From positions 1 through 62,697 of the IMG/VR virus record IMGVR_UViG_3300034418_005398: a DNA stretch of 62,697 bases. One strand, given 5' to 3'. The notes under the pieces are model-generated. The model had not been told where the DNA came from and searched no databases. It saw nothing but the letters and a program-made list of their open reading frames with translations. Numbering within the stretch: the first letter of the stretch is position 1; each line of letters opens with the position of its first letter. The stretch is from a virus. Shown here in pieces: positions 1 through 62,697 of the stretch. Both the position numbers and the translations under genes were made by a program.

Positions 1-17
1 CCTCTGCAACAAACGGC

Positions 18-41
18 GTGATAGTAGTTAAGTGATAGTAA
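18..41. repeat. GTGATAGTA double repeat (copy at the junction)
   Basis: GTGATAGTA occurs twice with a 14-base period and is followed by A. The same unit is found at 383-406 and at 62641-62664 (this same copy seen at the other end). Twelve-base-period variants lie at 61693-61713 and 61808-61829, and a half copy at 800-809. Each complete copy has the motif CGGCNNGCCTCT 7-12 bases to its left. Function unknown. Confidence 0.8.
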
Positions 42-66
42 GAAAAAAAAGGGGGGCCGAAGCCCC
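42..66 (-). terminator. Intrinsic terminator after the 68-aa gene
   Basis: Read on the minus strand this is a GGGGC stem, a TTCG tetraloop, a GCCCC stem and then a run of eight T. It lies just downstream of the stop codon of the gene at 72-278. It also lies, across the circular junction, upstream of the minus-strand gene at 61875-62546, so it separates the two transcription units. The same structure recurs at 406-429. Confidence 0.85.
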
Positions 67-71
67 GTGCG

Positions 72-278
72 TCATAGGTTCTTTTCGGCCGTCGCTTCTA
101 GCATAACTAGTTCGGGTAGCTTGTCTGACCCTAGTAGTCGCCATAGATCCGCGCGACCCCTTGCAATGCACTCCATTTCGTCGCGCATCCACCCTAGGGC
201 TTCTGTTTTGTGCAAGAAAAGGGGGGACTCGTATACGGACTCAAGTCCGGTCTGTACTGTAACGTAGAAAGTAAACAT
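72..278 (-). CDS. Small hypothetical protein (68 aa)
   Basis: I do not recognise this protein. It starts MFTFYVTVQTG and contains a Trp- and Glu-rich middle (GWMRDEMECIARGRADLW). No signal peptide or membrane segment is visible. The start is well supported by GGAGG four bases before the ATG. It stands alone between an upstream regulatory segment, which carries a GCTAACAC/GTGTTAGC inverted repeat, and its own terminator at 42-66. A short, separately controlled gene beside the putative control region is typical of early host-takeover genes, but that is inference. Confidence 0.7.
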   Translation of the reverse strand: MFTFYVTVQTGLESVYESPLFLHKTEALGWMRDEMECIARGRADLWRLLGSDKLPELVMLEATAEKNL

Positions 279-306
279 GGTACCTCCGGGGGTAAGTTAG
301 TTACCT

Positions 307-330
307 GGCTAACACCACACGTGTTAGCTG
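307..330. promoter_or_regulatory. Inverted repeat GCTAACAC / GTGTTAGC upstream of the 68-aa gene
   Basis: The arms GCTAACAC and GTGTTAGC are separated by CACAC and lie about 30 bases upstream of the start codon at 278. The arms resemble those of the GGCTAAC-NN-GTTAGCC palindromes of the right arm, but the spacing differs. It could be an operator or an mRNA leader hairpin. Confidence 0.55.
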
Positions 331-336
331 GAGTCA

Positions 337-364
337 ATACTACACAGATCGGCGCGCTCGGCAA
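337..364 (-). promoter_or_regulatory. Candidate sigma70-type promoter for the 68-aa gene
   Basis: On the minus strand TTGCCG (359-364) and TAGTAT (337-342) are 16 bases apart. The -35 hexamer lies inside the GGCTTGCCG part of the bipartite repeat. The match is moderate, so this is a candidate only. Confidence 0.35.
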
Positions 365-382
365 GCCTCTACGCGGCGGCGC

Positions 383-406
383 GTGATAGTAGTTAAGTGA
401 TAGTAA
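383..406. repeat. GTGATAGTA double repeat (second copy)
   Basis: This has the same sequence as the junction copy, GTGATAGTA twice with a 14-base period. The partner motif CGGCAAGCCTCT lies at 359-370. The unit directly follows, on the minus strand, the terminator at 406-429, as at the other copies. Confidence 0.8.
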
Positions 407-429
407 TAAAAAAGGGGGCCGAAGCCCCC
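406..429 (-). terminator. Intrinsic terminator after the 79-aa gene
   Basis: The minus-strand stem is GGGGGC/GCCCCC with a TTCG loop, followed by a T-rich tract. It lies seven bases past the stop codon of the gene at 437-676. It is nearly identical to the terminator at 42-66. Confidence 0.85.
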
Positions 430-436
430 GAGCGAG

Positions 437-676
437 TTAATCTTCTAAGCCTTCGATTTCGGCTTCGACGAAATGCTTACCCTTTACTCGACAGATGCCG
501 CGAAGCATTCGCGCCAGTTGGGAATCAGTCATGAATCCGACAGCTTCATCCTGCTTTTCTTCGCTATACCAAATTGCGTCTTGCGCGTAGCGCATTAGCT
601 TATTGCTAGCGGCGTCGTTCAAGCATTCTGCGGACTCGGTGGTTACTACGGTGGTACCAAAATTTAAAGTAATCAT
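437..676 (-). CDS. Small hypothetical protein (79 aa)
   Basis: I do not recognise this protein. It begins MITLNFGTTVVTTESAE and ends in an acidic tail (EAEIEGLED). It looks soluble, with no membrane segment. I prefer the ATG at 676, which has a GAAGCGAG stretch at Shine-Dalgarno distance, over a GTG three codons upstream. It forms a single-gene transcription unit closed by the terminator at 406-429 and reads away from the structural operon that starts at 944. The placement resembles small early genes, but function cannot be assigned. Confidence 0.65.
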   Translation of the reverse strand: MITLNFGTTVVTTESAECLNDAASNKLMRYAQDAIWYSEEKQDEAVGFMTDSQLARMLRGICRVKGKHFVEAEIEGLED

Positions 677-943
677 AACATTCACTCGCTTCTGTTAGTT
701 AGTTAGTGTCCCGCCCCGTCGGGGGAGGGGGGTATGTCCGGGTTGCCCTGAACATGTTTGTAGTAGAGCACGGGGGGTGGGTCCATGTCCACCCACGCAG
801 TGATAGTAGACGTACCCCGTATATCGCAAGGCTCATTTTTATTGACTTATAAATTTTGGGTTTATATATTTCATTTCCCAACGACCGGCGCGTAAAATTT
901 TTCCGGCCAAAATTTTGGGGTTATAGAATTTATAGGAGGCAAT
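677..943. other. Divergent intergenic control region
   Basis: No gene is seen here. The stretch separates the divergent genes starting at 676 (minus) and 944 (plus). It contains a GC-rich palindrome near 715-727 (CCCCGTCGGGG), a hairpin with arms GTGGGT and ACCCAC around 776-795, a half copy of the GTGATAGTAG repeat at 800-809, the structural-operon promoter at 842-870, and an imperfect direct repeat AAATTTTGGG at 851-871 and 910-931. Confidence 0.6.
842..870 (+). promoter_or_regulatory. Sigma70-type promoter of the plus-strand (structural) operon
   Basis: TTGACT (842-847), a 17-base spacer and TATATT (865-870) closely match the bacterial housekeeping consensus in an AT-rich context. Transcription would start near 877, giving a leader of about 67 bases before the first gene at 944. 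It is the only strong plus-strand promoter found ahead of the terminase genes, so it probably drives the packaging, lysis and tail genes with host RNA polymerase. Confidence 0.65.
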
Positions 944-1228
944 GTGATTGATCTGGTAACGCTGCATAAGAAGCTAGGCTGCAAGAAAAACTTAGGCAAC
1001 TTCTTAAACTCAACAGCATATCGGCAGTGTGTGGATGCGTTGCATAGACGCGGGCTGATGATGACCGAGATTATGGTGTATGTTCGCCCGGCAAAAAACA
1101 CGCCGTCACTGCGTAGAGTACATCCGGTGGTTGCGTTAGAATACCTGCGATGGGCTGATTACGACCGGTATATTGGCCAAGCATTTAGACTGGTGGCAAA
1201 GAATGAAGACTCCGCTGATAACGAGTGA
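944..1228 (+). CDS. KilA-N-like small protein (94 aa)
   Basis: The protein reads MIDLVTLHKKLG, then a Lys-rich helix, then LRRVHPVVALEYLRWADYDRYIGQAFRL near the C-terminus. That last stretch resembles the second half of KilA-N domains, a DNA-binding fold common in phages, where a (V)HP..A...A.W pattern recurs. The domain call is tentative. The start is GTG at 944, preceded by AGGAGG; the ATG two bases upstream runs straight into a stop. It is the first gene of the structural operon and its 3' end overlaps the terminase small subunit by 26 bases. It may act as a regulator or in packaging recognition. Confidence 0.65.
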   Translation: MIDLVTLHKKLGCKKNLGNFLNSTAYRQCVDALHRRGLMMTEIMVYVRPAKNTPSLRRVHPVVALEYLRWADYDRYIGQAFRLVAKNEDSADNE

Positions 1229-1709
1229 GTTAGATATAGAGGCCGTCGCGGTAGAGGTCGCCAGAAATGAGGCGGGAGCACGCTTGCCGATAGGGGAGCT
1301 TTTGGCTCAAATAGGTGTGCCGGAAGATTACTTCGTCAATTTGTCAAAAGACCCTGTGTTTAAGCGCAAGGTCAAGAAGCTAAAGAAACAGATCGAAGAC
1401 GACGGCGTTAGCTTCCAGATGAAGTCGCACATTTCTGCGGAAGCAAGTATCCCCACCGTGCACCGACTAGTAAACCACCCAGACACACCCCCGATGGCTG
1501 TGCTAAAAGGGATGGAACTGCTGGTTCGCTGGGCCAATCTGGAGCCTAAACCAAGCCAAGAGCAACAAGGCTCAGGGTTTTCTCTCAATATCAACTTAGG
1601 TAGCCCCGACCAAAACATACAAATCACAGCGAACGCACCCGCAAAGCAGGAGTTGCCTGCGATAGATGCGGACTATGAGAAGGTGGACAGCGAGGGGTTA
1701 TGGGACTAG
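1203..1709 (+). CDS. terS: Terminase small subunit (probable)
   Basis: This 168-residue protein lies directly upstream of, and overlaps by 10 bases, the large terminase gene, the usual place for the DNA-recognition subunit. The N-terminal half has a helix-turn-helix-like pattern (LPIGELLAQIGVPEDYFVN), followed by a basic helix (KRKVKKLKKQIEDDG) and an oligomerisation-type helical region. The C-terminal third is Gln- and Asn-rich, with an acidic end (DADYEKVDSEGLWD) suited to contacting the large subunit. I chose ATG 1203 because it gives the smaller overlap with the preceding gene. Identification rests on context and architecture rather than a diagnostic motif. Confidence 0.75.
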   Translation: MKTPLITSELDIEAVAVEVARNEAGARLPIGELLAQIGVPEDYFVNLSKDPVFKRKVKKLKKQIEDDGVSFQMKSHISAEASIPTVHRLVNHPDTPPMAVLKGMELLVRWANLEPKPSQEQQGSGFSLNINLGSPDQNIQITANAPAKQELPAIDADYEKVDSEGLWD

Positions 1710-3145
1710 CTATAGAGAAGGTCGATTTTACGCCGCCAAAGAGCCTGATTCCGTTTTTTACCTCCGAGAAGTTCATCTCTTTACAGCTGGGGCCGGTGGG
1801 AAGTACAAAAACTAGCGCGGGGATTATGAAAATCGCGTACCACGCGAAGCAAATGCACCCGTCTAGGGACGGCATACGGCGGTCTAGGGCCGTTTGGGTG
1901 CGGAACACGCGCCAAATGCTCTGGGATACCTCTATACAGGACTTTCTGAAGTGGTTTCCTGACGGGTTGGCGGGCAATCTGGCCAAGACCGAGATGAAAT
2001 ACACCCTAAAATTCGACGATGTGGAGTGCGAAGTGTTGTTTAGGGGGCTTGACGACTCCAACGACGTGCGGCGACTGCTCTCGCTACAGGCCAGCTTCGC
2101 AATTTTTGACGAATTTAGGGAGATAAACCCCGATGTTTTCTCTACGATGCAAGGTCGTCTAGGCCGTTACCCCGACAAGTTGCTGGTTCCGCCGTCGCCG
2201 GGCAAGCATAACGGCGGTTGTGTCAAAGATGATGGGAGTAGTAACGCGTTGTTGTGGGGCATGTCCAACCCGCCGGACGCAGATACGTTTTGGGAGCAGT
2301 ATTTTACCGATCCACCGGACAATGCGGCGGTTTTTACTCAGCCCAGCGGGATGAGTGAGGACGCCGACTGGTTACAGTACCTGCCCGACGGGTATTACGA
2401 GAACTTGGCCGAGTCTAACGACGAGGACTGGGTGGACGTGTATGTGCACTCTAAGTTTGGCAAGAGTTTGGCCGGTAAACCGGTGTTTAGGAGCTTCGAC
2501 TCGGAGTTTCATGTGGCGAAGGAGCCTATTAAGCCACTGGTGGACGAGAACTACCCGCTAATTATAGGGATGGACTTCGGGCTGACGCCCGCTTGTACCA
2601 TAAGTCAGCAAGATTCGCGAGGGCGTTTTTTAACGCTGGCCGAGCTTACCTCAGATGGCATGGGGATACTACGGTTTTGTCGAGAGATGCTTCGTCCACT
2701 TTTGACTAACGATTTTCCCGGTTTTCCTGTTATAGTTATAGGCGATCCCGCTGGCGCACAGCGTGCACAGACGGACGAGCGGTCCGTATTTGATGTGCTG
2801 AAAGCTGAAGGTTTTACAGCGGTGCCTGCAAGAACCAACTCCGTAACGGCGCGCATTGCTGCTGTAGAAAACCTTTTGGGTGGCGCTTTAGATACTGGCC
2901 CTAGACACCTCATAGACCCTAGCTGTAAGCGGCTCATAACGGCGCTGAGAAGCGGGTATAGGTATAAGGTGAAGCAAAACGGGGAAGTTGAGCCTAAACC
3001 CGAGAAAAACTCCCACTCGCACATAGCGGATGCACACCAGTACGCGGCACTCCATGTAGATCAGATATTTGGCGGTGCCTATGACCGCTTGATGCGGCAA
3101 GGACAACGGCGTATTGTACCTGCTAATATGGGGGCGTGGACTTAA
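1700..3145 (+). CDS. terL: Terminase large subunit (ATPase-nuclease)
   Basis: This is the packaging motor that translocates and cuts concatemeric DNA at the portal. The Walker A-like loop is GPVGSTKT (residues 31-38), with T replacing the usual second G. The Walker B is AIFDEF (about 135). The RNase H-like nuclease domain shows the expected acidic residues in MDFG (about 291), VIGDPAG (about 346) and IADAHQYAAL (about 442). At 481 residues it has normal length. It overlaps the small-subunit gene and is followed by three genes for tiny basic proteins. Both catalytic domains look intact. Confidence 0.95.
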   Translation: MGLAIEKVDFTPPKSLIPFFTSEKFISLQLGPVGSTKTSAGIMKIAYHAKQMHPSRDGIRRSRAVWVRNTRQMLWDTSIQDFLKWFPDGLAGNLAKTEMKYTLKFDDVECEVLFRGLDDSNDVRRLLSLQASFAIFDEFREINPDVFSTMQGRLGRYPDKLLVPPSPGKHNGGCVKDDGSSNALLWGMSNPPDADTFWEQYFTDPPDNAAVFTQPSGMSEDADWLQYLPDGYYENLAESNDEDWVDVYVHSKFGKSLAGKPVFRSFDSEFHVAKEPIKPLVDENYPLIIGMDFGLTPACTISQQDSRGRFLTLAELTSDGMGILRFCREMLRPLLTNDFPGFPVIVIGDPAGAQRAQTDERSVFDVLKAEGFTAVPARTNSVTARIAAVENLLGGALDTGPRHLIDPSCKRLITALRSGYRYKVKQNGEVEPKPEKNSHSHIADAHQYAALHVDQIFGGAYDRLMRQGQRRIVPANMGAWT

Positions 3146-3212
3146 CCCTTGGATAAATGCCCGGTTACGGGTTACAATCGCCCATAAGTTTGAGTGTACA
3201 AAGGGGCACGCG

Positions 3213-3497
3213 ATGGCGGACAAACCCATTCGGCGCACTACGGGGAAAGGCGGCAACTACCGCAAGACCAAAGCGGGCGCAGGCATGACGAAGAAAGGCG
3301 TCGCCGCGTACCGTAAGGCTAACCCCGGCTCTAAGTTGAAGACAGCGGTTACCGGCAAGGTTAAGGCCGGTAGTAAGGACGCTAAACGCCGAAAATCGTT
3401 TTGTGCGCGCTCCGCAGGGCAAATGAAAGATTTTCCCAAAGCCGCTAAAGACCCCAATTCACGGCTACGACAGGCTAGAAGAAGGTGGAAGTGCTAA
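3213..3497 (+). CDS. Highly basic mini-protein (94 aa)
   Basis: This small protein is rich in Lys, Arg and Gly (for example RRTTGKGGNYRKTKAGAGM and KDAKRRKSFCARSAGQMKD). Proteins of this kind occur in phages near the terminase, and I recall them only as an uncharacterised domain family. The strong positive charge implies nucleic-acid binding. I chose the ATG at 3213, which has an AAGGGG ribosome site, over an upstream start lying in the large-terminase end. Its stop overlaps the next start (TAATG), so translation is probably coupled. Confidence 0.75.
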   Translation: MADKPIRRTTGKGGNYRKTKAGAGMTKKGVAAYRKANPGSKLKTAVTGKVKAGSKDAKRRKSFCARSAGQMKDFPKAAKDPNSRLRQARRRWKC

Positions 3498-3652
3498 TGG
3501 CTAAGCGAGGTTTGTACGCAAATATCCATGCTAAACGTAAGCGCATTAAGGCCGGTTCCGGCGAAAAAATGCGCAAGCCGGGAGCGAAAGGCGCGCCTAC
3601 TGCTAAGGCGTTCAAGAAATCCGCGAAAACCGCTAAGCGAGGCAAGCGATGA
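3497..3652 (+). CDS. Lys/Arg-rich mini-protein (51 aa)
   Basis: This 51-residue protein begins MAKRGLYANIHAKRKRIKAG and is basic throughout, with no acidic cluster and no hydrophobic segment. Start and stop overlap its neighbours (TAATG upstream, ATGA downstream), which supports a real, co-translated gene. The opening MAKRGLYANIHAKRKRI is a pattern I associate with small phage proteins of unknown role. A DNA-condensing or packaging-associated function is plausible from charge and position only. Confidence 0.75.
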   Translation: MAKRGLYANIHAKRKRIKAGSGEKMRKPGAKGAPTAKAFKKSAKTAKRGKR

Positions 3653-3828
3653 TGAAGAAAGGATACAAGGCTGGCGGCAAAGTCGCGGCCTTTAAACCAT
3701 GTAAAGGGTGCCCAACTCCCGCTAAATGTAAGAAAGCGGGCAAATGCTTAGCAAAAGCTAAGCCTAAGACGAAGGCCAAGCCAAAAGGCTACATGTGCGG
3801 CGGTCGCGTGCACAAAGGCAAAAAGTAA
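3649..3828 (+). CDS. Cys-rich basic mini-protein (59 aa)
   Basis: This Lys-rich peptide contains a cysteine cluster, CKGCPTPAKCKKAGKC, and a further CGG near its end, so it could bind a metal ion. Translation can start at either of two consecutive ATG codons (3649 or 3652). The first overlaps the stop of the preceding gene. With its two upstream neighbours it forms a tight trio of basic mini-genes after the large terminase gene. Function unknown; nucleic-acid binding is inferred. Confidence 0.7.
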   Translation: MMKKGYKAGGKVAAFKPCKGCPTPAKCKKAGKCLAKAKPKTKAKPKGYMCGGRVHKGKK

Positions 3829-3863
3829 GGCGCAGGGGCACCCCCTAACGAGGAGCATAGCCG

Positions 3864-4271
3864 ATGGCTGCTGGTATCACAGTTGCCCCCGCGACGCTTA
3901 ATTTTAGCGTCCGCAAAGGGTCTACACTTAGGCGCACTATAACTTGGTATTCTGACCCTGTGTGGCTTGACGCACAGGAAACCAAGATTGACGAAGATAA
4001 CTCTACGCCGCTAAATTTAACCGGCTACACAGGCCGCATGCAGGTGCGCGACAAGCGCACTGGCACGCTTGTGTACACGTTAACGACTGAAAACGGCGGG
4101 CTATCGTTTGGTGGCGCCGCAGGGACGATCACGTTCTATTTAAGCGACGCGGACACCGACACACCTGCCTACGACAAGTGCAAGTACGACTTAGAAGTAA
4201 TCGACACTATAGGAGACGTCATTCCGCTGATCGCCGGCGCCTTTGTTCTTGTTGACCAAGTGACGGTGTAG
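3864..4271 (+). CDS. Tail/fibre-associated beta-domain protein (135 aa)
   Basis: The sequence (APATLNFSVRKGSTLRRTITW, LTGYTGRMQVRDKRTG, GTITFYLSDADTD) has the look of small beta-sandwich proteins found at the start of phage fibre or baseplate clusters, similar to the N-terminal domain of BppU-type proteins. There is an AACGAGGAG ribosome site ahead of the ATG. It begins the first fibre cluster, two bases before the next gene. It could be an adaptor or connector for the fibres that follow; the exact role is not visible. Confidence 0.6.
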   Translation: MAAGITVAPATLNFSVRKGSTLRRTITWYSDPVWLDAQETKIDEDNSTPLNLTGYTGRMQVRDKRTGTLVYTLTTENGGLSFGGAAGTITFYLSDADTDTPAYDKCKYDLEVIDTIGDVIPLIAGAFVLVDQVTV

Positions 4272-4272
4272 C

Positions 4273-5208
4273 ATGAGCGGGGTAGTTACTACAACGGATA
4301 ATAGTGTTTTAGTCACTATAGACGAGTCTGCCCAGACTGTTTCTTCGGTAGATTCTGAGTATGTTGTAATTCCGCGCGACACTGTTAGCGTCGTTGCGCC
4401 GGTCAATACAGTAAACATTAGCGCGGGCGAGGTTACTGCTGGCAACGTTATTACGTTTACTAACAAGACGCTTACAGACTACTCTAACGTAGTCCACGCC
4501 AATCAGCTGCATCTGCGGGTCAAGGCGCTGGAGAATATCTCTAAAGGCCAGCCCGTGCGGTACGGCGGCTACAATCCCGGCGAGCAAGCGGAAGAAGTTT
4601 ATCTAGCTAATAACACGTTAGATGTAGCTATCGGCATCGCCGAGGCGGACATAAGCCAAGGCAGTTTTGGTCTCGTCGTGTCCCACGGCACGACTCAAGG
4701 CGTAGATACAAGTGTATATACAGAAGGCACGATTCTTTACCCCGACGCGTCTGGTGGGCTTACCGCGACGCCTCCGGCTACTGGGTACCAGCAGCCTTTG
4801 GCGTTTGTTCTGCGGTCTCAGCAAAACAACGGCGTACTGCTCGTTTCGGCGGGCTATCCCAAGCAAGACACGGCAGATATTCGCGGCATTTCTTCGTTTA
4901 TGCAAACATTGCTGGACGATTTAGACGCCGCTACTGCTAGGTCTACATTAGGCATCCCTGCGGATATATTGTCTCAGACAATAGCTGATACTTTATATGA
5001 ACCGCTTATAGCAGAAATAAATAGACAGACTTTTTACAGGCAAGCAACAGCGCCTAGTGGTGGAACGTACCGAGAAGGTGATATATGGTACGATACAGTG
5101 AACGAAGATATGTACTTTTACAGGGAAATATCTTCAAATGTGTTTAATTGGGTTTTATTTTCAACAGGCACGACTGATTCTGACACCTTAGACGGAGGGG
5201 CTTACTAA
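4273..5208 (+). CDS. Tail fibre protein (311 aa)
   Basis: A Thr/Val-rich N-terminal region is followed by a beta-rich domain (KALENISKGQPVRYGGY, AIGIAEADISQGSFGLVV) of the kind used in phage tail fibres and virion appendages. Near the C-terminus APSGGTYREGDIWYDT is a typical fibre motif. It ends DTLDGGAY, closely matching the end of the next protein (ATIDGGTY). The stop overlaps the next ATG. Probably part of the host-recognition apparatus; which position it takes is unknown. Confidence 0.7.
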   Translation: MSGVVTTTDNSVLVTIDESAQTVSSVDSEYVVIPRDTVSVVAPVNTVNISAGEVTAGNVITFTNKTLTDYSNVVHANQLHLRVKALENISKGQPVRYGGYNPGEQAEEVYLANNTLDVAIGIAEADISQGSFGLVVSHGTTQGVDTSVYTEGTILYPDASGGLTATPPATGYQQPLAFVLRSQQNNGVLLVSAGYPKQDTADIRGISSFMQTLLDDLDAATARSTLGIPADILSQTIADTLYEPLIAEINRQTFYRQATAPSGGTYREGDIWYDTVNEDMYFYREISSNVFNWVLFSTGTTDSDTLDGGAY

Positions 5209-6419
5209 TGGCTCAGACTATTAAGATTAAACGAAGTACTGGGTCTTCAGCCCCATCTACTTTGGCACAGGGCGAACTGGCTTATTCAGCAGGTTCGGAT
5301 ACTTTTTACGTTGGTAGCCCATCTGCGGCTAACACACCTATCGCTGTCGGCGGTGCTATTAAAAACAACGCAGGTACGCCTGTGCTGGCTACCGGCATCA
5401 CCAAGGCCGAGATACAACAGCTACTTGATCTTGAAGTAGGCGTTGACATAGACGCGGCTGGAACTGATAACTCCACAGACGTTACGCTGATTGGCGCGTA
5501 CGACTACATCTCCCTTTCTGGGCAGCAGATCACGGTAGCGCAGGTTGACCTATCGACAGACGTTACCGGCACGCTGGGCATTAGTAACGGCGGTACCGGC
5601 GCTACAACTGCGTCTGGCGCTAGGACTGCGCTTGGCTTGGCTATCGGCACTAACGTACAGGCGTACGACGCCGGCCTCGCCGACATCGCCGGTCTATCCG
5701 TTACTGACGGAAACATCATCGTCGGCAACGGCACTAACTGGGTCGCTGAGTCTGGTGCTACGGCTCGTGCATCGCTTGGTCTGGCTATTGGCACTGATGT
5801 ACTCGCTTACGACGCCAACCTACAGTCGTTTGTTAGTGCCTTCACCTTGCCCACAACTGACGGCTCTAGCGGCCAAGTTCTTACCACTAACGGGTCGGGC
5901 GCACTCAGTTTTGCTAGCGTGTCTATCACAGACGAAGACGTTAGCGTTGCTAACCTCCGAACTCGTTTGGGGCAGATCAGCGACAGCACTACAATCGGTG
6001 ATGCTACTGATGTAACCATGACCTTCTCTGGTGGCGTAATCGTTACTGGCGACTTGACGGTTAATGGCACAACTACCACGATCAACACCGAGACGTTAAC
6101 TGTTGATGACAACATCATTGTTCTCAATAACAACGTCACAGGCACGCCATCAGAGAACTCTGGTATCGAGGTTGAGCGAGGCACCAGCACCAACGTCCTG
6201 TTCCGCTGGAATGAGACTAACGACCGCTGGGAGTTCACTAACGACGGGTCTACGTACTACAATATCCCGATCAGCAGCGAATACACCAACAACGATGGTG
6301 ACATTACCGCTGTTACTGTATCGTCTACTGACGGCAGTATTTCAGGCGTTGGCACCGGCACGACTGGCGCTATTTCGTTCGATCTGGAAGTTGCAACCAT
6401 CGACGGTGGAACTTACTAA
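5208..6419 (+). CDS. Tail fibre with Mtd-like N-terminal domain (403 aa)
   Basis: The start AQTIKIKRSTGSSAPS followed by LAQGELAYS matches the N-terminal domain seen in major tropism determinant (Mtd)-like fibres. The middle has repeats of the form ALGLAIGTxVxAYDAxL, a common fibre shaft pattern, and then a beta-rich stretch with TVNGTTTTINTETLTVDDN. The protein ends in ATIDGGTY. It belongs to an adhesin cluster and was probably shaped by duplication. No reverse transcriptase is present, so a diversity-generating system is not supported. Confidence 0.75.
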   Translation: MAQTIKIKRSTGSSAPSTLAQGELAYSAGSDTFYVGSPSAANTPIAVGGAIKNNAGTPVLATGITKAEIQQLLDLEVGVDIDAAGTDNSTDVTLIGAYDYISLSGQQITVAQVDLSTDVTGTLGISNGGTGATTASGARTALGLAIGTNVQAYDAGLADIAGLSVTDGNIIVGNGTNWVAESGATARASLGLAIGTDVLAYDANLQSFVSAFTLPTTDGSSGQVLTTNGSGALSFASVSITDEDVSVANLRTRLGQISDSTTIGDATDVTMTFSGGVIVTGDLTVNGTTTTINTETLTVDDNIIVLNNNVTGTPSENSGIEVERGTSTNVLFRWNETNDRWEFTNDGSTYYNIPISSEYTNNDGDITAVTVSSTDGSISGVGTGTTGAISFDLEVATIDGGTY

Positions 6420-6422
6420 TCT

Positions 6423-7892
6423 ATGGCGCAAACCATAAAGTTAAAACGCGGAACAACCACCCCCACCACGAGTAACCTCGTGAGTGGGGAAGTGGCTATA
6501 GACACTTCTGCTCAAAAACTTTACATAAATGACGGCGGGACGGTTAAAGAAATTGGCGGCGGTGGCGGTGGAATAACCTATTCGCTAAAAACGTCTGCCT
6601 ATACCGCATCTGCTGGTGACGGCATTATTGCTGACAGTTCTGGCGGGGCGTTTACAATTACCCTGCCTGCAAGCCCCTCTACTGGGGACATTGTATCTAT
6701 AGTAGATGGCGCGGCTTGGGCGACTAACAACGTCACAGTAGCTCGTAACGGCTCTACCATTGAAGGCGCTTCTGAGGATTTGGTTTTAGACGTTAGCAGT
6801 TTGGGTCTTGATCTTGTATATGACGGGTCTACTTGGCAGTTATACCCCAGAAGCAGTGCGCAGTTGGCTACCACGGTGGGCATTGACGATAACGCTACAA
6901 CCACTGCCATTACGATTGATGCGTCAGAAAATGTTGGTATTGGCCATTCATCTCCTGTAGCAAAACTCGCTGTTTTAGGCTCTAGCAACGACACCGTTGC
7001 GGAAGCAAATGCAAACCTTTGCGTAGAAGGTGGTGGCGGCAACGGCATTATTTTTGGGACTCAGGCATCGTCTCCTTACAGGTCGTACATCCAGTCAGGA
7101 TTTGTATCTAACTTAAGTCTTGCAACGTATGACTTAATGCTTAACCCTGAAGGCGGCAAAGTTGGCATTGGTAAAAGCCCTGTAGCACAGCTAGACGTTG
7201 CAAACGGCACAACTTACGTGTCGTCTGGCGATTTTATTGCGCGCATACAGCAAAACACTAACGCCACTGGCAAAAGCGGTCTAAGCGTAATGAACGCATG
7301 GGCCTCTGCAACTTCCTCCATTTTTGAAGCCGCAATGGGATGGAACGGCACTGCCGAAGGGTATTATCCCGTTCACACTATTGATGGCCTAGGCCAGCAA
7401 GAAATTAAAATCTTTGATAGTGGTACGCACTATACGGTAGTAAATATAGTTGCGACATCTTCTGGCGGTGAGGTCAGAATTAGGGGCAACACAGATCGGG
7501 GTGCCTATAACCTGCAAGTAAATGGCTCAGGCGTTTGGGGCCAAGGTTCTTACATTAATGGATCAGATGCTCGCTGGAAAGATAACGTCCAGACATTAGA
7601 GTGCAACTGTTTAGATATTATAAATAACCTGCGATCTGTTTCGTTTACTTACAATGAAGCCTCTGGTGCATCTGATTTAACCACTCCGCACTTAGGCTTT
7701 ATTGCTCAAGAAGTAGAGCAGGCTACGGGAAATCATCCGTGGCTTTCTGGCTTGGTTACTGAAGACCCTGAAGGTTATAAAAGCATGGCTTACCAAGGAC
7801 TAATACCTATTTTGACTAAGGCCATCCAAGAGCAACAGGCTTTGATTGAAGTGTTGCAAGCAGATGTTGAGCAATTAAAAGGTGCTAACTAA
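6423..7892 (+). CDS. Tail fibre with C-terminal S74 chaperone domain
   Basis: This 489-residue protein opens with an Mtd-like domain (AQTIKLKRGTTTP, LVSGEVAIDTSAQKLYIN). Its last 110 or so residues are an intramolecular chaperone of peptidase family S74: SDARWKDNV at about residue 380, then LGFIAQEVEQ, and a coiled-coil end (ILTKAIQEQQALIEVLQADV). Such domains trimerise the fibre and then cleave themselves off using the Ser/Lys of the SDxRxK region. The mature fibre would therefore end near residue 380. It is likely a receptor-binding protein. Confidence 0.85.
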   Translation: MAQTIKLKRGTTTPTTSNLVSGEVAIDTSAQKLYINDGGTVKEIGGGGGGITYSLKTSAYTASAGDGIIADSSGGAFTITLPASPSTGDIVSIVDGAAWATNNVTVARNGSTIEGASEDLVLDVSSLGLDLVYDGSTWQLYPRSSAQLATTVGIDDNATTTAITIDASENVGIGHSSPVAKLAVLGSSNDTVAEANANLCVEGGGGNGIIFGTQASSPYRSYIQSGFVSNLSLATYDLMLNPEGGKVGIGKSPVAQLDVANGTTYVSSGDFIARIQQNTNATGKSGLSVMNAWASATSSIFEAAMGWNGTAEGYYPVHTIDGLGQQEIKIFDSGTHYTVVNIVATSSGGEVRIRGNTDRGAYNLQVNGSGVWGQGSYINGSDARWKDNVQTLECNCLDIINNLRSVSFTYNEASGASDLTTPHLGFIAQEVEQATGNHPWLSGLVTEDPEGYKSMAYQGLIPILTKAIQEQQALIEVLQADVEQLKGAN

Positions 7893-8293
7893 TGGCTAAC
7901 CTGTCTGAATTTGTTGTCAACAACAGCGTCTTTCCTTCAATTAATGATGCTGGAACCGGCGGTTTTGCTTTTAGCATTAACGAAGACCTGCAATGTAGAT
8001 TCTTTAAGGCGATAAAAGAACAGCAATATAGTTTTACTGGAACCGACATTACCCCCGACAACGGCACAATTCAATACAAAACTCTAACTGCAAATACCAC
8101 GCTTACTGAGTCAATTTTGAACGGGCAGTTTTTAACGCTTATGATTGATGACGGCGCAGGGTATACGGTTACGTGGCCCACTATATCTTGGGTCGGCGGT
8201 TCTGCTCCAACATTAGAAACAACAGGCTATAACATCATTGAGCTTTGGCAGGTTAACGGAACTTTGTATGGCGCATTTGTGGGTGCCGCTTAA
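7892..8293 (+). CDS. Fibre-cluster protein, unknown (133 aa)
   Basis: I do not recognise this protein with certainty. It contains NGTIQYKTLTANTTLTES and GYNIIELWQVNGTLYGAFVG, a beta-rich pattern seen at C-termini of phage fibre proteins. It overlaps both neighbours by one base (TAATG type), so it is translated in concert with the S74 fibre and the next gene. It may be a fibre tip or accessory subunit. Confidence 0.6.
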   Translation: MANLSEFVVNNSVFPSINDAGTGGFAFSINEDLQCRFFKAIKEQQYSFTGTDITPDNGTIQYKTLTANTTLTESILNGQFLTLMIDDGAGYTVTWPTISWVGGSAPTLETTGYNIIELWQVNGTLYGAFVGAA

Positions 8294-8940
8294 TGTTACG
8301 CAGTCGGATGCTTCGCGCCGCAGGCAACATTGGTGCCGAAATTGAATTTGTTGGCGCTACGTCAGCAACAGGCACAGCAGTTCCTAGTTTAAGTGGAATA
8401 ACCGGCCTTCAAGAAGGGGATTTAGTCATTACCTACGCGACCAGAGACCTTAGCTCTTTCACGTTATCGTCATCGGGTTGGTCTGGATGGACGGTTAATT
8501 TTCCGACTAGAGTTAATATTAATTCGATACATAATATCCCTGCTTATAAAATCATGGGCGCAACCGTTGATACTGGGCAGTCGTATACCATTGCTGTTCA
8601 GGCATGGACAGCAATTGCCTTTAGGAACGCCACTGTTGATAGTCCAGTTGTTACTAGCTATCTAGAGGGATTCGGATTGAGTCAAGACCCCCCGTCTATT
8701 TCTATAGCGACAGACGGAAGCGGGTTGGTTCAACTTTGTGCAATAGATGACGATGCTTCAACTCTTACGCCGTCTACTGGGTACACAAAAGCGGCAGAAG
8801 CACAAAACAGTGGCAACGGTAGTAATGCGCTGTGTTACAAACTAGGGCTTTCTGCTGGCACTGAAGACCCTGATTCGTTTTCGTGGTCAACCTCAGACAG
8901 CCTGTTTTACAGGGCATTACGCATTATCCCGTCATCGTGA
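8293..8940 (+). CDS. Putative adhesin / fibre tip protein (215 aa)
   Basis: After a short basic start (MLRSRMLRAAGN) comes a beta-rich region with LQEGDLVITYATRDLSS, GWTVNFPT and VDTGQSYTIAVQAWTAIAFRN. This pattern is common in phage tail-tip or jelly-roll appendage proteins. It lies between a small fibre-cluster protein and a fibre assembly-like gene, which favours a receptor-binding role. No catalytic motif is visible. Confidence 0.6.
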   Translation: MLRSRMLRAAGNIGAEIEFVGATSATGTAVPSLSGITGLQEGDLVITYATRDLSSFTLSSSGWSGWTVNFPTRVNINSIHNIPAYKIMGATVDTGQSYTIAVQAWTAIAFRNATVDSPVVTSYLEGFGLSQDPPSISIATDGSGLVQLCAIDDDASTLTPSTGYTKAAEAQNSGNGSNALCYKLGLSAGTEDPDSFSWSTSDSLFYRALRIIPSS

Positions 8941-8954
8941 GTAGAGGACAGTAA

Positions 8955-9446
8955 ATGAGCTACATAAAACTAAATAACGGGGTTGCAGAACAATATTCCT
9001 TTACTCAACTGCGACAAGACAACCCTAAAGTTTCGTTTCCTAAAGCACCCTCTAATGAGGTGCTGGCTGATTATGATGTATACCCTTACGAAACAGACCC
9101 TATTCCTGAAGATGCGCCTGTAGTAGAGGGATCGTTTTTTTATGAGCTTGATGGACAGTGGCGCAAAGGGTTTAACACAAGAGCGATCACTGATGAAGAA
9201 CGGCGTGAAGATATGATTGTATCGCCCCGCCAAGCACGGCTTGCATTAAATGCCGCTGGCCTGTTGACTAGTGTTGATGCGGCTATAGCGGCTATGGATG
9301 AGCCGGAAAAGACAATCGTAAGTCTTGAGTGGGAATACGCTACGGAAATACAACGCCTGTCATCATGGGTGATTTCAATGGGCGTTGCTCTTGGCCTTGG
9401 TGAAGATGAGTTAGACGCGCTATTTGATCTGGCAGCAACACTTTAA
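8955..9446 (+). CDS. Tail fibre assembly-like protein (163 aa)
   Basis: The N-terminal half reads like fibre-assembly proteins (SYIKLNNGVAEQYSFTQLRQ, then YDVYPYETDP). The C-terminal helical half begins SPRQARLALNAAGLLTSVD and contains EWEYATEIQRLSSWV, a signature I associate with phage proteins encoded after fibre genes. They are thought to help fibre folding or assembly. A small gene begins one base from its end (TAATG). Confidence 0.65.
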   Translation: MSYIKLNNGVAEQYSFTQLRQDNPKVSFPKAPSNEVLADYDVYPYETDPIPEDAPVVEGSFFYELDGQWRKGFNTRAITDEERREDMIVSPRQARLALNAAGLLTSVDAAIAAMDEPEKTIVSLEWEYATEIQRLSSWVISMGVALGLGEDELDALFDLAATL

Positions 9447-9565
9447 TGTTTGCAGCACTTATAGAGGGGGGTATGGCATGCAACGCGTTGGTAATATCTG
9501 TCGTAGTTGGGGCGCTAGCGTTCTGGATTATTTCGTGCGCTTTGGCGATGCAGTTTCTCAGTTAA
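9446..9565 (+). CDS. Possible 39-aa membrane peptide overlapping the next gene
   Basis: An open frame starting with an ATG that overlaps the previous stop (or at an internal ATG at 9473, directly after GAGGGGGGT) encodes a short peptide. It has one strongly hydrophobic stretch, LVISVVVGALAFWII, followed by SCALAM. IISC fits a loose lipobox. The frame overlaps most of its length with the gene at 9478-9765 in another frame. Nested small membrane or lipoprotein genes occur in phage lysis regions, but this one lies 1.6 kb before the holin. Coding status is uncertain. Confidence 0.35.
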   Translation: MFAALIEGGMACNALVISVVVGALAFWIISCALAMQFLS

Positions 9566-9765
9566 TTAACGTAGTTGTATTTTTTAGTATTAACCCGAAT
9601 GAATCCTTGTCAGGTAGGGCGTACAGGCAGAACGACATGTGGTTCTGGCGAGGGGTAGAAATAGCCATAAACGGGGCGTTTCGCGTGTTCCAAAAAGACC
9701 ACTGCAAAAAAGCCCATGAAAAAGATATGTCCAGAGCCGCAAAATTTCTAAGAAACGGCAAATAA
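9478..9765 (+). CDS. Conserved phage small protein (95 aa)
   Basis: The core INPNESLSGRAYRQNDMWFWRG, then DHCKKAHEKDMSRA, is a pattern I recall from small uncharacterised phage proteins encoded near lysis or tail genes. I chose the ATG at 9478, preceded by a strong GAGGGGGG ribosome site. A moderately hydrophobic stretch (SQLINVVVFFSI) is present. There is no certain function. The overlapping 39-aa frame at 9446 could be a partner or chance. Confidence 0.65.
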   Translation: MQRVGNICRSWGASVLDYFVRFGDAVSQLINVVVFFSINPNESLSGRAYRQNDMWFWRGVEIAINGAFRVFQKDHCKKAHEKDMSRAAKFLRNGK

Positions 9766-9796
9766 GCCGCCTCTAACCACCGCTGGGGAGAAAGCC

Positions 9797-10966
9797 GTGG
9801 ACATTACCGAATTATTGCCATATGCGCAGACAGACGCGCAACGAAAACTATTAACGCATATAGCGAAAAGCAACACTATTAAAGCCGCTATTAACGAGCT
9901 AGGCATAACGGAACGCTGTGGTCGCCGAATGCTGCAACGCGTTCGGAATAACGCCGCTAGACGGGGGTACTCTCCCGAACATGATATGGTTAACACCGTT
10001 CCCGACGGGTTTGTTGTGTCCGGGGTTTCTACTTATTACAACGACGAAGGCAAACCTACTGGGCAGTGGGTTAAGTCTAAACTCGCTGCGGAAGAACGGC
10101 TAACTGCGCTTCGCGAAGCTATTGAGGAGTTTGTAGCCGACTATAAGGGGATAGCTAAGCCGATTAAAGCGCCTAAACAGGGCGCAGAAGACATCGCGGT
10201 GGCCATTCCTTTTGGTGACCCGCACATTGGTATGTACGCTTGGGCCGAGGAGTGTGGCGAGGACTTCGACATAAACATAGCGCGGGCCGATCTGCTTTCC
10301 GCCGTTGATAAGCTAGTGGCGGCGACGCCTCAAGCGAATAAGTGCCTAATCGTTAATTTGGGCGATTTTTTCCACGCGGATAACATGTCTAACACCACTA
10401 GCAGGTCTGGGCATAGCCTTGATGTAGACACAAGGTGGTCTAAAGTACTACAATTAGGGTGTATGATAATGGTAGACGCTATAAAAATAGCGTTAAAAAA
10501 ATACCCTATAGTAGAAGTAATAAACGCTATAGGCAACCACGACGACCACTCTAGTATGATGTTGGCAGCGTTTTTAGACGCCTATTTTAGTGGCGAGCCT
10601 AGAGTCACTATACAGCCCACTACTTCTAAGTTCCATTATTTTGCCTTCGGTAAAACATTGATTGGCGTGACGCATGGTGATACCGTAAAGCCGGCTGACT
10701 TAGGTGAGCTAATGGCTACAGACAAGCCAGAAGAATGGGGGGCAGCGGAGCACAGATATTGGTATATAGGGCACGTCCACCACTCTAGGAAAATAGAGCT
10801 TAGGGGCTGTATGGTGGAATCGTTTAGAACGCTCGCAGCCAAAGACGCATGGCACGCTGCTAAAGGCTACAGATCGGGTCGGGATATGAACGCCATTGTT
10901 TTGCATAAAGACTTTGGAGAAATAGCTCGGTACCGGTGCGACATAAGGATGGCTAGGTATGGGTGA
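9797..10966 (+). CDS. Calcineurin-like metallophosphoesterase with HTH-like N-terminus
   Basis: This 389-residue protein carries the full metal-binding set of this superfamily: GDPHIG (about 140), GDFFHAD (about 189), GNHDDHS (about 246), THGD (about 294) and GHVHH (about 324). The family hydrolyses phosphodiester or phosphomonoester bonds using two metal ions. The N-terminus (SNTIKAAINELGITERCGRRML) looks like a helix-turn-helix, so the substrate may be DNA. The start is GTG with GGGGAG upstream. It sits between the fibre cluster and the lysis genes, an unusual place for a replication enzyme. A nuclease role in packaging, host DNA degradation or DNA ejection is possible but unproven. Confidence 0.85.
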   Translation: MDITELLPYAQTDAQRKLLTHIAKSNTIKAAINELGITERCGRRMLQRVRNNAARRGYSPEHDMVNTVPDGFVVSGVSTYYNDEGKPTGQWVKSKLAAEERLTALREAIEEFVADYKGIAKPIKAPKQGAEDIAVAIPFGDPHIGMYAWAEECGEDFDINIARADLLSAVDKLVAATPQANKCLIVNLGDFFHADNMSNTTSRSGHSLDVDTRWSKVLQLGCMIMVDAIKIALKKYPIVEVINAIGNHDDHSSMMLAAFLDAYFSGEPRVTIQPTTSKFHYFAFGKTLIGVTHGDTVKPADLGELMATDKPEEWGAAEHRYWYIGHVHHSRKIELRGCMVESFRTLAAKDAWHAAKGYRSGRDMNAIVLHKDFGEIARYRCDIRMARYG

Positions 10967-11147
10967 CGTAGTAGATTTGTCGGGGTGGCGCGGTGACGAC
11001 GCGTACGACCGGTATTGCAGCGAATGTGGCGCAGGCAGCTTTTCTTGGCAGACGTTTCATGGGGACGAAGAAAACCACGCTGTAGTATGCGTAGAATGCG
11101 GCGAGTACTACCTAATTTATGGCATCGAAAAAGAAGCTGATATATAA
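10959..11147 (+). CDS. Small zinc-ribbon protein (62 aa)
   Basis: Two CxxC knuckles, CSECG and CVECG, about 30 residues apart indicate a zinc ribbon. It overlaps the end of the metallophosphoesterase gene by 8 bases, so the two are probably translated together. It may be a nucleic-acid-binding or partner protein of the phosphoesterase. The inverted repeat TGATATAT/ATATATCA straddles its 3' end. Confidence 0.65.
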   Translation: MGDVVDLSGWRGDDAYDRYCSECGAGSFSWQTFHGDEENHAVVCVECGEYYLIYGIEKEADI

Positions 11148-11174
11148 TCGCACATAGGCGCAACCGATATATCA
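11138..11174 (+). other. Inverted repeat TGATATAT / ATATATCA before the lysis genes
   Basis: The perfect 8-base arms at 11138-11145 and 11167-11174 are separated by 21 bases and end 12 bases before the first lysis-cassette gene. It could be an operator or an RNA hairpin affecting lysis gene expression. TATAAT at 11143-11148 lacks a convincing -35 box. Confidence 0.4.
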
Positions 11175-11185
11175 CAGGGACTGGT

Positions 11186-11437
11186 ATGGATCAGGGTGTA
11201 GTTAATACTATTATAACGCTTACAGCAGGCGTTTTTGGCTGGATTATGAAGTCTCTGTGGGACGCCGTGCGCGATTTGCAGCAGGCGGACGACGATTTAG
11301 CCGACAAAGTGTCTCGTATTGAAGTGCTCGTCGCGGGCGAGTACGTCACTAGAGAGGAGCTTCGTGCGGAGTTTACGCGGCTACACACGAAGCTAGACAC
11401 TATCGACAACAAGTTAGATAAAAAGGCGGACAAGTAA
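11186..11437 (+). CDS. Lysis-cassette membrane protein (83 aa), possibly holin-related
   Basis: One N-terminal hydrophobic segment (VVNTIITLTAGVFGWIM) is followed by a charged coiled coil (LQQADDDLADKVSRIEVLV, then TKLDTIDNKLDKKADK). This one-helix plus coiled-coil layout is common for small phage proteins encoded beside holins, where they act as holin partner, antiholin or spanin-like protein. It lies directly before the 3-TM holin, with stop and start touching (TAATG). Confidence 0.65.
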   Translation: MDQGVVNTIITLTAGVFGWIMKSLWDAVRDLQQADDDLADKVSRIEVLVAGEYVTREELRAEFTRLHTKLDTIDNKLDKKADK

Positions 11438-11841
11438 TGCTGGCAGTTACCGATTTAATTGCGGGCATTTTTAAACCTGCCGCAGAGCTAGTAGACGAAC
11501 TGCACACTTCCGAAGAAGAAAGACTTAAAGCGCAGGGCCACCTGCTCGACGTTCAAGCCGCCGCGATGCAGCGGGTGTTTGAGTACGAAACGTCTATGCT
11601 TGAGGGCAAGGCCAAGATAGTCCATGCCGAAGCGTCGTCGAAGCACTGGTTAACAGCTAACTGGCGCCCCGTTACTATGCTGACGTTCCTCGGGTTAGTA
11701 GTAGCGCGGTGGTTTGGTTTTTCTGCTGAAGGGCTTACCCAAGAAGACTACGACGCGCTGTATAACCTTATCTCCATTGGAATCGGAGGTTATATTTTAG
11801 GGCGCAGCGGCGAAAAAATCGCCCAAACAATTAAGAAATGA
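11437..11841 (+). CDS. Holin, 3-TM type
   Basis: The protein begins with an amphipathic helical region (LIAGIFKPAAELVDEL) and a charged helix. It then has the characteristic HWLTANWRPVTMLTFLGLVV segment, and a last hydrophobic segment LISIGIGGYILGRSGEKI. This matches the 3-TM holin / gene-transfer-agent holin family (Holin_3TMs). It would form membrane holes that release the endolysin. Its stop overlaps the endolysin start (ATGA). At 134 residues it has normal length. Confidence 0.85.
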   Translation: MLAVTDLIAGIFKPAAELVDELHTSEEERLKAQGHLLDVQAAAMQRVFEYETSMLEGKAKIVHAEASSKHWLTANWRPVTMLTFLGLVVARWFGFSAEGLTQEDYDALYNLISIGIGGYILGRSGEKIAQTIKK

Positions 11842-12209
11842 GTTATTTCTCGCTTTCCGAATTGCAGTGCAAATGCGGCAAATGCGGCGGCGAGGTTTAT
11901 TTTGACGATGAATTTTTGGACATACTTAACAACATCCGTGCTGATTGCGGCTTCCCTTTGCCCGTTTCTAGTGGTTATCGGTGCTTTAAGCACCCTATAG
12001 AAGCCGCTAAGCCGGCGCCGGGGGCGCACGCGCAGGGTAGAGCAGTAGACCTTTTAGTGTATGGGGACAAAGCGTTGCGTCTTTTTGACGCGGCGCGGCG
12101 GTGTGGTATAAAGCGTATAGGCGCACACCAAAAAGGGCCGACTAGCGGACGATACGTCCACTTGGATACAAGCCTTACAGCGCCTTCTCCCGCTTTTTGG
12201 ACTTATTAA
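11838..12209 (+). CDS. Endolysin, M15-type peptidase
   Basis: This 123-residue protein is a single M15A-type peptidase domain, with SGYRC at about 46, then the zinc-ligand region HAQGRAVDLL, and VHLD near the end. Such enzymes cut the peptide stems of peptidoglycan as carboxypeptidases or endopeptidases. It has no signal peptide, consistent with holin-dependent export. CKCGKCGG near the N-terminus is typical of related phage enzymes (LQCKCGKCG). It overlaps the holin gene by four bases, forming a holin-endolysin cassette. Confidence 0.88.
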   Translation: MSYFSLSELQCKCGKCGGEVYFDDEFLDILNNIRADCGFPLPVSSGYRCFKHPIEAAKPAPGAHAQGRAVDLLVYGDKALRLFDAARRCGIKRIGAHQKGPTSGRYVHLDTSLTAPSPAFWTY

Positions 12210-12220
12210 GGACATATAAC

Positions 12221-12442
12221 ATGACCGCGAACGAACCCACACAGACTATTTCTATCGACGGTGTAGAGTACAACCCGGCTGAGCTATCCGCGCACCAAGC
12301 GTATTTGCTGAAGCAGATCGACGATCTACACAAAAAGGCTATGTCCCTACACTTTCAGCTAGACCAAGTAGAAGTAGCCAAGCGCGCGTTTGTAGGCGCA
12401 TTTAAAGAAGCTACGGTCCCCGAGGAGACTTCTGATGGCTAA
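12221..12442 (+). CDS. Small phage protein, DUF6447-like (73 aa)
   Basis: The pattern ISIDGVEYNPAELSAHQAYLLKQIDDL followed by a helical stretch resembles the DUF6447 family of small phage proteins (family call from memory). I chose the ATG at 12221 with AAGGA upstream. It ends inside the start of the giant fibre gene (8-base overlap). It may be a fibre or lysis accessory; function unknown. Confidence 0.6.
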   Translation: MTANEPTQTISIDGVEYNPAELSAHQAYLLKQIDDLHKKAMSLHFQLDQVEVAKRAFVGAFKEATVPEETSDG

Positions 12443-15400
12443 CCAAATTCTTCACCGCCGAGACACTGCGGCTAACTGGACAGCAACTAACCCTGTCCTT
12501 GGCGCAGGCGAGATCGGCGTAGAATCCGACACTAATACGTTTAAGTTGGGCGACGGCACTACGGCATGGGCTAGCTTAGACTATTTCTCTGGCGGTGGAG
12601 GCTCCGAAATCGACGCTGTGGCTACCTATACGGTAGGCGCGGGCGGGGACTTCGCTACGGTAGCCGCACTATCCGAGTATTTTTTGGCGCAACGCCACGC
12701 GACCGCGTGGGAAGTATCGGGTAATAATCGCCAACGAGCCGGTTTTATTACCGTTGATTTACAGGGTTTGAACCACGATCTAGGCACCGCCTATATAAGT
12801 TTTGAGTGGTTCGGTTCGTGGCTCGTCTTTACAAATGGCGCTATTGGCAACGGCACGCTGGTGTTCACTAACACTAATGTACGCTTTGCAAACGCGTTCG
12901 CCGCTGGGTACGCGGGCAATACACTGGGCTTGCAAGCTAACGGCGCCTTTTTGTTCGATAGCAACGACGATACTAACTCGTTTAGTAATTTAAGCGTCGT
13001 GTATATAAATCGCGGCTCTTACCTACAAATCTGGAATGCGTACACCAACCCAGTAGTCGCCACTGGCGATTTTACAGCGGACACGGGGTCGGTTATTTAC
13101 GTTGCCAGTAACACTTTTAACTGCCGCTCTATCTATTCGTACGACGACAGCCATGTACATATTCTTCCCAGCACCAGCCCCGAGCTTTCTAATTCGGCGA
13201 ATGCGATAAGCGCTGCCCGCCACTCGTCCGTGCAAATAGACAACCACCCTGTATCCGCAGCGGCAGGGCGGCTAAGCGTCAGCCTTGGGTCTAGTGTCAT
13301 TTTTGACGCTCCGCTTGGAATCAACCTTTTTGGCAACGCCTCTGGAACCAGCACCATTTCAATGGGTAGCAGCGTTAAGTCCAGAACGGATTTGACCGTA
13401 TCCCACGCGCTTAGCGTTACTTCAGCGAGCACAGTAGAGGTAGTCGGCACTGCCACCGTCTCTGGCGTCAAAACTGTTCAGGATTCTTCTGCGTTAATCG
13501 ACTCTACCAACTCGGTTGAGCTTCACCCCGGCTTACCTACGTCTGACCCAAGCATTTCTAACGCGCTGTGGTCTAGTAGCGGGGTGCTTATGCTATCTGG
13601 AGGCACGCCTCCTAGCTCGTACACCAACGCTGACGTTGATACGCACCTAAACACCAGCACGGCGACAGCGAATCAGGTGCTTGAATGGGATGGCGCAGAC
13701 TACGCTTGGGTAGACCAATCAGCGTCGTTAGTAACCAGTGCAGACCCGCTAAACCTTACCGCAGCTTTAGGCTCAGCACCGGGCAGAGTCAATACTTTTG
13801 AGTTTAACGGAAACCTCACTGACGCTCAAAGCGCGGAAACTTGGACGTTCACCGGAACCGCAAGTTACGCTAATGATAGAAATTCGGTTGCTAGTAGCGC
13901 GTTGACATTAGGCTCGGGCGAGCGCCTATACAAGAGCACACCGCTGGTCGGGCCTAACGATACCGCATGGTTTGTTGGCTTTTGGTTTAAGTCAGATGGC
14001 ACGAGTTTCCCCTCTAACGGAAACCTGTTCGGTACGGGGTTTACTTCAAACCTGTTACACATCGGCACAACCCTCACTAACAGTACAACGGCAAGCCTAA
14101 GTCTGGCGGACTACACTTCTGGCTGGACAAGAGTTGTAGCTACTATTCAGCCAGTATGGACTGATTGGAACCACTACGCATTGCAGCGTAATGGCAACGT
14201 GTTGCAGTTGTTCTTAAACGGGGCGCTAGTTGCTACTGGTTCTGCGGCAGGTGATACCTACCCGGATGAGTGGTACTTAGGCCATTACACCGGAACGATG
14301 CAAGGGGACTACGATCAGCTTTACATACACGACCAAGCAATCATCACCAACACCAGTTCGCCGTTTAACACAGACAATCCGGGCGGTGGGGATGTAAAGG
14401 TAGGTGAGATCGACGTAACTGGAAACACGACTGACTCTACGATGGTATTTAAGCAGTACGAAAGTGGGGTTCTTACAAGTTATCCAATCTATAAAGACTC
14501 ATCAGTAGATGCTCACCTGAACACCAGCACGGCTACGGCTAACCAAGTCCTTAGCTGGAGCGGCTCGGACTACGTATGGACCGACGACCAGACTGGCGGC
14601 GCACCTTCTGGGCCTAACCCTACGCTTCTGCTGAAGGGCGACGTTTCTGTTACTCAGGACGACAGCCTGAATGGCTACACGTTCACGACTACTGGCGCGC
14701 CTGTGCTGGACACCGGGGACAAGCAGTTTGGGGCAGGCTCTATTGACTTCCCTACGGCTTCTAAAATCACAACCAACGAGACTTTAAACTTCGGTACTGG
14801 TTCTTTCTGTATCGAGGCTTGGCTGAAGCCAGATTCTGTAAGCGGGACGGTATACTGGGCGTCTAAGCCTGCTACGGGTAACTTTTGCTGGCTTTTTGTA
14901 AACCAAGGCGTACCCGGTATACACTACGCCGGGGCCGGTAGGAACCTGACGTCTAGCTTGTCTACGTCTGCATGGAACCACGTTGCGTTTGTATTCGACG
15001 GCACAAACCTCAAGGGCTACTTCAACGGCGTTGAGGAATATACTGCGGTGGATAGCTCCGACCTAGGCGACTTCGTCTGGGCCTTTGGTGGCACCGACGC
15101 AGGTGTGTCCGGTTCAGGTAGCTGGTATGACGGCGGTATTGACGACTTACGCGTCACGTTAGGCGACCCGGTCTACACCGGTGCCTTCACGCCTGCCGAG
15201 CACCCAATACCCGTGGCTAACCCGCTGGGTACGGACGAGACGGACGTTACTATTACGTCTCCCGCTAACGGCGAGGTACTTACCTATAACGGAAGCCAGT
15301 GGGTCAACGCGGCAGGCGGCGGCAGTCTCTGGACAGATAACACAACGTACTACAATGCGGCTGTAGACGGCATCGTTGTAGGTGACGCTGGCGCTCCTAA

Positions 15401-17216
15401 CTATGTAAACGCCAACTACCCCGGAATCACTATATATGGCAACACCGGTGCCTCTGTAAACTTCTTAAACAGCATCGGTACGCTTCAGGGACGTTTGATC
15501 TCTAACCAGAACAACCTACAGGTTCGTCCGGGTTCCGGTAACAAGGTATTCCTTGAGGACCAAAACGGTCAGAACATCCTGACGTCTGACGGAGCCACCG
15601 GAAGGGTTACGTTTGGGGATACCAATTCCTATACGCTCCCAGCAGCACGTGGCACTGACGGGCAAACATTGGTAACCAACGCTACCGGCGATGTCTCTTG
15701 GGCATCTGCTGGCGGTGGCGGCGGCTCCTTTGACCCTACTGAAAACCAGATTGTCCTTGGTACTCATGACCTAGCTCCTGATGTTGCGGCCACGACTAGC
15801 ATTGCAATAGGCTCCTCTCAGTATTGGTACGCTGGTAACACCGGCATAATGATGGGCTTTGATACCCAAAATAATGGCACTAACAACATCGTAATCGGTA
15901 ACCTGACAAAGCTACAGGGTTCCTGTTTCGAGTCTGTGTGTATCGGTAACGAAGCCGGTGATGGCATTACGGCACAATACTCTGTTTTGATTGGGCATAA
16001 AGCCTCGGACGGATCGCTAAAGGATCAACGCAACGCTATCAACATCAATGCCTCTGGGGCTGCCAACGAGGTAGCAGGTCAGGGCGGCGTCGTCCTTCAG
16101 ACCACCAAGGCAAAGATGGAATACTCTGACGCTAGCGGATGGGTGTTCACAGAAGACATCGGCGGAACCAATACGACCTACGACCTGTCCTCTCTGGGCG
16201 GCGGCGGTGGCGGAGACGCTGCTGACCTGTACGACAAGGGCTGGACCTCAAAGCAGGGCAAGACTGACACTGGCGTTGACTTCGATCTCACTACAGAGGA
16301 CTTCTGGTTTGAGATTCGGGTCTTCGTTGACTCGGCAGCTTCGTACCAGAACCTGTTCACTCTTGGCGGCGACGGCGGAGCTAACGGCCTTCTTGGTCAG
16401 TTCCAGTGCTACAAGACGAACTCTCGTGGCATCACGATGATCCACTCGACCAATGGAGACGACACCAACGGCACATTAATGTTTAACAACGATGAGGCCG
16501 GTCAGATTGACGACTCATGGGTAGTTATCACTATACAGCGTGAAAGCAATGTTGTGACTGGTTGGATTAACGGAACCCGTCACTTCACTACAACGCCTAC
16601 GGCCTTCACTGGCGATAACACGGGCGGTAAGATTTGGCTATGGACCTACGCTGACGGGACCGTCGTCCAGACGTTTGACAAGTGCCGTATCAGCGACTTC
16701 CGCTTTGAGGTGTCGCCAACGATTATGCCTTACGTAGCTTCCGACTTGACTATCGAGCCGACGTTAGGAAGTCCTCCAGCTCTGCCTGCCATCGACGAAT
16801 CAGGCCGGATTGAGACTAACGACTGGCTCACCACGAGCAACGCCAGCGGAGAAGATCGCTTCTTATTTAAAGCTAGCGACGGCGCGGGCGCTACACCTAC
16901 GTGGCGTGGTCAGGCTAGTGGTGGCTTCCAGTTCAACATCGGTAGCACCAACGAGTCTATTACGTTTTCCGAGGGGAACAACGCGGTTGAGATCACTGGG
17001 CGTCATAGTGTCTCTGGTGGTGTCGAGGGCTTACGTATCAACGGCATCGGCGGTGGTACTGCAGCGAACCAGACTGTGTTTATAGCCACTAACGGTACGG
17101 ACCGTATGGAAATCCGTGGCACTAACATAATCATGCCTACCCTTCCCACTTCGGACCCGCTCATTGCCGGAGCTTTGTGGAATGACAGCGGTACGCTGAA
17201 GGTGAGCGCGGGATAA
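12435..17216 (+). CDS. Giant multidomain tail fibre with LamG-like domains (1593 aa)
   Basis: The Mtd-like start (ANQILHRRDTAANWTATN, VLGAGEIGVESD) is followed by a pectate-lyase-like region (GAGGDFATVAALSEYF). Three concanavalin/LamG-like domains lie at about residues 500-620, 785-910 and 1285-1430. A head-type region with repeated GxxxxIxIG patterns spans about 1100-1220. Such domains bind glycans, so it is probably a cell-surface receptor protein. It ends in LPTSDPLIAGALWNDSG, a typical fibre terminus. A close copy, LPTSDPSISNALWSSSG, lies at about 365, and VDxHLNTSTATANQVL also occurs twice. These look like fusion or duplication of fibre genes. Confidence 0.85.
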   Translation: MANQILHRRDTAANWTATNPVLGAGEIGVESDTNTFKLGDGTTAWASLDYFSGGGGSEIDAVATYTVGAGGDFATVAALSEYFLAQRHATAWEVSGNNRQRAGFITVDLQGLNHDLGTAYISFEWFGSWLVFTNGAIGNGTLVFTNTNVRFANAFAAGYAGNTLGLQANGAFLFDSNDDTNSFSNLSVVYINRGSYLQIWNAYTNPVVATGDFTADTGSVIYVASNTFNCRSIYSYDDSHVHILPSTSPELSNSANAISAARHSSVQIDNHPVSAAAGRLSVSLGSSVIFDAPLGINLFGNASGTSTISMGSSVKSRTDLTVSHALSVTSASTVEVVGTATVSGVKTVQDSSALIDSTNSVELHPGLPTSDPSISNALWSSSGVLMLSGGTPPSSYTNADVDTHLNTSTATANQVLEWDGADYAWVDQSASLVTSADPLNLTAALGSAPGRVNTFEFNGNLTDAQSAETWTFTGTASYANDRNSVASSALTLGSGERLYKSTPLVGPNDTAWFVGFWFKSDGTSFPSNGNLFGTGFTSNLLHIGTTLTNSTTASLSLADYTSGWTRVVATIQPVWTDWNHYALQRNGNVLQLFLNGALVATGSAAGDTYPDEWYLGHYTGTMQGDYDQLYIHDQAIITNTSSPFNTDNPGGGDVKVGEIDVTGNTTDSTMVFKQYESGVLTSYPIYKDSSVDAHLNTSTATANQVLSWSGSDYVWTDDQTGGAPSGPNPTLLLKGDVSVTQDDSLNGYTFTTTGAPVLDTGDKQFGAGSIDFPTASKITTNETLNFGTGSFCIEAWLKPDSVSGTVYWASKPATGNFCWLFVNQGVPGIHYAGAGRNLTSSLSTSAWNHVAFVFDGTNLKGYFNGVEEYTAVDSSDLGDFVWAFGGTDAGVSGSGSWYDGGIDDLRVTLGDPVYTGAFTPAEHPIPVANPLGTDETDVTITSPANGEVLTYNGSQWVNAAGGGSLWTDNTTYYNAAVDGIVVGDAGAPNYVNANYPGITIYGNTGASVNFLNSIGTLQGRLISNQNNLQVRPGSGNKVFLEDQNGQNILTSDGATGRVTFGDTNSYTLPAARGTDGQTLVTNATGDVSWASAGGGGGSFDPTENQIVLGTHDLAPDVAATTSIAIGSSQYWYAGNTGIMMGFDTQNNGTNNIVIGNLTKLQGSCFESVCIGNEAGDGITAQYSVLIGHKASDGSLKDQRNAININASGAANEVAGQGGVVLQTTKAKMEYSDASGWVFTEDIGGTNTTYDLSSLGGGGGGDAADLYDKGWTSKQGKTDTGVDFDLTTEDFWFEIRVFVDSAASYQNLFTLGGDGGANGLLGQFQCYKTNSRGITMIHSTNGDDTNGTLMFNNDEAGQIDDSWVVITIQRESNVVTGWINGTRHFTTTPTAFTGDNTGGKIWLWTYADGTVVQTFDKCRISDFRFEVSPTIMPYVASDLTIEPTLGSPPALPAIDESGRIETNDWLTTSNASGEDRFLFKASDGAGATPTWRGQASGGFQFNIGSTNESITFSEGNNAVEITGRHSVSGGVEGLRINGIGGGTAANQTVFIATNGTDRMEIRGTNIIMPTLPTSDPLIAGALWNDSGTLKVSAG

Positions 17217-18106
17217 TGGCTGACGCACCGGCTATAGGGCCGTGGTTGCGAGGTATAGTCAACACCGTTGACCCTCACTCGCTCACCCCCGATGCGCTGT
17301 ACGACGCGGTGGACTGCAACATTGACCGTGACGGCTCCGTAGAGTCGCGTCACGCGTTTTCTCTGCTGGACGACACCTCGGAGTACCACTCTATCTTTGC
17401 GTTCGGTAGCGACGTTTATGCGGGCCGAGGCGCGCAGGTTGGTAAGCTATCTCCTAACGGGTTTACAGTAACGGCGAACACCAATGGTGACAAACTGGCG
17501 TGGACCGTAGTTACAGATAGGCCGGTGTGTACAGACGGCGAAACCATTATCGCTGCGGACGGCGGGGATAACTCGTTTGTAGTAAACCAGCGCCCCGGTA
17601 GGGAGTTCCACGACCAGCAATACGCCTACACACAGCTTGAAGGGGGGCGCGATCTAGCCTACTGGCGAGGCAGGCTACTTGTTTTGCGGTCTCACACCCT
17701 TCGTTGGTCAGAGCCGCTGGAGTACGGCGCGCACAGCGCTACCCACAACTATTTACGTTTGCCAGAGCCAGCGACGTGGCTCGCCGCATTAGATGGCGGC
17801 GTTTTTGTTGGCGGCGCTAAAAATACGTATTTTTTCGCAGGAACAGCCCCAGAAAACTGGACGATGCGTGTTGTAGGCAAACAGTCGGCCCCCTATGGTA
17901 GAGTAGTGACTGGCACGCAGAATATGCCACCAGAATTGGTGGGTACAGCTGAAGAAGTAGCGGTATGGTTTACTGATGTAGGTTTTGCTGTTGGTAAACC
18001 AGATGGTAGTGTATCATACCCACAGGCTAGTAATATCGAAGGTCTACCGTTACTACCCAGAAACTTGGTCGTACAGGGCGACCGCATCTATGCTTTTGCG
18101 CGATAG
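17216..18106 (+). CDS. Tail protein, possible beta-propeller hub (296 aa)
   Basis: The protein starts ADAPAIGPWLRGIVNTVD and continues with DCNIDRDGSVESR, then regularly spaced beta blades (FGSDVYAGRGAQVGKL, YWRGRLLVLRSHTLRWSEP, FVGGAKNTYFFAG). Phage proteins of this type, such as the P22 gp10-like tail hub, form propellers that close the tail after packaging. The match is architectural only. It lies directly after the giant fibre gene with no gap. Confidence 0.55.
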   Translation: MADAPAIGPWLRGIVNTVDPHSLTPDALYDAVDCNIDRDGSVESRHAFSLLDDTSEYHSIFAFGSDVYAGRGAQVGKLSPNGFTVTANTNGDKLAWTVVTDRPVCTDGETIIAADGGDNSFVVNQRPGREFHDQQYAYTQLEGGRDLAYWRGRLLVLRSHTLRWSEPLEYGAHSATHNYLRLPEPATWLAALDGGVFVGGAKNTYFFAGTAPENWTMRVVGKQSAPYGRVVTGTQNMPPELVGTAEEVAVWFTDVGFAVGKPDGSVSYPQASNIEGLPLLPRNLVVQGDRIYAFAR

Positions 18107-18116
18107 GAGCACAATT

Positions 18117-18692
18117 ATGAAGCACCGTAGTGAGATCGCCACTTTCCTCGACCGTGGCGACTTTAAGCAAACAGACGAGGGGCTTTTGATCCACGGATCA
18201 ATTATGGCCAAAGGTAAATACTACCACCGCGTTAACGGGAAAGACCTTTGTGTTGACCCAAACTTGGTAGTAGCAGAAGGCATTTTGTACGTGCTGGACG
18301 CAGCTTTGGGCGGCACGACGCCTATTACGGCGTGGTACTTAGCCCCTTACAGCGGCAACGCTACTCCGGCCTCTAACTGGACGGCGGCTAACTTTACCAG
18401 CAACGCTACTGAGATCACCAGCAACACTGAGGGATACAGCGAAACTACTCGCCGCGCGTGGACTGCTGGCTCTGCCGCGACTGGTAAGATTGGTAACTTG
18501 GCCTCTTATGCTCAGTTCACCATCGCCGCTTCTGCCGCTATCGACATTTACGGCGCAGGCTTACTGTCTAGCAACGTAAAAGGCGGAACGACCGGTACGC
18601 TGGTTTCTGCGACTCGTTTCGCAGCGGCACGCCAAGTTAACGACGGCGACACTTTTGAGCTAGGGTACGAAGTAGAACTTACCGACAGCTAA
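18117..18692 (+). CDS. Conserved virion-associated protein (191 aa)
   Basis: This is a beta-rich protein with HRSEIATFLDRGDFKQ at the N-terminus and GILYVLDAALGGTTPITAWYL in the middle. The second half is Thr/Ala/Ser-rich, as in secreted or virion surface proteins. I recall similar proteins in tail regions of aquatic podoviruses, function unknown. The start ATG at 18117 is supported by AGGAG eight bases upstream. It lies between the propeller-like protein and the 1202-residue protein, so a tail role is likely. Confidence 0.6.
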   Translation: MKHRSEIATFLDRGDFKQTDEGLLIHGSIMAKGKYYHRVNGKDLCVDPNLVVAEGILYVLDAALGGTTPITAWYLAPYSGNATPASNWTAANFTSNATEITSNTEGYSETTRRAWTAGSAATGKIGNLASYAQFTIAASAAIDIYGAGLLSSNVKGGTTGTLVSATRFAAARQVNDGDTFELGYEVELTDS

Positions 18693-18694
18693 AA

Positions 18695-21600
18695 GTGTTC
18701 AGCGGCAACGTCTTTTTTAGTGGGGACGAAGCCGCTGCGCAGGCTTTACTCCCCGAAGCGCTGCAATGTGCGAACATTGCGGCGTCTTTGCGTTCCTCTT
18801 TAGGACTCGCCGAATACGAAAAGATATTCGATTTGCCGTTTGGCAACGTGCGAGTCGTAGTGGCCGAAAACAATTCAGCCATATACATAACGGCCCAACC
18901 TCGTCCTACAGAGCCTTCTGAGCTAGCTCAGCTGCTACAAGATGAAGTCATTTTTTACGAGCTACACCTGCCGTGGCGCCCCGAAGGTATGGTGCTTACG
19001 CCGGTATCTGCCGCCGAGCCGGACGGTATTGGACTACCCATGCGGGCGGGAACCCCTGACGCGACGGTTATAACAGACCAAGACGACTATGTGCAGTACA
19101 CGTCTGGTGGGGTTCTTCCGCAAGTACTCATAAATAACTATAGAAATAACAAGTACATGGACGACTTGCAGTACGTGGGCGGTATTCCCGAGGGGCTAGA
19201 AACCCTAACGCCTACAGCTACTTGGCGCACCAACGACTCCTATAACCTAGACACAAACACCGGTGACCCGCTTCCTTGGCCTCTGGACCGAGAAATCCGC
19301 TACTCGACGGCGCCTATTTTTGGCCAACCACACAGCTTTAACGACGGCCAAAGCAATACCCCTGCGGATTGGTTTGACTTTAACGAAGGCACGATACCGG
19401 AGCTTGGGGGCGGGCTTTTTGCCGCCATACGCGTAGGCGCCGACTCGCAGTCAGCGTCTAGTGAGCCAGAGGTAATAACCACAAAAGTGTTAGACGCAAG
19501 TGCGTTTAGCGAACCCGAAGCTACCGAGTACTACGCGCACAGGCCGGAAGAACTGCTGTACACCAGCCTCGTTAAAGAGGGCATCTTCCAGAAAACTAAT
19601 TTTTACCGGACAGAAAATAGCTCTGGCCTAATCCCGTTTTACCGGCCTTTGCGTGGAGATGGCGAGACTGGTGACGCCGGTACGTACTATATGGGATTGG
19701 TCAACCCTCCCCGCTACTTCGGCCACTCGCACTACGACTGGATGCCGGGATTCCGTACAGCGGCTGGTAGGCACATTGCGCACTCTGGCCAAGAGTGGGG
19801 GCTTCCATACGCCGACAACCCCGTAGAAAATGCGCTTTTAGTGCAGTATTACAACGATTTAGGCAACGGGCAGTTAGGCATAGGGGAGTGGCTTACGGAT
19901 TTTTGGCGTAACTCTCCGGGGCACTACGCTGCGATTGTCTCTACTAACTGGGACACCCGAGGGTTTTTGAGCTTACTAGACGTTTTTGAAAAACACACGG
20001 CGCACCCTTCGGCATCGTACTTTTTGGTAAAAGGCGCTAGTTTAAACGTCGGCGGTAGCGAGCACAGCGGCACAGTAAATACGATATTCGACGTTAACGC
20101 GGTGCCCGGTCAGTACTGGAACGAATTGCCCCCTAGCTCGCCAATACAAGACGAGCCGGGGCTTTCTGTGTGGTCTGAAAATTTCTGCCAGCGGCTTACA
20201 TGGGTACCTACTCCTGATGTTACGGTCAATACGTACGCCGGCGGGGTTGGTATGTATAACTCGCCTAACCCGCACTATTGCTACCCTGCGTACCAGATAC
20301 GTCGGTTTAGCTTGGGCACTAGGTTTTATGAGCTACCGCCGCATAACGCGCCTTTTTATACTGGCCAACTTAACCAAACCTTTCCTGACGCCGACCTCGC
20401 TACTGATGAGTTTATGTGCGTGGCGGGCGCGCACCCATTTGAGAAAGACGGCCAGACTTGGATTCGCGTGGTGTACTGGGAAACCGACGCTGTACCGCAG
20501 TATATTAACTACCAGACTAACAACAGCTACACTGGCCCGCTGGTATTGGGCACGCATGCAAAGGTGATAGTAGCGGTGTTTCCCGCCGCGCTGTCTGAGT
20601 CATACGACCTGCCTTGGCGGACACCAGAAACGCAGGGGGTGTCGTGGGGCATAGAGGACGAGTACGACTTCACTATCGCTAACGGCTTTGTGCCGCAGTG
20701 GGCGGGCACCGTGGAGTTCTCTAGCGACGGTAACAAGTTTTGTTTTACCGCCTACGAACTAAGCAGCAACAGCGTTACCACGCAATACGACCGTGTCGCT
20801 GCTAACTTCACCGATCCTGCGTCCCAAACAACCTTGCCGTACACACAGCGCGCCGCTATTCCGCGAACCGTGGAGTACAACGCCACTAGTGGGTTTACTT
20901 TTCAGCCGCAACAGACACCCGTAACTAACGTGGTTAGCGCGGCTACTACCGACGTAGGAGCTACGTTTTCTGCGGGCGGAGATACATACCATCTTGTTAA
21001 AAATCAATACACGCAGGCCGCGCAAGGAAGCTACAACATATTCCCCCACTACGATGACGCCGACCAGTTACAGCATGTGCAATCGGTTATAGACTTTTAT
21101 GGGTACCAGTATGGATACGCAGATTTTCGGTACGGGCATCTGTTACACAACCAGTCCACTACGGGTATGGACCACTACATGTGGGCACAGCAGAAACTTG
21201 TTTTCCCTAGCGGCAAAGAATTTGTTTACTTTCAAGCGAATAAGACAGTTCCGCCTTTGCCCACGGTCACCAGCAGTGGTCCCGTTAGCGTGCAGTACTA
21301 CGACACGTCAACGCCGCACGCGAACAGTCCTTACACGACCGGCGGTAATTTTGTTTGTTATATATCTAGTCTAAATCCTAAAACAGAAGAAATATCGTAC
21401 GTGCGAAATACATCGCATAGATATAAGTGGACATATAGTTCGGTAGATTACGATATAATACTTTTTGATAGCTCTGTAGAACAAGACTTAGGAGACGGGG
21501 TAACAGACGTATTGTGGACAAAAACACACACAGCCCCAGTTAGCGGCGGCGCTGTTTGGGCGCACGGAGACTACGCTGGCCATGAGTTTTGGGAAGAATC

Positions 21601-22303
21601 GCTGCTAGATGGCCGCACAGGGACTGATTTAAGAAACGAGTTCGTGTACGAGTGGGGGCCGTTCTATAATGACAGGCTATACAATTTATCTGAGATACAC
21701 TTTACTACGCCAATAACACTTACAAACGCAAGCTCAGATTACGTACGCGTAACTATATCTAAACTTATGGGAGAGCCTACTCGGGAGTATGTGAATTATC
21801 ACGAAATCCGCAGTGTCGTCGGAGGGACTGCACCCCAGTTTCCCTTCGTAGAGCTAACGGCGCGGTCTGCGCCAAGCGACACTGTTATGTATACCCTTGA
21901 ACGGCGCTATCCGGTAAACCACGAGTTAAGCTGCGTTCCTAGCCGGTGGGTAACGGCGCAGTCTGAAGATTTTTCTTTGCATCGCGTGCAAGTCGGGGGG
22001 CAGTGCGCGTCCCCTGCGTCGCTGTTACCACCCCTGTTGCCGCCTACCCAGACTACAAGCCGCGTTTTGACCTACAAGGAACGCCAACTTACTCGGTTTA
22101 ATAGCTACGACATGCCGTATGTTGGCCCTATACCCGAGAATGTAGTTTATTTAGCCGGAGCGCCTAGTAGTTATACCTATGGTGAGTATAGGCCAGACCC
22201 AAGCGGCGACCCGTTGTTAGTAATAGAAGCGAATTTTGACTTAGATAGCGCCGCAGGGTTTACAGGAGTTACCGATGTTTTTCCTTGTGGTGTTATCTAT
22301 TGA
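18695..22303 (+). CDS. Large tail protein (1202 aa), unknown
   Basis: I do not recognise a family. The protein is Tyr-, Asn-, Pro- and aromatic-rich, with few Lys, and looks like an extracellular beta-structured protein. No signal peptide, coiled coil or enzyme motif stands out. The GTG start comes two bases after the previous stop and has no clear Shine-Dalgarno, so translation is probably coupled. Size and position between the propeller-like gene and further adhesins make it a tail or appendage component. The His/Trp-rich segments (HSHYDWMPGF, HIAHSGQEWG) may bind a metal or a glycan. Confidence 0.6.
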   Translation: MFSGNVFFSGDEAAAQALLPEALQCANIAASLRSSLGLAEYEKIFDLPFGNVRVVVAENNSAIYITAQPRPTEPSELAQLLQDEVIFYELHLPWRPEGMVLTPVSAAEPDGIGLPMRAGTPDATVITDQDDYVQYTSGGVLPQVLINNYRNNKYMDDLQYVGGIPEGLETLTPTATWRTNDSYNLDTNTGDPLPWPLDREIRYSTAPIFGQPHSFNDGQSNTPADWFDFNEGTIPELGGGLFAAIRVGADSQSASSEPEVITTKVLDASAFSEPEATEYYAHRPEELLYTSLVKEGIFQKTNFYRTENSSGLIPFYRPLRGDGETGDAGTYYMGLVNPPRYFGHSHYDWMPGFRTAAGRHIAHSGQEWGLPYADNPVENALLVQYYNDLGNGQLGIGEWLTDFWRNSPGHYAAIVSTNWDTRGFLSLLDVFEKHTAHPSASYFLVKGASLNVGGSEHSGTVNTIFDVNAVPGQYWNELPPSSPIQDEPGLSVWSENFCQRLTWVPTPDVTVNTYAGGVGMYNSPNPHYCYPAYQIRRFSLGTRFYELPPHNAPFYTGQLNQTFPDADLATDEFMCVAGAHPFEKDGQTWIRVVYWETDAVPQYINYQTNNSYTGPLVLGTHAKVIVAVFPAALSESYDLPWRTPETQGVSWGIEDEYDFTIANGFVPQWAGTVEFSSDGNKFCFTAYELSSNSVTTQYDRVAANFTDPASQTTLPYTQRAAIPRTVEYNATSGFTFQPQQTPVTNVVSAATTDVGATFSAGGDTYHLVKNQYTQAAQGSYNIFPHYDDADQLQHVQSVIDFYGYQYGYADFRYGHLLHNQSTTGMDHYMWAQQKLVFPSGKEFVYFQANKTVPPLPTVTSSGPVSVQYYDTSTPHANSPYTTGGNFVCYISSLNPKTEEISYVRNTSHRYKWTYSSVDYDIILFDSSVEQDLGDGVTDVLWTKTHTAPVSGGAVWAHGDYAGHEFWEESLLDGRTGTDLRNEFVYEWGPFYNDRLYNLSEIHFTTPITLTNASSDYVRVTISKLMGEPTREYVNYHEIRSVVGGTAPQFPFVELTARSAPSDTVMYTLERRYPVNHELSCVPSRWVTAQSEDFSLHRVQVGGQCASPASLLPPLLPPTQTTSRVLTYKERQLTRFNSYDMPYVGPIPENVVYLAGAPSSYTYGEYRPDPSGDPLLVIEANFDLDSAAGFTGVTDVFPCGVIY

Positions 22304-22353
22304 TGTGTAATCTATGGTAAACTAGTTCCCGCTAACATCTGTAGGAGGCAAAC

Positions 22354-22761
22354 ATGCCCGCTCCCGCACAATATACATACGCTTCTTCCGCTGTTTTTGC
22401 AGCGAACTCCGCGTTTCTCGGACTTATTGACGCTGGCTCCGTCGGCGGCAAAATTGAGTTGTATGACGACAGCGACGTTTTGTTAGCTGAAGTTTTGCTC
22501 GGCACTGGAAACGCCCAGCCTAGCGGCACCGTCAATGTCAGCACTGGTGTGCTTACTTTGACTATTGCTGGACCGGACACGGCGGCAAACGCTACAGGTA
22601 CCTGCACTTACGGCGTAATCAAAGACGACGCGGGGGCTGTTCTGCTTAGTATCCCTACGGTTGCAGGCTCTACGCCTGTGTCTGGGTACTTGGTACTTAA
22701 CTCGCTGTCTATCGTAGCAGGTTCGCAAGTAACGGTAGTCTCCGCTGTTATCGGCGGCTAA
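22354..22761 (+). CDS. Small beta-rich virion protein (135 aa)
   Basis: The Ala/Gly/Thr/Val-rich composition (GGKIELYDDSDVLLAEVLLG, NVSTGVLTLTIAG) indicates a single beta-sandwich subunit like minor tail proteins. A strong AGGAGG precedes the ATG after a 50-base gap. I cannot name a family. A hairpin (22769-22783) follows its stop. Its own ribosome site and codon use suggest good expression. Confidence 0.6.
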   Translation: MPAPAQYTYASSAVFAANSAFLGLIDAGSVGGKIELYDDSDVLLAEVLLGTGNAQPSGTVNVSTGVLTLTIAGPDTAANATGTCTYGVIKDDAGAVLLSIPTVAGSTPVSGYLVLNSLSIVAGSQVTVVSAVIGG

Positions 22762-22768
22762 GGCCGCA

Positions 22769-22783
22769 CCAGCCATGCTGGTT
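22769..22783 (+). other. Short intergenic hairpin ACCAGC / GCTGGT
   Basis: A perfect 6-base stem with a CAT loop lies between the 135-aa gene and the next GTG start. It is not followed by T residues, so it is more likely an RNA-stability or attenuation element than a terminator. Confidence 0.4.
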
Positions 22784-22799
22784 AGGGGAGGGGTAGCTA

Positions 22800-23546
22800 G
22801 TGCCAGCCATCACTAATGAGCCGGCTGATGTAACAGTAAATGAATATGACGCAGTTACATTATCGGTAACCATTGACACGCCACAAGCGGGGACCGTGTA
22901 CCGTTGGTACATGGTGGATGATGGCGGCACCGAGTTAGTCAACACTGCTGCTACAAACACGCTAACATTTGCGCGAATACGCCCTCTAGCGGGCGGGCAC
23001 CGCTATCAATGCGTTGTAGATGTAGCCGGCGACGGTGGCACTTTGTTGACTAGCCGTACCGCTAAAATCACGGTTGTGCGGAAAACGCGGCAAAACACAG
23101 ACGGAACGGCGCTCGCCACGGACTTCACTGGCCCTGTGAGTCGGCGTTTTGCCGACATACGCGCAGCATCTCCGTCTGCATATTCTTCGACTGTGTTTGC
23201 ACCGGACCCCGATACGTTTGACCCGTTGCCTTCGCCTGACTCGGTTATAGGCGGCGGCGGAGCCACAACCACATACAATTTTTGGGACGTATTTTCTTGT
23301 GGCAACGCGAGTAACACCCCTCTAGTTAGCGCAGACTACGTTACTGGCGGTAAGGGCGCGGACTACACATTCGATTTCACGCCTGCACCGGGAGCACGAC
23401 GCAAGCCGGGCGGTGGCCCCATAAAGGTCAACCTAGATACGTCTAGTGGCACACCGCCGGAAGTCCAGTACACCGGGTTTTCTTTCTCAGCAGCCGTTAC
23501 TGGCCCAGCTAATACAATGCTGTGGCGAGTGGAGTACGACGACTAA
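22800..23546 (+). CDS. Ig-like tail protein (248 aa)
   Basis: The N-terminal 100 residues look like an Ig-like domain (PAITNEPADVTVNEYDAVTL, VYRWYMVDDGGTELV, GGHRYQCVVDVAGD), with the typical W and C residues. The second half is Gly/Pro-rich. Ig-like domains on phage structural proteins are thought to stick weakly to cell-surface sugars. The start is GTG with GGGGAGGGG upstream. The stop overlaps the next ATG. Confidence 0.65.
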   Translation: MPAITNEPADVTVNEYDAVTLSVTIDTPQAGTVYRWYMVDDGGTELVNTAATNTLTFARIRPLAGGHRYQCVVDVAGDGGTLLTSRTAKITVVRKTRQNTDGTALATDFTGPVSRRFADIRAASPSAYSSTVFAPDPDTFDPLPSPDSVIGGGGATTTYNFWDVFSCGNASNTPLVSADYVTGGKGADYTFDFTPAPGARRKPGGGPIKVNLDTSSGTPPEVQYTGFSFSAAVTGPANTMLWRVEYDD

Positions 23547-26500
23547 TGGGCTTTACGCAAGCAAGCACCAACTCTAACGGGACTACCACTGTTTCTAGTA
23601 GTGGTGCCGGCCAAATTGCCTCTATTAGCGGCCCCACGTTTAAGGGGTACGACGAAAACGGCAACGCGCTATATACCGTTACTACTGTCCTTACAAACGG
23701 CACTAGTAATACGTTTACTATAGACGAAGACGAGGTTCTGTATTGGGCAACAGCGAGAGACACCCTGCGTGCGCAGTCTTATCAAACGGAGCGAGACGTA
23801 CGCGATGCAGAGGTGCACGACAGTGACATAAGAGAGTATGAGCCGGTGGATAGGTCGGCAGACGAACCACTAGTTGTAGACCCCCCTGTCCCGGTGCTGC
23901 TTTTAAATTTACCAGCATCGTCGGTAGTCCCTCTAGGCCAGCAAATTCAGCTTACGTTTACACCTACCGCCTGTAACATTCAGTGGTATGAAGTCGGCGT
24001 AGGCGCTCTACCCGGAGAAACCGACAATACGCTAACGCTGGACTTTATGCTTCCCGAGGATGCTGGGCGGCAGTTTTACGCGATTTGCTGGACAGATACG
24101 CGGCCCGACGATGGCGTGCTTACCACGACGACTAGTCTTGTCGTTGGCCCCGAGGTATATGACCCCTACCGCGCGTACGCCTCAAATTTTCAGATGGAGA
24201 GCTTGGGTGTTACGACCAACACTAACTACGTAGACGGGCTTCCTTTCAAAGCTCCTATTAATTCGCAGTTTTTGTTTGTTCGCGGCGGAACTTCCCCATC
24301 TGGCGATTACGCTGACTTGCCCGATACCACACAGGACTGGACGAGCACACAGTTTCGTAACACTGATAACTCCCGTTTTGGGGCGGCGTCCCTGCGAATT
24401 AACGGGTTACGTGACTACACGCACTGGTACGGGCTAGACAACGGCGACCGCCAGCAGTACTACGATTTCTTTGCCAACGCGTACTACACTAATCCTGATA
24501 GCTGGAACACTGCGCCCGAAGACCACCAAGGCGGTATACCGCCTTTGTTCGACCAAGACTTCACGATGGAAGGCTGGTTTTTCTCTGACTATGCCCTGAC
24601 TACTCTCGCAGAAATCGCTGCGGCAGAAGGGTCTACAGGAGAGTGGCAAAACTGGGCAAGATCGTCGAACCGTGGATGTTTGTTTAGTATCGGAGAGCCG
24701 TTTGACGCTAATAGGACAGATTCCTTAAACCCCGGCGCTGAAACGGCGCGTAAGGTTAATCTCCGTGAAGGGGCGATAGACCCGTCTTCGCTATTTGGGC
24801 ACTTTAGCGGGCTGTTTTCTATGCCCGACGGCCAGCTTGTCTGGTCTAGTTTTTATCCAGACACTGAAGTAGTAACGGGGCGTTCAAATTACAGCTTCGA
24901 CTATTTCTTAGAACACAAGGTAATCGTTGCCGATCTTGAGCCGCATAACGTGCGCGACGGAGCATGGCACTTCGTATCAGTAGCGCGGCGCTCGGGGAAT
25001 ATATACATCCACGTAGACGGCGTGTTGGTGGGGTCGGGCCGCGACGACACTAGCTACCCTGCTATAGTGCACTACTCCTCAATAAACGGTGACCGCGACC
25101 ACGGAAAGCAAGCGCACACGCCCTTTTACATAGGACAACTGCTAGGCGCTGGCTTTTACGGCCAACCTAAAGTTTTCACTTACGAGTGGAACAACAAAAA
25201 AGGGTGGTTTAACGACCAGCCCGGTGTGTCGGCGCCCAACGTCTATAGCCAATCTACTTGGGGCGGGGATATTGACTCGTTCCGATATACGCCCGCTAAG
25301 GCGCGCTACACGAGCGAAAACTATGAAGTTCCGGGCACACAGTTTCACACGCTGGAGTTTCCGGTTTACGGCGGCGAGATGCGTGTCCCCTCACCGCTTG
25401 GCAAACCCGCAGTTCAAACCCAAGTAGAAACAGGGTTTGTTAGCGCCTTTGTCCCTATAGCCGGCGCGCCGCAGATTTATTCTACTTCGGACACTACGGT
25501 TCACGGCCTGTTAGTGCCTTCTCCTTTGCCTGCACCTGCGGCATTTGCGCAAATTCCCGCAAACGTGTCCTCGCGCCTTTCCGTGCCGGCGCCGTTGTTT
25601 GCGCCAGAAGGGGAAGTATCTATACCTTTGGCTGGGCGCTTGCGGGTTCGGTCTCCACTCGGTCGGCCTAGTGTATTTGCTGTCGGCCAGTTCGACGTAA
25701 AGTTAGACGTTCGGTCGGCGTTAGGCGCCCCGTCAGCCACTGTTATCGGGCCAATCGACTCGTGGGTGTCGTCGCCTTCACCGTTGCGTGCTCCGGCCAT
25801 ACAAGCTAACGTTAGCGCAGGCGTCACGGTGCAAGAGACCGTCTACGAGACGGCTGTTATTACCAGCGCTATGTACACCGATCTGGTTAGGGACACGGTT
25901 ACCGATAGCGCCGTTATCACCAGCGCGGCAACGATAGAAGCCTCGTCAAAGCTGCTTGAGTCAGCGACTATCGCAAGTGCGGCGTACCCCCGTCAGACCA
26001 TCGTGGTTAGTTACACTGACGGCGCTGTTATTAACGACACAGCAGTAACTGACGTCCGCACTGTCCAACTTGTTACGGAGTCGGCGGTTATCAGTGACAT
26101 CGCCACGCTCGAAGCGCCGCGCACTACGGTTACTGAATCGGCAGTAATTAGCTCCGCTCTTTATGCGGGCCGTACGCACACAGTCGCTGTATCGGACGCG
26201 GCTAAGATTGTTGCGAGAGCGTACACCCCTGTCCGGCTAACCGCTGTAGACGGCGCGGTAATTACTGACGCTACGTATTTCCAGATTACCTCGCGAGTAA
26301 CTACTACTGACGCGGCGGTTATCACCAGCGCGGCGTACGTCGAAGCTGACGCCGTAGCTACAGCCACTGAATCAGCGGTTATTACAGCTAACGCTCTACT
26401 CAGGGTGCAGGCTAAGGCCACCGTTACTGACGAAGCGTTTATCTATGACACCGCATACCCAGTAGCTGATGTAAGTGGGCAACCGTTTGGTGAGCAGAGC

Positions 26501-26929
26501 GCATGGACTGCTCACACGAGCATCTGGGCTATGTCGCGCTATGCCACTAACGACATCACAGGTCTAGCGGGGCGGTACGCGGTAGCAGCTAGCGGTTTGT
26601 ATGAGCAAGCGAGCACTTATGCTAGTCTGTCCATTCAGTCTGGCTTCCTAAACTTTGGGTCGCCTTCACTGAAGACGACTCCGGCTATGTATTCTTACTC
26701 TACGCATGCCAGCCCAATGACCATAAAAGTAACCGCCGACCTTAACGGCGCGCAGAATACATACACCTATACAGAGATGGCTCGCCCCGCCGGAGACCAC
26801 CGTGCAGTTCGTACGCTGTTCGGCAAAGGGCTAAAGAGCACATACTTCAAGCTGGGTATATCGTCTAGCGGGTATACACACGTACAGTACTGCGTGCCAG
26901 TAGTACAAGAACTTAGCAGGAGAATCTAA
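23546..26929 (+). CDS. Large adhesin with Ig-, LamG-like and repeat regions (1127 aa)
   Basis: An N-terminal beta region (LLNLPASSVVPLGQQIQ, Ig-like) is followed by a LamG-like domain at about 330-560 (FTMEGWFFSDY, DGAWHFVSVARRSGNIY). About residues 610-760 hold degenerate repeats of the type VxSPLGxPxxxA. About 765-970 hold roughly ten repeats of the type TESAVITSAxY. A C-terminal domain follows. The repeats look like a stalk or solenoid. The ATG at 23546 overlaps the previous stop. Its length and modular layout suggest a host-binding appendage. Confidence 0.7.
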   Translation: MGFTQASTNSNGTTTVSSSGAGQIASISGPTFKGYDENGNALYTVTTVLTNGTSNTFTIDEDEVLYWATARDTLRAQSYQTERDVRDAEVHDSDIREYEPVDRSADEPLVVDPPVPVLLLNLPASSVVPLGQQIQLTFTPTACNIQWYEVGVGALPGETDNTLTLDFMLPEDAGRQFYAICWTDTRPDDGVLTTTTSLVVGPEVYDPYRAYASNFQMESLGVTTNTNYVDGLPFKAPINSQFLFVRGGTSPSGDYADLPDTTQDWTSTQFRNTDNSRFGAASLRINGLRDYTHWYGLDNGDRQQYYDFFANAYYTNPDSWNTAPEDHQGGIPPLFDQDFTMEGWFFSDYALTTLAEIAAAEGSTGEWQNWARSSNRGCLFSIGEPFDANRTDSLNPGAETARKVNLREGAIDPSSLFGHFSGLFSMPDGQLVWSSFYPDTEVVTGRSNYSFDYFLEHKVIVADLEPHNVRDGAWHFVSVARRSGNIYIHVDGVLVGSGRDDTSYPAIVHYSSINGDRDHGKQAHTPFYIGQLLGAGFYGQPKVFTYEWNNKKGWFNDQPGVSAPNVYSQSTWGGDIDSFRYTPAKARYTSENYEVPGTQFHTLEFPVYGGEMRVPSPLGKPAVQTQVETGFVSAFVPIAGAPQIYSTSDTTVHGLLVPSPLPAPAAFAQIPANVSSRLSVPAPLFAPEGEVSIPLAGRLRVRSPLGRPSVFAVGQFDVKLDVRSALGAPSATVIGPIDSWVSSPSPLRAPAIQANVSAGVTVQETVYETAVITSAMYTDLVRDTVTDSAVITSAATIEASSKLLESATIASAAYPRQTIVVSYTDGAVINDTAVTDVRTVQLVTESAVISDIATLEAPRTTVTESAVISSALYAGRTHTVAVSDAAKIVARAYTPVRLTAVDGAVITDATYFQITSRVTTTDAAVITSAAYVEADAVATATESAVITANALLRVQAKATVTDEAFIYDTAYPVADVSGQPFGEQSAWTAHTSIWAMSRYATNDITGLAGRYAVAASGLYEQASTYASLSIQSGFLNFGSPSLKTTPAMYSYSTHASPMTIKVTADLNGAQNTYTYTEMARPAGDHRAVRTLFGKGLKSTYFKLGISSSGYTHVQYCVPVVQELSRRI

Positions 26930-28926
26930 TGGCTGTTTCAGTAGACTATGATGGCAGCGGTAGCCCTAATGTTATCTACTCGGTAGTAGGTTCTCCGGCG
27001 TGGACGGCTAACACCACCACAGAGGTGCTTCGTCGGGGTAATGAGGTTTACCAGTACCTTACCGAGTTGGAGACTAGCGCAGATGCAGTGGCTAGCGCGG
27101 CGTACGATACCGTAGCGGAACTCAGGGCGTTTTCTGCGTCCGTTGGGTCTGTTAGCTTCACGCCGCCAGAGGCTACGTTCTCTGAGACGGGTCCAGTCAG
27201 CACGTCCACCCTGCCGTATCAAAGTCTTTCGCCTGCGTCGTTTGATCCAAATGCGGCGTACCAATACAACTTAGCTGACCCGGTTGAGCGCGGCAACATC
27301 CCCGCGCCGGCGCTACCTGTATTTAACGCACCCCCAGTCCCTTCGTTGTCGCCGAACAATTCAGCGCCTTCCGCACCTACACCTTATGAGTTTGACGGTG
27401 GGGAAGCCCCTGCGTTTGCTTTGCCTGACAGCCCGATTGAGACGGTACTTGCGCCAACACTGCAAGATATTACACCGCCAACCATAGACGACGTAGATTT
27501 GGCCGACCTAAATTTGTTGGTAGATGTGTCAGGGCTTGATGCGGCTATCGCGCGGCTACAGACTCCCGCAGGGCCAGTCTTGCCTACATACACAAAAGTT
27601 TTCTCGGGGTTAGAGGACGCCGCCGTCGCTTTAATTGACGCGGGGGTAGATGTACCCGATGGAGACGACTTAACGGGGCTTACCGTCCACAACTTGCTAG
27701 CTGACCGAGGACTCGACAACCAGAGCTACAACACGCATGGGGTAGACGACTACCGCAGTGCGTACGTAACCAATCTTGACAGTGCGGCAACTCGCTCGGC
27801 CCAGTATAAGTCGGGCGTAGCGCTCAAGCGGGTTATGCTTCCAGCGTACGCCGCTGCCGTAAAAGTCTCTGCGGACATAGCTACGGCCCTGTTTGACTTA
27901 GATTTTGCCGCAGCTAAAACAGCCGCAGAAGCAAAGCTAAACACGGCGGTAGCGCTTATAAGTAGCTACAACGCTGAAGTGCTGCGGCTACAAGCCGAGG
28001 CGCAACAGTACACCGCCGAAACTAGCCAAGCCGTTGCCGAGGCGGACGCGTTTGAGCTTGAAGCTAGACAGGTGGAGCTAGTTGGACAAGTTAACGCACT
28101 GGACGCGGACAGCTTCGCTATACAAGAACGGGCCAAAAAATCACAAGCGTCAGTTTATGCGGCCCAAGTGTCGGGAGAAGAAACTAAGCTAGACGCGTAC
28201 GCCGCAATCGTACAGAGTTACGAAGGCAAGGTGCTAGAAGCTAGGACAGCAGTACTGGCGTACGCGGCAGAGGCGCAAGCCTTTGACACAGCGGTGCGCC
28301 GTGCAGTTTCTGAGTATGAGTTGTACGCCGCTAAGGTCAGGGGCACGCAAGAACAAAACTCGGCCAAAACCGTCGAAATGGCGGCACAAGAGTCAGAGTT
28401 TAGAGGGTTGTCTGCTGACGCTTCTGCGATTACCAGTGCCGCCGCCGCTTCTGCTACGCGACTGTCTGTAATAGCCGCCGAACGGTCTGCGGCCTACCAG
28501 CAACGCGCTGTTAACAACGCCACAGAAGCGCTGCGCATAAACGTTATCGGCAGCAATTACAACAAAGAAGTCACGGATTATGTTAACAACATCGCTGTTG
28601 AAGGCGCGGGGTTAGCGGCCCTTGGTGCGAAAGGCACCGCTATTTCTGAGTACGTAGACCGCGCGCAGCGCGCAGCGGGACGCGCAGCTACCTTATCCCA
28701 AACAGCAAATGAGCAGTTAGCCAGAGCATACGCCTCGGTGTACGATGCAGCAGGGCGCGCCGGTTCAGCCATTGCCTCGGGCCAACTAAGCAGTTTCCGC
28801 GCTTCCGCTAGCTTAACAGCGTCTGAAGCGTTGCAGGCGGCTGACTCTTATGGCGTTTCGATTAGCTCGCAAGGCACTAATGGTTACTCTGAACGCGATT
28901 CGGCTTTGCGGAGTATTGGCGCATGA
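26929..28926 (+). CDS. Pro-rich / Ala-rich coiled-coil tail protein, paralogue 1 (665 aa)
   Basis: The N-terminal 200 residues are rich in Pro, Ser and Ala (LPVFNAPPVPSLSPNNS). The rest is a long Ala-rich helical region (AAAKTAAEAKLNTAVALIS, YAAIVQSYEGKVLEARTA) predicted to form coiled coils. The next gene has the same layout. In similar phages such proteins lie in the tail region before the portal. A needle, spike or internal helical component is possible. No enzymatic motif is visible. Confidence 0.6.
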   Translation: MAVSVDYDGSGSPNVIYSVVGSPAWTANTTTEVLRRGNEVYQYLTELETSADAVASAAYDTVAELRAFSASVGSVSFTPPEATFSETGPVSTSTLPYQSLSPASFDPNAAYQYNLADPVERGNIPAPALPVFNAPPVPSLSPNNSAPSAPTPYEFDGGEAPAFALPDSPIETVLAPTLQDITPPTIDDVDLADLNLLVDVSGLDAAIARLQTPAGPVLPTYTKVFSGLEDAAVALIDAGVDVPDGDDLTGLTVHNLLADRGLDNQSYNTHGVDDYRSAYVTNLDSAATRSAQYKSGVALKRVMLPAYAAAVKVSADIATALFDLDFAAAKTAAEAKLNTAVALISSYNAEVLRLQAEAQQYTAETSQAVAEADAFELEARQVELVGQVNALDADSFAIQERAKKSQASVYAAQVSGEETKLDAYAAIVQSYEGKVLEARTAVLAYAAEAQAFDTAVRRAVSEYELYAAKVRGTQEQNSAKTVEMAAQESEFRGLSADASAITSAAAASATRLSVIAAERSAAYQQRAVNNATEALRINVIGSNYNKEVTDYVNNIAVEGAGLAALGAKGTAISEYVDRAQRAAGRAATLSQTANEQLARAYASVYDAAGRAGSAIASGQLSSFRASASLTASEALQAADSYGVSISSQGTNGYSERDSALRSIGA

Positions 28927-30854
28927 CGACTATATATCAGAACGTATCGACGGTTATTGACCGCGCGCTATCGCTGGTCAGTAGCGGCATAAATACCAAC
29001 ATAGGCGACCTAAATCCGTCGGACGTAACTATTCCAGCGGTAGACTTTGCCGCCAACGTAACAGCGGACATTCCAGAAAACCCCTCGTTTTCGCCAGCCG
29101 CCCCACCAACGGCGCAGGCTACGGGGGCTGTAGACGATGCCGCATACTCTGCCGCGTCGTCTGTTATTGGCGTGTTTAGTACGCTGACACCGCCTTCCCT
29201 AGATTTTGCTACGCCCGAAACGCCGGACTCGCTCCCCACCGTAGCGGCACCGGTGCCAAATTTAGCGTACCCCGAAGCAAGTTTTATATCTGTAGACGAC
29301 AGCGCCGGACTAAGCCTGCCTACTGCACCAAATGTGCTAGTAGGAGAAGCCCCCGAGCTTACCGACATACCTGAGCTAAACTTCGATTACACGCCAGTCT
29401 CGCTGTTTACTGGGGTTTTGCCTGACGGCCCACAAGATGCAAACGTAGATGAACTGGTGGCACCGGGGCCGCTAGTGCTAACGCCAGCTACAGCGGCAGT
29501 ATCCGCCGCGCTGCAAGTTGAGCCAGACGATACAGGCGTGTCGGCACTGGCTACCCGCCAACTAACGCAGATAGAGCGCCAGCGACACGACGCGACACGG
29601 CAGGCGTTTATAGAGAGCGCTGCTAAAGGTATGTCCAGCACGTCCGGCACCCTAGCGGGCGTACTCCACAAAGTACTAACGGACGCAGAAGATAAGGCAT
29701 CTGACGTGTCAGCCGCCGCCCAAGAACAAGTCGCTAACGACGCTGTATCCGTAACTTCTGCGGCGTTTGGCGCCGCTACGACCATAGAGCAGGCGGCTTT
29801 TAGCGCGCACACTTCCAGTGCCGTAGCGGTGATTCAGGCGTTTAAGCACAACGCAAACATGCACATACAGTTGTTTAACGCTACAGCCAAGGCGTACAAC
29901 GAGCATTTACGCGCCGCTAAAATCATTGTGGATATGTACGGCGAGTATGTAAAAACTACACTAGCACAACAAAAAGCCAAAAACGCAGAAATATCTGAAG
30001 ATAGGGCCATTCTAACCACCAACAAAGCTAAGTTAGGCATATACGACGCGCAGATAGATACTACAAACGTACAAGCAAACATTTATAGCACTGAGGTTAA
30101 AGCAAATACCTTACCTATAAAAGAATTTGCTATTTATCTTCGCGGGCTAAATACGAACTTAGACATAGCTAGGGTAAACGTAGAAGCCTACGCAAGCGCC
30201 GTTAAGGGCTACGTATCTGCGGTAGATGTAGATAAAGCTAAAATTAGCGCTTACGCTGCCCAAGTGCGCGCGGAAGGCTCGGCCACTAATGTTTATAAGG
30301 CTAACTGGGACGCATACGGCGTAGCGCTAGGCGCAAACCAAAGCATAAACGAGGCGGCGCGCGGGTTTAACGCGGCGAGTGCGCAAGCGGTCAATGCCGA
30401 AATCGGCGTATTTAGGGCGGCGGCTGACCAGCAACGGTCATATATACAGGCGCTTACGCAGTGGATTAGTACAAACAACGCCATTGTTGCGGACCACTCC
30501 CGAGCGTTGCAGGCGGCAGTCCAGTTTGCGAGCCAAAAAGCCGGGGTGTCTGTTAGCTTAGAAAATGCTAGACTCGACGTAGAACTAGCTTTGGCTGATA
30601 CAAATGCACTACAGCAATCTTTAGAAAGCCAGCGACAAGCGGCCCAAGCCACTATTGACGCAGGTTTAGCTTCTTCAGAAGCTACCACTTACGCAGGGCT
30701 GGCGCAGGCCGCGTATGCAATTAGAAGTGTATCTGCAAGTCTTGGCTCGTCAGCAGGGGATAACACGGGGTATAATTTCAATAGTAGTGCATCAGAAACA
30801 GATTCGTATACAAGATCGTACTCATACAGTAAAAGTCGATCCATAACGGTGTAA
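28923..30854 (+). CDS. Pro-rich / Ala-rich coiled-coil tail protein, paralogue 2 (643 aa)
   Basis: It overlaps the preceding gene (ATGA) and repeats its architecture: a Pro/Ala/Val-rich N-terminal part, then a long Ala-rich helical stretch (AYASAVKGYVSAVDVDKAKI, VQANIYSTEVKANTLP). The C-terminus is Ser/Tyr-rich (SYSYSKSRSITV). The paired arrangement suggests gene duplication and perhaps a hetero-oligomer in the tail. It contains ARTL-type helical repeats but no known domain that I can name. Confidence 0.6.
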   Translation: MTTIYQNVSTVIDRALSLVSSGINTNIGDLNPSDVTIPAVDFAANVTADIPENPSFSPAAPPTAQATGAVDDAAYSAASSVIGVFSTLTPPSLDFATPETPDSLPTVAAPVPNLAYPEASFISVDDSAGLSLPTAPNVLVGEAPELTDIPELNFDYTPVSLFTGVLPDGPQDANVDELVAPGPLVLTPATAAVSAALQVEPDDTGVSALATRQLTQIERQRHDATRQAFIESAAKGMSSTSGTLAGVLHKVLTDAEDKASDVSAAAQEQVANDAVSVTSAAFGAATTIEQAAFSAHTSSAVAVIQAFKHNANMHIQLFNATAKAYNEHLRAAKIIVDMYGEYVKTTLAQQKAKNAEISEDRAILTTNKAKLGIYDAQIDTTNVQANIYSTEVKANTLPIKEFAIYLRGLNTNLDIARVNVEAYASAVKGYVSAVDVDKAKISAYAAQVRAEGSATNVYKANWDAYGVALGANQSINEAARGFNAASAQAVNAEIGVFRAAADQQRSYIQALTQWISTNNAIVADHSRALQAAVQFASQKAGVSVSLENARLDVELALADTNALQQSLESQRQAAQATIDAGLASSEATTYAGLAQAAYAIRSVSASLGSSAGDNTGYNFNSSASETDSYTRSYSYSKSRSITV

Positions 30855-30863
30855 GGTAAACTT

Positions 30864-31622
30864 ATGGCAACTTTTGAAGAAGACTTTAGCCGCGCATTAG
30901 AAAGCAAGCTAGCTACCGCAGAAGCCGACCGTGCTCTAACTGGCGCGCGGACTACTGAAACGGAGCAGGCGGCACAGGCACAGGCACTAACCACAGGCTT
31001 GACGGGCGGTCAATTTGCCGCGTATTCCGACCCTGCGCAAGTTAGTGCTCTGCGCCAGAATCTTGCCGGACAAGGCTTTGGTTCTGCCATTTCTCGGCAA
31101 CCTAGCGCGCCTAGAGACTTTACTAGTACTAGCACTCCGCGCGCTATTTCTTTTGGTCCTAACGAGGGCACCCAAGGGTTTAGTCCGCTTGGGTTTAAAG
31201 ATGGCGGAGTAGTTGCCCCCGGCGATATGCGTATGAGTCCGCTGTATAAGCAGTACGTAAAGGCTATGAAAAACGCGGGTTTGGGCAAGTCTGTACTGCC
31301 TCCCGAGCAAGCTATTCCTAGAATTGCACAACAGCAGGCGCAGTTGGCTAGACAGCTGGCAAAGCAAACAAATATGGGCGGTACTGGAGCTATGGGCTTC
31401 GCCGATGGGGGAGAAGTGGATGTAGGCGGTGCATTGCTTGACGGCCCCGGCACTGCAAAATCTGATTCTATTCCCGCTATGATCGACGGAGAGCAACCCG
31501 CAGCATTGTCTAAGGGTGAGTTCGTTATTCCTAAGAAAGTAGTAGATTACTACGGCACTAAGTTTTTAGATGCTATGGTAGACAAAGCTAGGATGGCGAT
31601 GAAGAAACAGGCGATAGCGTAA
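30864..31622 (+). CDS. Virion-associated protein with DGG / GEFVIP motif (252 aa)
   Basis: A helical, Gln/Ala-rich N-terminus leads to a C-terminal block FADGGEVDVGG, then SIPAMIDGEQPA, then KGEFVIPKKVVDYYG and a helical end. Almost the same block closes the protein at 37330-38445. The motif is familiar from phage proteins encoded close to the portal, with unknown function. An association with ejection proteins or the portal vertex is an inference from location. Confidence 0.6.
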   Translation: MATFEEDFSRALESKLATAEADRALTGARTTETEQAAQAQALTTGLTGGQFAAYSDPAQVSALRQNLAGQGFGSAISRQPSAPRDFTSTSTPRAISFGPNEGTQGFSPLGFKDGGVVAPGDMRMSPLYKQYVKAMKNAGLGKSVLPPEQAIPRIAQQQAQLARQLAKQTNMGGTGAMGFADGGEVDVGGALLDGPGTAKSDSIPAMIDGEQPAALSKGEFVIPKKVVDYYGTKFLDAMVDKARMAMKKQAIA

Positions 31623-31623
31623 T

Positions 31624-33630
31624 ATGAATGTGCGGATTTTATCGAACGCCGAGCTTGACGCCCAAGAAGCACGGGCGCTAGTTGATGATGAGGAAATGGA
31701 GTCGCCCGTTATGGACGACTTGGCCCAGCATATACACCACTGCTGGGAAGCGGCACGGACGCAGAAACAGATGGTTCGCGACCGTATCCTTAAATCGCAA
31801 AGAGCGCGGCGCGGCGAATATGATCCGCAGAAGCTACGTGCAATTCGCGAGACCGGCGGCTCTGAAGAATATGGCCGCGTAACCTCCAACAAATGCCGTG
31901 TAGCCGAGTCTTGGCTACGAGACGTCTATCTAGGACAAGCCGAGCGCGCGTGGACTGTTAAGCCTACGCCGTCGCCGGAGTTGCCCCCGGAAGACAAAGC
32001 GCAACTTGAGGAAGCTATCCAAAACGAGTTACTAGAAGCCGTCGCTGCATACGGGAAGGCGCCTTCGCAAACCATGATCCAGTCGCGCCGAAACGAGCTT
32101 ACTGATGCTGTCCGCATGCGAGTAAGCGAAGAAGCGCGCATCGCCGTTGAGCGCATGGAGCAAGTAATTGCTGACCAGCTAGCCGAGTGTGGATGGGACA
32201 AAGAGTGGGCCGATTTTCTTAACGATTTTGCAACGTACCCTGCGGCGCATTTTAAAGGGCCAATCGTACGCCGGCGCACCGAGCTTGAGTGGACTAGCAA
32301 AAACGGCAAATGGAACGCTAAGCCAAAAGAGATTTTTGCCCCCACCGTAGAGCGCGTTGACCCAATTCGTTGCTACCCGTCCCCCGATGCAATCACGCCG
32401 CAAGATGGCTATTTTATTGAGCACATTACGCTTAGTCGTGGCGAGTTGTACGATCTAATCGGACTAGAAGGGTTTAGCGAGGAGCACATTCGCGCAGCGC
32501 TTACCGACGGAGAAGGCGGCAGTCTCACTAACTGGTTAGGACTAACAGACGCTGATGAGATGGACTCTGAAATGGACAGGCTTACGCACTTATCGCCTGA
32601 CCACCGCTATGACGCGTTGGAGTTCCACGGCCCTGTTAGCGGGCAAGACCTTATTGACTGGGGGCTTGATGACATCGACGACCCCGAGCGCGACTACGAA
32701 GTGTGCGCGTGGGTGTTGGGCCGGCACGTTATTAAGGCTACATTGAACGACGATCCACTGGGCCGACGCCCGTACTACAAAGCCTGCTGGGAAGAAGTGC
32801 CCGGTGAGTATTGGGGCCAAAGCCTGCCAGATGCGCTCGACGATGTGCAGGGCGTAGTAAATGCGGCTATTCGCTCACTCGTTAACAACATGAGTATGGC
32901 ATCTGGCCCACAGGCGGTAGTCAACGTAGACCGACTGCCTCCGGGCGAAGAAATTGAGGGCATGCAGCCTTGGAAGATTTGGCAGGTGCACGACAGCCAG
33001 TACGGTGGTAGCGGCGCCCCCATCAACTTCTTTCAGCCAAACACCAACTCCGCAGAGCTTCTAAATGTTCTTGAGCGGTTTTACACCTTTGCTGATGACT
33101 GGAGCCTTATCCCGCGATACATGCAGGGTAGTGGCGGCGGTCTAAGCGGCGGCATCGGGCGTACAGCGTCCGGCCTTTCTATGCTGTTCAACGCGGCAAA
33201 CAAAGGGCTTAAAGGCGTAGTATCTACTGTAGATACAAACGTGCTGTCCCCGCTTATCGAAGCTATGTACGCATTTAATATGATGTACAACGACGACGAG
33301 TCGATCAAAGGAGACGCCCAAGTAGAGGCGCGCGGAGCCATTTCGCTCATGCAGCTTGAAACCTTGCAGTTGCGCAGAAATGAGTTCTTGCAGGCGACAG
33401 CTAACCCTATGGATTCTCAGATTGTTGGCCCAGAAGGGCGGGCAGAGATTCTACGCGAAGTGGCCAAAGGGCTTGAGATGGACGTAAATAGGCTTGTCCC
33501 CCGTCGCGGCCAAGTGCCGCAGTTGCCTCCGCAAGAAGGGCAGCAACAGCCACAAGTGGGCGGGGGACAAAACCTAGAGAATGGAGCCGCAGTTACCGAT
33601 AATTTTAGCCCTAACGGTATGACTCCTTAG
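31624..33630 (+). CDS. Portal protein
   Basis: This 668-residue protein lies directly before the scaffold and major capsid genes and has the size and composition of podovirus portals. It has an acidic N-terminus, a helical stem region with many Arg/Glu and an IRCYPSPDAITPQDGYF segment. Further on are SGGIGRTASGLSML and a Gln-rich C-terminal tail. The dodecameric ring forms the DNA entry vertex and binds the terminase. No single diagnostic motif was used; the call rests on size, position and the phage-portal-like motifs. Confidence 0.8.
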   Translation: MNVRILSNAELDAQEARALVDDEEMESPVMDDLAQHIHHCWEAARTQKQMVRDRILKSQRARRGEYDPQKLRAIRETGGSEEYGRVTSNKCRVAESWLRDVYLGQAERAWTVKPTPSPELPPEDKAQLEEAIQNELLEAVAAYGKAPSQTMIQSRRNELTDAVRMRVSEEARIAVERMEQVIADQLAECGWDKEWADFLNDFATYPAAHFKGPIVRRRTELEWTSKNGKWNAKPKEIFAPTVERVDPIRCYPSPDAITPQDGYFIEHITLSRGELYDLIGLEGFSEEHIRAALTDGEGGSLTNWLGLTDADEMDSEMDRLTHLSPDHRYDALEFHGPVSGQDLIDWGLDDIDDPERDYEVCAWVLGRHVIKATLNDDPLGRRPYYKACWEEVPGEYWGQSLPDALDDVQGVVNAAIRSLVNNMSMASGPQAVVNVDRLPPGEEIEGMQPWKIWQVHDSQYGGSGAPINFFQPNTNSAELLNVLERFYTFADDWSLIPRYMQGSGGGLSGGIGRTASGLSMLFNAANKGLKGVVSTVDTNVLSPLIEAMYAFNMMYNDDESIKGDAQVEARGAISLMQLETLQLRRNEFLQATANPMDSQIVGPEGRAEILREVAKGLEMDVNRLVPRRGQVPQLPPQEGQQQPQVGGGQNLENGAAVTDNFSPNGMTP

Positions 33631-33661
33631 TTGACAATAAATACATTGTTAGGAGTATAAT
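33631..33661 (+). promoter_or_regulatory. Promoter-like element before the scaffold/capsid genes
   Basis: TTGACA (33631-33636) and TATAAT (33656-33661) are both perfect hexamers, separated by 19 bases, longer than ideal. The -10 overlaps the start codon of the gene at 33660, so a transcript would start inside that gene and mainly serve the scaffold, capsid and decoration genes. The AGGAG in the spacer is the ribosome site of the gene at 33660. Confidence 0.5.
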
Positions 33662-33896
33662 GAAAATAGATCGACCCACATTAGAAATTTTGGCCCGTGT
33701 AAATATGCACGAGCCGAAATTTGTTGAATGGCTAGAAAGCCGTTTAGCAAAACATCGTGACGATGCCCTTATGGGACGTGACGAAATAGACGTGCGAATA
33801 GCACAAGGGCGCGGACGAGAAATAGCTGAGATTATTCGACTATTATCCGACGCAAATGAACACCTTAGAAAAGCGGAAAACCGAGCATCCAGTTAG
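33660..33896 (+). CDS. Small helical protein between portal and scaffold (78 aa)
   Basis: This charged, mostly helical protein (IDRPTLEILARVNMHEPKFV, GREIAEIIRLLSDANEHL) has no cysteine or membrane segment. The AGGAG ribosome site lies five bases before the ATG, inside the promoter-like element. I recall small proteins of this kind in podoviruses beside the portal gene, without an assigned role. It may assist head assembly. Confidence 0.6.
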   Translation: MKIDRPTLEILARVNMHEPKFVEWLESRLAKHRDDALMGRDEIDVRIAQGRGREIAEIIRLLSDANEHLRKAENRASS

Positions 33897-33932
33897 GAAT
33901 AGCACACGGACCCGGCATCGAGGAAGAAAGCT

Positions 33933-34991
33933 ATGGTATTTGACCCCAAAAAGTTAGGCGAAGAAGCGGATCAGCTTATTCAAACCCTGAATCAACAGCA
34001 GGCGCAGGCAGCAGAGGCAGAAGAACCAGCTGAAGCGGCAGTTGAAGATCAGGCGATAGAGATGGAAGCCGACGCTATCGCGGATGATGAGGTCGTAGCA
34101 ATAGACGATCAAGGAACTAGCGACCACACCGATGAGTCGCCAGAGGCCGAACCGCAAGCGGCTACAGACAGCGAGGCTATCGCCGAACTGCGCAAGCAGA
34201 TAGAGGCATCCGAGCAGAAGTGGCGCGTTTTGCAGGGGATGATTAACAAGAAAGATCAAGAACTAGAGGCTATGCGGGAACTGTTCGCTCAAGTTGAGTC
34301 AACACCCCCCGCCGCAGAGGAGCAGAAGTTGTCGGTGCCGCAGGCGACACCACAGCTGACGCAAAAAGACGTCGAGGAGTATGGTAGTGAGCTAGTAGAT
34401 ATGGTTAAGCGCGCTGCGCAAGACGTATCTAATAGCACTACAGCCGATATTCTACATTTAGTAGAAGAAAGGCTAAAGAAACTCGAAGGTTCTGTACAGA
34501 CTGTAGAACAGTCTACCGCTCGTACAGCACAAGAAGTCTTCTTTGATAGTCTGACTAAATCAGTACCAAGTTGGCAACAGCTAAATACTGATGAAACGTT
34601 CTTGAACTGGCTTAACCAGCCAGAGCCGATGGTAGGAGCGCCAAGACTGCAACTATTGCAAGATGCAGTGGCTAAGCAAGACGTTCGACGGGCAGCGTCG
34701 TTTTTCAATACATTTGAACAACTTATGGGTGTATCTGAAGAACCTGCGTCAACGGAAGAACTTGCTGAAACCGAAGCCTCCGCACCTAGCGAAAAGCTGG
34801 CTAAGAAAGTTGTTCCCGGCAGAGGGCGAGCCGCAACGCCTAAAGGCCAAGGTGGTAAAATGGAGTGGGATCGTAAGTCCATCGCCAAGTTATATGATGA
34901 CAAACGTTTGGGTAGAATTTCACCTAAAGAGTTTGATAAACTTGAACGCGATTTATTCCGAGCGCAATCCGAAGGTAGGATTGCAGTTTAA
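33933..34991 (+). CDS. Capsid scaffolding protein
   Basis: This 352-residue protein precedes the major capsid gene. It has an acidic, Gln/Ala/Glu-rich N-terminal half (QQAQAAEAEEPAEAAVED) and a coiled coil (AIAELRKQIEASEQKW). It ends in a basic helical segment (WDRKSIAKLYDDKRLGRIS, FDKLERDLFRAQSEG), the usual coat-binding end of scaffolds. It would guide coat assembly into the prohead and then leave or be degraded. No protease gene is recognisable beside it. The start ATG follows GAGGAAG. Confidence 0.8.
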   Translation: MVFDPKKLGEEADQLIQTLNQQQAQAAEAEEPAEAAVEDQAIEMEADAIADDEVVAIDDQGTSDHTDESPEAEPQAATDSEAIAELRKQIEASEQKWRVLQGMINKKDQELEAMRELFAQVESTPPAAEEQKLSVPQATPQLTQKDVEEYGSELVDMVKRAAQDVSNSTTADILHLVEERLKKLEGSVQTVEQSTARTAQEVFFDSLTKSVPSWQQLNTDETFLNWLNQPEPMVGAPRLQLLQDAVAKQDVRRAASFFNTFEQLMGVSEEPASTEELAETEASAPSEKLAKKVVPGRGRAATPKGQGGKMEWDRKSIAKLYDDKRLGRISPKEFDKLERDLFRAQSEGRIAV

Positions 34992-35017
34992 TATGGGCCT
35001 AACTCTAGGAGAGTAAC

Positions 35018-35938
35018 ATGGCATATCCTCACGCAAGCGGGACAGTATCGTATAGCGGTACTTTTATCCCAGAAATCTGGTCAAAAAAGCTCATCGAAAA
35101 GTTCTACGATGCGACTGTATTGACTGCTATTTCTAACACCGACTACGAAGGTGAAATTCGTAGCCAAGGTGATATGGTAAAGATTCGCACCATTCCCACC
35201 TTGACCATCAACGACTATTCTTCTGGTCAAACTCTGGTAAACCAGCGTCCAGAAAGCGAAATCGTTGAACTCCTTATCGACAAGGGTAAGTATTGGTCTG
35301 CGATTGTTGACGATGTACAAGACATACAGGCTGACCTTGAACTCATGAACATGTGGGCAGGGGACGCGTCAGAGCAGATGAAGATTCGGGTTGACACCGA
35401 AGTTTTGGGTTCTATTGTTCCCGACTTCGCTGCTGAGAACAAAGGCGCTGCCGCCGGTCGTATCTCTGGCAACATCAACCTTGGCGCTACTGGCACTCCG
35501 CTGGCAGTAACTAAGTCTAACATCCTTGACACTATCCTTGATATGGGTCAAGTGCTGGACGAGCAAAACCGCCCCGAGACTGGTCGTTTCTTGGTTATGC
35601 CTTACTGGGCGACTACTCTGCTCAAGAAGTCAGACATCAAAGACGCGTCTTTGACTGGTGACGGCTCATCGCCTCTCCGTAACGGACGAGTTGGTATGAT
35701 TGACCGCTTTGAGATTTATCAGAGCAACAACCTGCCTAAAGTCGTTGACGGCGGCAACAACGCCTTTAACTTCATCGCGGGCGTAAAGAACGGTCTGACG
35801 TTTGCTTCTCAGCTGACCAAGACTGAATCTCTGCGCGCAGAGTCTACTTTCGGTAACATCATGCGTGGCCTGCAAGTTTATGGCTACAAAGTTATCGACG
35901 GCAAGTCTCTCACCGCTGCTTACGCTTACAAGGGATAA
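35018..35938 (+). CDS. Major capsid protein
   Basis: This 306-residue protein, next to the scaffold gene, has the features of an HK97-fold coat of the P22/podovirus kind: an N-terminal IPEIWSKKLIEKFYD helix, an E-loop-like stretch, NIMRGLQVYGYKVIDGKSL near the end and a LVMPYWATTLLKKSDIKD core. The strong ribosome site CTAGGAG lies nine bases upstream. Codon use is visibly biased towards CGT, GGT, AAC and CTG compared with the neighbouring tail genes, as expected for a highly expressed gene. Confidence 0.88.
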   Translation: MAYPHASGTVSYSGTFIPEIWSKKLIEKFYDATVLTAISNTDYEGEIRSQGDMVKIRTIPTLTINDYSSGQTLVNQRPESEIVELLIDKGKYWSAIVDDVQDIQADLELMNMWAGDASEQMKIRVDTEVLGSIVPDFAAENKGAAAGRISGNINLGATGTPLAVTKSNILDTILDMGQVLDEQNRPETGRFLVMPYWATTLLKKSDIKDASLTGDGSSPLRNGRVGMIDRFEIYQSNNLPKVVDGGNNAFNFIAGVKNGLTFASQLTKTESLRAESTFGNIMRGLQVYGYKVIDGKSLTAAYAYKG

Positions 35939-35950
35939 GGAGACTGACCT

Positions 35951-36397
35951 ATGGCGACTTATAACGCTTACCCCGGCGCTGACGGGGCACTGATCGTAGA
36001 CGGCAACGGTAGCAATGCTGCTGGCGCCCCTGCGGTAACTGTACTGGATGGTACTTTTGACGCCTCCTTGCTGAACCTTGCTGCTAACGATGTAGTACAA
36101 GTAATCAAAGTGCCCAAGGGTACCTTGGTTCTGAACGTTATGTACGAGGTAATCAACGGTGACGCTACTCAAACTGTCAACATCGGCGACGGTGCTGACG
36201 TAGACGGTTGGGTTGCGGCGGCTAGCGTCGCTACTGCTGGGGCTATCGGTCTCGGCGCTGGTGCGCTCGCCAGTGCTGGCGGCAAGTTCTATTCCGCTGA
36301 CGACACCATCGACATTGAGTGCCCCACTGCTGGTGCGCACGACACAATGAAGATTCGTGTCTTTGCCCACGCCGTTATGTGCGGCGTTGCTGGCTAA
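35951..36397 (+). CDS. Head decoration / head-fibre-like protein (148 aa)
   Basis: This Gly/Ala/Val-rich beta protein (GADGALIVDGNGSNAAG, VIKVPKGTLVLNVMYEV, TAGAIGLGAGALASAG) follows the capsid gene directly and is closed by a strong terminator. Position and size fit a capsid-surface decoration protein; similar phage proteins are also described as head-fibre components. Like the capsid gene, it uses highly expressed-type codons. Confidence 0.65.
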   Translation: MATYNAYPGADGALIVDGNGSNAAGAPAVTVLDGTFDASLLNLAANDVVQVIKVPKGTLVLNVMYEVINGDATQTVNIGDGADVDGWVAAASVATAGAIGLGAGALASAGGKFYSADDTIDIECPTAGAHDTMKIRVFAHAVMCGVAG

Positions 36398-36421
36398 TCG
36401 GTCCGTTTTGTGGGACTCTTT

Positions 36422-36449
36422 AGGGGAGCTATGCTCCCCTCTTTTTATT
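36422..36449 (+). terminator. Intrinsic terminator after the capsid/decoration genes
   Basis: AGGGGAGC, a TAT loop, GCTCCCCT and then CTTTTTATT form a perfect 8-base stem with a T-rich tail, 24 bases past the decoration gene stop. It would end most transcription of the capsid unit and lower expression of the genes downstream. Confidence 0.9.
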
Positions 36450-36463
36450 AAGGAATGTGAATT

Positions 36464-36694
36464 ATGCCTAAGATGCTTCGACACGAAAAAACGGGTGATT
36501 TGTATATCTATACCGCTGCATTAGCGACCCGAGAAGATATGGTAGAGGTAGAAGACGAGCCTACGCCGGAGCCTACCCCTGCACCTAAGCCAAAAGCTAA
36601 AGCTAAGCCAAAAGCTGAGCCTAAGCCTATCGTTGAGGAAGAATCTGAAGTAAAATCAGAGGATGACCTAGACTCTCTCTTTGGCGAGGAGTAA
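36464..36694 (+). CDS. Low-complexity Pro/Lys/Glu protein (76 aa)
   Basis: After a 25-residue start (PKMLRHEKTGDLYIY, ATREDMVEVED) the protein is a low-complexity run of Pro, Lys, Ala and Glu (PKPKAKAKPKAEPKPIVEEE). It ends in an acidic DDLDSLFGEE. It lies between the terminator and the adaptor gene. The charged linker with an acidic tail could be a flexible partner at the head-tail junction. The final LDSLF recalls the end of the probable ssDNA-binding protein. Function unknown. Confidence 0.55.
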   Translation: MPKMLRHEKTGDLYIYTAALATREDMVEVEDEPTPEPTPAPKPKAKAKPKAEPKPIVEEESEVKSEDDLDSLFGEE

Positions 36695-36697
36695 TAC

Positions 36698-37330
36698 ATG
36701 ACCGGCTCAGAGTTAATCGCGTATACACGCACGTTGTTGGCTGATTCTACTGAGCCGTATCTTTGGTCAGACGACTTCCTACTAACCGCTCTGCAAGAGG
36801 CGGAGCGGCTATTTTGTATGCGCACGCACCTGAACGTAGTAGAGGAGTCGGTGACCACAGCTGCGGACTCCAGCACCTACGCGTTACCAGAAAACACACT
36901 AAAGGTTGTCTTCGCACACATAGACGACACGCCTGTAGACCGGCTAACTGCGCCAAGCAGTACTGTCTATCTGCGTAGTGCTAGGGGTAAGCCTACGGGG
37001 TATGTTACTGGTTTTCCCACACGCAATGTTACGTTTTACCCCACACCAGATGCCGCGTACATTGTAGATTTAATTATAGCCGCCTTGCCCGAAGAAGGGT
37101 TTGGCGCTAGCGACGATCCGGTTGTCCCTGCTGAGTGGCAGTTGCTGCTCGCGGACTTCGCGGCACACAAAGCACTTATCACTAACGATGTAGATGGTAA
37201 CAACGTAGGCACTGCGACGACGTTTATGCAGCGCTGGGAGCTTGGCGTTCTGGAAGCTAAGCGTATGGACTATCTGCTACGCACATCGCCCCGTGCGCCC
37301 CTGCGCTCGTGGACAGGAGGTAAACGGTAA
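36698..37330 (+). CDS. Head-tail adaptor (tail tubular protein A-like)
   Basis: The 210-residue protein begins TGSELIAYTRTLLADS and has the helical-bundle and beta layout of podovirus adaptor proteins that sit under the portal. In order come a helix with LLTALQEAERLF, a beta region VTFYPTPDAAYIVDLIIAA, and a helical end with FAAHKALITNDVDGNN and YLLRTSPR. Position after the capsid genes and before the ejection-type proteins supports this. Start three bases after the previous stop. The call is by architecture. Confidence 0.7.
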   Translation: MTGSELIAYTRTLLADSTEPYLWSDDFLLTALQEAERLFCMRTHLNVVEESVTTAADSSTYALPENTLKVVFAHIDDTPVDRLTAPSSTVYLRSARGKPTGYVTGFPTRNVTFYPTPDAAYIVDLIIAALPEEGFGASDDPVVPAEWQLLLADFAAHKALITNDVDGNNVGTATTFMQRWELGVLEAKRMDYLLRTSPRAPLRSWTGGKR

Positions 37331-38445
37331 TGGCTAGAAACCCGGCACTAGAGAGGGAACAAGCAGCTTCGCTTACACAGGCGCTAGGCATCCCCACTAA
37401 CTCTAGCAATAACAGCGGTATAGCGCGCGCTCGTGCTAACCAAAGGGGGAACCCTGCGCCCCCTGCGCCCCCTGCGCCCCCTGCGCCCCCTGCGCCCCCT
37501 GCGGATACAGCCCCTGCGGGTAAGGCTGACACTGCCCCGTTGCAAAATACAAACCTTAACGATTCGCCCGATATGGGCCAGCGTATAGATAGGGACCAGC
37601 GTATAAAAGACAGTGTGGCCCGAACTTTTGCCTTTACGCCCCCTCAGTACTCGGCTGATGATTTGACCCGCAGGGCTATTGACCTCGCGTCTTCTGCCGA
37701 GTTTATGCCCCGCTACGAGAGCCGTACGGCTATCAATATCCCTAACAGACAGCAGGCTATGCGCGAGAATCTGGCTATGGAGCGGGCCGCTAAGCAGGGT
37801 GATTTCTACGACCGCATGAACCAAGTCGGCTTTGTTACGCCAGACTTGCTCAGAATGGCTATTCAAGACCGCCAAGCGTCTAGGGCGCTGGCCGCAGATA
37901 GCGTCCGCGAAGGTGGGCGCCAAGGGTTGTTGTCCCAGAAGCAGGCGCTCGACGAAGCACGGCTAGCCGAGGAGATTGGGCAGGCTGAGTATAAGTCTGG
38001 CGTTGACCGTAACGCGATGCAACGGGATTTGGCGCAGATTCTAGCGAATGCCGGCTTGCAGCAGAGGGCTACGGATGTGGCCGAGCTGGGTAACATCCTT
38101 GCTAACAACCTAGGGGTAACGCAAGCCAATATAGGCGGTCTCGAAACGTACTTAAATTTGACTAGAGACTCTGTGACGGGTCAAGACAAAGACCCCTTCG
38201 GGCGGTCGCAGGGAGTTAGAGACCTGCTGGAGATGCTAGGACTAGACCCGGAAAAATACGCCGAGCCGGGTAGAGTACGGCTTGCCGATGGCGGCGAAGT
38301 TAGTATGGAAAACCCCACAGCCGAAGGCAAAACGGCTGGGCTAGACACGGGCGACTATGTGTTCCCTGCGGAAGCCGTGCGGTTTTACGGCATGAAGACT
38401 ATTAAAGCGATGGTCGAAAAAGCGATGATGGCGGATGATGCTTAA
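37330..38445 (+). CDS. Virion/ejection-type protein with (PAP) repeat and DGG motif (371 aa)
   Basis: The N-terminus has a perfect DNA repeat encoding Pro-Ala-Pro units (five copies of CCCTGCGCC at 37452-37496). Residues 100-330 are helical and charged. The C-terminus reads LADGGEVSMENPTAEG, then TGDYVFPAEAVRFYG and a helical end. This end matches that of the 252-residue protein at 30864-31622. It directly precedes, with stop/start overlap, the giant ejection-type gene, so it probably works with it in the internal core or DNA ejection. Confidence 0.6.
   Translation: MARNPALEREQAASLTQALGIPTNSSNNSGIARARANQRGNPAPPAPPAPPAPPAPPADTAPAGKADTAPLQNTNLNDSPDMGQRIDRDQRIKDSVARTFAFTPPQYSADDLTRRAIDLASSAEFMPRYESRTAINIPNRQQAMRENLAMERAAKQGDFYDRMNQVGFVTPDLLRMAIQDRQASRALAADSVREGGRQGLLSQKQALDEARLAEEIGQAEYKSGVDRNAMQRDLAQILANAGLQQRATDVAELGNILANNLGVTQANIGGLETYLNLTRDSVTGQDKDPFGRSQGVRDLLEMLGLDPEKYAEPGRVRLADGGEVSMENPTAEGKTAGLDTGDYVFPAEAVRFYGMKTIKAMVEKAMMADDA
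37452..37496 (+). repeat. Five tandem copies of CCCTGCGCC (Pro-Ala-Pro codons)
   Basis: Five perfect 9-base units plus a partial sixth code for a Pro/Ala linker near the N-terminus of the DGG-motif protein. Such repeats can change length by slippage without shifting the frame. Length variation between relatives would confirm this. Confidence 0.9.
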
Positions 38446-41400
38446 TGTCCTTACTAAACCCGACTCCCGAGGAGATTGCACGCGGGTCTAGCCTGCTGGC
38501 GCCCCTCCGACCCGACTACAACCAAGCAATCGACCTTGCCGATCAAGGGGCAGGGCTTAGGCGCGTCTCTGATTTAGGAGTAGACTTCCTTAGTGGGATT
38601 GCCGCCATCCCGCAGGGCGTTGCTGGGCTGGTTCCCGGTTTGGGCGGGGTTAGTCAAGGGATAGGCGAGCTTAGGCAGGGTATGGGCGAAGCCCTGTACT
38701 CTCCGCAAAGGCAAGCAGAACAGGCGAGGCTTGCGCAAGAGCTAGCCCAAACAGAAGGGTTTTTCGATGACGCGGGGACGTACCTCCGCGCTATTGCACG
38801 CGACCCAGCATTGGGCGTGGGCGCTCTTGTGGAAACCTTGCCGGCTCTAGTCGCCACTAGACAAGTAGGTCTAGGACTTGGCGCTGCCGCTCCTAAGTTG
38901 TCTGCTCCAGCGCGAGCGGCTATCGCCGAGGGCACCGTAGCAGGTGCTCTGGCCGCTGGCGCTATTGGCGAGGAAGGGGGCGATTACTTTCAGCGTTTAG
39001 CGGGTATCCCCGCTGGTATCGCTACCGGTTTAATCTCTGGGGGAAGCAACCGACTCATCGGCAAAATGGCCCAACAGCAAGGGCTAACGGGTGCCGTGGG
39101 TCGAGGGCTAGAGCAAGCTGGCGATATTGACATCGCCCTTGTAGGCGGAGCCGGTGCAGGTAAAGGCCGGCTTTTGAACCGTATGGCGCTGGGCGGCATC
39201 CGCGAGGGTGTGTTTGAAGAACTGCCCCAGTCGCTCTCAGAACAGGCTATAACGAACTTAGCCCTTGGCGAAGACATAACCGAAGGGTTAGGCTCTGCGG
39301 CGGCTGGCGGGCTTCTCCTTGGCTCTGCTATGGGCGCAGGGTTTACTGGGATTCGCGGCGCCACCCCCGAGCCTGTCCCCGAACGCTACGTTCCCACGCG
39401 CCGAGAAACCACCGAACTCCCAGAGGCGGGGCAGGAAGTAGAGCGCCTTAGCCGTGCCAAGCGCGAGGGCGTAAGAACCAAGAGCGGAGAGCTATTTAAA
39501 ACAGAAGGCGCCGCCAAAGCAGCCCTGACCCGTCGAGGCGACAACGCGGCGGACTTCGACATTATCCGAACAGGTGGCGGCACTAGAGAAAACCCGACGA
39601 TAGGGTTTACCGCTATACGGCGTGAAGACGCAGAAGGGGTTGATTTTGAGACTCGGCAACAGGCGGCGGCAGGAGCGGAAGCAAGTGCCGAAGATAGGCA
39701 AGCCGCGCGTGCTACGCTGGAAACAGAACTCAAGGGCATAAAAGGCATAGGCAAGAAGTCTATCGACGCCGTGCTCAACGTGAAGTCAGCGGCGGAACTA
39801 GAAGCCTTACCCACATCTGTACTCAGCAACAGCCGCAAGCAGACAATTTTAAACAGCGATGCGTTTAAAACGTACGTAGAGCAGGGAGCTATACCCGACT
39901 TTCGTGGCACAGACCCTAAAGGCGCCGCGCCGGTGACTCCCGCTGAATTTATAGACCAAGACACGGCGCAACAAGAAGCCGCGCCGGTGACTCCCGCTGA
40001 ATTTATAGACCAAGACACGGCGCAACAAGAAGCCGCGCCAGACCAACCTACGCAAAAGGTTGCGGTTGAGGACGGCTTTGACGGCATATTTGACTCGCTT
40101 GACTTAGAAGAAAGCGACACTATTCCGCCGGTAAAAGCCAAGGCTAAGGCAGAAGATGTTAAGCCTAAGTTGATTAATTTAGGCCGTAGGCTGACTAGCA
40201 CGAACTTTGAAGAAGCGTTCGGTACGCCGATGGCTAATTCGCTAGACGAGGTGTATGGCGACCCCGGCACTACTACTAACGGCGTAATAGAGAAGAAGTT
40301 GATGACGCCAGACATGTTTAAAGCTGTGGCGCACTTAGCGAGAGGCATCACCCCCGCCGAAGCCAGTCGAGCCGCAAGCGACAAAAACGAGAGAGGAGTC
40401 CGCAATACTATAAATCTGGTGAACGCCATAAATAAATGGCTGGACACCGACAACAACGCGCAAAGCCGACAGCTTGTAGCGGCGTTTGAAGAACTGCACA
40501 GGGCTACGACGTCGTATGAGATGTTCACTAAAGTCTACCCTAGTACCCGCATGCTTCAAGTCGGAGCAACCAATGAGCTAGAGCCGAACAGGTCGATACC
40601 GGGGCCAGACTTTGCCGCTGAACAAGACATAGCGTTTACGCCCGAGGAATTAGACGCGCAGGCCGATTTAGTCCGAGGTGTAGTGTCCACTCCACCAGAG
40701 AAATCTGGGCTTGGCGTGATTTCGTTGGAAGCCCGTGCGCAGAGAATCGCCGACGCGATCGATGAAATAGAACAGCTGGTTGGTAGAAACAACCTGCGAG
40801 TAGTTCAGTGGCTGATGAAACGCGATACGCAAAGGGCGCAGGGTGAGGTCACTTCGGTTACCAAAGGGTCGAATTATGAGTCGTCCCCCGCGATTAGATT
40901 CCACATCTATAACCGGCGGTATCGTGAAGGCCAGCTTTTTAACTTTAGCCCAGAAAGAACCCAAACTAGAGACGCGGTTGACCAAGCGATAGAAGTGCCG
41001 GGCATTGCCCCTGACGAGAAGGTAACCTACGGGTATAACAGCGTAGTAGGGCAAACGACTTCGGGGCGACCCGTTGCCAAAACTAACACGCCTAGACTGG
41101 CTAAGCTGATAGACCAGCGTTTAGCGGAAAAAAGAGCCTCTACACCTGTAGGCGCTATGCTTGCGCACTATAGAGACGTCTCGCCTTCGCCTACCACCAA
41201 ATTGCTGGCGGGCCACTTACTAAAAATAGGTGAGCGCAACGGGTTCTTTAACAACATAGAACTTATTATTAGCCCCGTAGACGCAAAAAGCGCCGAAGCG
41301 TATGGGTTGGTTCAGCCCCGTGCTGTAGGTAGCGCGCAGTACACAATGTTTTTAGCGTCAGACGGCCAAAACGAAGCTATCGTTTTGCACGAGGTTATGC

Positions 41401-44400
41401 ACGCTGTAACGCTAGGCGCGCTTAGGCAACGTCGCGACCCAGAGATTATCGCCGCGTTAGACGCTTTGCGGAGTGAGTTTAGGAGTGAGTTTAAAAGCCG
41501 CTTCAAAATAGTTGAGGACAAGCTGAAGTTTGACCGAACAGGTCTAAACCCAACACTTGAGCTTTCACCGGAAGAACTATCCCAGCTATATACCATAATA
41601 AGCGAGACCGACCCGGCTGAGTACCAAGGGAGAGGGTATGCTAGTTACGGCGCGACTGACCCCGGCCTTGACGAGTTTGTAGCGTACGGCATGACCGATG
41701 CTACGCTCCAAAAAGTTATGGCCGCTACCCCTATACGAGACAAAGCAACTCTAAAGGCGGCTAAAGCAGGCGGGGCAAAAAACTTGTGGCAGTTTTTTGT
41801 TACGAGAATAAAGGCACTGCTAGGCATCAAAGCCGTGAAAAACTCCATGCTGTCCAGCTACATGGACGCCACGTCTTCATTGTTGGGTAACATTTATGCT
41901 CGGTCCGATGACTCGTTGACCGCGTTCGCGTTCTCTGCCGATAAAAAAGGCAAACCCGCCGCAGTAAAGGCCGCTATAGACTTCAATAACCTACCCCCTG
42001 ACATGGTGGCGAAGTCGCAGAGCGCCAAGCAAAAGGCCGCAGAAAGCAACAAAGGCCGTGAAAAGGTCACCGAGGACACTAATAAGTTTAGAGAAGATGA
42101 AAAGAAAAAGCGGCAAGATGCGGCGGCAGAAGCTGAGCAAGCGCGATTTGACGAGGTAGCGGCGGGTAAAGCAGAAACAGCCGTGCCGCAAGCTAAACGC
42201 AAAACCAGACAAGACCTTACTGTGTTTGACCAACTAGGTCGCACCACTATGAACGCCGTGGCACAACTGTTTGGGAAAGAGACGTGGGCGCAGTTAGTGG
42301 ACGGCTTGGGTAAATGGTCGGCGGACAAATTTGCCAACTTCGTATCCCAAGAGAACCCGCTGTCTGCCGCTGTCCGCGCCGTAGTGGTTGGTGTCGTAGA
42401 TAAATACGGCACGACCGAGCAATTCCGCAACTTGCTCCACGAGTACGCGCGCAATAGGCAAAACGTGTCGGCTACAGCGTATGCCGCCTATGAGACTTTG
42501 CGGAGCATGGACTCAAACGCGCAACAGGCGCTGGTTGACTACCTTGGTGAGCGCGACGACGATAAGCTAGCCAAAGCGCTAAACAACCCTGCGCACGTAG
42601 ATATGGTAAAGAAGACAGTGGCCGGTATGGAAGAACTGCTGTCAGAAGCCAAGCGCCTGCGCGTTATGCGCGAAGGGCAGGAAGACTTCACGCTAGACGA
42701 CATACTTGCGCTGTCCGACAACCCGCGCTACCGCCGTATGATTGATCGCGCTGCGGGCAACGTAGGTATTTCAGAGGCCGCTAGAGCTAAGAACTTTAAA
42801 ACAGCCACGCAGTCTATGGACTGGGTTATTACGAAGAACGGCAAGCAACTCAGCAGTCTGAAGCCGGGCCGCGATTTTTACAAAATGTACAACGCCGCTA
42901 CCGGGGACACGTACTTTGTAGAACAAGGGATTGACGAAAATCTTGTTAGGAGCAAAAACCTCGTACCTGACATGGACGACCTTTTGCCCTACAGAACCGA
43001 AAAGTTGCTATCCCAAACCGACGTACGTATGTCTCGCCGCCGAACCGTGGAGGAGATGGGCACAGAGCGCAACCCTGTACAGGTTGTAGCCTCGCTCACA
43101 GCAACCATGCAGGATATGTCGCGCCGTATTGAAGGTGCTCGTATGAACACGGCGGCACTCGTAGCGCAAGAAGGCTTAAAGGACGCTAAGTGGATACTAG
43201 ATGAGGAGGAACTAAAGAAAATCCAACAAGAATCGAGCGAGGAAATTCCAAAAGGCTCGTTACTAGACGCTGGCTCTAAAGCGATGGACCCCAAAGAGCT
43301 TCTTAGAAAGGCGAGACGACCGGGAACGTGGGTTCGCATCCCCGAGGACGCTTCTGAGTGGGGTGACCTGCAAGGTAAGTGGATGGCTGGCCCTGCGTAT
43401 GCGTCGATGGAGGATTACTTCAGCGAAGAAGCCTTGGTAGACGCAGGCGTAGCGCGTACCGCTATGCGTACGTGGAAGAAGTTTAAGACAGTCTACAGCC
43501 CCGTCGCTCACATGAACAATGTGATGGGCAACGTCATACTCTCGTACTATCACGATTTACCGGCGGGCAATATCGCACAAGCCGCTCAACTTATTATAAA
43601 CGGCGCTCGCGGCAAGCTGACTGGGCAAGACCTCAAGCTGTACGAGGAGTTTATGACGTCCGGCGCTACTCTCGGTGCGTTTAACGTGGCGGAAGTGAGC
43701 AGAGACGCGCAGACGTCTTTAGACGCGCTCGGCAAAAACTACAAAGGCAAAGACGGCGGCATCCGCAACCTAGTGGCGGTGCTTACGGAGATGGAGGGCA
43801 CCTTCGCTAAGCTGGCCGTTGGCCGCGACGCCCTAGCCGCCGGCATCAGAAAGGGCGACGCGGCGCTTGCCGATATTTACAGCAACCAAGATAACGTGTT
43901 CCGACTCGCGGCGTACATGACGCGCATCCAGCAAATCAGGGAGCGCAAGGGCGGCATTGGCGCCGCTGATAAAGACGAAGCCGCACGGTTTGCCAAAGAA
44001 GCGTTTGTAGACTACGCGATTACCGCCCCGTGGATCGTCGCCGCGCGGAACTCAGTACTGCCGTTTGTGGCGTGGCCGTACCGCATGATCCCTCTGCTGT
44101 CTAAGTTGATGCTTACAAAGCCGTGGAAAGCCGCCGCAACGCTCGGCGCCGTACACGTACTGAACAGCGTGTTCACATCTATGGCTGGAGACGACGACGA
44201 AGAAGAAGGCCGACTACTCCTAGATAATTACATGCAACACAACATCTGGGGCGTACCGGGCGTGCCTTCTTACATTCGTATGCCGTTTGGAGACGAGGAC
44301 AACCCAGTGTACTTCGGCGTCGGTCGTATGATCCCACTGGCTGATGTGCTCAACCTTGCGAACACGGGCGTCCCGCAGACGCTAGCGCCAGCTGGCCCAC

Positions 44401-44861
44401 TGTACACGCTTTTTAATGCGCTCAATAACTACGACCCGTTCCGAGGACAAGAGATCGCAGGCGTCACAGACACCGCCGCAGAAAACTTTTGGAAGAAGTT
44501 TGTGTATGTGGGCAACGACATGCTGCCGCAATTTATCGCGAGTGGCAGGCGAACTGGAGACAAGTTAGGAGTACTGAGTAGCGAAAAGCTAGGGCCGTTA
44601 GGCTCTGAGCCTAACGCGTGGGTAGAGATAAGTCGCTTGCTCGGCGTCAACGTGCGCCAAGTAAATATGCCCGAACAGCAGTACAAGCAAACGCAGGAGA
44701 TTAGAAACCTGCGCAGAGAGTACGGACGTGCTCGGTCTGCGGCACTTCGCTCCGAACTACGTAGGGGTAACCCGAACGTAGACGCCATTTACCGCGAGAT
44801 GCTAGAGTTGAATCAGCGGCAGATAGAGGCGCTAAACGCAGAGCTAGGTATTATTGATTAA
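38445..44861 (+). CDS. Giant ejection-type virion protein with zincin motif (2138 aa)
   Basis: The N-terminus is Gly/Ala-rich and hydrophobic (AAIPQGVAGLVPGLGGVSQG), suggesting membrane contact. A zinc metallopeptidase motif HEVMH is at about residue 982, with a possible third ligand in DEFVAYGMTD further on. A linker at about 494-530 contains a perfect 54-base duplication. The C-terminal third (YSPVAHMNNVMGNVILSYYH, FVAWPYRMIPLLSKLMLTKP) resembles the large polyvalent-protein domain LPD38, recalled not searched. Giant proteins like this are packaged in podovirus capsids and ejected with DNA. The metallopeptidase may cut peptidoglycan or host protein. Confidence 0.75.
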   Translation: MSLLNPTPEEIARGSSLLAPLRPDYNQAIDLADQGAGLRRVSDLGVDFLSGIAAIPQGVAGLVPGLGGVSQGIGELRQGMGEALYSPQRQAEQARLAQELAQTEGFFDDAGTYLRAIARDPALGVGALVETLPALVATRQVGLGLGAAAPKLSAPARAAIAEGTVAGALAAGAIGEEGGDYFQRLAGIPAGIATGLISGGSNRLIGKMAQQQGLTGAVGRGLEQAGDIDIALVGGAGAGKGRLLNRMALGGIREGVFEELPQSLSEQAITNLALGEDITEGLGSAAAGGLLLGSAMGAGFTGIRGATPEPVPERYVPTRRETTELPEAGQEVERLSRAKREGVRTKSGELFKTEGAAKAALTRRGDNAADFDIIRTGGGTRENPTIGFTAIRREDAEGVDFETRQQAAAGAEASAEDRQAARATLETELKGIKGIGKKSIDAVLNVKSAAELEALPTSVLSNSRKQTILNSDAFKTYVEQGAIPDFRGTDPKGAAPVTPAEFIDQDTAQQEAAPVTPAEFIDQDTAQQEAAPDQPTQKVAVEDGFDGIFDSLDLEESDTIPPVKAKAKAEDVKPKLINLGRRLTSTNFEEAFGTPMANSLDEVYGDPGTTTNGVIEKKLMTPDMFKAVAHLARGITPAEASRAASDKNERGVRNTINLVNAINKWLDTDNNAQSRQLVAAFEELHRATTSYEMFTKVYPSTRMLQVGATNELEPNRSIPGPDFAAEQDIAFTPEELDAQADLVRGVVSTPPEKSGLGVISLEARAQRIADAIDEIEQLVGRNNLRVVQWLMKRDTQRAQGEVTSVTKGSNYESSPAIRFHIYNRRYREGQLFNFSPERTQTRDAVDQAIEVPGIAPDEKVTYGYNSVVGQTTSGRPVAKTNTPRLAKLIDQRLAEKRASTPVGAMLAHYRDVSPSPTTKLLAGHLLKIGERNGFFNNIELIISPVDAKSAEAYGLVQPRAVGSAQYTMFLASDGQNEAIVLHEVMHAVTLGALRQRRDPEIIAALDALRSEFRSEFKSRFKIVEDKLKFDRTGLNPTLELSPEELSQLYTIISETDPAEYQGRGYASYGATDPGLDEFVAYGMTDATLQKVMAATPIRDKATLKAAKAGGAKNLWQFFVTRIKALLGIKAVKNSMLSSYMDATSSLLGNIYARSDDSLTAFAFSADKKGKPAAVKAAIDFNNLPPDMVAKSQSAKQKAAESNKGREKVTEDTNKFREDEKKKRQDAAAEAEQARFDEVAAGKAETAVPQAKRKTRQDLTVFDQLGRTTMNAVAQLFGKETWAQLVDGLGKWSADKFANFVSQENPLSAAVRAVVVGVVDKYGTTEQFRNLLHEYARNRQNVSATAYAAYETLRSMDSNAQQALVDYLGERDDDKLAKALNNPAHVDMVKKTVAGMEELLSEAKRLRVMREGQEDFTLDDILALSDNPRYRRMIDRAAGNVGISEAARAKNFKTATQSMDWVITKNGKQLSSLKPGRDFYKMYNAATGDTYFVEQGIDENLVRSKNLVPDMDDLLPYRTEKLLSQTDVRMSRRRTVEEMGTERNPVQVVASLTATMQDMSRRIEGARMNTAALVAQEGLKDAKWILDEEELKKIQQESSEEIPKGSLLDAGSKAMDPKELLRKARRPGTWVRIPEDASEWGDLQGKWMAGPAYASMEDYFSEEALVDAGVARTAMRTWKKFKTVYSPVAHMNNVMGNVILSYYHDLPAGNIAQAAQLIINGARGKLTGQDLKLYEEFMTSGATLGAFNVAEVSRDAQTSLDALGKNYKGKDGGIRNLVAVLTEMEGTFAKLAVGRDALAAGIRKGDAALADIYSNQDNVFRLAAYMTRIQQIRERKGGIGAADKDEAARFAKEAFVDYAITAPWIVAARNSVLPFVAWPYRMIPLLSKLMLTKPWKAAATLGAVHVLNSVFTSMAGDDDEEEGRLLLDNYMQHNIWGVPGVPSYIRMPFGDEDNPVYFGVGRMIPLADVLNLANTGVPQTLAPAGPLYTLFNALNNYDPFRGQEIAGVTDTAAENFWKKFVYVGNDMLPQFIASGRRTGDKLGVLSSEKLGPLGSEPNAWVEISRLLGVNVRQVNMPEQQYKQTQEIRNLRREYGRARSAALRSELRRGNPNVDAIYREMLELNQRQIEALNAELGIID
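39924..40031 (+). repeat. Tandem 54-bp duplication inside the giant protein gene
   Basis: Two identical 54-base units (39924-39977 and 39978-40031) encode the same 18 residues twice, including PVTPAEFIDQDTAQQEA. A short start of a third unit follows. Being identical at DNA level, it is recent. It lies in a Pro/Gln-rich linker and does not alter the reading frame. Confidence 0.95.
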
Positions 44862-44870
44862 GGAATCAAC

Positions 44871-45122
44871 ATGCCCCGTAACTACAAGAGCGAATACGCA
44901 AATTATCATGGCAAAAGCGAACAAAAGAAAAAGCGTGCCAAGCGCAACAGCGCGCGCCGCCAAATGGAAAAAGCCGGCAAGGTTCGCAAAGGCGACGGCA
45001 AAGATGTTGACCATAAAAAGCCTCTAGCCAAAGGCGGAAGTAATAACCGCAGTAACCTTCAAGTTACGAGTCGCAAGAAAAACCGTAGCTTCAAACGTAC
45101 CCGCAACGCTCGTATGGCGTAA
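44871..45122 (+). CDS. HNH-type small nuclease-like protein (83 aa)
   Basis: The very basic protein contains DVDHKKPLAKGGSNNRSNLQ, the DHxxPxxxGGxxxxxNLQ pattern of HNH endonucleases, followed by a basic tail. HNH proteins often help terminases cut DNA during packaging; others are homing enzymes. Here it closes the plus-strand operon, nine bases after the giant gene. It lacks the first Cys pair of some HNH proteins and is short. A packaging role or selfish homing role are both possible. Confidence 0.8.
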   Translation: MPRNYKSEYANYHGKSEQKKKRAKRNSARRQMEKAGKVRKGDGKDVDHKKPLAKGGSNNRSNLQVTSRKKNRSFKRTRNARMA

Positions 45123-45242
45123 AGCCCCGCTTCGTCCACTGATGGGGCTAGGTCAGCTTTAGGAGTGTATTCTGGACTAATCCGATTTTTGAAAAGGGAA
45201 AAACACCTTTGTACATCGGTGCATCGGACTCAGCACCCATAC
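45123..45242. terminator. Convergent intergenic region with nested inverted repeats
   Basis: Both operons end here. A GC stem AGCCCC/GGGGCT (45123-45151) is followed by arms TCCGAT (45181-45186) and ATCGGA (45223-45228), which enclose a smaller AAAGG/CCTTT hairpin. This could be a bidirectional transcription stop, but T-tracts are short, so it is weaker than the other terminators in the genome. Confidence 0.45.
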
Positions 45243-48107
45243 TCACACCACCGCGAGCCTTGGTTTACAACTAATCGCCCCCGGTTGCGTGCTTTCAGCC
45301 GCTTCGATTAGACGTGGGTGCGACTGCACCTCTATCGCTACGCAGTAAGTTTGACCAGAAGATGCGGCTCCGCTTACGCCCTTGAACAGAGTCTTTCGCG
45401 GCTCGCTTACGCCAATGCCCATATCTTCTAGCCCCTCTCTTGCGGAACGATACTCTGCTCCATTAAGTGCACACCAATTTCGGAAGGTGGTTCTGTTTAT
45501 ATATAGCCCCCCGCCGATCAGCTTGCCGTCTTTGTCGTACGCGTACTCGGTTCTGGCGACCGCTACTTTAGGCGCAGGCAAAGCATAAGCTCTGGTTGCT
45601 CCACCACCATCGTGATCCTCTCGCCAGTGCACGATCTTATCTGCGTTCTCAGTTAAGAACTGGAACACAACGTCGAGGCTGTCTAGCTTGGTTTCACGCA
45701 TCGTCTCGCGCTGGCGTCTAACTGCCTGTAGCACGTTATCGACAGCTTTCTTGTAGTCGAACTCAATGAGTCCTAAGTCTGTGGCAATCTCGCCTATAGC
45801 GTCCGCGCACACGATCACGGAGTTTATAAACCGCTCTTGCCCAAGGAACTTGAATTGGTATTTGTCAGCGAAGCGAATGTACGCCCGCTCATATATTTCT
45901 TTTGCACCGCCGCGTTTGATGATTTCATCGACGAGCATTGGGCCGATTAGCCCGTAGTTATCCTCTAGCAGTCCTGTGAGGCGGTAGCCAAAATCCGCGT
46001 TGTCCTCAAAGATTTTTGTGCGCGGAAACGGCAACTGCAACACGCGCAACTGCTCTGCTTCTGACGAGATACGCATATTAAGCATCTCATGGATGTCCCG
46101 GTTAGATGATGCGAAGATAGGCATGTTCCAGTACGCCTGTTCTCTAAAACCATCTGCGGAACGCGACAGACGTGTGCGCTCTCTACCTTCTTGCCACGTA
46201 AAGATTTGCCTGCGCCCACGCTCTACGTCTACGGTTGTGTACTCGTCAATGTAGGCGCCGAAACTGCTGGTGATACCGAACGATTTGTATAACGAGTTAT
46301 CCGTATCGTTGACTGTGCGGATAAGTTTTGACGGCTTGCCCCACGCACTCAGCCCGAACCGAGCCGTGAGCGTTTTGCCCGAACCCGAGTCGCGCGAGTA
46401 CGCGTTCACAAACATACCTGCAATGTTAGACCCCGCCTGCAACGGAGCGCCTAGCATCATCAGGAAATAGCCGCCGTGGTACTTTAACTCTTTGTGCGCA
46501 AACAGCTTAGTCGCTTTCACCCACTTCGATACATCGCCCGTAGGGGCAAGGAACTCTTGGAACTCAGACGCCGCGCCTTCCAAATGGATATGGTCAACAT
46601 CGTCCCTGCCGTGTACACCGCGTCCAGACAAGAACGAACCATCTTTCTGCCACCCAAAGTGCCGGTAGAAATGGTCGATACTGCTGGCTTTCTGCAATTC
46701 TCTTAGGTATGTCATTAGATAACTTTTTAGCCTCGTAGTGTCCCCGCTAACATAAATTTGTTTTAGCGACAGCGCCTTGCTAAGAGTCTGGCCCCCGTCT
46801 GCTATAGCCGTCACGTCTACATCTACCACCTTTGTGCCTTCGATGGGAAGGTTTACTGCAACCTTAGCTTTCTGCTGACTCTCCTCTACATCGGCAACGC
46901 GCCCAACTACCCACAGCGCGTAAGGCGCAACGAACGTGTCTTCATTGGAGTCCTTGGGGCGAAAGTACAAGTGGTTGTCTTTTATGTGATACCCGAAAGG
47001 TAGCTCGGTTGCGACAGTCGCGCCGGTCTTGGGGTCTTCGGATACTAGCTCAGTGTGTCCTTGCGTAAGCACTGCCGGGGACTTGATCTTTCCAAAGTGG
47101 GGGCATACTGCACACACGTTAGGGCAAAGCTCGTCAAACTTCTGACACGTCGTCGGCCCCGTTCCTTGCCACCCTTCTAGCTTGCGCTTGCTGTCTGCGA
47201 AGTCAAAATCCTCGTGCCCTCCAGCCAAGGCGATGATCGCCGCGTCTACGTCCTCCGCATACTTTGCGATTCCGAGACTAGCTCTCCACATAGGCTCTTG
47301 TGGAGTGTTACCAAGCGCGTCCTTAGCACCCTGCGACTCCAGCAACGCGCTGATTTGCACGCAACCCTTTAGCGATTCCAACACCACAGGTGTACGATTG
47401 CCTTCATTAAACGCGTCTAATACGGACGACCGGCGCTCTTTGCGCTGTAACGGCGTAGTATTAGCTAAGTCCTTGTAAGGCTTTAGCGCGGTGGCTAGGG
47501 TGCGCGGGTCTATCAAGTCGATAGGCTTTGCGGCTGTTACCTCTAGCCAGTTTGTCGGGTCTTTCTTGTGTCGCGTTCCCACAGGACGCAACACCATCGC
47601 AGGGTCGTGAATCTTTGACGTATCAAAGTCCACAGCGCAAGCCGCTAATGCGGCACGCAACATTCGCGCCATAAGCTCCCAATGCCTTGCCGATATAGCG
47701 CTAGTCATTGGCCAATAGGCGTGTACACCCTTGCCCGACTTAACGAACAAAGGCTTAGGTAAATCTACTTCTGCGCACGCGCGCAACAAATCTTTTGCCG
47801 CCTCGCGTGCGTCTTCGTACTTACCCCCTACGTCAATATCGACGGCGAGAGTTTTGAATTTGTCTGCAAACACGGCTTTGCGCCTCGCGCGTAGCCGTCC
47901 AGTCCCATCTTCTTCTACGTTGTCAACAAACGTGCCTAGCGCGAAATAAACAGTGGCATCTGTTTTGTCGTAGCCTAGCGCGGCGTCAGTTAGAGATTCA
48001 ATAGAATTATGGTTTTCGTTCCATCCTTTACCGTCTGGCTTTTGCACGAAAAGTACGTAAGTACCTTCTTCGGGCAAGACGGTGCTGAAAAAATCACACG
48101 TTAACAT
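45243..48107 (-). CDS. Primase-polymerase fused to DUF927-type helicase (954 aa)
   Basis: The N-terminal third looks like an archaeo-eukaryotic primase/PrimPol: AVDIDVGG (DxD, about 91) and KSGKGVHAYWP (H motif). A Cys cluster CPNVCAVCPHFG may bind zinc. The C-terminal half has Walker A SRDSGSGKT (about 570) and Walker B FGAYIDEYT (about 615), followed by FASSNRDIHEML, matching DUF927-type P-loop helicases. It would unwind DNA at the fork and make primers. I chose ATG 48107 with GGGGG upstream. It is the last gene of the minus operon, after a hairpin leader. Confidence 0.85.
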   Translation of the reverse strand: MLTCDFFSTVLPEEGTYVLFVQKPDGKGWNENHNSIESLTDAALGYDKTDATVYFALGTFVDNVEEDGTGRLRARRKAVFADKFKTLAVDIDVGGKYEDAREAAKDLLRACAEVDLPKPLFVKSGKGVHAYWPMTSAISARHWELMARMLRAALAACAVDFDTSKIHDPAMVLRPVGTRHKKDPTNWLEVTAAKPIDLIDPRTLATALKPYKDLANTTPLQRKERRSSVLDAFNEGNRTPVVLESLKGCVQISALLESQGAKDALGNTPQEPMWRASLGIAKYAEDVDAAIIALAGGHEDFDFADSKRKLEGWQGTGPTTCQKFDELCPNVCAVCPHFGKIKSPAVLTQGHTELVSEDPKTGATVATELPFGYHIKDNHLYFRPKDSNEDTFVAPYALWVVGRVADVEESQQKAKVAVNLPIEGTKVVDVDVTAIADGGQTLSKALSLKQIYVSGDTTRLKSYLMTYLRELQKASSIDHFYRHFGWQKDGSFLSGRGVHGRDDVDHIHLEGAASEFQEFLAPTGDVSKWVKATKLFAHKELKYHGGYFLMMLGAPLQAGSNIAGMFVNAYSRDSGSGKTLTARFGLSAWGKPSKLIRTVNDTDNSLYKSFGITSSFGAYIDEYTTVDVERGRRQIFTWQEGRERTRLSRSADGFREQAYWNMPIFASSNRDIHEMLNMRISSEAEQLRVLQLPFPRTKIFEDNADFGYRLTGLLEDNYGLIGPMLVDEIIKRGGAKEIYERAYIRFADKYQFKFLGQERFINSVIVCADAIGEIATDLGLIEFDYKKAVDNVLQAVRRQRETMRETKLDSLDVVFQFLTENADKIVHWREDHDGGGATRAYALPAPKVAVARTEYAYDKDGKLIGGGLYINRTTFRNWCALNGAEYRSAREGLEDMGIGVSEPRKTLFKGVSGAASSGQTYCVAIEVQSHPRLIEAAESTQPGAISCKPRLAVV

Positions 48108-48129
48108 ACGCCCCCACAATACTTGTGCT

Positions 48130-48154
48130 CCCCCGCACGGTACGCGTACGGGGG
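48130..48154 (-). other. Hairpin in the leader of the primase-helicase gene
   Basis: CCCCCG (48130-48135) pairs with CGGGGG (48149-48154) around a 13-base loop that includes the palindrome TACGCGTA. No T-tract follows, so it is probably an attenuator or RNA-stability structure between the ssDNA-binding-like gene and the primase gene. Confidence 0.45.
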
Positions 48155-48167
48155 GTCAGTATAGAGC

Positions 48168-49100
48168 CTAATCAAATAAGCTGTCCAATGCGTCCTCTAA
48201 TTCAGACAAGCTCTCCGGTGCCGCTTCCTGTTTCTTCGCCTCTGGCTCTGGCGCAGGTTCGGGCTTGGGTTCTGGCGTAATCGGCACCACGACCTCCGCA
48301 GGTTCTGCGGAGTTCGGCACCACAATCTCCGCAGGTTCTGCGGGAGGAGCGCCAATCTTGGGAGCACCCGTATCCGGCGAGGGTATGGCCGGTGCAGGCG
48401 TGTTGGGTGGGGGAATCAGCCGTACTGCGGCCTTCACATCGTCGCTCTGAGTGATCGAATCAATGGTAGGCAACGCCTTTTCCGGCAGAAAGTTCTTCAT
48501 TTTGAAGGTAACGAGCGGGAAGCTGGCGTTATCGTCAAACCCTAGCTCGGTCACGACTTCTTCTGGCACCGCCCCGTAGTTCTGCAAGTGCTTGAAGTAC
48601 TCCCGCAAAGGCTTCATCGCCGACACAGATAGCGTCAACTGGTAGACCTTCTTGGGGTCAGCCGCAGGGACAACAGCCAAATGCCGCTGGTCAGAACACA
48701 GCTTGCTCTTGGCGCCAGACGGATTGACCTTACTGCCTAACACGTTATTAGGACACAGCGCGCACGAGTCAGACACTGGGTCAGGGACTCCCGCGTTGGG
48801 TCTAACGCCGTCATCGCTAGAACACGATGGGCGTTGCTCGGTGCCGTCATAGGCTTGAGAGTAAAAAACCTTACTAGTGTTGGGGTTAATTCCCACAATC
48901 ACTACGTCTAAGGTGTTGCCTACAGGAGTCTCTACACCGGCCTCGACCAGCCGATACTTCGCGGCTTTAATAGAGATGCGGGGGAGAGACGCGCCCGATT
49001 CCGTTACTACTGCATCCAGAATGGACGAACGAGTGCCACTATCTCGACGCGCGGCCATGCGCGCGGCAATGTGGTCTGGTACTTGCATGGGACTAGTCAT
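48168..49100 (-). CDS. Probable ssDNA-binding protein (310 aa)
   Basis: The core has CALCPNN, then a later Cys, and the pattern RHLAVVPAADPKKVYQLTLS, VTFKMKNFLPE, resembling phage ssDNA-binding proteins with a small zinc site. The second half is a Pro-rich linker (TPAPAIPSPDTG, PKPEPAPEPEAKK) and the last residues SELEDALDSLFD form an acidic tail with an aromatic residue near the end, typical of SSBs that recruit replication proteins. ATG 49100 has GGAG upstream. It lies beside helicase and primase genes, which supports the role. The family was not confirmed. Confidence 0.65.
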   Translation of the reverse strand: MTSPMQVPDHIAARMAARRDSGTRSSILDAVVTESGASLPRISIKAAKYRLVEAGVETPVGNTLDVVIVGINPNTSKVFYSQAYDGTEQRPSCSSDDGVRPNAGVPDPVSDSCALCPNNVLGSKVNPSGAKSKLCSDQRHLAVVPAADPKKVYQLTLSVSAMKPLREYFKHLQNYGAVPEEVVTELGFDDNASFPLVTFKMKNFLPEKALPTIDSITQSDDVKAAVRLIPPPNTPAPAIPSPDTGAPKIGAPPAEPAEIVVPNSAEPAEVVVPITPEPKPEPAPEPEAKKQEAAPESLSELEDALDSLFD

Positions 49101-49101
49101 A

Positions 49102-49491
49102 TCACTTACTCCGTTGTTCACGTACGTTAAAAACCATGTAACTACTAAAATTGACGCCGGGAGGTGGTGCACCTTCCTCCTCTATAAACGCCTTCACCGC
49201 CGTTTTACTGGCGCGCTTCTCCAGCAAATCCCAAGCGTCTTCGCTTTTGATATACTGAAAGAAACTCTCGGGTTCAGCTAGGGTGCACGTATGGTGGGTA
49301 GACCAGTACCCCGTCCCCAGCTGGGTCGGGATCGTCTTGAGTCCCGCCTCGTCAGCCTTCAGCGAAATCCACGCCTCCAGCTTTTTCATAACTTCTTTGC
49401 GTTTACCCACTTCGACCTTCGCGTTGCGATTTATCTCGTCGCACTCTTTGCGTAAGGTCAGGTATTTGTCGATGGCTTTTTCAAAGTCCAT
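49102..49491 (-). CDS. Conserved replication-region protein (129 aa)
   Basis: The N-terminal helix (EKAIDKYLTLRKECDEI) is basic and charged. The middle has GYWSTHHTCTLAEPESFF, and the end is APPPGVNFSSYMVFNVREQ. Small proteins with this kind of ending are common next to phage SSB genes, and I cannot name a function. It has TAGGAG before the ATG and one base separates it from the SSB-like gene. It likely works in replication or recombination. Confidence 0.6.
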   Translation of the reverse strand: MDFEKAIDKYLTLRKECDEINRNAKVEVGKRKEVMKKLEAWISLKADEAGLKTIPTQLGTGYWSTHHTCTLAEPESFFQYIKSEDAWDLLEKRASKTAVKAFIEEEGAPPPGVNFSSYMVFNVREQRSK

Positions 49492-49502
49492 ATCACTATC
49501 TC

Positions 49503-51053
49503 CTAATCATTAACACCACGCACCATACTAAGAAAGTCAGTCAAGACTTTCTGTTTATTTTTGAGCCGGTTATATAACTCAAACTCAAAATTAGTAGCAC
49601 CCAGATGGTAAACAACAGTTTTACCTTCTGTATCTAATCGCCGTATTCTGGCGTTAGCCTGTTCGTACATCTCCAACGAGTATATAGGAGCGTACCATAT
49701 AATACTGCTCGCTTTCGTAAGGGTCAGGCCATGAGCCGCCACCTTGGGGTGAGCCAAGAGTATTTGTATGTTGTCTGTGTGCTGAAACTTATAAAAAATA
49801 TCATCACGTTCAGACTTCTTTACATCACCATTAACCATAGCTACATCTAACTTCTTTTGTTGTAGTAGCTTGTACAACCGTTGTTGTACGCCGCGCAACG
49901 GAACAAAGACAATGCACTTGTCTCCGACCTCCGCGATAATGTCCTCTAACATAGCGATACGGCTGGAGTCATCGAACTCCACGTTCTCACCATCAGAGTT
50001 GTAAGCCACACCACAACACACTTGGAGTAGCTTCTGAAAAAGCACCGCCGCGTTAGCCGCCGATATGTCGGCTCCTGCAATGCAGGCTTCTTCCTGTAGC
50101 TCTTTATACGCCTCTGCCTGCACCTTAGTCAAGGCACATTCGCGGGGTACGTAAACTGTATCAGGCAAATCTTTGCACTCGGCTAGGTCGAATCGTATCG
50201 ACGGCTGTAGCACGGCTTTGCATACGGTTAGCGCTTCGGGCCTTGGTATCCACTTAAACTGAGACACCTTTTGCATGGTCAAGTCTTTGAACGCAGTAAA
50301 ACTGCGAGGCAGGGACTTGCTGTTGACAAGTTTAGCCAAAGCCCACGCGTCCACAGGAGATTGCGCGATTGGCGTGCCGGTCAGCAACCATAGCCAAGGC
50401 GACACCTCGTTCACGTAGTTTGCAAACAGCTTGAAACGGCGAGAACTAGGCGTCTTGAGCGCGGTAGCCTCGTCGTACACCACAAGGTCAAAGTCCCTGA
50501 AGTTATCCGGCATCGTCGTAAAGCCATCGTGGTTGATGATAAAGAACTCGACGCCCTTCTTCTCCAACAACTGCTCGCGCTTCTTCCTTGTGCCCGTTAG
50601 TATTTCAAAGCTGCGGTGCGGCAAATGTTGCATGATCTCCTTACCCCACACAGGTTTGAGCGTAGACAATGGAGATATAATAAGCACTTTTTTAATAACA
50701 TTAGTGGTTAGTAAATAGTCTGCCGCCCACAGCGTACTAATAGTCTTGCCCGTGCCCGGCGCGTTGAGACATAAACCACGCCTGTTTGCTACTAAGAAAG
50801 CAGCAGTTTGGCGCTGATGTTCCATCGCAGAGAATCGAGCAGGCCAGTCGTAGTAATTTAGGATAGGCGCAGGCACGTTTTTGATGCCCATGTTCCTGAG
50901 TACATGAGTTTCCTCGACGCCATGATTCAAAGCAATGTACTCGACGTTCTTCAGCTGAAAGACTTTGGCGTGCGGCACTACCTCTAGCAACCCTTCGTTG
51001 CCGGACTTGGGGAGCACGATCTTTTCTCTGTTGGGCACAACTATAGCGGTCAT
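49503..51053 (-). CDS. SNF2/superfamily 2 DNA helicase
   Basis: The sequence has NAPGTGKT (Walker A, about 94-102), DEAT (motif II, about 190), LLTGTPIA (motif III) and, in the second lobe, the LTLTKASSIIWYAPIYSLEM region and QANARIRRLD (motif VI). It has 516 residues, the usual size for phage SNF2-like helicases. Such proteins remodel or unwind DNA during replication and recombination. The start overlaps the stop of the VRR-NUC gene (ATGA), and a nuclease-helicase pair is suggested. Confidence 0.88.
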   Translation of the reverse strand: MTAIVVPNREKIVLPKSGNEGLLEVVPHAKVFQLKNVEYIALNHGVEETHVLRNMGIKNVPAPILNYYDWPARFSAMEHQRQTAAFLVANRRGLCLNAPGTGKTISTLWAADYLLTTNVIKKVLIISPLSTLKPVWGKEIMQHLPHRSFEILTGTRKKREQLLEKKGVEFFIINHDGFTTMPDNFRDFDLVVYDEATALKTPSSRRFKLFANYVNEVSPWLWLLTGTPIAQSPVDAWALAKLVNSKSLPRSFTAFKDLTMQKVSQFKWIPRPEALTVCKAVLQPSIRFDLAECKDLPDTVYVPRECALTKVQAEAYKELQEEACIAGADISAANAAVLFQKLLQVCCGVAYNSDGENVEFDDSSRIAMLEDIIAEVGDKCIVFVPLRGVQQRLYKLLQQKKLDVAMVNGDVKKSERDDIFYKFQHTDNIQILLAHPKVAAHGLTLTKASSIIWYAPIYSLEMYEQANARIRRLDTEGKTVVYHLGATNFEFELYNRLKNKQKVLTDFLSMVRGVND

Positions 51054-51352
51054 ACGTCCGCGAGTCCTTTTATTACAGCCAGCGAAAGGCGTAAAGCGTC
51101 AAGGTTCTTTTCGTTGATAACAAAGTACAGCCCCTGCGCTTCGCGGATGCTGTTGCCTTGTTTTTTCTGCCAAGCCGACTCTTTGTTAGCTCCAAACTTG
51201 GTCTCAACACCGACGAACTTGCCGTTTATACACGCAACAAAGTCAGGTATTCCTTTTACTCCATAACCTGTTTGTACCGGCATATACCACCACGCACCGA
51301 ACTCGGTTAGTATTTTTTTGACCTCGGCTTTCACATCTTTTTCGTTCTTCAC
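51050..51352 (-). CDS. VRR-NUC nuclease (100 aa)
   Basis: GIPDFVACINGKFVGVETKFG gives the PD-(D/E)xK pattern PD...E.K of VRR-NUC proteins, which cut branched DNA such as Holliday junctions or flaps. I chose the GTG at 51352, which follows the stop of the preceding gene by one base and has GGGAG upstream. The length matches stand-alone phage VRR-NUC proteins. It is joined by an ATGA overlap to the SNF2-type helicase. Confidence 0.8.
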   Translation of the reverse strand: MKNEKDVKAEVKKILTEFGAWWYMPVQTGYGVKGIPDFVACINGKFVGVETKFGANKESAWQKKQGNSIREAQGLYFVINEKNLDALRLSLAVIKGLADV

Positions 51353-51353
51353 G

Positions 51354-52013
51354 CTATCTCCCGTAAGGGCAAATGTCCCGCGCCGCGCACCACCGGCACA
51401 AACCGCTCGGCTTTGCCTCAAACACCCCTAAGTCTATGGTCTCCTGCGCGTAGTCGAACCTTTGCATCAGGTTGCGCCACATCGGATCAAACATAGACCG
51501 CTTGTACACCATATCTGTAACTTGGTCGAACTTGAGCCACACGAAGGCCGTCTTGACCGTCTTGACCTCGGGAAAGTGCAAGAACACCATACAGGCAAAC
51601 AACTGCAACTGCGTAGGATTGTCTCGCACCTTGCCTGTTTTCCAGTCCAAACAATATGCTGTATCTCCATCAACCACTAACACGTCAGCTATACCACGTA
51701 GCCATACGTCTTTTGCCATCCAATCACACGGCTCTAACTCTGGTGTTACAGCCATTTGGTACTCATACAGGTGTGTACCTTTCTTTTCTAGTAGCCTGTC
51801 TATCAGGCTTTTCCACTTTCTTGTCTCGCGAGTTAAATACTTTTCGTCTCGCGACTTTGCATACATTTCTAGCGCCTCGTGCACTCTAGTGCCGTAGGCC
51901 ATCGCCTCTGATTCTACTACTTGTACATTCTTTGTTACGTATAAGTAGTCGAACTGTTGCGGACAATTTTCAAACGTGCTCAACCTGCTGTAAGACATTG
52001 GAAACTTGGACAT
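51354..52013 (-). CDS. RecB/Cas4-family nuclease (Fe-S type)
   Basis: The motifs are GTRVHEALE, RGIADVLV, LDWKTGK (catalytic D..K) and QLQLFACMVF, with cysteines CPQQF at the N-terminus and CRWCAARDICPYG at the C-terminus, as in Cas4/AddB-type Fe-S nucleases of the PD-(D/E)xK family. It would resect DNA ends, probably with 5'-3' action, in recombination and replication. The ATG at 52013 is preferred over a TTG that directly follows the DNA polymerase stop, but the start is not certain. Confidence 0.88.
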   Translation of the reverse strand: MSKFPMSYSRLSTFENCPQQFDYLYVTKNVQVVESEAMAYGTRVHEALEMYAKSRDEKYLTRETRKWKSLIDRLLEKKGTHLYEYQMAVTPELEPCDWMAKDVWLRGIADVLVVDGDTAYCLDWKTGKVRDNPTQLQLFACMVFLHFPEVKTVKTAFVWLKFDQVTDMVYKRSMFDPMWRNLMQRFDYAQETIDLGVFEAKPSGLCRWCAARDICPYGR

Positions 52014-52025
52014 ACTCGACCCCAA

Positions 52026-53861
52026 TCATTTAGCGTCTCCGTACGTTCTGCCGACTTCTACCTCACAATCTAGGGGTATTGACCCCCTACACCACGGCGG
52101 AGCTTCGCGGAGACAAACTTGCATCCATTCTTTGCACTCGTCCACGCGTGCATCAGTGACCACACAAACAGCTTCGTCGTGTACACTGAGGGCCACAGGA
52201 AATCTCCTGTTTATGCGCGCAGTCTGCCACATGACAATATGCCGCGCGGCGTGTTGCGATATGTTTTCTACCACTTTTCCACCGTAAATCTTCTGCTTCT
52301 TACCCGCAGACCAATACTGCCAATCACCCGTGGCATCACGATGCAGGTCGTGGTACACAACCCCCACCGAGTTTGGCATTGAGAACCCGTTATGAGTCGT
52401 CAAAAACCAACCGTTTACATCAACTGACTGTAACACATCTCTGCGCTGAATTGCAGGCAAAATCACATCATTGCAGTGCTTCCACAGCGCAACTACCTTG
52501 TCGTGCCGCGAGCGATACAACCAAACAATGCGCTCTGCTTCGGCCTCTGAGATAACTTGCCCCGCCATCACCCGCACCATTTCTTTAAAACGGGCCGCTC
52601 CAGCGCCATATTGGAGAGAAAGCATGGCTACTTTGCCCACCATGCGCTCTTTTTTATCGTCTTTAACGATATTGCGGTTATACATTTCAGATGCGAAGTC
52701 GCAGTACAAGTCTACGCCCGAGCGTATTTTGTCTACCACGTCTGTTTGTCCAGCCAATGACATCACTACTCGTAACTCGATATTACTAGAGTCGCCAACT
52801 ACAACGGAATTACCCGGCGGCGCACCTACGCACTTGCGTATCTCTGCGCCTGTCCCGCGAGCAGGAATGTTCTGCCAATTCATTTTGTTGCCGCCGGACA
52901 GCCGGCCCGTAGTTTTAGCGCCCCAATGGTTTAAGTGTACGGGCAACGGGCCACGCCTTGCCGCTTCCATCAAACGTAGCGCGCGGGTTTCGTTGATCGT
53001 CGATTTGACACCAAGCCGCGCCGCTACAAGAGACTGTACGTCTGGGTTGGAGTGGTCTAAAAGGTCAGTCAGGTCGCGGTCGTTTTTTGCGAAGGCGTAG
53101 GTCTCTTTGCCCGTCCGCGCGGACATTTTCATGGGTGGGATTACGCCTAAGTTGCGTAGTGCTTCTGCAAACTTGGGGTTGGACATTAGCTCGTCGCGAC
53201 CAATTTGCGCACGCTCTAACAGCGCGTCTTTGTCATCAAGCACGCTGTTATGATAGTTGAGCAGGCGGTTGGCATCGCCTATAAGAGTCGGTTCGGTAAA
53301 CATCCGCGTAGTCATGTCGATAAGATATAGCTCAAGAGCAGGTGTTGTCTCTAACAACTTAGAAGCAATGAGGCTACAAAGCGCGACGTCGTTGCAGCAG
53401 TATTCGGCGTAACGAGCGAGTCCTGCTTCAGTAAAGTCTGCCCTACGCAAGCCCATAGCGGTCTGCACCTCGGTGCCTTTCTGACCTAGCCCCATGTGTT
53501 CGGCTACTTTTGCAAGGGAGTGACGCGCTAGCCAAGGGAAGGCCATGCGAGATAAAGGTACGGTGTCCATCCACAGCTTAGGCTTGAGATCAAAAAGCTG
53601 AGTAGTGATGAAGCCGTCGAAGTGCGCGTTGTGTGCGCAGACAGCGGTGGACGGCCAGTCGATGACGCCCTGCAAAAAGTGCTGGGTATCTGTAAAGGAG
53701 CCGCTAAACCAGATAGGTTCTTTGGATAAACTGGGTTTGACGGAGACGCCTACAACCTCAAACTGGCTAGACATACAGTACTCATCTGTTGTCAGTTTGC
53801 TAAGAGAAAAGTCGCGGTCGTAGTACGTCTCGTAATCAATCGTGGCGAAGTCAGCGATCAA
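52026..53861 (-). CDS. DNA polymerase, family A with 3'-5' exonuclease (611 aa)
   Basis: The exonuclease domain has IDYET (D9, E11) and CAHNAHFDGF. The polymerase domain shows a short MNWQNIPARG, motif A DSSNIELR (usual form DYSQIELR), motif B KVAMLSLQYG and motif C SVHDEAV. It lacks a 5'-3' exonuclease, as in T7-like enzymes. The start is TTG at 53861, supported by GGAGG eight bases upstream. The change of the Tyr in motif A to Ser may affect nucleotide selection. It replicates the phage genome. Confidence 0.92.
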   Translation of the reverse strand: MIADFATIDYETYYDRDFSLSKLTTDEYCMSSQFEVVGVSVKPSLSKEPIWFSGSFTDTQHFLQGVIDWPSTAVCAHNAHFDGFITTQLFDLKPKLWMDTVPLSRMAFPWLARHSLAKVAEHMGLGQKGTEVQTAMGLRRADFTEAGLARYAEYCCNDVALCSLIASKLLETTPALELYLIDMTTRMFTEPTLIGDANRLLNYHNSVLDDKDALLERAQIGRDELMSNPKFAEALRNLGVIPPMKMSARTGKETYAFAKNDRDLTDLLDHSNPDVQSLVAARLGVKSTINETRALRLMEAARRGPLPVHLNHWGAKTTGRLSGGNKMNWQNIPARGTGAEIRKCVGAPPGNSVVVGDSSNIELRVVMSLAGQTDVVDKIRSGVDLYCDFASEMYNRNIVKDDKKERMVGKVAMLSLQYGAGAARFKEMVRVMAGQVISEAEAERIVWLYRSRHDKVVALWKHCNDVILPAIQRRDVLQSVDVNGWFLTTHNGFSMPNSVGVVYHDLHRDATGDWQYWSAGKKQKIYGGKVVENISQHAARHIVMWQTARINRRFPVALSVHDEAVCVVTDARVDECKEWMQVCLREAPPWCRGSIPLDCEVEVGRTYGDAK

Positions 53862-53864
53862 GCG

Positions 53865-53978
53865 CTAGCCCTCCACGATAGAGTAGATAGAGATAAGCGC
53901 GCATAACAGGAACAAGGCCGCTACGCCTTCGTGCCCCAATATATCGCGGAGTTTTTCGTAAATTTTGTCCCAATTCAT
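53865..53978 (-). CDS. Small membrane peptide (37 aa)
   Basis: The peptide starts MNWDKIYEKLRDILGHEG and has one hydrophobic segment VAALFLLCALISIY before IVEG. Its ATG overlaps the stop of the upstream gene (ATGA), and its stop is just before the DNA polymerase start, whose ribosome site lies in its last codons. Single-pass membrane peptides of this size in phage early operons can affect the host membrane. No function is assigned. Confidence 0.55.
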   Translation of the reverse strand: MNWDKIYEKLRDILGHEGVAALFLLCALISIYSIVEG

Positions 53979-54217
53979 TTGCCTGCCCCTATGAGTTGCG
54001 CCATTTTCATTTCGGCAAACTTCTGCACTGTAAGATCAGACTTAGCCGCCTCTGCCCAGATAGCGTCGATGTCAGCTATGGGCCAGTCGCTGAGATCAGC
54101 CACCTCGCTCATGCAGTCAATAATGTAGGCGCAGTACGCCTCCCCCGCGTTGCCTGCGGTAGCCGACCTAACCAGCCGGTCTAGCCGCAAGGGTATTTCT
54201 TTTTCTTTCTTAATCAC
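53975..54217 (-). CDS. Hypothetical helical protein (80 aa)
   Basis: I do not recognise this protein. It starts MIKKEKEIPLRLDRLVRS, has ADLSDWPIADIDAIWAEA in its middle and ends in AEMKMAQLIGAGK. It uses a GTG start with AGGAG upstream. No cysteine cluster or membrane segment is seen. It is part of the replication operon upstream of the DNA polymerase. Confidence 0.6.
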   Translation of the reverse strand: MIKKEKEIPLRLDRLVRSATAGNAGEAYCAYIIDCMSEVADLSDWPIADIDAIWAEAAKSDLTVQKFAEMKMAQLIGAGK

Positions 54218-54228
54218 TGTTATTCTCC

Positions 54229-54420
54229 TTAATACAAGTAAGGGTCAATGCGCTCAACCACTAGCGGTCTGTCGTGCTCCCGCAAGCGGCTTTCGCGCAC
54301 ATAAGTTAAGTTACTCAACACAAAAACTGGCTCTCGGTAATCCTTGGCTATCGCCTCGGCGCAATGGAGCACTGCGACAATATGCTGTTGCTCGTCCCGC
54401 GTTACCTGCCAGTCACCCAT
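54229..54420 (-). CDS. Hypothetical protein (63 aa)
   Basis: This small mixed protein (GDWQVTRDEQQHIVAVLHC, LSNLTYVRESRLRE) is of unknown function. I chose ATG 54420, inside the 3' end of the preceding gene, with GAGGGG ten bases upstream. The TTG three codons upstream is an alternative. Confidence 0.5.
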   Translation of the reverse strand: MGDWQVTRDEQQHIVAVLHCAEAIAKDYREPVFVLSNLTYVRESRLREHDRPLVVERIDPYLY

Positions 54421-54640
54421 AAGGCCCAACCCCTCGGGGAATACGCTTCGCCCAGTCAGAGTAGTAGCCGTCTAACAGCATTTTGTCCATAAACTCAAGA
54501 TGCTTTTGCAACAAGTACCGCGCGCGCAGTAGCTCAAACGCCATTGCTTTTTGGTCGTCCGATGACAGCGACTTCCAGTCATACTTGTTAGCAATAAAGG
54601 CTTCTAGCCGTTCTTGAGGAACTGGCGCAAAGTCTTTCAT
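54413..54640 (-). CDS. Hypothetical protein (75 aa)
   Basis: This charged, helical protein (FIANKYDWKSLSSDDQKAMA, LLRARYLLQKHLEFMDKML) ends in RIPRGVGPYG. Start and stop overlap neighbours on both sides (ATGA upstream), so it is expressed in a polycistron. There is no known domain that I can identify. Confidence 0.6.
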   Translation of the reverse strand: MKDFAPVPQERLEAFIANKYDWKSLSSDDQKAMAFELLRARYLLQKHLEFMDKMLLDGYYSDWAKRIPRGVGPYG

Positions 54641-54837
54641 GCGGCGTCCTCGCCGTATCCACTGTCGCCTTCCTCAAGCGTGATTAACTCCTCAAGCTCT
54701 GCTCGACAACAATCGCTGAACTGGTATTCAAACTTATGAACACCCTTCTCTCCCCAAAACTCGTATGGCTCTGCGTCTATTTCGTAGACAACGCCACACT
54801 CCTCTTTGCACTTACTGCATATCTGGGTCGTGTACAT
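54637..54837 (-). CDS. Cys-rich small protein (66 aa)
   Basis: CSKCKEECG near the N-terminus and SDCCRAE later form a probable zinc-binding site. The protein is acidic. The start overlaps the dUTPase-fold gene by 26 bases, with GAGG upstream. It may be a nucleic-acid-binding or partner protein of a neighbour; unknown. Confidence 0.6.
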   Translation of the reverse strand: MYTTQICSKCKEECGVVYEIDAEPYEFWGEKGVHKFEYQFSDCCRAELEELITLEEGDSGYGEDAA

Positions 54838-55261
54838 GATAATCGTCCTCTAAAAATAAGTTTATTTCTGGGATCGGCACTACCAAAAGTTGTGCGATTT
54901 CTGCACCGTGATACACGGTAAACGGTTTTCGTCCGTGGTTATGTAGGACTACGCGCACCTCACCCGTAAAGGTGGGGCTTATCAGCGTGGGCGCATCCAA
55001 AACTGATACCGAATGTTTCTGAGATAGCCCCTTGCGGGACAGGATCATGCCGGAATAGCCCGTAGGGATGACTACCGACAAACCTGTTGTGACTAACTCG
55101 GTCTGCGTAGGAGATAAACGCAAGGGGTGCCCTAAGTCTGCACAAAGGGTCAGCCCTCGCGAAAAGTCTACTACCTCATCAGGTAAAGTTGCGGACGGCG
55201 AAAGCCTGCGCATCCTAAGCTGAACGGGACGTTTCCCTAAAACTGTCCTCGTTTCGGTCAT
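54812..55261 (-). CDS. dUTPase-fold nucleotide hydrolase (149 aa), divergent active site
   Basis: The fold pattern is clear: RGLTLCADL, VTTGLSVVIPTGYSG, SRKGLSQKHSVSVLD, SPTFTGEVRVVLHNHG, FTVYHGAEIAQLLVV. Typical trimeric dUTPases have RSGLA in motif II and G(V/I)(I/V)DxxYxGE in motif III; here they are RKGLS and LDAPTLISPTFTGE. The Gly-rich motif V at the C-terminus is missing, the protein ending DDYHVHDPDMQ. Thus it may be a weak dUTPase or use another nucleotide. It would act in nucleotide pool control during replication. Confidence 0.75.
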   Translation of the reverse strand: MTETRTVLGKRPVQLRMRRLSPSATLPDEVVDFSRGLTLCADLGHPLRLSPTQTELVTTGLSVVIPTGYSGMILSRKGLSQKHSVSVLDAPTLISPTFTGEVRVVLHNHGRKPFTVYHGAEIAQLLVVPIPEINLFLEDDYHVHDPDMQ

Positions 55262-55264
55262 AGG

Positions 55265-55537
55265 TTACTCCACGCGCCAGATACGAACGCCCTCGGCGTG
55301 GTTGTCATACTCGCCTTGAGTGCCAGCGCGGACGATGAACCGGCGGTCGCCGTCCAGCTTACGCTTGGCCCACATGCACGCTCCCAACATGCGGTTACGA
55401 ACCCTATCCATAGGCTCGTCGATGTTTTTAGCGACAAAGAAGGAGTCCCCGATCTGCATGTCCGCAAACGGGTACTTGGGGGTGCGCCCTCTGCTTGTCG
55501 CAGGGACGGGTACATTTGACTCTATTTTATACGTCAT
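55265..55537 (-). CDS. Conserved small phage protein (90 aa)
   Basis: The pattern KIESNVPVPATSRGRTPKYP, then MQIGDSFFV, is one I recall from many phages as an uncharacterised domain family (a DUF7303-like pattern). The C-terminal part is Arg/Gly-rich (RMLGACMWAKRKLDGDRRF). I chose ATG 55537, which has GAGG upstream, over a GTG. Function unknown; the basic character could reflect a nucleic-acid contact. Confidence 0.7.
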   Translation of the reverse strand: MTYKIESNVPVPATSRGRTPKYPFADMQIGDSFFVAKNIDEPMDRVRNRMLGACMWAKRKLDGDRRFIVRAGTQGEYDNHAEGVRIWRVE

Positions 55538-55832
55538 CAGTAAATGCCTCACTAGTTACAAGAACACAGACGGTCTCGCCGCCGTACATCACATCAAGCT
55601 CTACGCACTCGTCCGCTGAATAGCCAGAGGAACGCACTGCGGAGAACAATTCACTCAAAGTCACGCTGAGTGAATTGACTATTATTACACCCCGTTGCGG
55701 GTCTACGTCAATAGCAACGCGATCTTTATTTATAGGCACCGTCACGTCAATGCCCATTTTTGCGAACCCGTGGCACAGCCTAGACTCAATGCGTTTGAGC
55801 CTAGCTGTTACCTGTTTATCAGTGTTTGTCAT
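55527..55832 (-). CDS. Hypothetical protein (101 aa)
   Basis: This mixed alpha/beta protein (TARLKRIESRLCHGFAKMG, VDPQRGVIIVNSLSVTLSEL, SADECVELDVMYGGE) has no identifiable domain. It overlaps both neighbours, with GGAG before its ATG. It belongs to the row of small genes between the VWA gene and the DNA polymerase. Confidence 0.6.
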   Translation of the reverse strand: MTNTDKQVTARLKRIESRLCHGFAKMGIDVTVPINKDRVAIDVDPQRGVIIVNSLSVTLSELFSAVRSSGYSADECVELDVMYGGETVCVLVTSEAFTDDV

Positions 55833-56073
55833 CGTCCATTACTCCAAAGTACATATAGGACACAGTAAATAGACGGATGGCCTCGCCGTCAGCACTCTGT
55901 AGGGGCGCGGATTCATCGGGCACTTTGTACCCGATTTCACCGATAAACGTGTCGCTGTTGAACCGTAAATAATTCATTGGCAACACTACCCCAAACAAGT
56001 TGTAAGACTCGACCATCCATATATCGCGGAACGCCTCCGACCACGTTTCTCCTGTCAGCGTAGTCGGTAGCAT
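55819..56073 (-). CDS. Hypothetical protein (84 aa)
   Basis: An unknown protein with TGETWSEAFRDIWMVESYNL at the N-terminus and YKVPDESAPLQ in the middle. It starts directly after the previous stop (TAAATG) and overlaps the next gene by 14 bases. There is no signal peptide or clear motif. Confidence 0.55.
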   Translation of the reverse strand: MLPTTLTGETWSEAFRDIWMVESYNLFGVVLPMNYLRFNSDTFIGEIGYKVPDESAPLQSADGEAIRLFTVSYMYFGVMDDDKH

Positions 56074-56937
56074 TTAGTTGAGTCCCGACAAGGTAGCGGC
56101 GGTCTGCAACGCCGCGATTTCGTCAGAGTTGATCGCCTCGTAATTATCTTGCTCGGCGGGTTTGCGAGGGCCACGCGTCACTTTCTCGCGCACCTTACGC
56201 AAGATATGATCGGGGATAACAGGCTCAAACTGCGGGTACTCTTTCAGTAGCCTGTTGACGCTTGGCACGTTGTTAAGCACTTTCATCAGGCCGGACTCAG
56301 CGGTATGGGCTTTGGCGCGTAAGTCGCCTACCTCATACAACGTGGCTAAATACGCGAGTAGGCTGTTCTGATCGGGACACAGATCGCACGCGCGGATGTG
56401 GTAGCAATAATAGCTATTAGGGGTGTCAGGCGGCAAAACGCAATCGTTCTCGGTTATGCCTAGCGTGTGCACCATATCAGCCAGCGTCGCAAGTCTTACA
56501 GGATTTAAAGCCGTGTCGTGCTCCATTTCAGCTACGTTAATAGGCGCGGCAGGCTCGGCTAACGCGTTAGCCTCTTGGTCGCTGTTTGGCGTCCACGAGA
56601 ACCCGGCCATGTTGATAGTAGATGGCTCGTCAACGTCTGACAAGTTAGCTATAGCTTTGCGCACCGCTTCCTCGTCGGGGTCGGGCACTAACACGTTGAT
56701 GCCTACTTGACTGGATGGTTTCTTGCACCAGCTGGTAGGAACAAGATCACGCAAGTGTGCGTGCTCGCCCCAAGGCGCGACTAACATCGCGCTCAGTGCG
56801 GCTTTGTTTTGCTTGAGCAAGCCGAGAGTCGCTTCTTCAGCCTCATTGACGGCTTTCTGGCAAGCGGGTCGGAATTGGTTGCGCAAGCGAACAGTAAGGT
56901 CGTGGCGCAGAGAGTCAGTGATTCGTACAGTAGTCAT
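56074..56937 (-). CDS. Hypothetical protein after the VWA gene (287 aa)
   Basis: I do not recognise a family. The N-terminus is basic and helical (RITDSLRHDLTVRLRNQFRP). The middle contains Pro- and Asn-rich parts and a cysteine set YCYHIRACDLCPD. The C-terminal half is helical with Arg/Lys. A ribosome leader of the form TTAACTAACTAGGAGTAA overlaps the stop of the VWA gene. Inside it, at 56557-56572, lies a perfect GGCTAACGCGTTAGCC palindrome. It may be the fourth member of the AAA+/VWA module; role unknown. Confidence 0.6.
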   Translation of the reverse strand: MTTVRITDSLRHDLTVRLRNQFRPACQKAVNEAEEATLGLLKQNKAALSAMLVAPWGEHAHLRDLVPTSWCKKPSSQVGINVLVPDPDEEAVRKAIANLSDVDEPSTINMAGFSWTPNSDQEANALAEPAAPINVAEMEHDTALNPVRLATLADMVHTLGITENDCVLPPDTPNSYYCYHIRACDLCPDQNSLLAYLATLYEVGDLRAKAHTAESGLMKVLNNVPSVNRLLKEYPQFEPVIPDHILRKVREKVTRGPRKPAEQDNYEAINSDEIAALQTAATLSGLN

Positions 56938-56952
56938 AGTCGTTACTCCTAG

Positions 56953-58182
56953 TTAGTTAAATACAACGTCAGTAATGTCACCGAAGGGCACAGTAGCGTG
57001 GCTGTTGCTATGCACCGCCCAGATGACGGGGTACTCGGGAGCGTGTAGCTCGTCGAGGTCGGGTGTGTACAGGTCAGTAAAGTACACAAGTGCGGCGATG
57101 CGCTCGTCAGCAAGCTCATCGTCAATGTGGTCGAACACGGGCTTGACGCGGGTGCCACCGCCGCCACGCGGGTGCAACTCAACGGTCTCGCCGCGCTCAA
57201 ACCGTTCAACATGCTGTACATGCGTGTCGCAGTACACAACGATAACGCCGTCAGGATTGCAGTCCTCGACAATGGCGTTGATCTCTGCGGCAGTCTGTCT
57301 ACACAACTCGTCCGACATAGAGCCGGAAGTGTCGAAGCCGACAACAAGCCAGCCTAAGCCCTCGCTATGCAGGGACGGAAGCATGAGATTGTATGACGCG
57401 TACTTGCGCTCGGGTCGCGCGTAGCTGTAGTCATCGTGCGCTATCGAAGTCATAACGGGTCGGAGCACATCATCCCACTGAACAACGGGGTCAAGCTCGC
57501 CCTCAAGCAGACGGTCGATAAGCGCAGACTGGTCGCCAGCGGCTTTGGCCATACGTGCGGCAGTCAGAATGGTAGCCTTAACGTCTAACTCGTCAGCCGC
57601 ATTGGGTGCGGGAGCCATATCGCCGTGGCCGTCCCAACCGCCGCCGCCGGTCTCGGCGCTAGGCATAGAGCCGCCGGACGGGTCAGTAGAGCCGGAGTCA
57701 CCGTCACCGTCACCGTCACCGTCACCGTCACCGTCACCGTCACCGTCATCTTCATCGCATAGCTTGCGATACACGGACTCGGCATCGTGGGAGTCGTCAA
57801 CCCAGTCGAGCAACACGCCGCCAGCTGGCATAGTGTAGCCCTTTACTCGTAACATGTAATTGATAACAGCGTCACAAGCGATGTTCCACAGCCGAGGGTT
57901 ACGTTCGTCAAGCCGGAACATGTGCATAAACACGGCGTGCAAAGCCTCGTGCAAGCACACGAACATAAGCTCGTCATCGGTAAGCGGCTCACAGAAGCTG
58001 GCACCGAAGTACAGATTCTTGCCGTCAGTTGACGCAGTACCGTCTACACCGTACTTGCGGGTCATTGCTGTATACACGCTAGCGATAAACGGCTCGCGCA
58101 GGGTCATACGTGCGGACAGCATGTCAACGCGCGATTCTAGCGCGTCAAGGTCATAGCTGGTCTGCGGGGGTAGGATCGTCAT
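56953..58182 (-). CDS. DUF2201-type metallopeptidase with VWA-like domain (409 aa)
   Basis: The N-terminal domain has HEALH (78-82) and H87, a HExxHxxxxH zinc site, followed by WNIACDAVINYML, matching the DUF2201 N-terminal metallopeptidase domain. A low-complexity Gly-Asp linker, from a hexanucleotide repeat, separates it from a VWA-like domain with DTSGSMSDE (MIDAS, about 283). These pairs work with MoxR-type AAA+ ATPases, which are encoded two genes upstream. ATG 58182 has GGAGG five bases upstream. It may be a chaperone or metal-insertase-like partner; the substrate is unknown. Confidence 0.88.
   Translation of the reverse strand: MTILPPQTSYDLDALESRVDMLSARMTLREPFIASVYTAMTRKYGVDGTASTDGKNLYFGASFCEPLTDDELMFVCLHEALHAVFMHMFRLDERNPRLWNIACDAVINYMLRVKGYTMPAGGVLLDWVDDSHDAESVYRKLCDEDDGDGDGDGDGDGDGDGDSGSTDPSGGSMPSAETGGGGWDGHGDMAPAPNAADELDVKATILTAARMAKAAGDQSALIDRLLEGELDPVVQWDDVLRPVMTSIAHDDYSYARPERKYASYNLMLPSLHSEGLGWLVVGFDTSGSMSDELCRQTAAEINAIVEDCNPDGVIVVYCDTHVQHVERFERGETVELHPRGGGGTRVKPVFDHIDDELADERIAALVYFTDLYTPDLDELHAPEYPVIWAVHSNSHATVPFGDITDVVFN
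57697..57744. repeat. Eight tandem GTCACC hexamers ((Gly-Asp)8 linker)
   Basis: Eight perfect GTCACC units on the plus strand, then GTCATC, encode a Gly-Asp linker in the VWA gene. The array is prone to slippage in units of two residues, which would change linker length without a frameshift. Confidence 0.95.
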
Positions 58183-58366
58183 AGACACCTCCAGTTAGTA
58201 AGTTAAGTTGGTCAACAACATCGTCAGCGCCGGCAAGGTCGAGGGAGTCAACAAACGGCACGCCGTCAGTCTCAAACTCCCACAGAGTTTTGGCTAACTC
58301 GTTAGCCCGTTCCTTGCTGGTCGCCCAGATGGATCGCCCACCGCATGTTACGCGGTAGACAATCAT
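58151..58366 (-). CDS. Small protein between AAA+ and VWA genes (71 aa)
   Basis: The protein starts MIVYRVTCGGRSIWATSKE and has helical NELAKTLWEFETDG. The NELA stretch is encoded across GGCTAACTCGTTAGCC (58292-58307), a near copy of the recurring palindrome. It overlaps the AAA+ gene by ATGA and the VWA gene by 32 bases, so all three are co-translated. It may be a subunit or regulator of the module; unknown. Confidence 0.6.
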   Translation of the reverse strand: MIVYRVTCGGRSIWATSKERANELAKTLWEFETDGVPFVDSLDLAGADDVVDQLNLLTGGVYDDPTPADQL

Positions 58367-59385
58367 CGCTTGAACACCTCTTGGTTGGCAGTGAACCAGT
58401 CGGCGAACACGGGTGCTTGAATCAGCGTGGGGTCACGCTGGTACGCCAGCTTGACGCACAAGGTCTCCAATTCCTTGGGCAGTTTGTCAAGGTAAGCAAT
58501 GGCGTGGTGTATATTTTTCTTGGTGACGCGCGCCGCCAAGCCCATGACAAGGCAGTACCGTATGTCTAACTCGCTAGGCACAGGTACAGACTTGCCTGAT
58601 AGTATGCCGTCAATGTCGGGCATACGCTCAAACACGCGCAGGAACTGCTCAAAGTCAGTGGCGGCTTTGTCACCGATGGTGCCCTTGATAAGCTCGGCAC
58701 GGGTCACAGGTGGAAAGTCGCTGTCTAACAAGTCACTGGTATAGAACCAGCCGCGAGGGGTCGGGAACTGCTTGCCGTAATAGTCCCTGTTGAACTGGTG
58801 CAAGTAGTCGGCGCGTTGCTTGAGAAAGGCCATAACCTCTGGCCGGCGGTTACAGACAGCGAAGTAGTCGAGCGTGTCGTCAATGTGCTCGTTGATCTCG
58901 ATTTCTGTAAACCTGTTGAGCAGTGGCGAGGGGACGGCATTGACTACGCCGCGATCAGACGTGCGGTTACCTGCGGCTATGACCATCCAGCCCTCGGGCA
59001 GTTGGTGCTGGCCAAGCGCACGGTCGAGCGCAATCTGATACGCACTAGCCATCACGCTGTTGGGCGCGGACGTAAGCTCGTCAAGGAACAGGATGCCGCT
59101 TGAGTCCTTAGCAGTTGGCCACCACTCGTTGCGGAGCCAGCGCACGATCTGCTGTTCAAGGTCTGGCGCGGGCAGGCCAGACATATCAGTTGCGTTGAAC
59201 ATGTTAAGCCGAAGGTCGATCACACCCTGCCAGTTGTCAACCGACTTGGCTAACGCGTTAGCCGCTTGGTGCACGCCAGCGGATTTGCCTACGCCGGACT
59301 TGCCGACAAAGAACAGGGATCGCTTGCGCGTGATCGGGTTAGTGTAGAGGGTTTGGATTGTTGAAGACATATCACCAATACGCAT
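58363..59385 (-). CDS. MoxR-type AAA+ ATPase (340 aa)
   Basis: Walker A GKSGVGKS (28-35), Walker B ILFLDE (98-103) and sensor-like AAGNRTSD, together with PSPLLNRFTEIEIN, identify a MoxR/CobS-like AAA+ ATPase. Such rings remodel protein partners bearing VWA domains. The VWA/metallopeptidase gene two genes downstream fits as its partner. The ATG at 59385 follows the TTAACTTATTAGGAGTAA leader. A hairpin upstream (59427-59447) separates it from the coiled-coil gene. Confidence 0.88.
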   Translation of the reverse strand: MRIGDMSSTIQTLYTNPITRKRSLFFVGKSGVGKSAGVHQAANALAKSVDNWQGVIDLRLNMFNATDMSGLPAPDLEQQIVRWLRNEWWPTAKDSSGILFLDELTSAPNSVMASAYQIALDRALGQHQLPEGWMVIAAGNRTSDRGVVNAVPSPLLNRFTEIEINEHIDDTLDYFAVCNRRPEVMAFLKQRADYLHQFNRDYYGKQFPTPRGWFYTSDLLDSDFPPVTRAELIKGTIGDKAATDFEQFLRVFERMPDIDGILSGKSVPVPSELDIRYCLVMGLAARVTKKNIHHAIAYLDKLPKELETLCVKLAYQRDPTLIQAPVFADWFTANQEVFKR

Positions 59386-59426
59386 AGGTATTACTCCTAA
59401 TAAGTTAATTACAAACACAATGAGAT

Positions 59427-59447
59427 GTGTGTAGCAAGGCTACACAC
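59427..59447 (-). other. Leader hairpin between coiled-coil and AAA+ genes
   Basis: GTGTGTAGC pairs perfectly with GCTACACAC around a 3-base loop, 42 bases upstream of the AAA+ start codon. It lacks a T-tract, so it is unlikely to be a terminator. It may be an RNA-processing or stability site that sets the AAA+ to upstream-gene expression ratio. Confidence 0.55.
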
Positions 59448-59463
59448 GGTTACACAAAGACGG

Positions 59464-60429
59464 CTAAAACATGCCGTCCATTTGAGCTAGTATATCACTA
59501 GCCGCCGTTGCCGCAAGCTCCCGCATTTCCTGCGTAGTTGCACCTTGGGCACGGGTTGGGTCAACGCCACACGCGGCCAGCACTTCCTTGGCGTTGTTGG
59601 CTGTCTGCTCACGGATGGCAGAGTCCTTACGCTTGAGTGCTTCCACAGGCACGTCGAATGTGCGCGAGCAGTGCGCAGCCAGATCGTTCAACTGCGTTAG
59701 CCCTAACACGTTAAGCGCAGGCATACGGTCGGCCACGTCCTTGAGAGACCGCACTAGCGAGTCGTGCACGCGTGAATTGTCGCGACTGGTCTTGTCATAC
59801 ATATTGATGACAGACTCAATCAGCCGTTCCAACGGCTCGGACACAGCGCCGGCCATGATGTGCTTGGTGGTCTGCTCGACCTGCTCAGTCACCTGCTCGC
59901 GTAGCTCTGACTCAATGTCATCGAACAGGCCACCGCCAAGATCACCGATAGGCAGGGTGCGTATCGACATCTTGAACTGGCTAACCACCTCTGACACATC
60001 GGGGTACTGCGTGGCGTCATACAGACCACCTTGGCTCGCTTGTGCATTGGCTAACACGTTAGACCAGTTTTGCGCAAACACGGTCACTGCCTGCTGTCGC
60101 TTTACCTCAAACTCATTAAGAGCAGGAAGCACCTCCATGAGCAGGCCAGTGTTGACAACAAACACGCCGTCAACCAGCGCCATCGAACTGCGTGCGCGTA
60201 GGTAGTTGCGTGCCTCGGCTTCCACCGCGAGGATGGGCGCGATCAGCGGCTTGGGGTAGAGCTTGCGGTTTGTGTCGAGCACAGATGCGTCCGCATTGTT
60301 GGCCAGTGCCGCATCGGTTGACGCTTTGGCGTCTTTCGCGGATAGCTTGGGTTTGTTGAATACCAGACTCACAATTACCGCTCGGTTGCGAATCGACGAA
60401 AGTACAGGTGCTACAGTTGAATCAGTCAT
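59464..60429 (-). CDS. DUF3150-like coiled-coil protein of the AAA+ module (321 aa)
   Basis: The protein is helical: KPKLSAKDAKASTDAALANN, KLYPKPLIAPILAVEAEARN, FEVKRQQAVTVFAQNW, and an acidic middle (DIESELREQVTEQVEQTTK). It has the size and composition of DUF3150-type proteins, which in mobile elements stand next to CobS-like ATPases and CobT-like VWA proteins; the assignment is by resemblance. I chose ATG 60429. It contains the near palindrome at 60049-60064. It probably forms the third component of the module. Confidence 0.6.
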   Translation of the reverse strand: MTDSTVAPVLSSIRNRAVIVSLVFNKPKLSAKDAKASTDAALANNADASVLDTNRKLYPKPLIAPILAVEAEARNYLRARSSMALVDGVFVVNTGLLMEVLPALNEFEVKRQQAVTVFAQNWSNVLANAQASQGGLYDATQYPDVSEVVSQFKMSIRTLPIGDLGGGLFDDIESELREQVTEQVEQTTKHIMAGAVSEPLERLIESVINMYDKTSRDNSRVHDSLVRSLKDVADRMPALNVLGLTQLNDLAAHCSRTFDVPVEALKRKDSAIREQTANNAKEVLAACGVDPTRAQGATTQEMRELAATAASDILAQMDGMF

Positions 60430-60811
60430 GGGTAGAGCCTCCCTCAAAGTAGTGGCCGAACACAGCGTTCAGCGTCTCGTGTGCGCTCACGCGCAAAATG
60501 TCGTCATCGGAAATCGGCGAGCCTTTGGCTAACTCAATAGCCAGTTTGCAAGGAATACCGACAGTCTCGTACAGCGGGTGGCACGCAGAGTGATGCCGGC
60601 TAGTGGTTACGCCGTACTTATCCTCGTTCTCGTACCAGACGCCGTTGCGGTAGATAAACAGCGGCCAGTGCTCGCCGTAGCTATACACTACATAGTCGCC
60701 ATGCTCGGTAAACTGCGCATAGCAGGTGTGGTTCGTGTTCACGAACGGTTTGCGGTCGCGCACGTAATATCGCATATCGCGAAGGGTCGCGCGCTGGATT
60801 GGATCAGTCAT
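60422..60811 (-). CDS. Conserved early protein (129 aa)
   Basis: The protein starts MTDPIQRATLRDMRYYVRDR and is rich in Tyr, His and Trp (GDYVVYSYGEHWPLFIYRN, TSRHHSACHPLYETVG). It looks soluble and globular. The start ATG 60811, with GGAGGG, lies within the same GGATCAGTCAT as the first gene. I cannot name a function. It overlaps the DUF3150-like gene, so all are in one operon. Confidence 0.6.
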   Translation of the reverse strand: MTDPIQRATLRDMRYYVRDRKPFVNTNHTCYAQFTEHGDYVVYSYGEHWPLFIYRNGVWYENEDKYGVTTSRHHSACHPLYETVGIPCKLAIELAKGSPISDDDILRVSAHETLNAVFGHYFEGGSTHD

Positions 60812-61091
60812 TGTCAAGCCCTCCACCTAACCCGCTAGGTACTTGGTTATAAGCGAACGTGCGCGACTCGCCATCGCCACGGGTAATTCGGTATTTCTGC
60901 ACCTTGTGGCCGTGTAGCCCCACAGCGTGTATTGTTCCGCCGCCCCAACCCGCTTTCACGGGGCCGCAGTCAAACGCTTGCGGCCACAGGTTGCGGATCA
61001 ACAGGGCAGTCGTTAGCTTTTCCATTTCGCGGTCGCGCTCTGCGGTAAGCTCGGCGAGCCGGTTGGCTTTGCTTAGTATCGGATCAGTCAT
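60804..61091 (-). CDS. First gene of the minus operon, unknown (95 aa)
   Basis: The N-terminal half is a charged helix (ANRLAELTAERDREMEKL) and the second half is Gly-rich (AGWGGGTIHAVGLHGHKVQ, QVPSGLGGGLDND). I chose ATG 61091, eight bases after AGGAG. The gene is preceded by the near-consensus promoter at 61193-61220 and by the GGCTAACGCGTTAGCC palindrome 28 bases before the ATG. It could be an early regulator, but that is a guess. Confidence 0.6.
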   Translation of the reverse strand: MTDPILSKANRLAELTAERDREMEKLTTALLIRNLWPQAFDCGPVKAGWGGGTIHAVGLHGHKVQKYRITRGDGESRTFAYNQVPSGLGGGLDND

Positions 61092-61119
61092 CTTGGACAC
61101 TCCTAACAGTTATCAGTTT

Positions 61120-61135
61120 GGCTAACGCGTTAGCC
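61120..61135. promoter_or_regulatory. Perfect palindrome GGCTAACGCGTTAGCC in the operon leader
   Basis: A perfect 16-base palindrome lies between the promoter at 61193-61220 and the first gene of the minus operon, a good place for an operator. Identical sequences occur at 56557-56572 and 59248-59263 inside genes, and variants at 58292, 60049, 61637 and 62582. Confidence 0.65.
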
Positions 61136-61192
61136 GGTTAATGAAACGCGGCAGATGCCGCCGTGGTGAGTATATACCTCCCCACAGTTTCC

Positions 61193-61220
61193 AGTATACA
61201 GAGGCTGTATGCTATGTCAA
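61193..61220 (-). promoter_or_regulatory. Near-consensus sigma70 promoter of the replication operon
   Basis: On the minus strand TTGACA (61215-61220) and TATACT (61193-61198) are 16 bases apart. It is the best promoter in the genome and points at the long replication operon. The transcript leader of about 95 bases includes the palindrome at 61120-61135. A host sigma70-type RNA polymerase would use it, so these are probably early genes. Confidence 0.75.
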
Positions 61221-61321
61221 CCCTGAACCTGTTAGGAGTAAGGATTGGGGGCGCGGATGCGGTTACAACTAGTACAACTAGTGGGGTCGGCGGTAAGTGC
61301 TTGATTTGCTTGGTATTCCCA

Positions 61322-61450
61322 ACTAGTTAGTTAAGTTAACTAAAAGTCGAGGAAAAAATGTGGGGGGTCGAAAAATGAAAAGGCTGTGCGCATAAAAAAA
61401 TTGGGGCGAGAAATAATTTGCTTTAGTTTTAGTTAACTTAACTAACTAGT
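61322..61450. repeat. Perfect 24-bp inverted repeat flanking 81 bp
   Basis: The arms at 61322-61345 and 61427-61450 are exact reverse complements. They start with ACTAGTTAGTTAAG and contain the palindrome GTTAAC. The interior is AT-rich and has runs of G and A. It could form a cruciform or long hairpin, as in origins. A gene-expression role is also possible. Confidence 0.85.
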
Positions 61451-61585
61451 ACAACTACTCTTTTTTATTTGGCTTTCTGCCAACCATCTCCGCGATAGTG
61501 CCTACTAACTTTTTTCCGAAATTCTAGTTGTACTAGTTGTTGGCCTATTTATAACTCGTTCGTTGCAAGAAAATCGCCAGTAGTC

Positions 61586-61634
61586 GCTACAACTAGTTAC
61601 AGCAACTAGTAGCTACAACTAGTTACAGCAACTA
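61586..61634. repeat. Two direct 23-bp repeats with 26-base period
   Basis: Identical units at 61586-61608 and 61612-61634 start GCTACAACTAGTTAC and are separated by three bases. Each includes the ACTAGT palindrome. Close spacing suggests binding by a dimer or iteron-type protein. Confidence 0.85.
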
Positions 61635-61636
61635 CT

Positions 61637-61652
61637 GGCTAACGTGTTAGCC
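61637..61652. promoter_or_regulatory. Palindrome GGCTAACGTGTTAGCC next to the direct repeats
   Basis: The arms GGCTAAC and GTTAGCC with spacer GT follow directly after the second direct repeat. A partial copy (TCTAACGCATTAGC) lies right after it at 61658-61671. Confidence 0.55.
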
Positions 61653-61672
61653 GACTGTCTAACGCATTAGCT

Positions 61673-61713
61673 CGGCGCGCCTCTCGACCGGCTGATAGTA
61701 GTAGTGATAGTAA
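61673..61713. repeat. Bipartite repeat CGGCGCGCCTCT + TGATAGTA double repeat (copy)
   Basis: CGGCGCGCCTCT at 61673-61684 is followed by TGATAGTA twice with a 12-base period (61693-61713). An extra CGGCAAGCCTCT follows at 61717-61728. This is one of four complete bipartite units in the genome. Confidence 0.75.
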
Positions 61714-61788
61714 AACCGGCAAGCCTCTAGCCACATCGCGCGCGCAGTCGCAAACTGCAAAAAGCTAATGCATTATGCGAAACTCTAC

Positions 61789-61829
61789 CGGCGCGCCTCT
61801 CCACCGTGTGATAGTAGTAGTGATAGTAA
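61789..61829. repeat. Bipartite repeat CGGCGCGCCTCT + GTGATAGTA double repeat (copy)
   Basis: CGGCGCGCCTCT (61789-61800) and the double GTGATAGTA repeat (61808-61829) lie beside the terminator at 61833-61860. The arrangement, terminator then repeat, is the same as at 383-429 and 18-66. Confidence 0.75.
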
Positions 61830-61832
61830 TTT

Positions 61833-61860
61833 TGAAAAAAAAGGCGCCTTTCGGCGCCTT
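61833..61860 (-). terminator. Intrinsic terminator after the 223-aa gene
   Basis: On the minus strand AAGGCGCC, a GAAA loop and GGCGCCTT are followed by a T-run. It ends the single-gene unit at 61875-62546 and separates it from the gene-free control region. Confidence 0.9.
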
Positions 61861-61874
61861 GGGTTGGGGTTGGT

Positions 61875-62546
61875 TTAGTGAGCGCGGACAGTCTTGACAC
61901 TACCCTTTTTGGTTTGGGTTGCGCCATCGCCTACCGCAATGGTAGCGCCGGCCTCATTCGGCGCTAGGTGGAACCCCAGTTCAGTTAGCACGGCCTCGAA
62001 CAATCGGCGCTCGGTCGCGTGCGCTAGCCAGTATTTGACTGCGGCCTTGATGTCGCCATCCGCCTTTGTCTTGGGCGCGGGAGTCGCGGCACGTGGCGCG
62101 CGGGTTTGCACATCCGGCGCCTTTTTGCCGGCCCACTGCGCCTTGATTTCCTGCGCGGCCTTGCTCAGCATGTTGACCGGAATCGTGTCGAGCGCGACAT
62201 TCGCGGGAGTGACGACCGAATCGGCCTTGCTGGTAGCACGTTTGACAGTGACGGGTAGATCGCCAGCCATAGCCAGAATGAGGAACCGGCCTAGCTTTTC
62301 CCAAGTGTTCTTTTTGAACACCACACCATCCGCGACACAAATCGCCTTCGCGCGTTTCATCAACTGCGGATGCGCGTCAGCCGGCGCAATGGATTGATCG
62401 CGCTCCTCTGCGATAATCCGCGCGGCCTCTACATACTCCACGCGCGCCTTATCATCTGCCGACTCCGCACGGCGCAACGCTTGCGTGACGGGGTTCATAT
62501 CCTTCACTGAGGTTTTCTTGTTTACTGCTTTAGCAATAGCTTTCAT
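61875..62546 (-). CDS. Hypothetical early protein (223 aa), possible DNA-binding
   Basis: The N-terminus is basic and helical (MKAIAKAVNKKTSVKDMNP, VTQALRRAESADDKARVEY). A linker rich in Ala, Pro and Lys (RAPRAATPAPKTKADGDI) leads to a C-terminal domain (AAVKYWLAHATERRLFEAVL) ending in a basic tail. I do not recognise it. ATG 62546 has AAAGG upstream. It is a monocistronic unit between the junction terminator and its own terminator, next to the repeat cluster. A regulator or repeat-binding protein is an inference from position and charge only. Confidence 0.6.
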   Translation of the reverse strand: MKAIAKAVNKKTSVKDMNPVTQALRRAESADDKARVEYVEAARIIAEERDQSIAPADAHPQLMKRAKAICVADGVVFKKNTWEKLGRFLILAMAGDLPVTVKRATSKADSVVTPANVALDTIPVNMLSKAAQEIKAQWAGKKAPDVQTRAPRAATPAPKTKADGDIKAAVKYWLAHATERRLFEAVLTELGFHLAPNEAGATIAVGDGATQTKKGSVKTVRAH

Positions 62547-62580
62547 ATCATTCACCTTTTAGGTTATGGGTTAGTTATGT

Positions 62581-62598
62581 GCCTAACTTGTTAGACAC
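62581..62598. promoter_or_regulatory. Palindrome CTAACTTGTTAG upstream of the 223-aa gene
   Basis: CTAAC-TT-GTTAG matches the core of the recurring palindrome. It lies about 36-53 bases upstream of the ATG at 62546, downstream of a moderate promoter candidate. It is in the position of an operator, comparable to 307-330 and 61120-61135. Confidence 0.5.
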
Positions 62599-62604
62599 AG
62601 TCCG

Positions 62605-62632
62605 ACTCTAGCACACCGGCGAGCCTCTGCAA
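62605..62632 (-). promoter_or_regulatory. Candidate promoter for the 223-aa gene
   Basis: On the minus strand TTGCAG (62627-62632) and TAGAGT (62605-62610) are 16 bases apart. This moderate sigma70-type match starts just after the bipartite repeat. It is a candidate only. Confidence 0.35.
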
Positions 62633-62664
62633 CAAACGGCGTGATAGTAGTTAAGTGATAGTAA
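62617..62664. repeat. Bipartite repeat at the right end (CGGCGAGCCTCT + GTGATAGTA pair)
   Basis: CGGCGAGCCTCT (62617-62628) followed by the double GTGATAGTA repeat (62641-62664). The second half is the junction copy also seen at 18-41. It shows that the bipartite unit is intact across the circular join. Confidence 0.8.
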
Positions 62665-62697
62665 GAAAAAAAAGGGGGGCCGAAGCCCCGTGCGTCA
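62624..62697. repeat. Terminal direct repeat, right copy
   Basis: Identical to bases 1-74; see the left copy. The sequence from 62624 onward should be ignored when counting unique genome length. Confidence 0.9.

Follow-up and report, generated by a model that had tools for sequence, protein, structure and literature searches.

Background

Class I activator sites of sigma70 promoters (CRP-type geometry) lie upstream of the -35 box, at distances about one helical turn apart. Iteron-type replication origins are made of direct repeats with a Rep-type initiator gene adjacent to them.

Cluster K mycobacteriophages carry SAS and ESAS repeats, of which SAS reach into the ribosome-binding site and lie 3-7 bp from the start codon (PMC3203893). 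Cluster O mycobacteriophages carry 17-bp palindromes, and recombination between two repeats is reported to remove a segment (PMC4351075). The stoperators of Cluster A are dispersed repressor sites (PMC6550527, PMC9283540).

The locus described here belongs to an uncultivated phage recorded in IMG/VR. The window (the whole stretch of 62,697 nucleotides that was analysed) is a circular phage record in which bases 1-74 are repeated at 62624-62697, and this 74-bp terminal overlap leaves a unique genome of 62,623 bp. Its replication half is read leftward, on the minus strand.

Results and discussion

Architecture of the repeat

When read on the minus strand, the repeat has the form TACTATCAC-N3/5-TACTATCA(C)-N7/12-AGAGGCnnGCCG. 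Four complete copies (A to D) and two half copies were found, all of them on the minus strand, which is the direction of the neighbouring genes (Table 1). The original prediction had placed all six correctly, with the motif written as it appears on the plus strand; the repeat is present and is to be read on the other strand. The two units are 12 bp apart in copies C and D and 14 bp apart in A and B, and the second unit of copy D lacks the final C.

TGATAGTA occurs 15 times in the window against 1.2 expected, a count that includes bases 19 and 33, which through the terminal overlap are the same copy as 62642 and 62656. AGAGGCnnGCC occurs exactly five times, always within the repeat family and always on the minus strand. 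Neither the unit pair nor its combination with AGAGGCnnGCC appeared in any of 300 shuffles, compared with four real copies in the genome (the raw pair count is five, with the terminal duplicate counted in).

Copies A, B and C begin 2-6 bases past the T-tract of strong leftward terminators, in agreement with the proposal that three of the four copies abut an intrinsic terminator. These are the three strongest leftward terminators of the replication half.

Table 1 Features of the repeat locus, in window coordinates
Feature	Position	Strand	Remarks
Copy A	359..406	-	TACTATCAC-N5-TACTATCAC-N12-AGAGGCTTGCCG
Copy B	62617..62664	-	right part repeated at window 1-41 via the 74-bp end overlap
Copy C	61789..61829	-	units 12 bp apart
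Copy D	61673..61713	-	units 12 bp apart; no terminator directly before; adjoins ori-like region
Half copy	61717..61728	-	AGAGGCTTGCCG
Single TACTATCAC unit	800..808	-	gap between minus-strand small gene and plus-strand late genes
Intrinsic terminator before copy A	414..429	-	
Intrinsic terminator before copy B	62676..62689	-	
Intrinsic terminator before copy C	61841..61860	-	
223-aa gene between B and C/D	61878..62546	-	candidate binder; family element-flanked in relatives
68-aa small-gene cassette between A and B	72..278	-	missing from L100, junction in repeat
Small gene (ORF 437-685) upstream of copy A	437..676	-	
Operator-like inverted repeat, leader A	308..328	-	GCTAACAC-N5-GTGTTAGC
Operator-like palindrome, leader B	62583..62594	-	CTAACAAGTTAG
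Sigma70-like promoter after copy A	337..364	-	predicted; TTGCCG-16-TAGTAT, weak
Sigma70-like promoter after copy B	62605..62632	-	predicted; TTGCAG-16-TAGAGT (TATAGT in L100), weak
Main early operon promoter	61193..61220	-	predicted; near-consensus sigma70, TTGACA-16-TATACT
Ori-like noncoding stretch	61134..61672	.	ACTAGTTGTA-type repeats; between D and early promoter 61220-61193
CTAACnnGTTAG palindromes	56559, 58294, 59250, 60051, 61122, 61639, 62583, 32528		

Constraint and conservation in relatives

The closest relative, UViG_3300028829_003355 (L100/L109), is about 97 % identical in DNA to the window. Between the two, 0 of 101 motif bases are changed, compared with 15 of 162 in adjacent noncoding DNA (Fisher p 6.5e-4). 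In copy D, four of the eight spacer bases are changed and the motif is intact. The element is thus real, conserved and under constraint. The single unit at 800-808 is found at the same place in L100, L013 and L293.

The original prediction had looked to related phages for a test of the repeat, and the outcome favours the element, which is kept in them. L297 was found by a terminase search (terminase 72 % identical) and carries the element at the corresponding places: a single TACTATCAT where the window has its 800-808 unit, and two unit pairs that flank a 283-aa gene, each after a terminator, with the units 12 bp apart on the upstream side and 9 bp apart on the downstream side. The AGAGGCnnGCCG half is limited to the window's species group and is missing at the L297 pairs. 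Of the bipartite motif first proposed, the wider relatives keep the TACTATCA pair without the CGGC..GCCTCT half, which makes the TACTATCA direct repeat the conserved core.

A scan of IMG/VR for a T-tract followed by a unit pair gave 67 stretches, several of them chance or coding matches and a good number consisting of a GC-rich hairpin, T-tract and pair. Six loci match proteins of the window phage with terminase identities of 51-57 % (L039, L047, L393, L406, L407 and L430), and three match through early genes at 24-45 % (L394, L408 and L424; the stretches fetched for L394 and L408 hold no gene of the 223-aa family). L419 looks rearranged and was left out. Altogether, 12 more distant loci, with terminase identity down to about 51 %, carry a homologue of the 223-aa gene with the repeat behind its terminator, upstream of the gene, or both. 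In the 13 loci with a gene of this family, 84 units lie on the same strand as the gene and 2 on the opposite strand, with 1.3 expected. The palindromes, the ori-like repeats and the 223-aa protein itself (about 20 % identity) have diverged among these relatives.

A pair pattern with the C fixed gave mostly chance-like matches in IMG/VR at first, and AGAGGCnnGCC stood beside the pair only in two close relatives; seven other matches were later recognised as carriers of a 223-aa-family gene. In a check with less bias, loci chosen by terminase at 61-65 % identity (up to 52, many with short upstream coverage) showed neither a unit pair nor a family gene. L296 and L297, also chosen by terminase, have both. 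Direct repeats near the terminase of the 61-65 % relatives were, where read, coding repeats or ori-type AATATTC repeats. No TACTATCA pairs were found in relatives of the polymerase (about 43 % identity). In bacterial and archaeal genomes the pair pattern gave 67 stretches, none with a T-run before it together with GGCnnGCC or GAGGC behind. A DNA search of the region in isolated phages gave no match, and a literature search for the sequence words gave, among the papers listed, incidental matches only. L112, another relative, contains direct TGTCACAG pairs 12 bp apart near the end of its replication operon (17755-17996), which were judged to be probably unrelated to the element.

In L382, L392, L399, L417 and L439, a terminator and TACTATCA pairs lie behind other lysine/alanine-rich genes. 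Their proteins are not recognised by the profile of the 223-aa family, and the stretches fetched have no match to the window's proteins, which suggests that the element is distributed more widely than the window's relatives.

The 223-aa protein family

Members of this family have 192-283 aa, about 20 % identity and a conserved N..K..F.DAL.L core. Homologues include those of L039, L047, L393, L407, L424, L430 and L297. A search with the family profile added seven loci (L007, L012, L037, L045, L057, L063 and L085), drawn from the matches of the first pair-pattern scan, so that the element, not the gene, decided membership of this set. The family adjoins the element in about 13 distinct loci. In the loci of the relatives, a terminator-like hairpin follows the stop codon of the family gene, with TACTATCA units 38-70 nt on; the single exception is the first of two family genes in L393, which has an upstream unit only. 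The units behind the gene often form two pairs about 25 bp apart, in arrays of up to four units, and further units are found roughly 60-250 bases upstream of family genes.

Comparison with Pfam and PHROG gave no clear assignment and no recognisable Rep domain, and no Pfam, PHROG or PDB match names a function. Phage records yielded no homologue of the family, and plasmid records none of the L047 member. A structure model from two sequences (pLDDT 37) was of no use; with ten sequences pLDDT rose to 69, and the model had no PDB match and one match to an uncharacterised viral model. The element stands next to homologues of the gene in these loci, which makes the 223-aa protein a plausible candidate for the protein that binds it. 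What is awkward for this candidate is that identity within the family drops to about 20 % with no change in TACTATCA.

Spacing to predicted promoters

The promoters, and with them the start sites, are predictions made with a self-entered E. coli-like matrix. The usual order upstream of a family gene in the relatives is one or more units, a palindrome (AATCCCrTGGGATT), a sigma70 promoter and the start codon; in L407, for example, a unit pair and palindrome are followed by TTGACA-16-TATAAT. The window's own promoters after A and B are weak (scores 9.0 and 8.3). No phage RNA polymerase motifs were seen.

The distance from the last unit to the predicted -35 box is 17-18, 27-28, 37-40 or 48-50 bp, in steps of about one helical turn. 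In front of family genes it is 37-40 bp in seven loci (TGGACA, TTGACA or TAGACA), 48 bp in L430 and 50 bp in L407. For other genes it is 28 bp (L012/L037, L407) or 49 bp (L430), and in the window 27 bp (A) and 17 bp (B). When close relatives are collapsed, 11 values remain (17, 18, 27, 28, 28, 38, ~38, 48, 49, 50 and 70 bp), with a period of 10.5, R of 0.94 and a Rayleigh p of about 5e-5 (0.005 for the six best-scoring) in a test that is post hoc, on values that are partly non-independent (related loci) and come in some cases from weak promoters. Counting from the -10 box agrees with this phasing. Strong promoters after the arrays of the unrelated-looking L382 (66 bp) and L392 (94 bp) are off phase, and C-type arrays have no clear promoter close behind them. 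Distances in one phase would be expected of a protein that acts on the polymerase from a single side of the helix.

A putative activator site of insulated transcription units

The computed comparisons establish the presence, orientation, position and constraint of the element, its synteny in diverged phages and its spacing to predicted promoters. Of the three readings in the original prediction (origin iteron, transcription-control site and RNA element), orientation, position relative to terminators and genes, promoter spacing and constraint make the second the best. We favour, at somewhat better than even odds, a regulatory site acting at the DNA level, namely a phased activator site of insulated transcription units. 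What we infer is that a protein binds there, which protein it is, and that it activates and does not repress.

A sequence-specific protein would bind the TACTATCA direct repeats (one to four units, oriented as the following gene). The sigma70-type promoter on which it acts would lie downstream at an integral number of helical turns, and in the simplest case the protein would be an activator in contact with RNA polymerase. As most sites come directly after the intrinsic terminator that ends the previous gene, each small gene or operon of the region would be an insulated transcription unit, composed of terminator, TACTATCA sites, promoter with palindromic operator, and gene. The binder may be a member of the 223-aa family, a host factor or another phage protein. 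Between units the spacing ranges from 9 to 15 bp, more variation than a rigid dimer site usually shows. Copies C and D, the arrays behind the 223-aa gene, adjoin the probable origin and may also serve replication.

The origin-like stretch

Between positions 61134 and 61672 the divergence from L100 is 2.2 % (coding 7-9 %), and AT content is 57 % against 47 % for the genome, reaching 65 % at 61400-61560. At the corresponding place, L297 has ACTAGTGATT repeats. DnaA boxes (TTWTNCACA, up to one mismatch) are not enriched (79 vs 84.7 expected), and TTTTTCAAA at 61831-61839, the one match that reaches the C region, is a match to the T-tract.

Two readings give the element a part in replication. The first, possible but rather doubtful, is that the 223-aa family is a new DNA-binding family that would start replication at the adjacent origin and also activate, through helically phased TACTATCA sites, the early promoters insulated by terminators; the DNA word would then, just as doubtfully, have stayed constant while the protein and its partner palindromes diverged. 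The second, which we consider unlikely to a slightly greater degree, takes the units as origin iterons, that is, initiator sites (perhaps for the 223-aa protein) with the main array behind that gene at the origin and autoregulatory extra copies, an arrangement known from iteron plasmids. Copies C and D do adjoin a conserved, AT-richer, repeat-rich noncoding stretch, and in relatives the largest arrays, of four units, lie behind the family gene, with further copies upstream of it. The presence of larger arrays beside the ori-like stretch in relatives keeps the iteron reading alive for C and D. However, units also occur singly before other genes, their spacing is not uniform (9, 10, 12 and 14 bp), the ori-like stretch is filled by a separate repeat family (ACTAGTTGTA here, ACTAGTGATT in L297), and the 223-aa family lacks a recognisable Rep domain. 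The origin proposal for the repeat is a less likely reading that concerns C and D, and 61134-61672 is a better origin candidate than these copies.

Other explanations

The similarity of TACTAT to a -10 box, pointed out in the original prediction, matches the consensus at four of six positions. If the units were -10 boxes, their promoters would restart transcription just past each terminator, and the T-tract would act as a poor -35 box. The T-tract lies 16-18 bp from the second unit in A, B, C and both L297 pairs, though the components vary, and scored matches of partly compatible geometry were obtained for C (TTTTCA-16-TACTAT), D (TTGCCG-16-TACTAT) and L297 (TTTACC-17-TATCAT). Nevertheless, this distance is less constant in other loci, conservation spans 8-9 bases, more than a -10 box, and the relatives have separate near-consensus promoters 40-80 bp downstream of the element. 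A -10 box is possible on its match, and we hold it to be improbable.

At L013:4519-4560, a small gene starts about 17 bases past an intrinsic terminator, which leaves no room for a promoter and implies some read-through (or antitermination).

A recombination boundary, with repeats that mainly serve the exchange of small-gene cassettes, is very improbable: what is missing from L100 is precisely the 68-aa cassette between A and B, its sequence being joined inside the common terminator/repeat, and L013 carries other small genes in its place, but selection for homology would not let spacers diverge and spare the motif parts, orientation and promoter spacing would be left without explanation, and a by-product of repetition suffices. 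We give equally little credence to an RNA element (an antiterminator loading site or leader structure), for which speak the position of each copy upstream of the next terminator, the L013 gene just mentioned and a flexible spacing that suits single-stranded recognition, and against which speak ordinary leader folding (z -0.5, -1.15 and +0.43), the lack of an Rfam family match and the position of the units upstream of predicted start sites in relatives, hence outside the transcript; the corresponding part of the original prediction is not borne out.

Dispersed palindromes in the early region

The palindrome CTAACnnGTTAG has eight exact occurrences against 0.1 expected. Seven fall in the early region (Table 1), where the copies lie inside genes and in leaders, about 0.5-1.7 kb apart. 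In the same region, the relatives have their own dispersed palindromes of changed sequence (CTAACAATGTTAG, CTAACAAATGTTAG, GTTAGGGAATTCCCTAAC and TAATCCCATGGGATTA), and Rhizobium phage RHph_TM3_14A has 20 copies of TTACC-N6-GGTAA. The palindromes look like a fast-evolving multi-site operator system. Also in this genome, the VWA-domain protein of a MoxR/VWA pair contains a (DG)n run, an acidic low-complexity stretch (57700-57750, minus strand).

Significance and comparison with known systems

A terminator followed by the TACTATCA direct repeat is a signature of control regions in uncultivated phages without a close isolate, and it points to a conserved neighbouring gene family, that of the 223-aa protein, of no assigned function. 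If the activator reading is true, early gene control can be tested by a single protein-DNA binding experiment. The word is constant next to fast-changing neighbours, which raises the question of which conserved factor reads TACTATCA.

The element resembles class I activator sites in lying upstream of predicted -35 boxes, in its helical phasing (found post hoc) and in its constraint at the DNA level. Unlike these sites, it is made of direct rather than inverted units, with variable spacing, behind terminators. It is similar to iteron origins in its neighbours, a conserved small gene and an AT-richer, repeat-rich stretch, and in having copies upstream of the gene; in contrast to them, its arrays are short (two to four units) and irregular, copies are found at other promoters, and no initiator domain is recognisable.

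Like SAS and ESAS (PMC3203893), it consists of short asymmetric repeats in one orientation, confined to the non-structural half and tied to gene starts. Unlike SAS, the last TACTATCA unit precedes the start codon by 72-258 nt, and the units follow terminators and stand in front of predicted promoters. With the Cluster O palindromes and the stoperators, the locus shares dispersed early-region repeats and, with Cluster O, the loss of a segment between two repeats (here A and B). Unlike the TACTATCA element, the Cluster O repeats are palindromic and stoperators are dispersed repressor sites, and both are closer to the CTAACnnGTTAG family of this phage than to the TACTATCA element.
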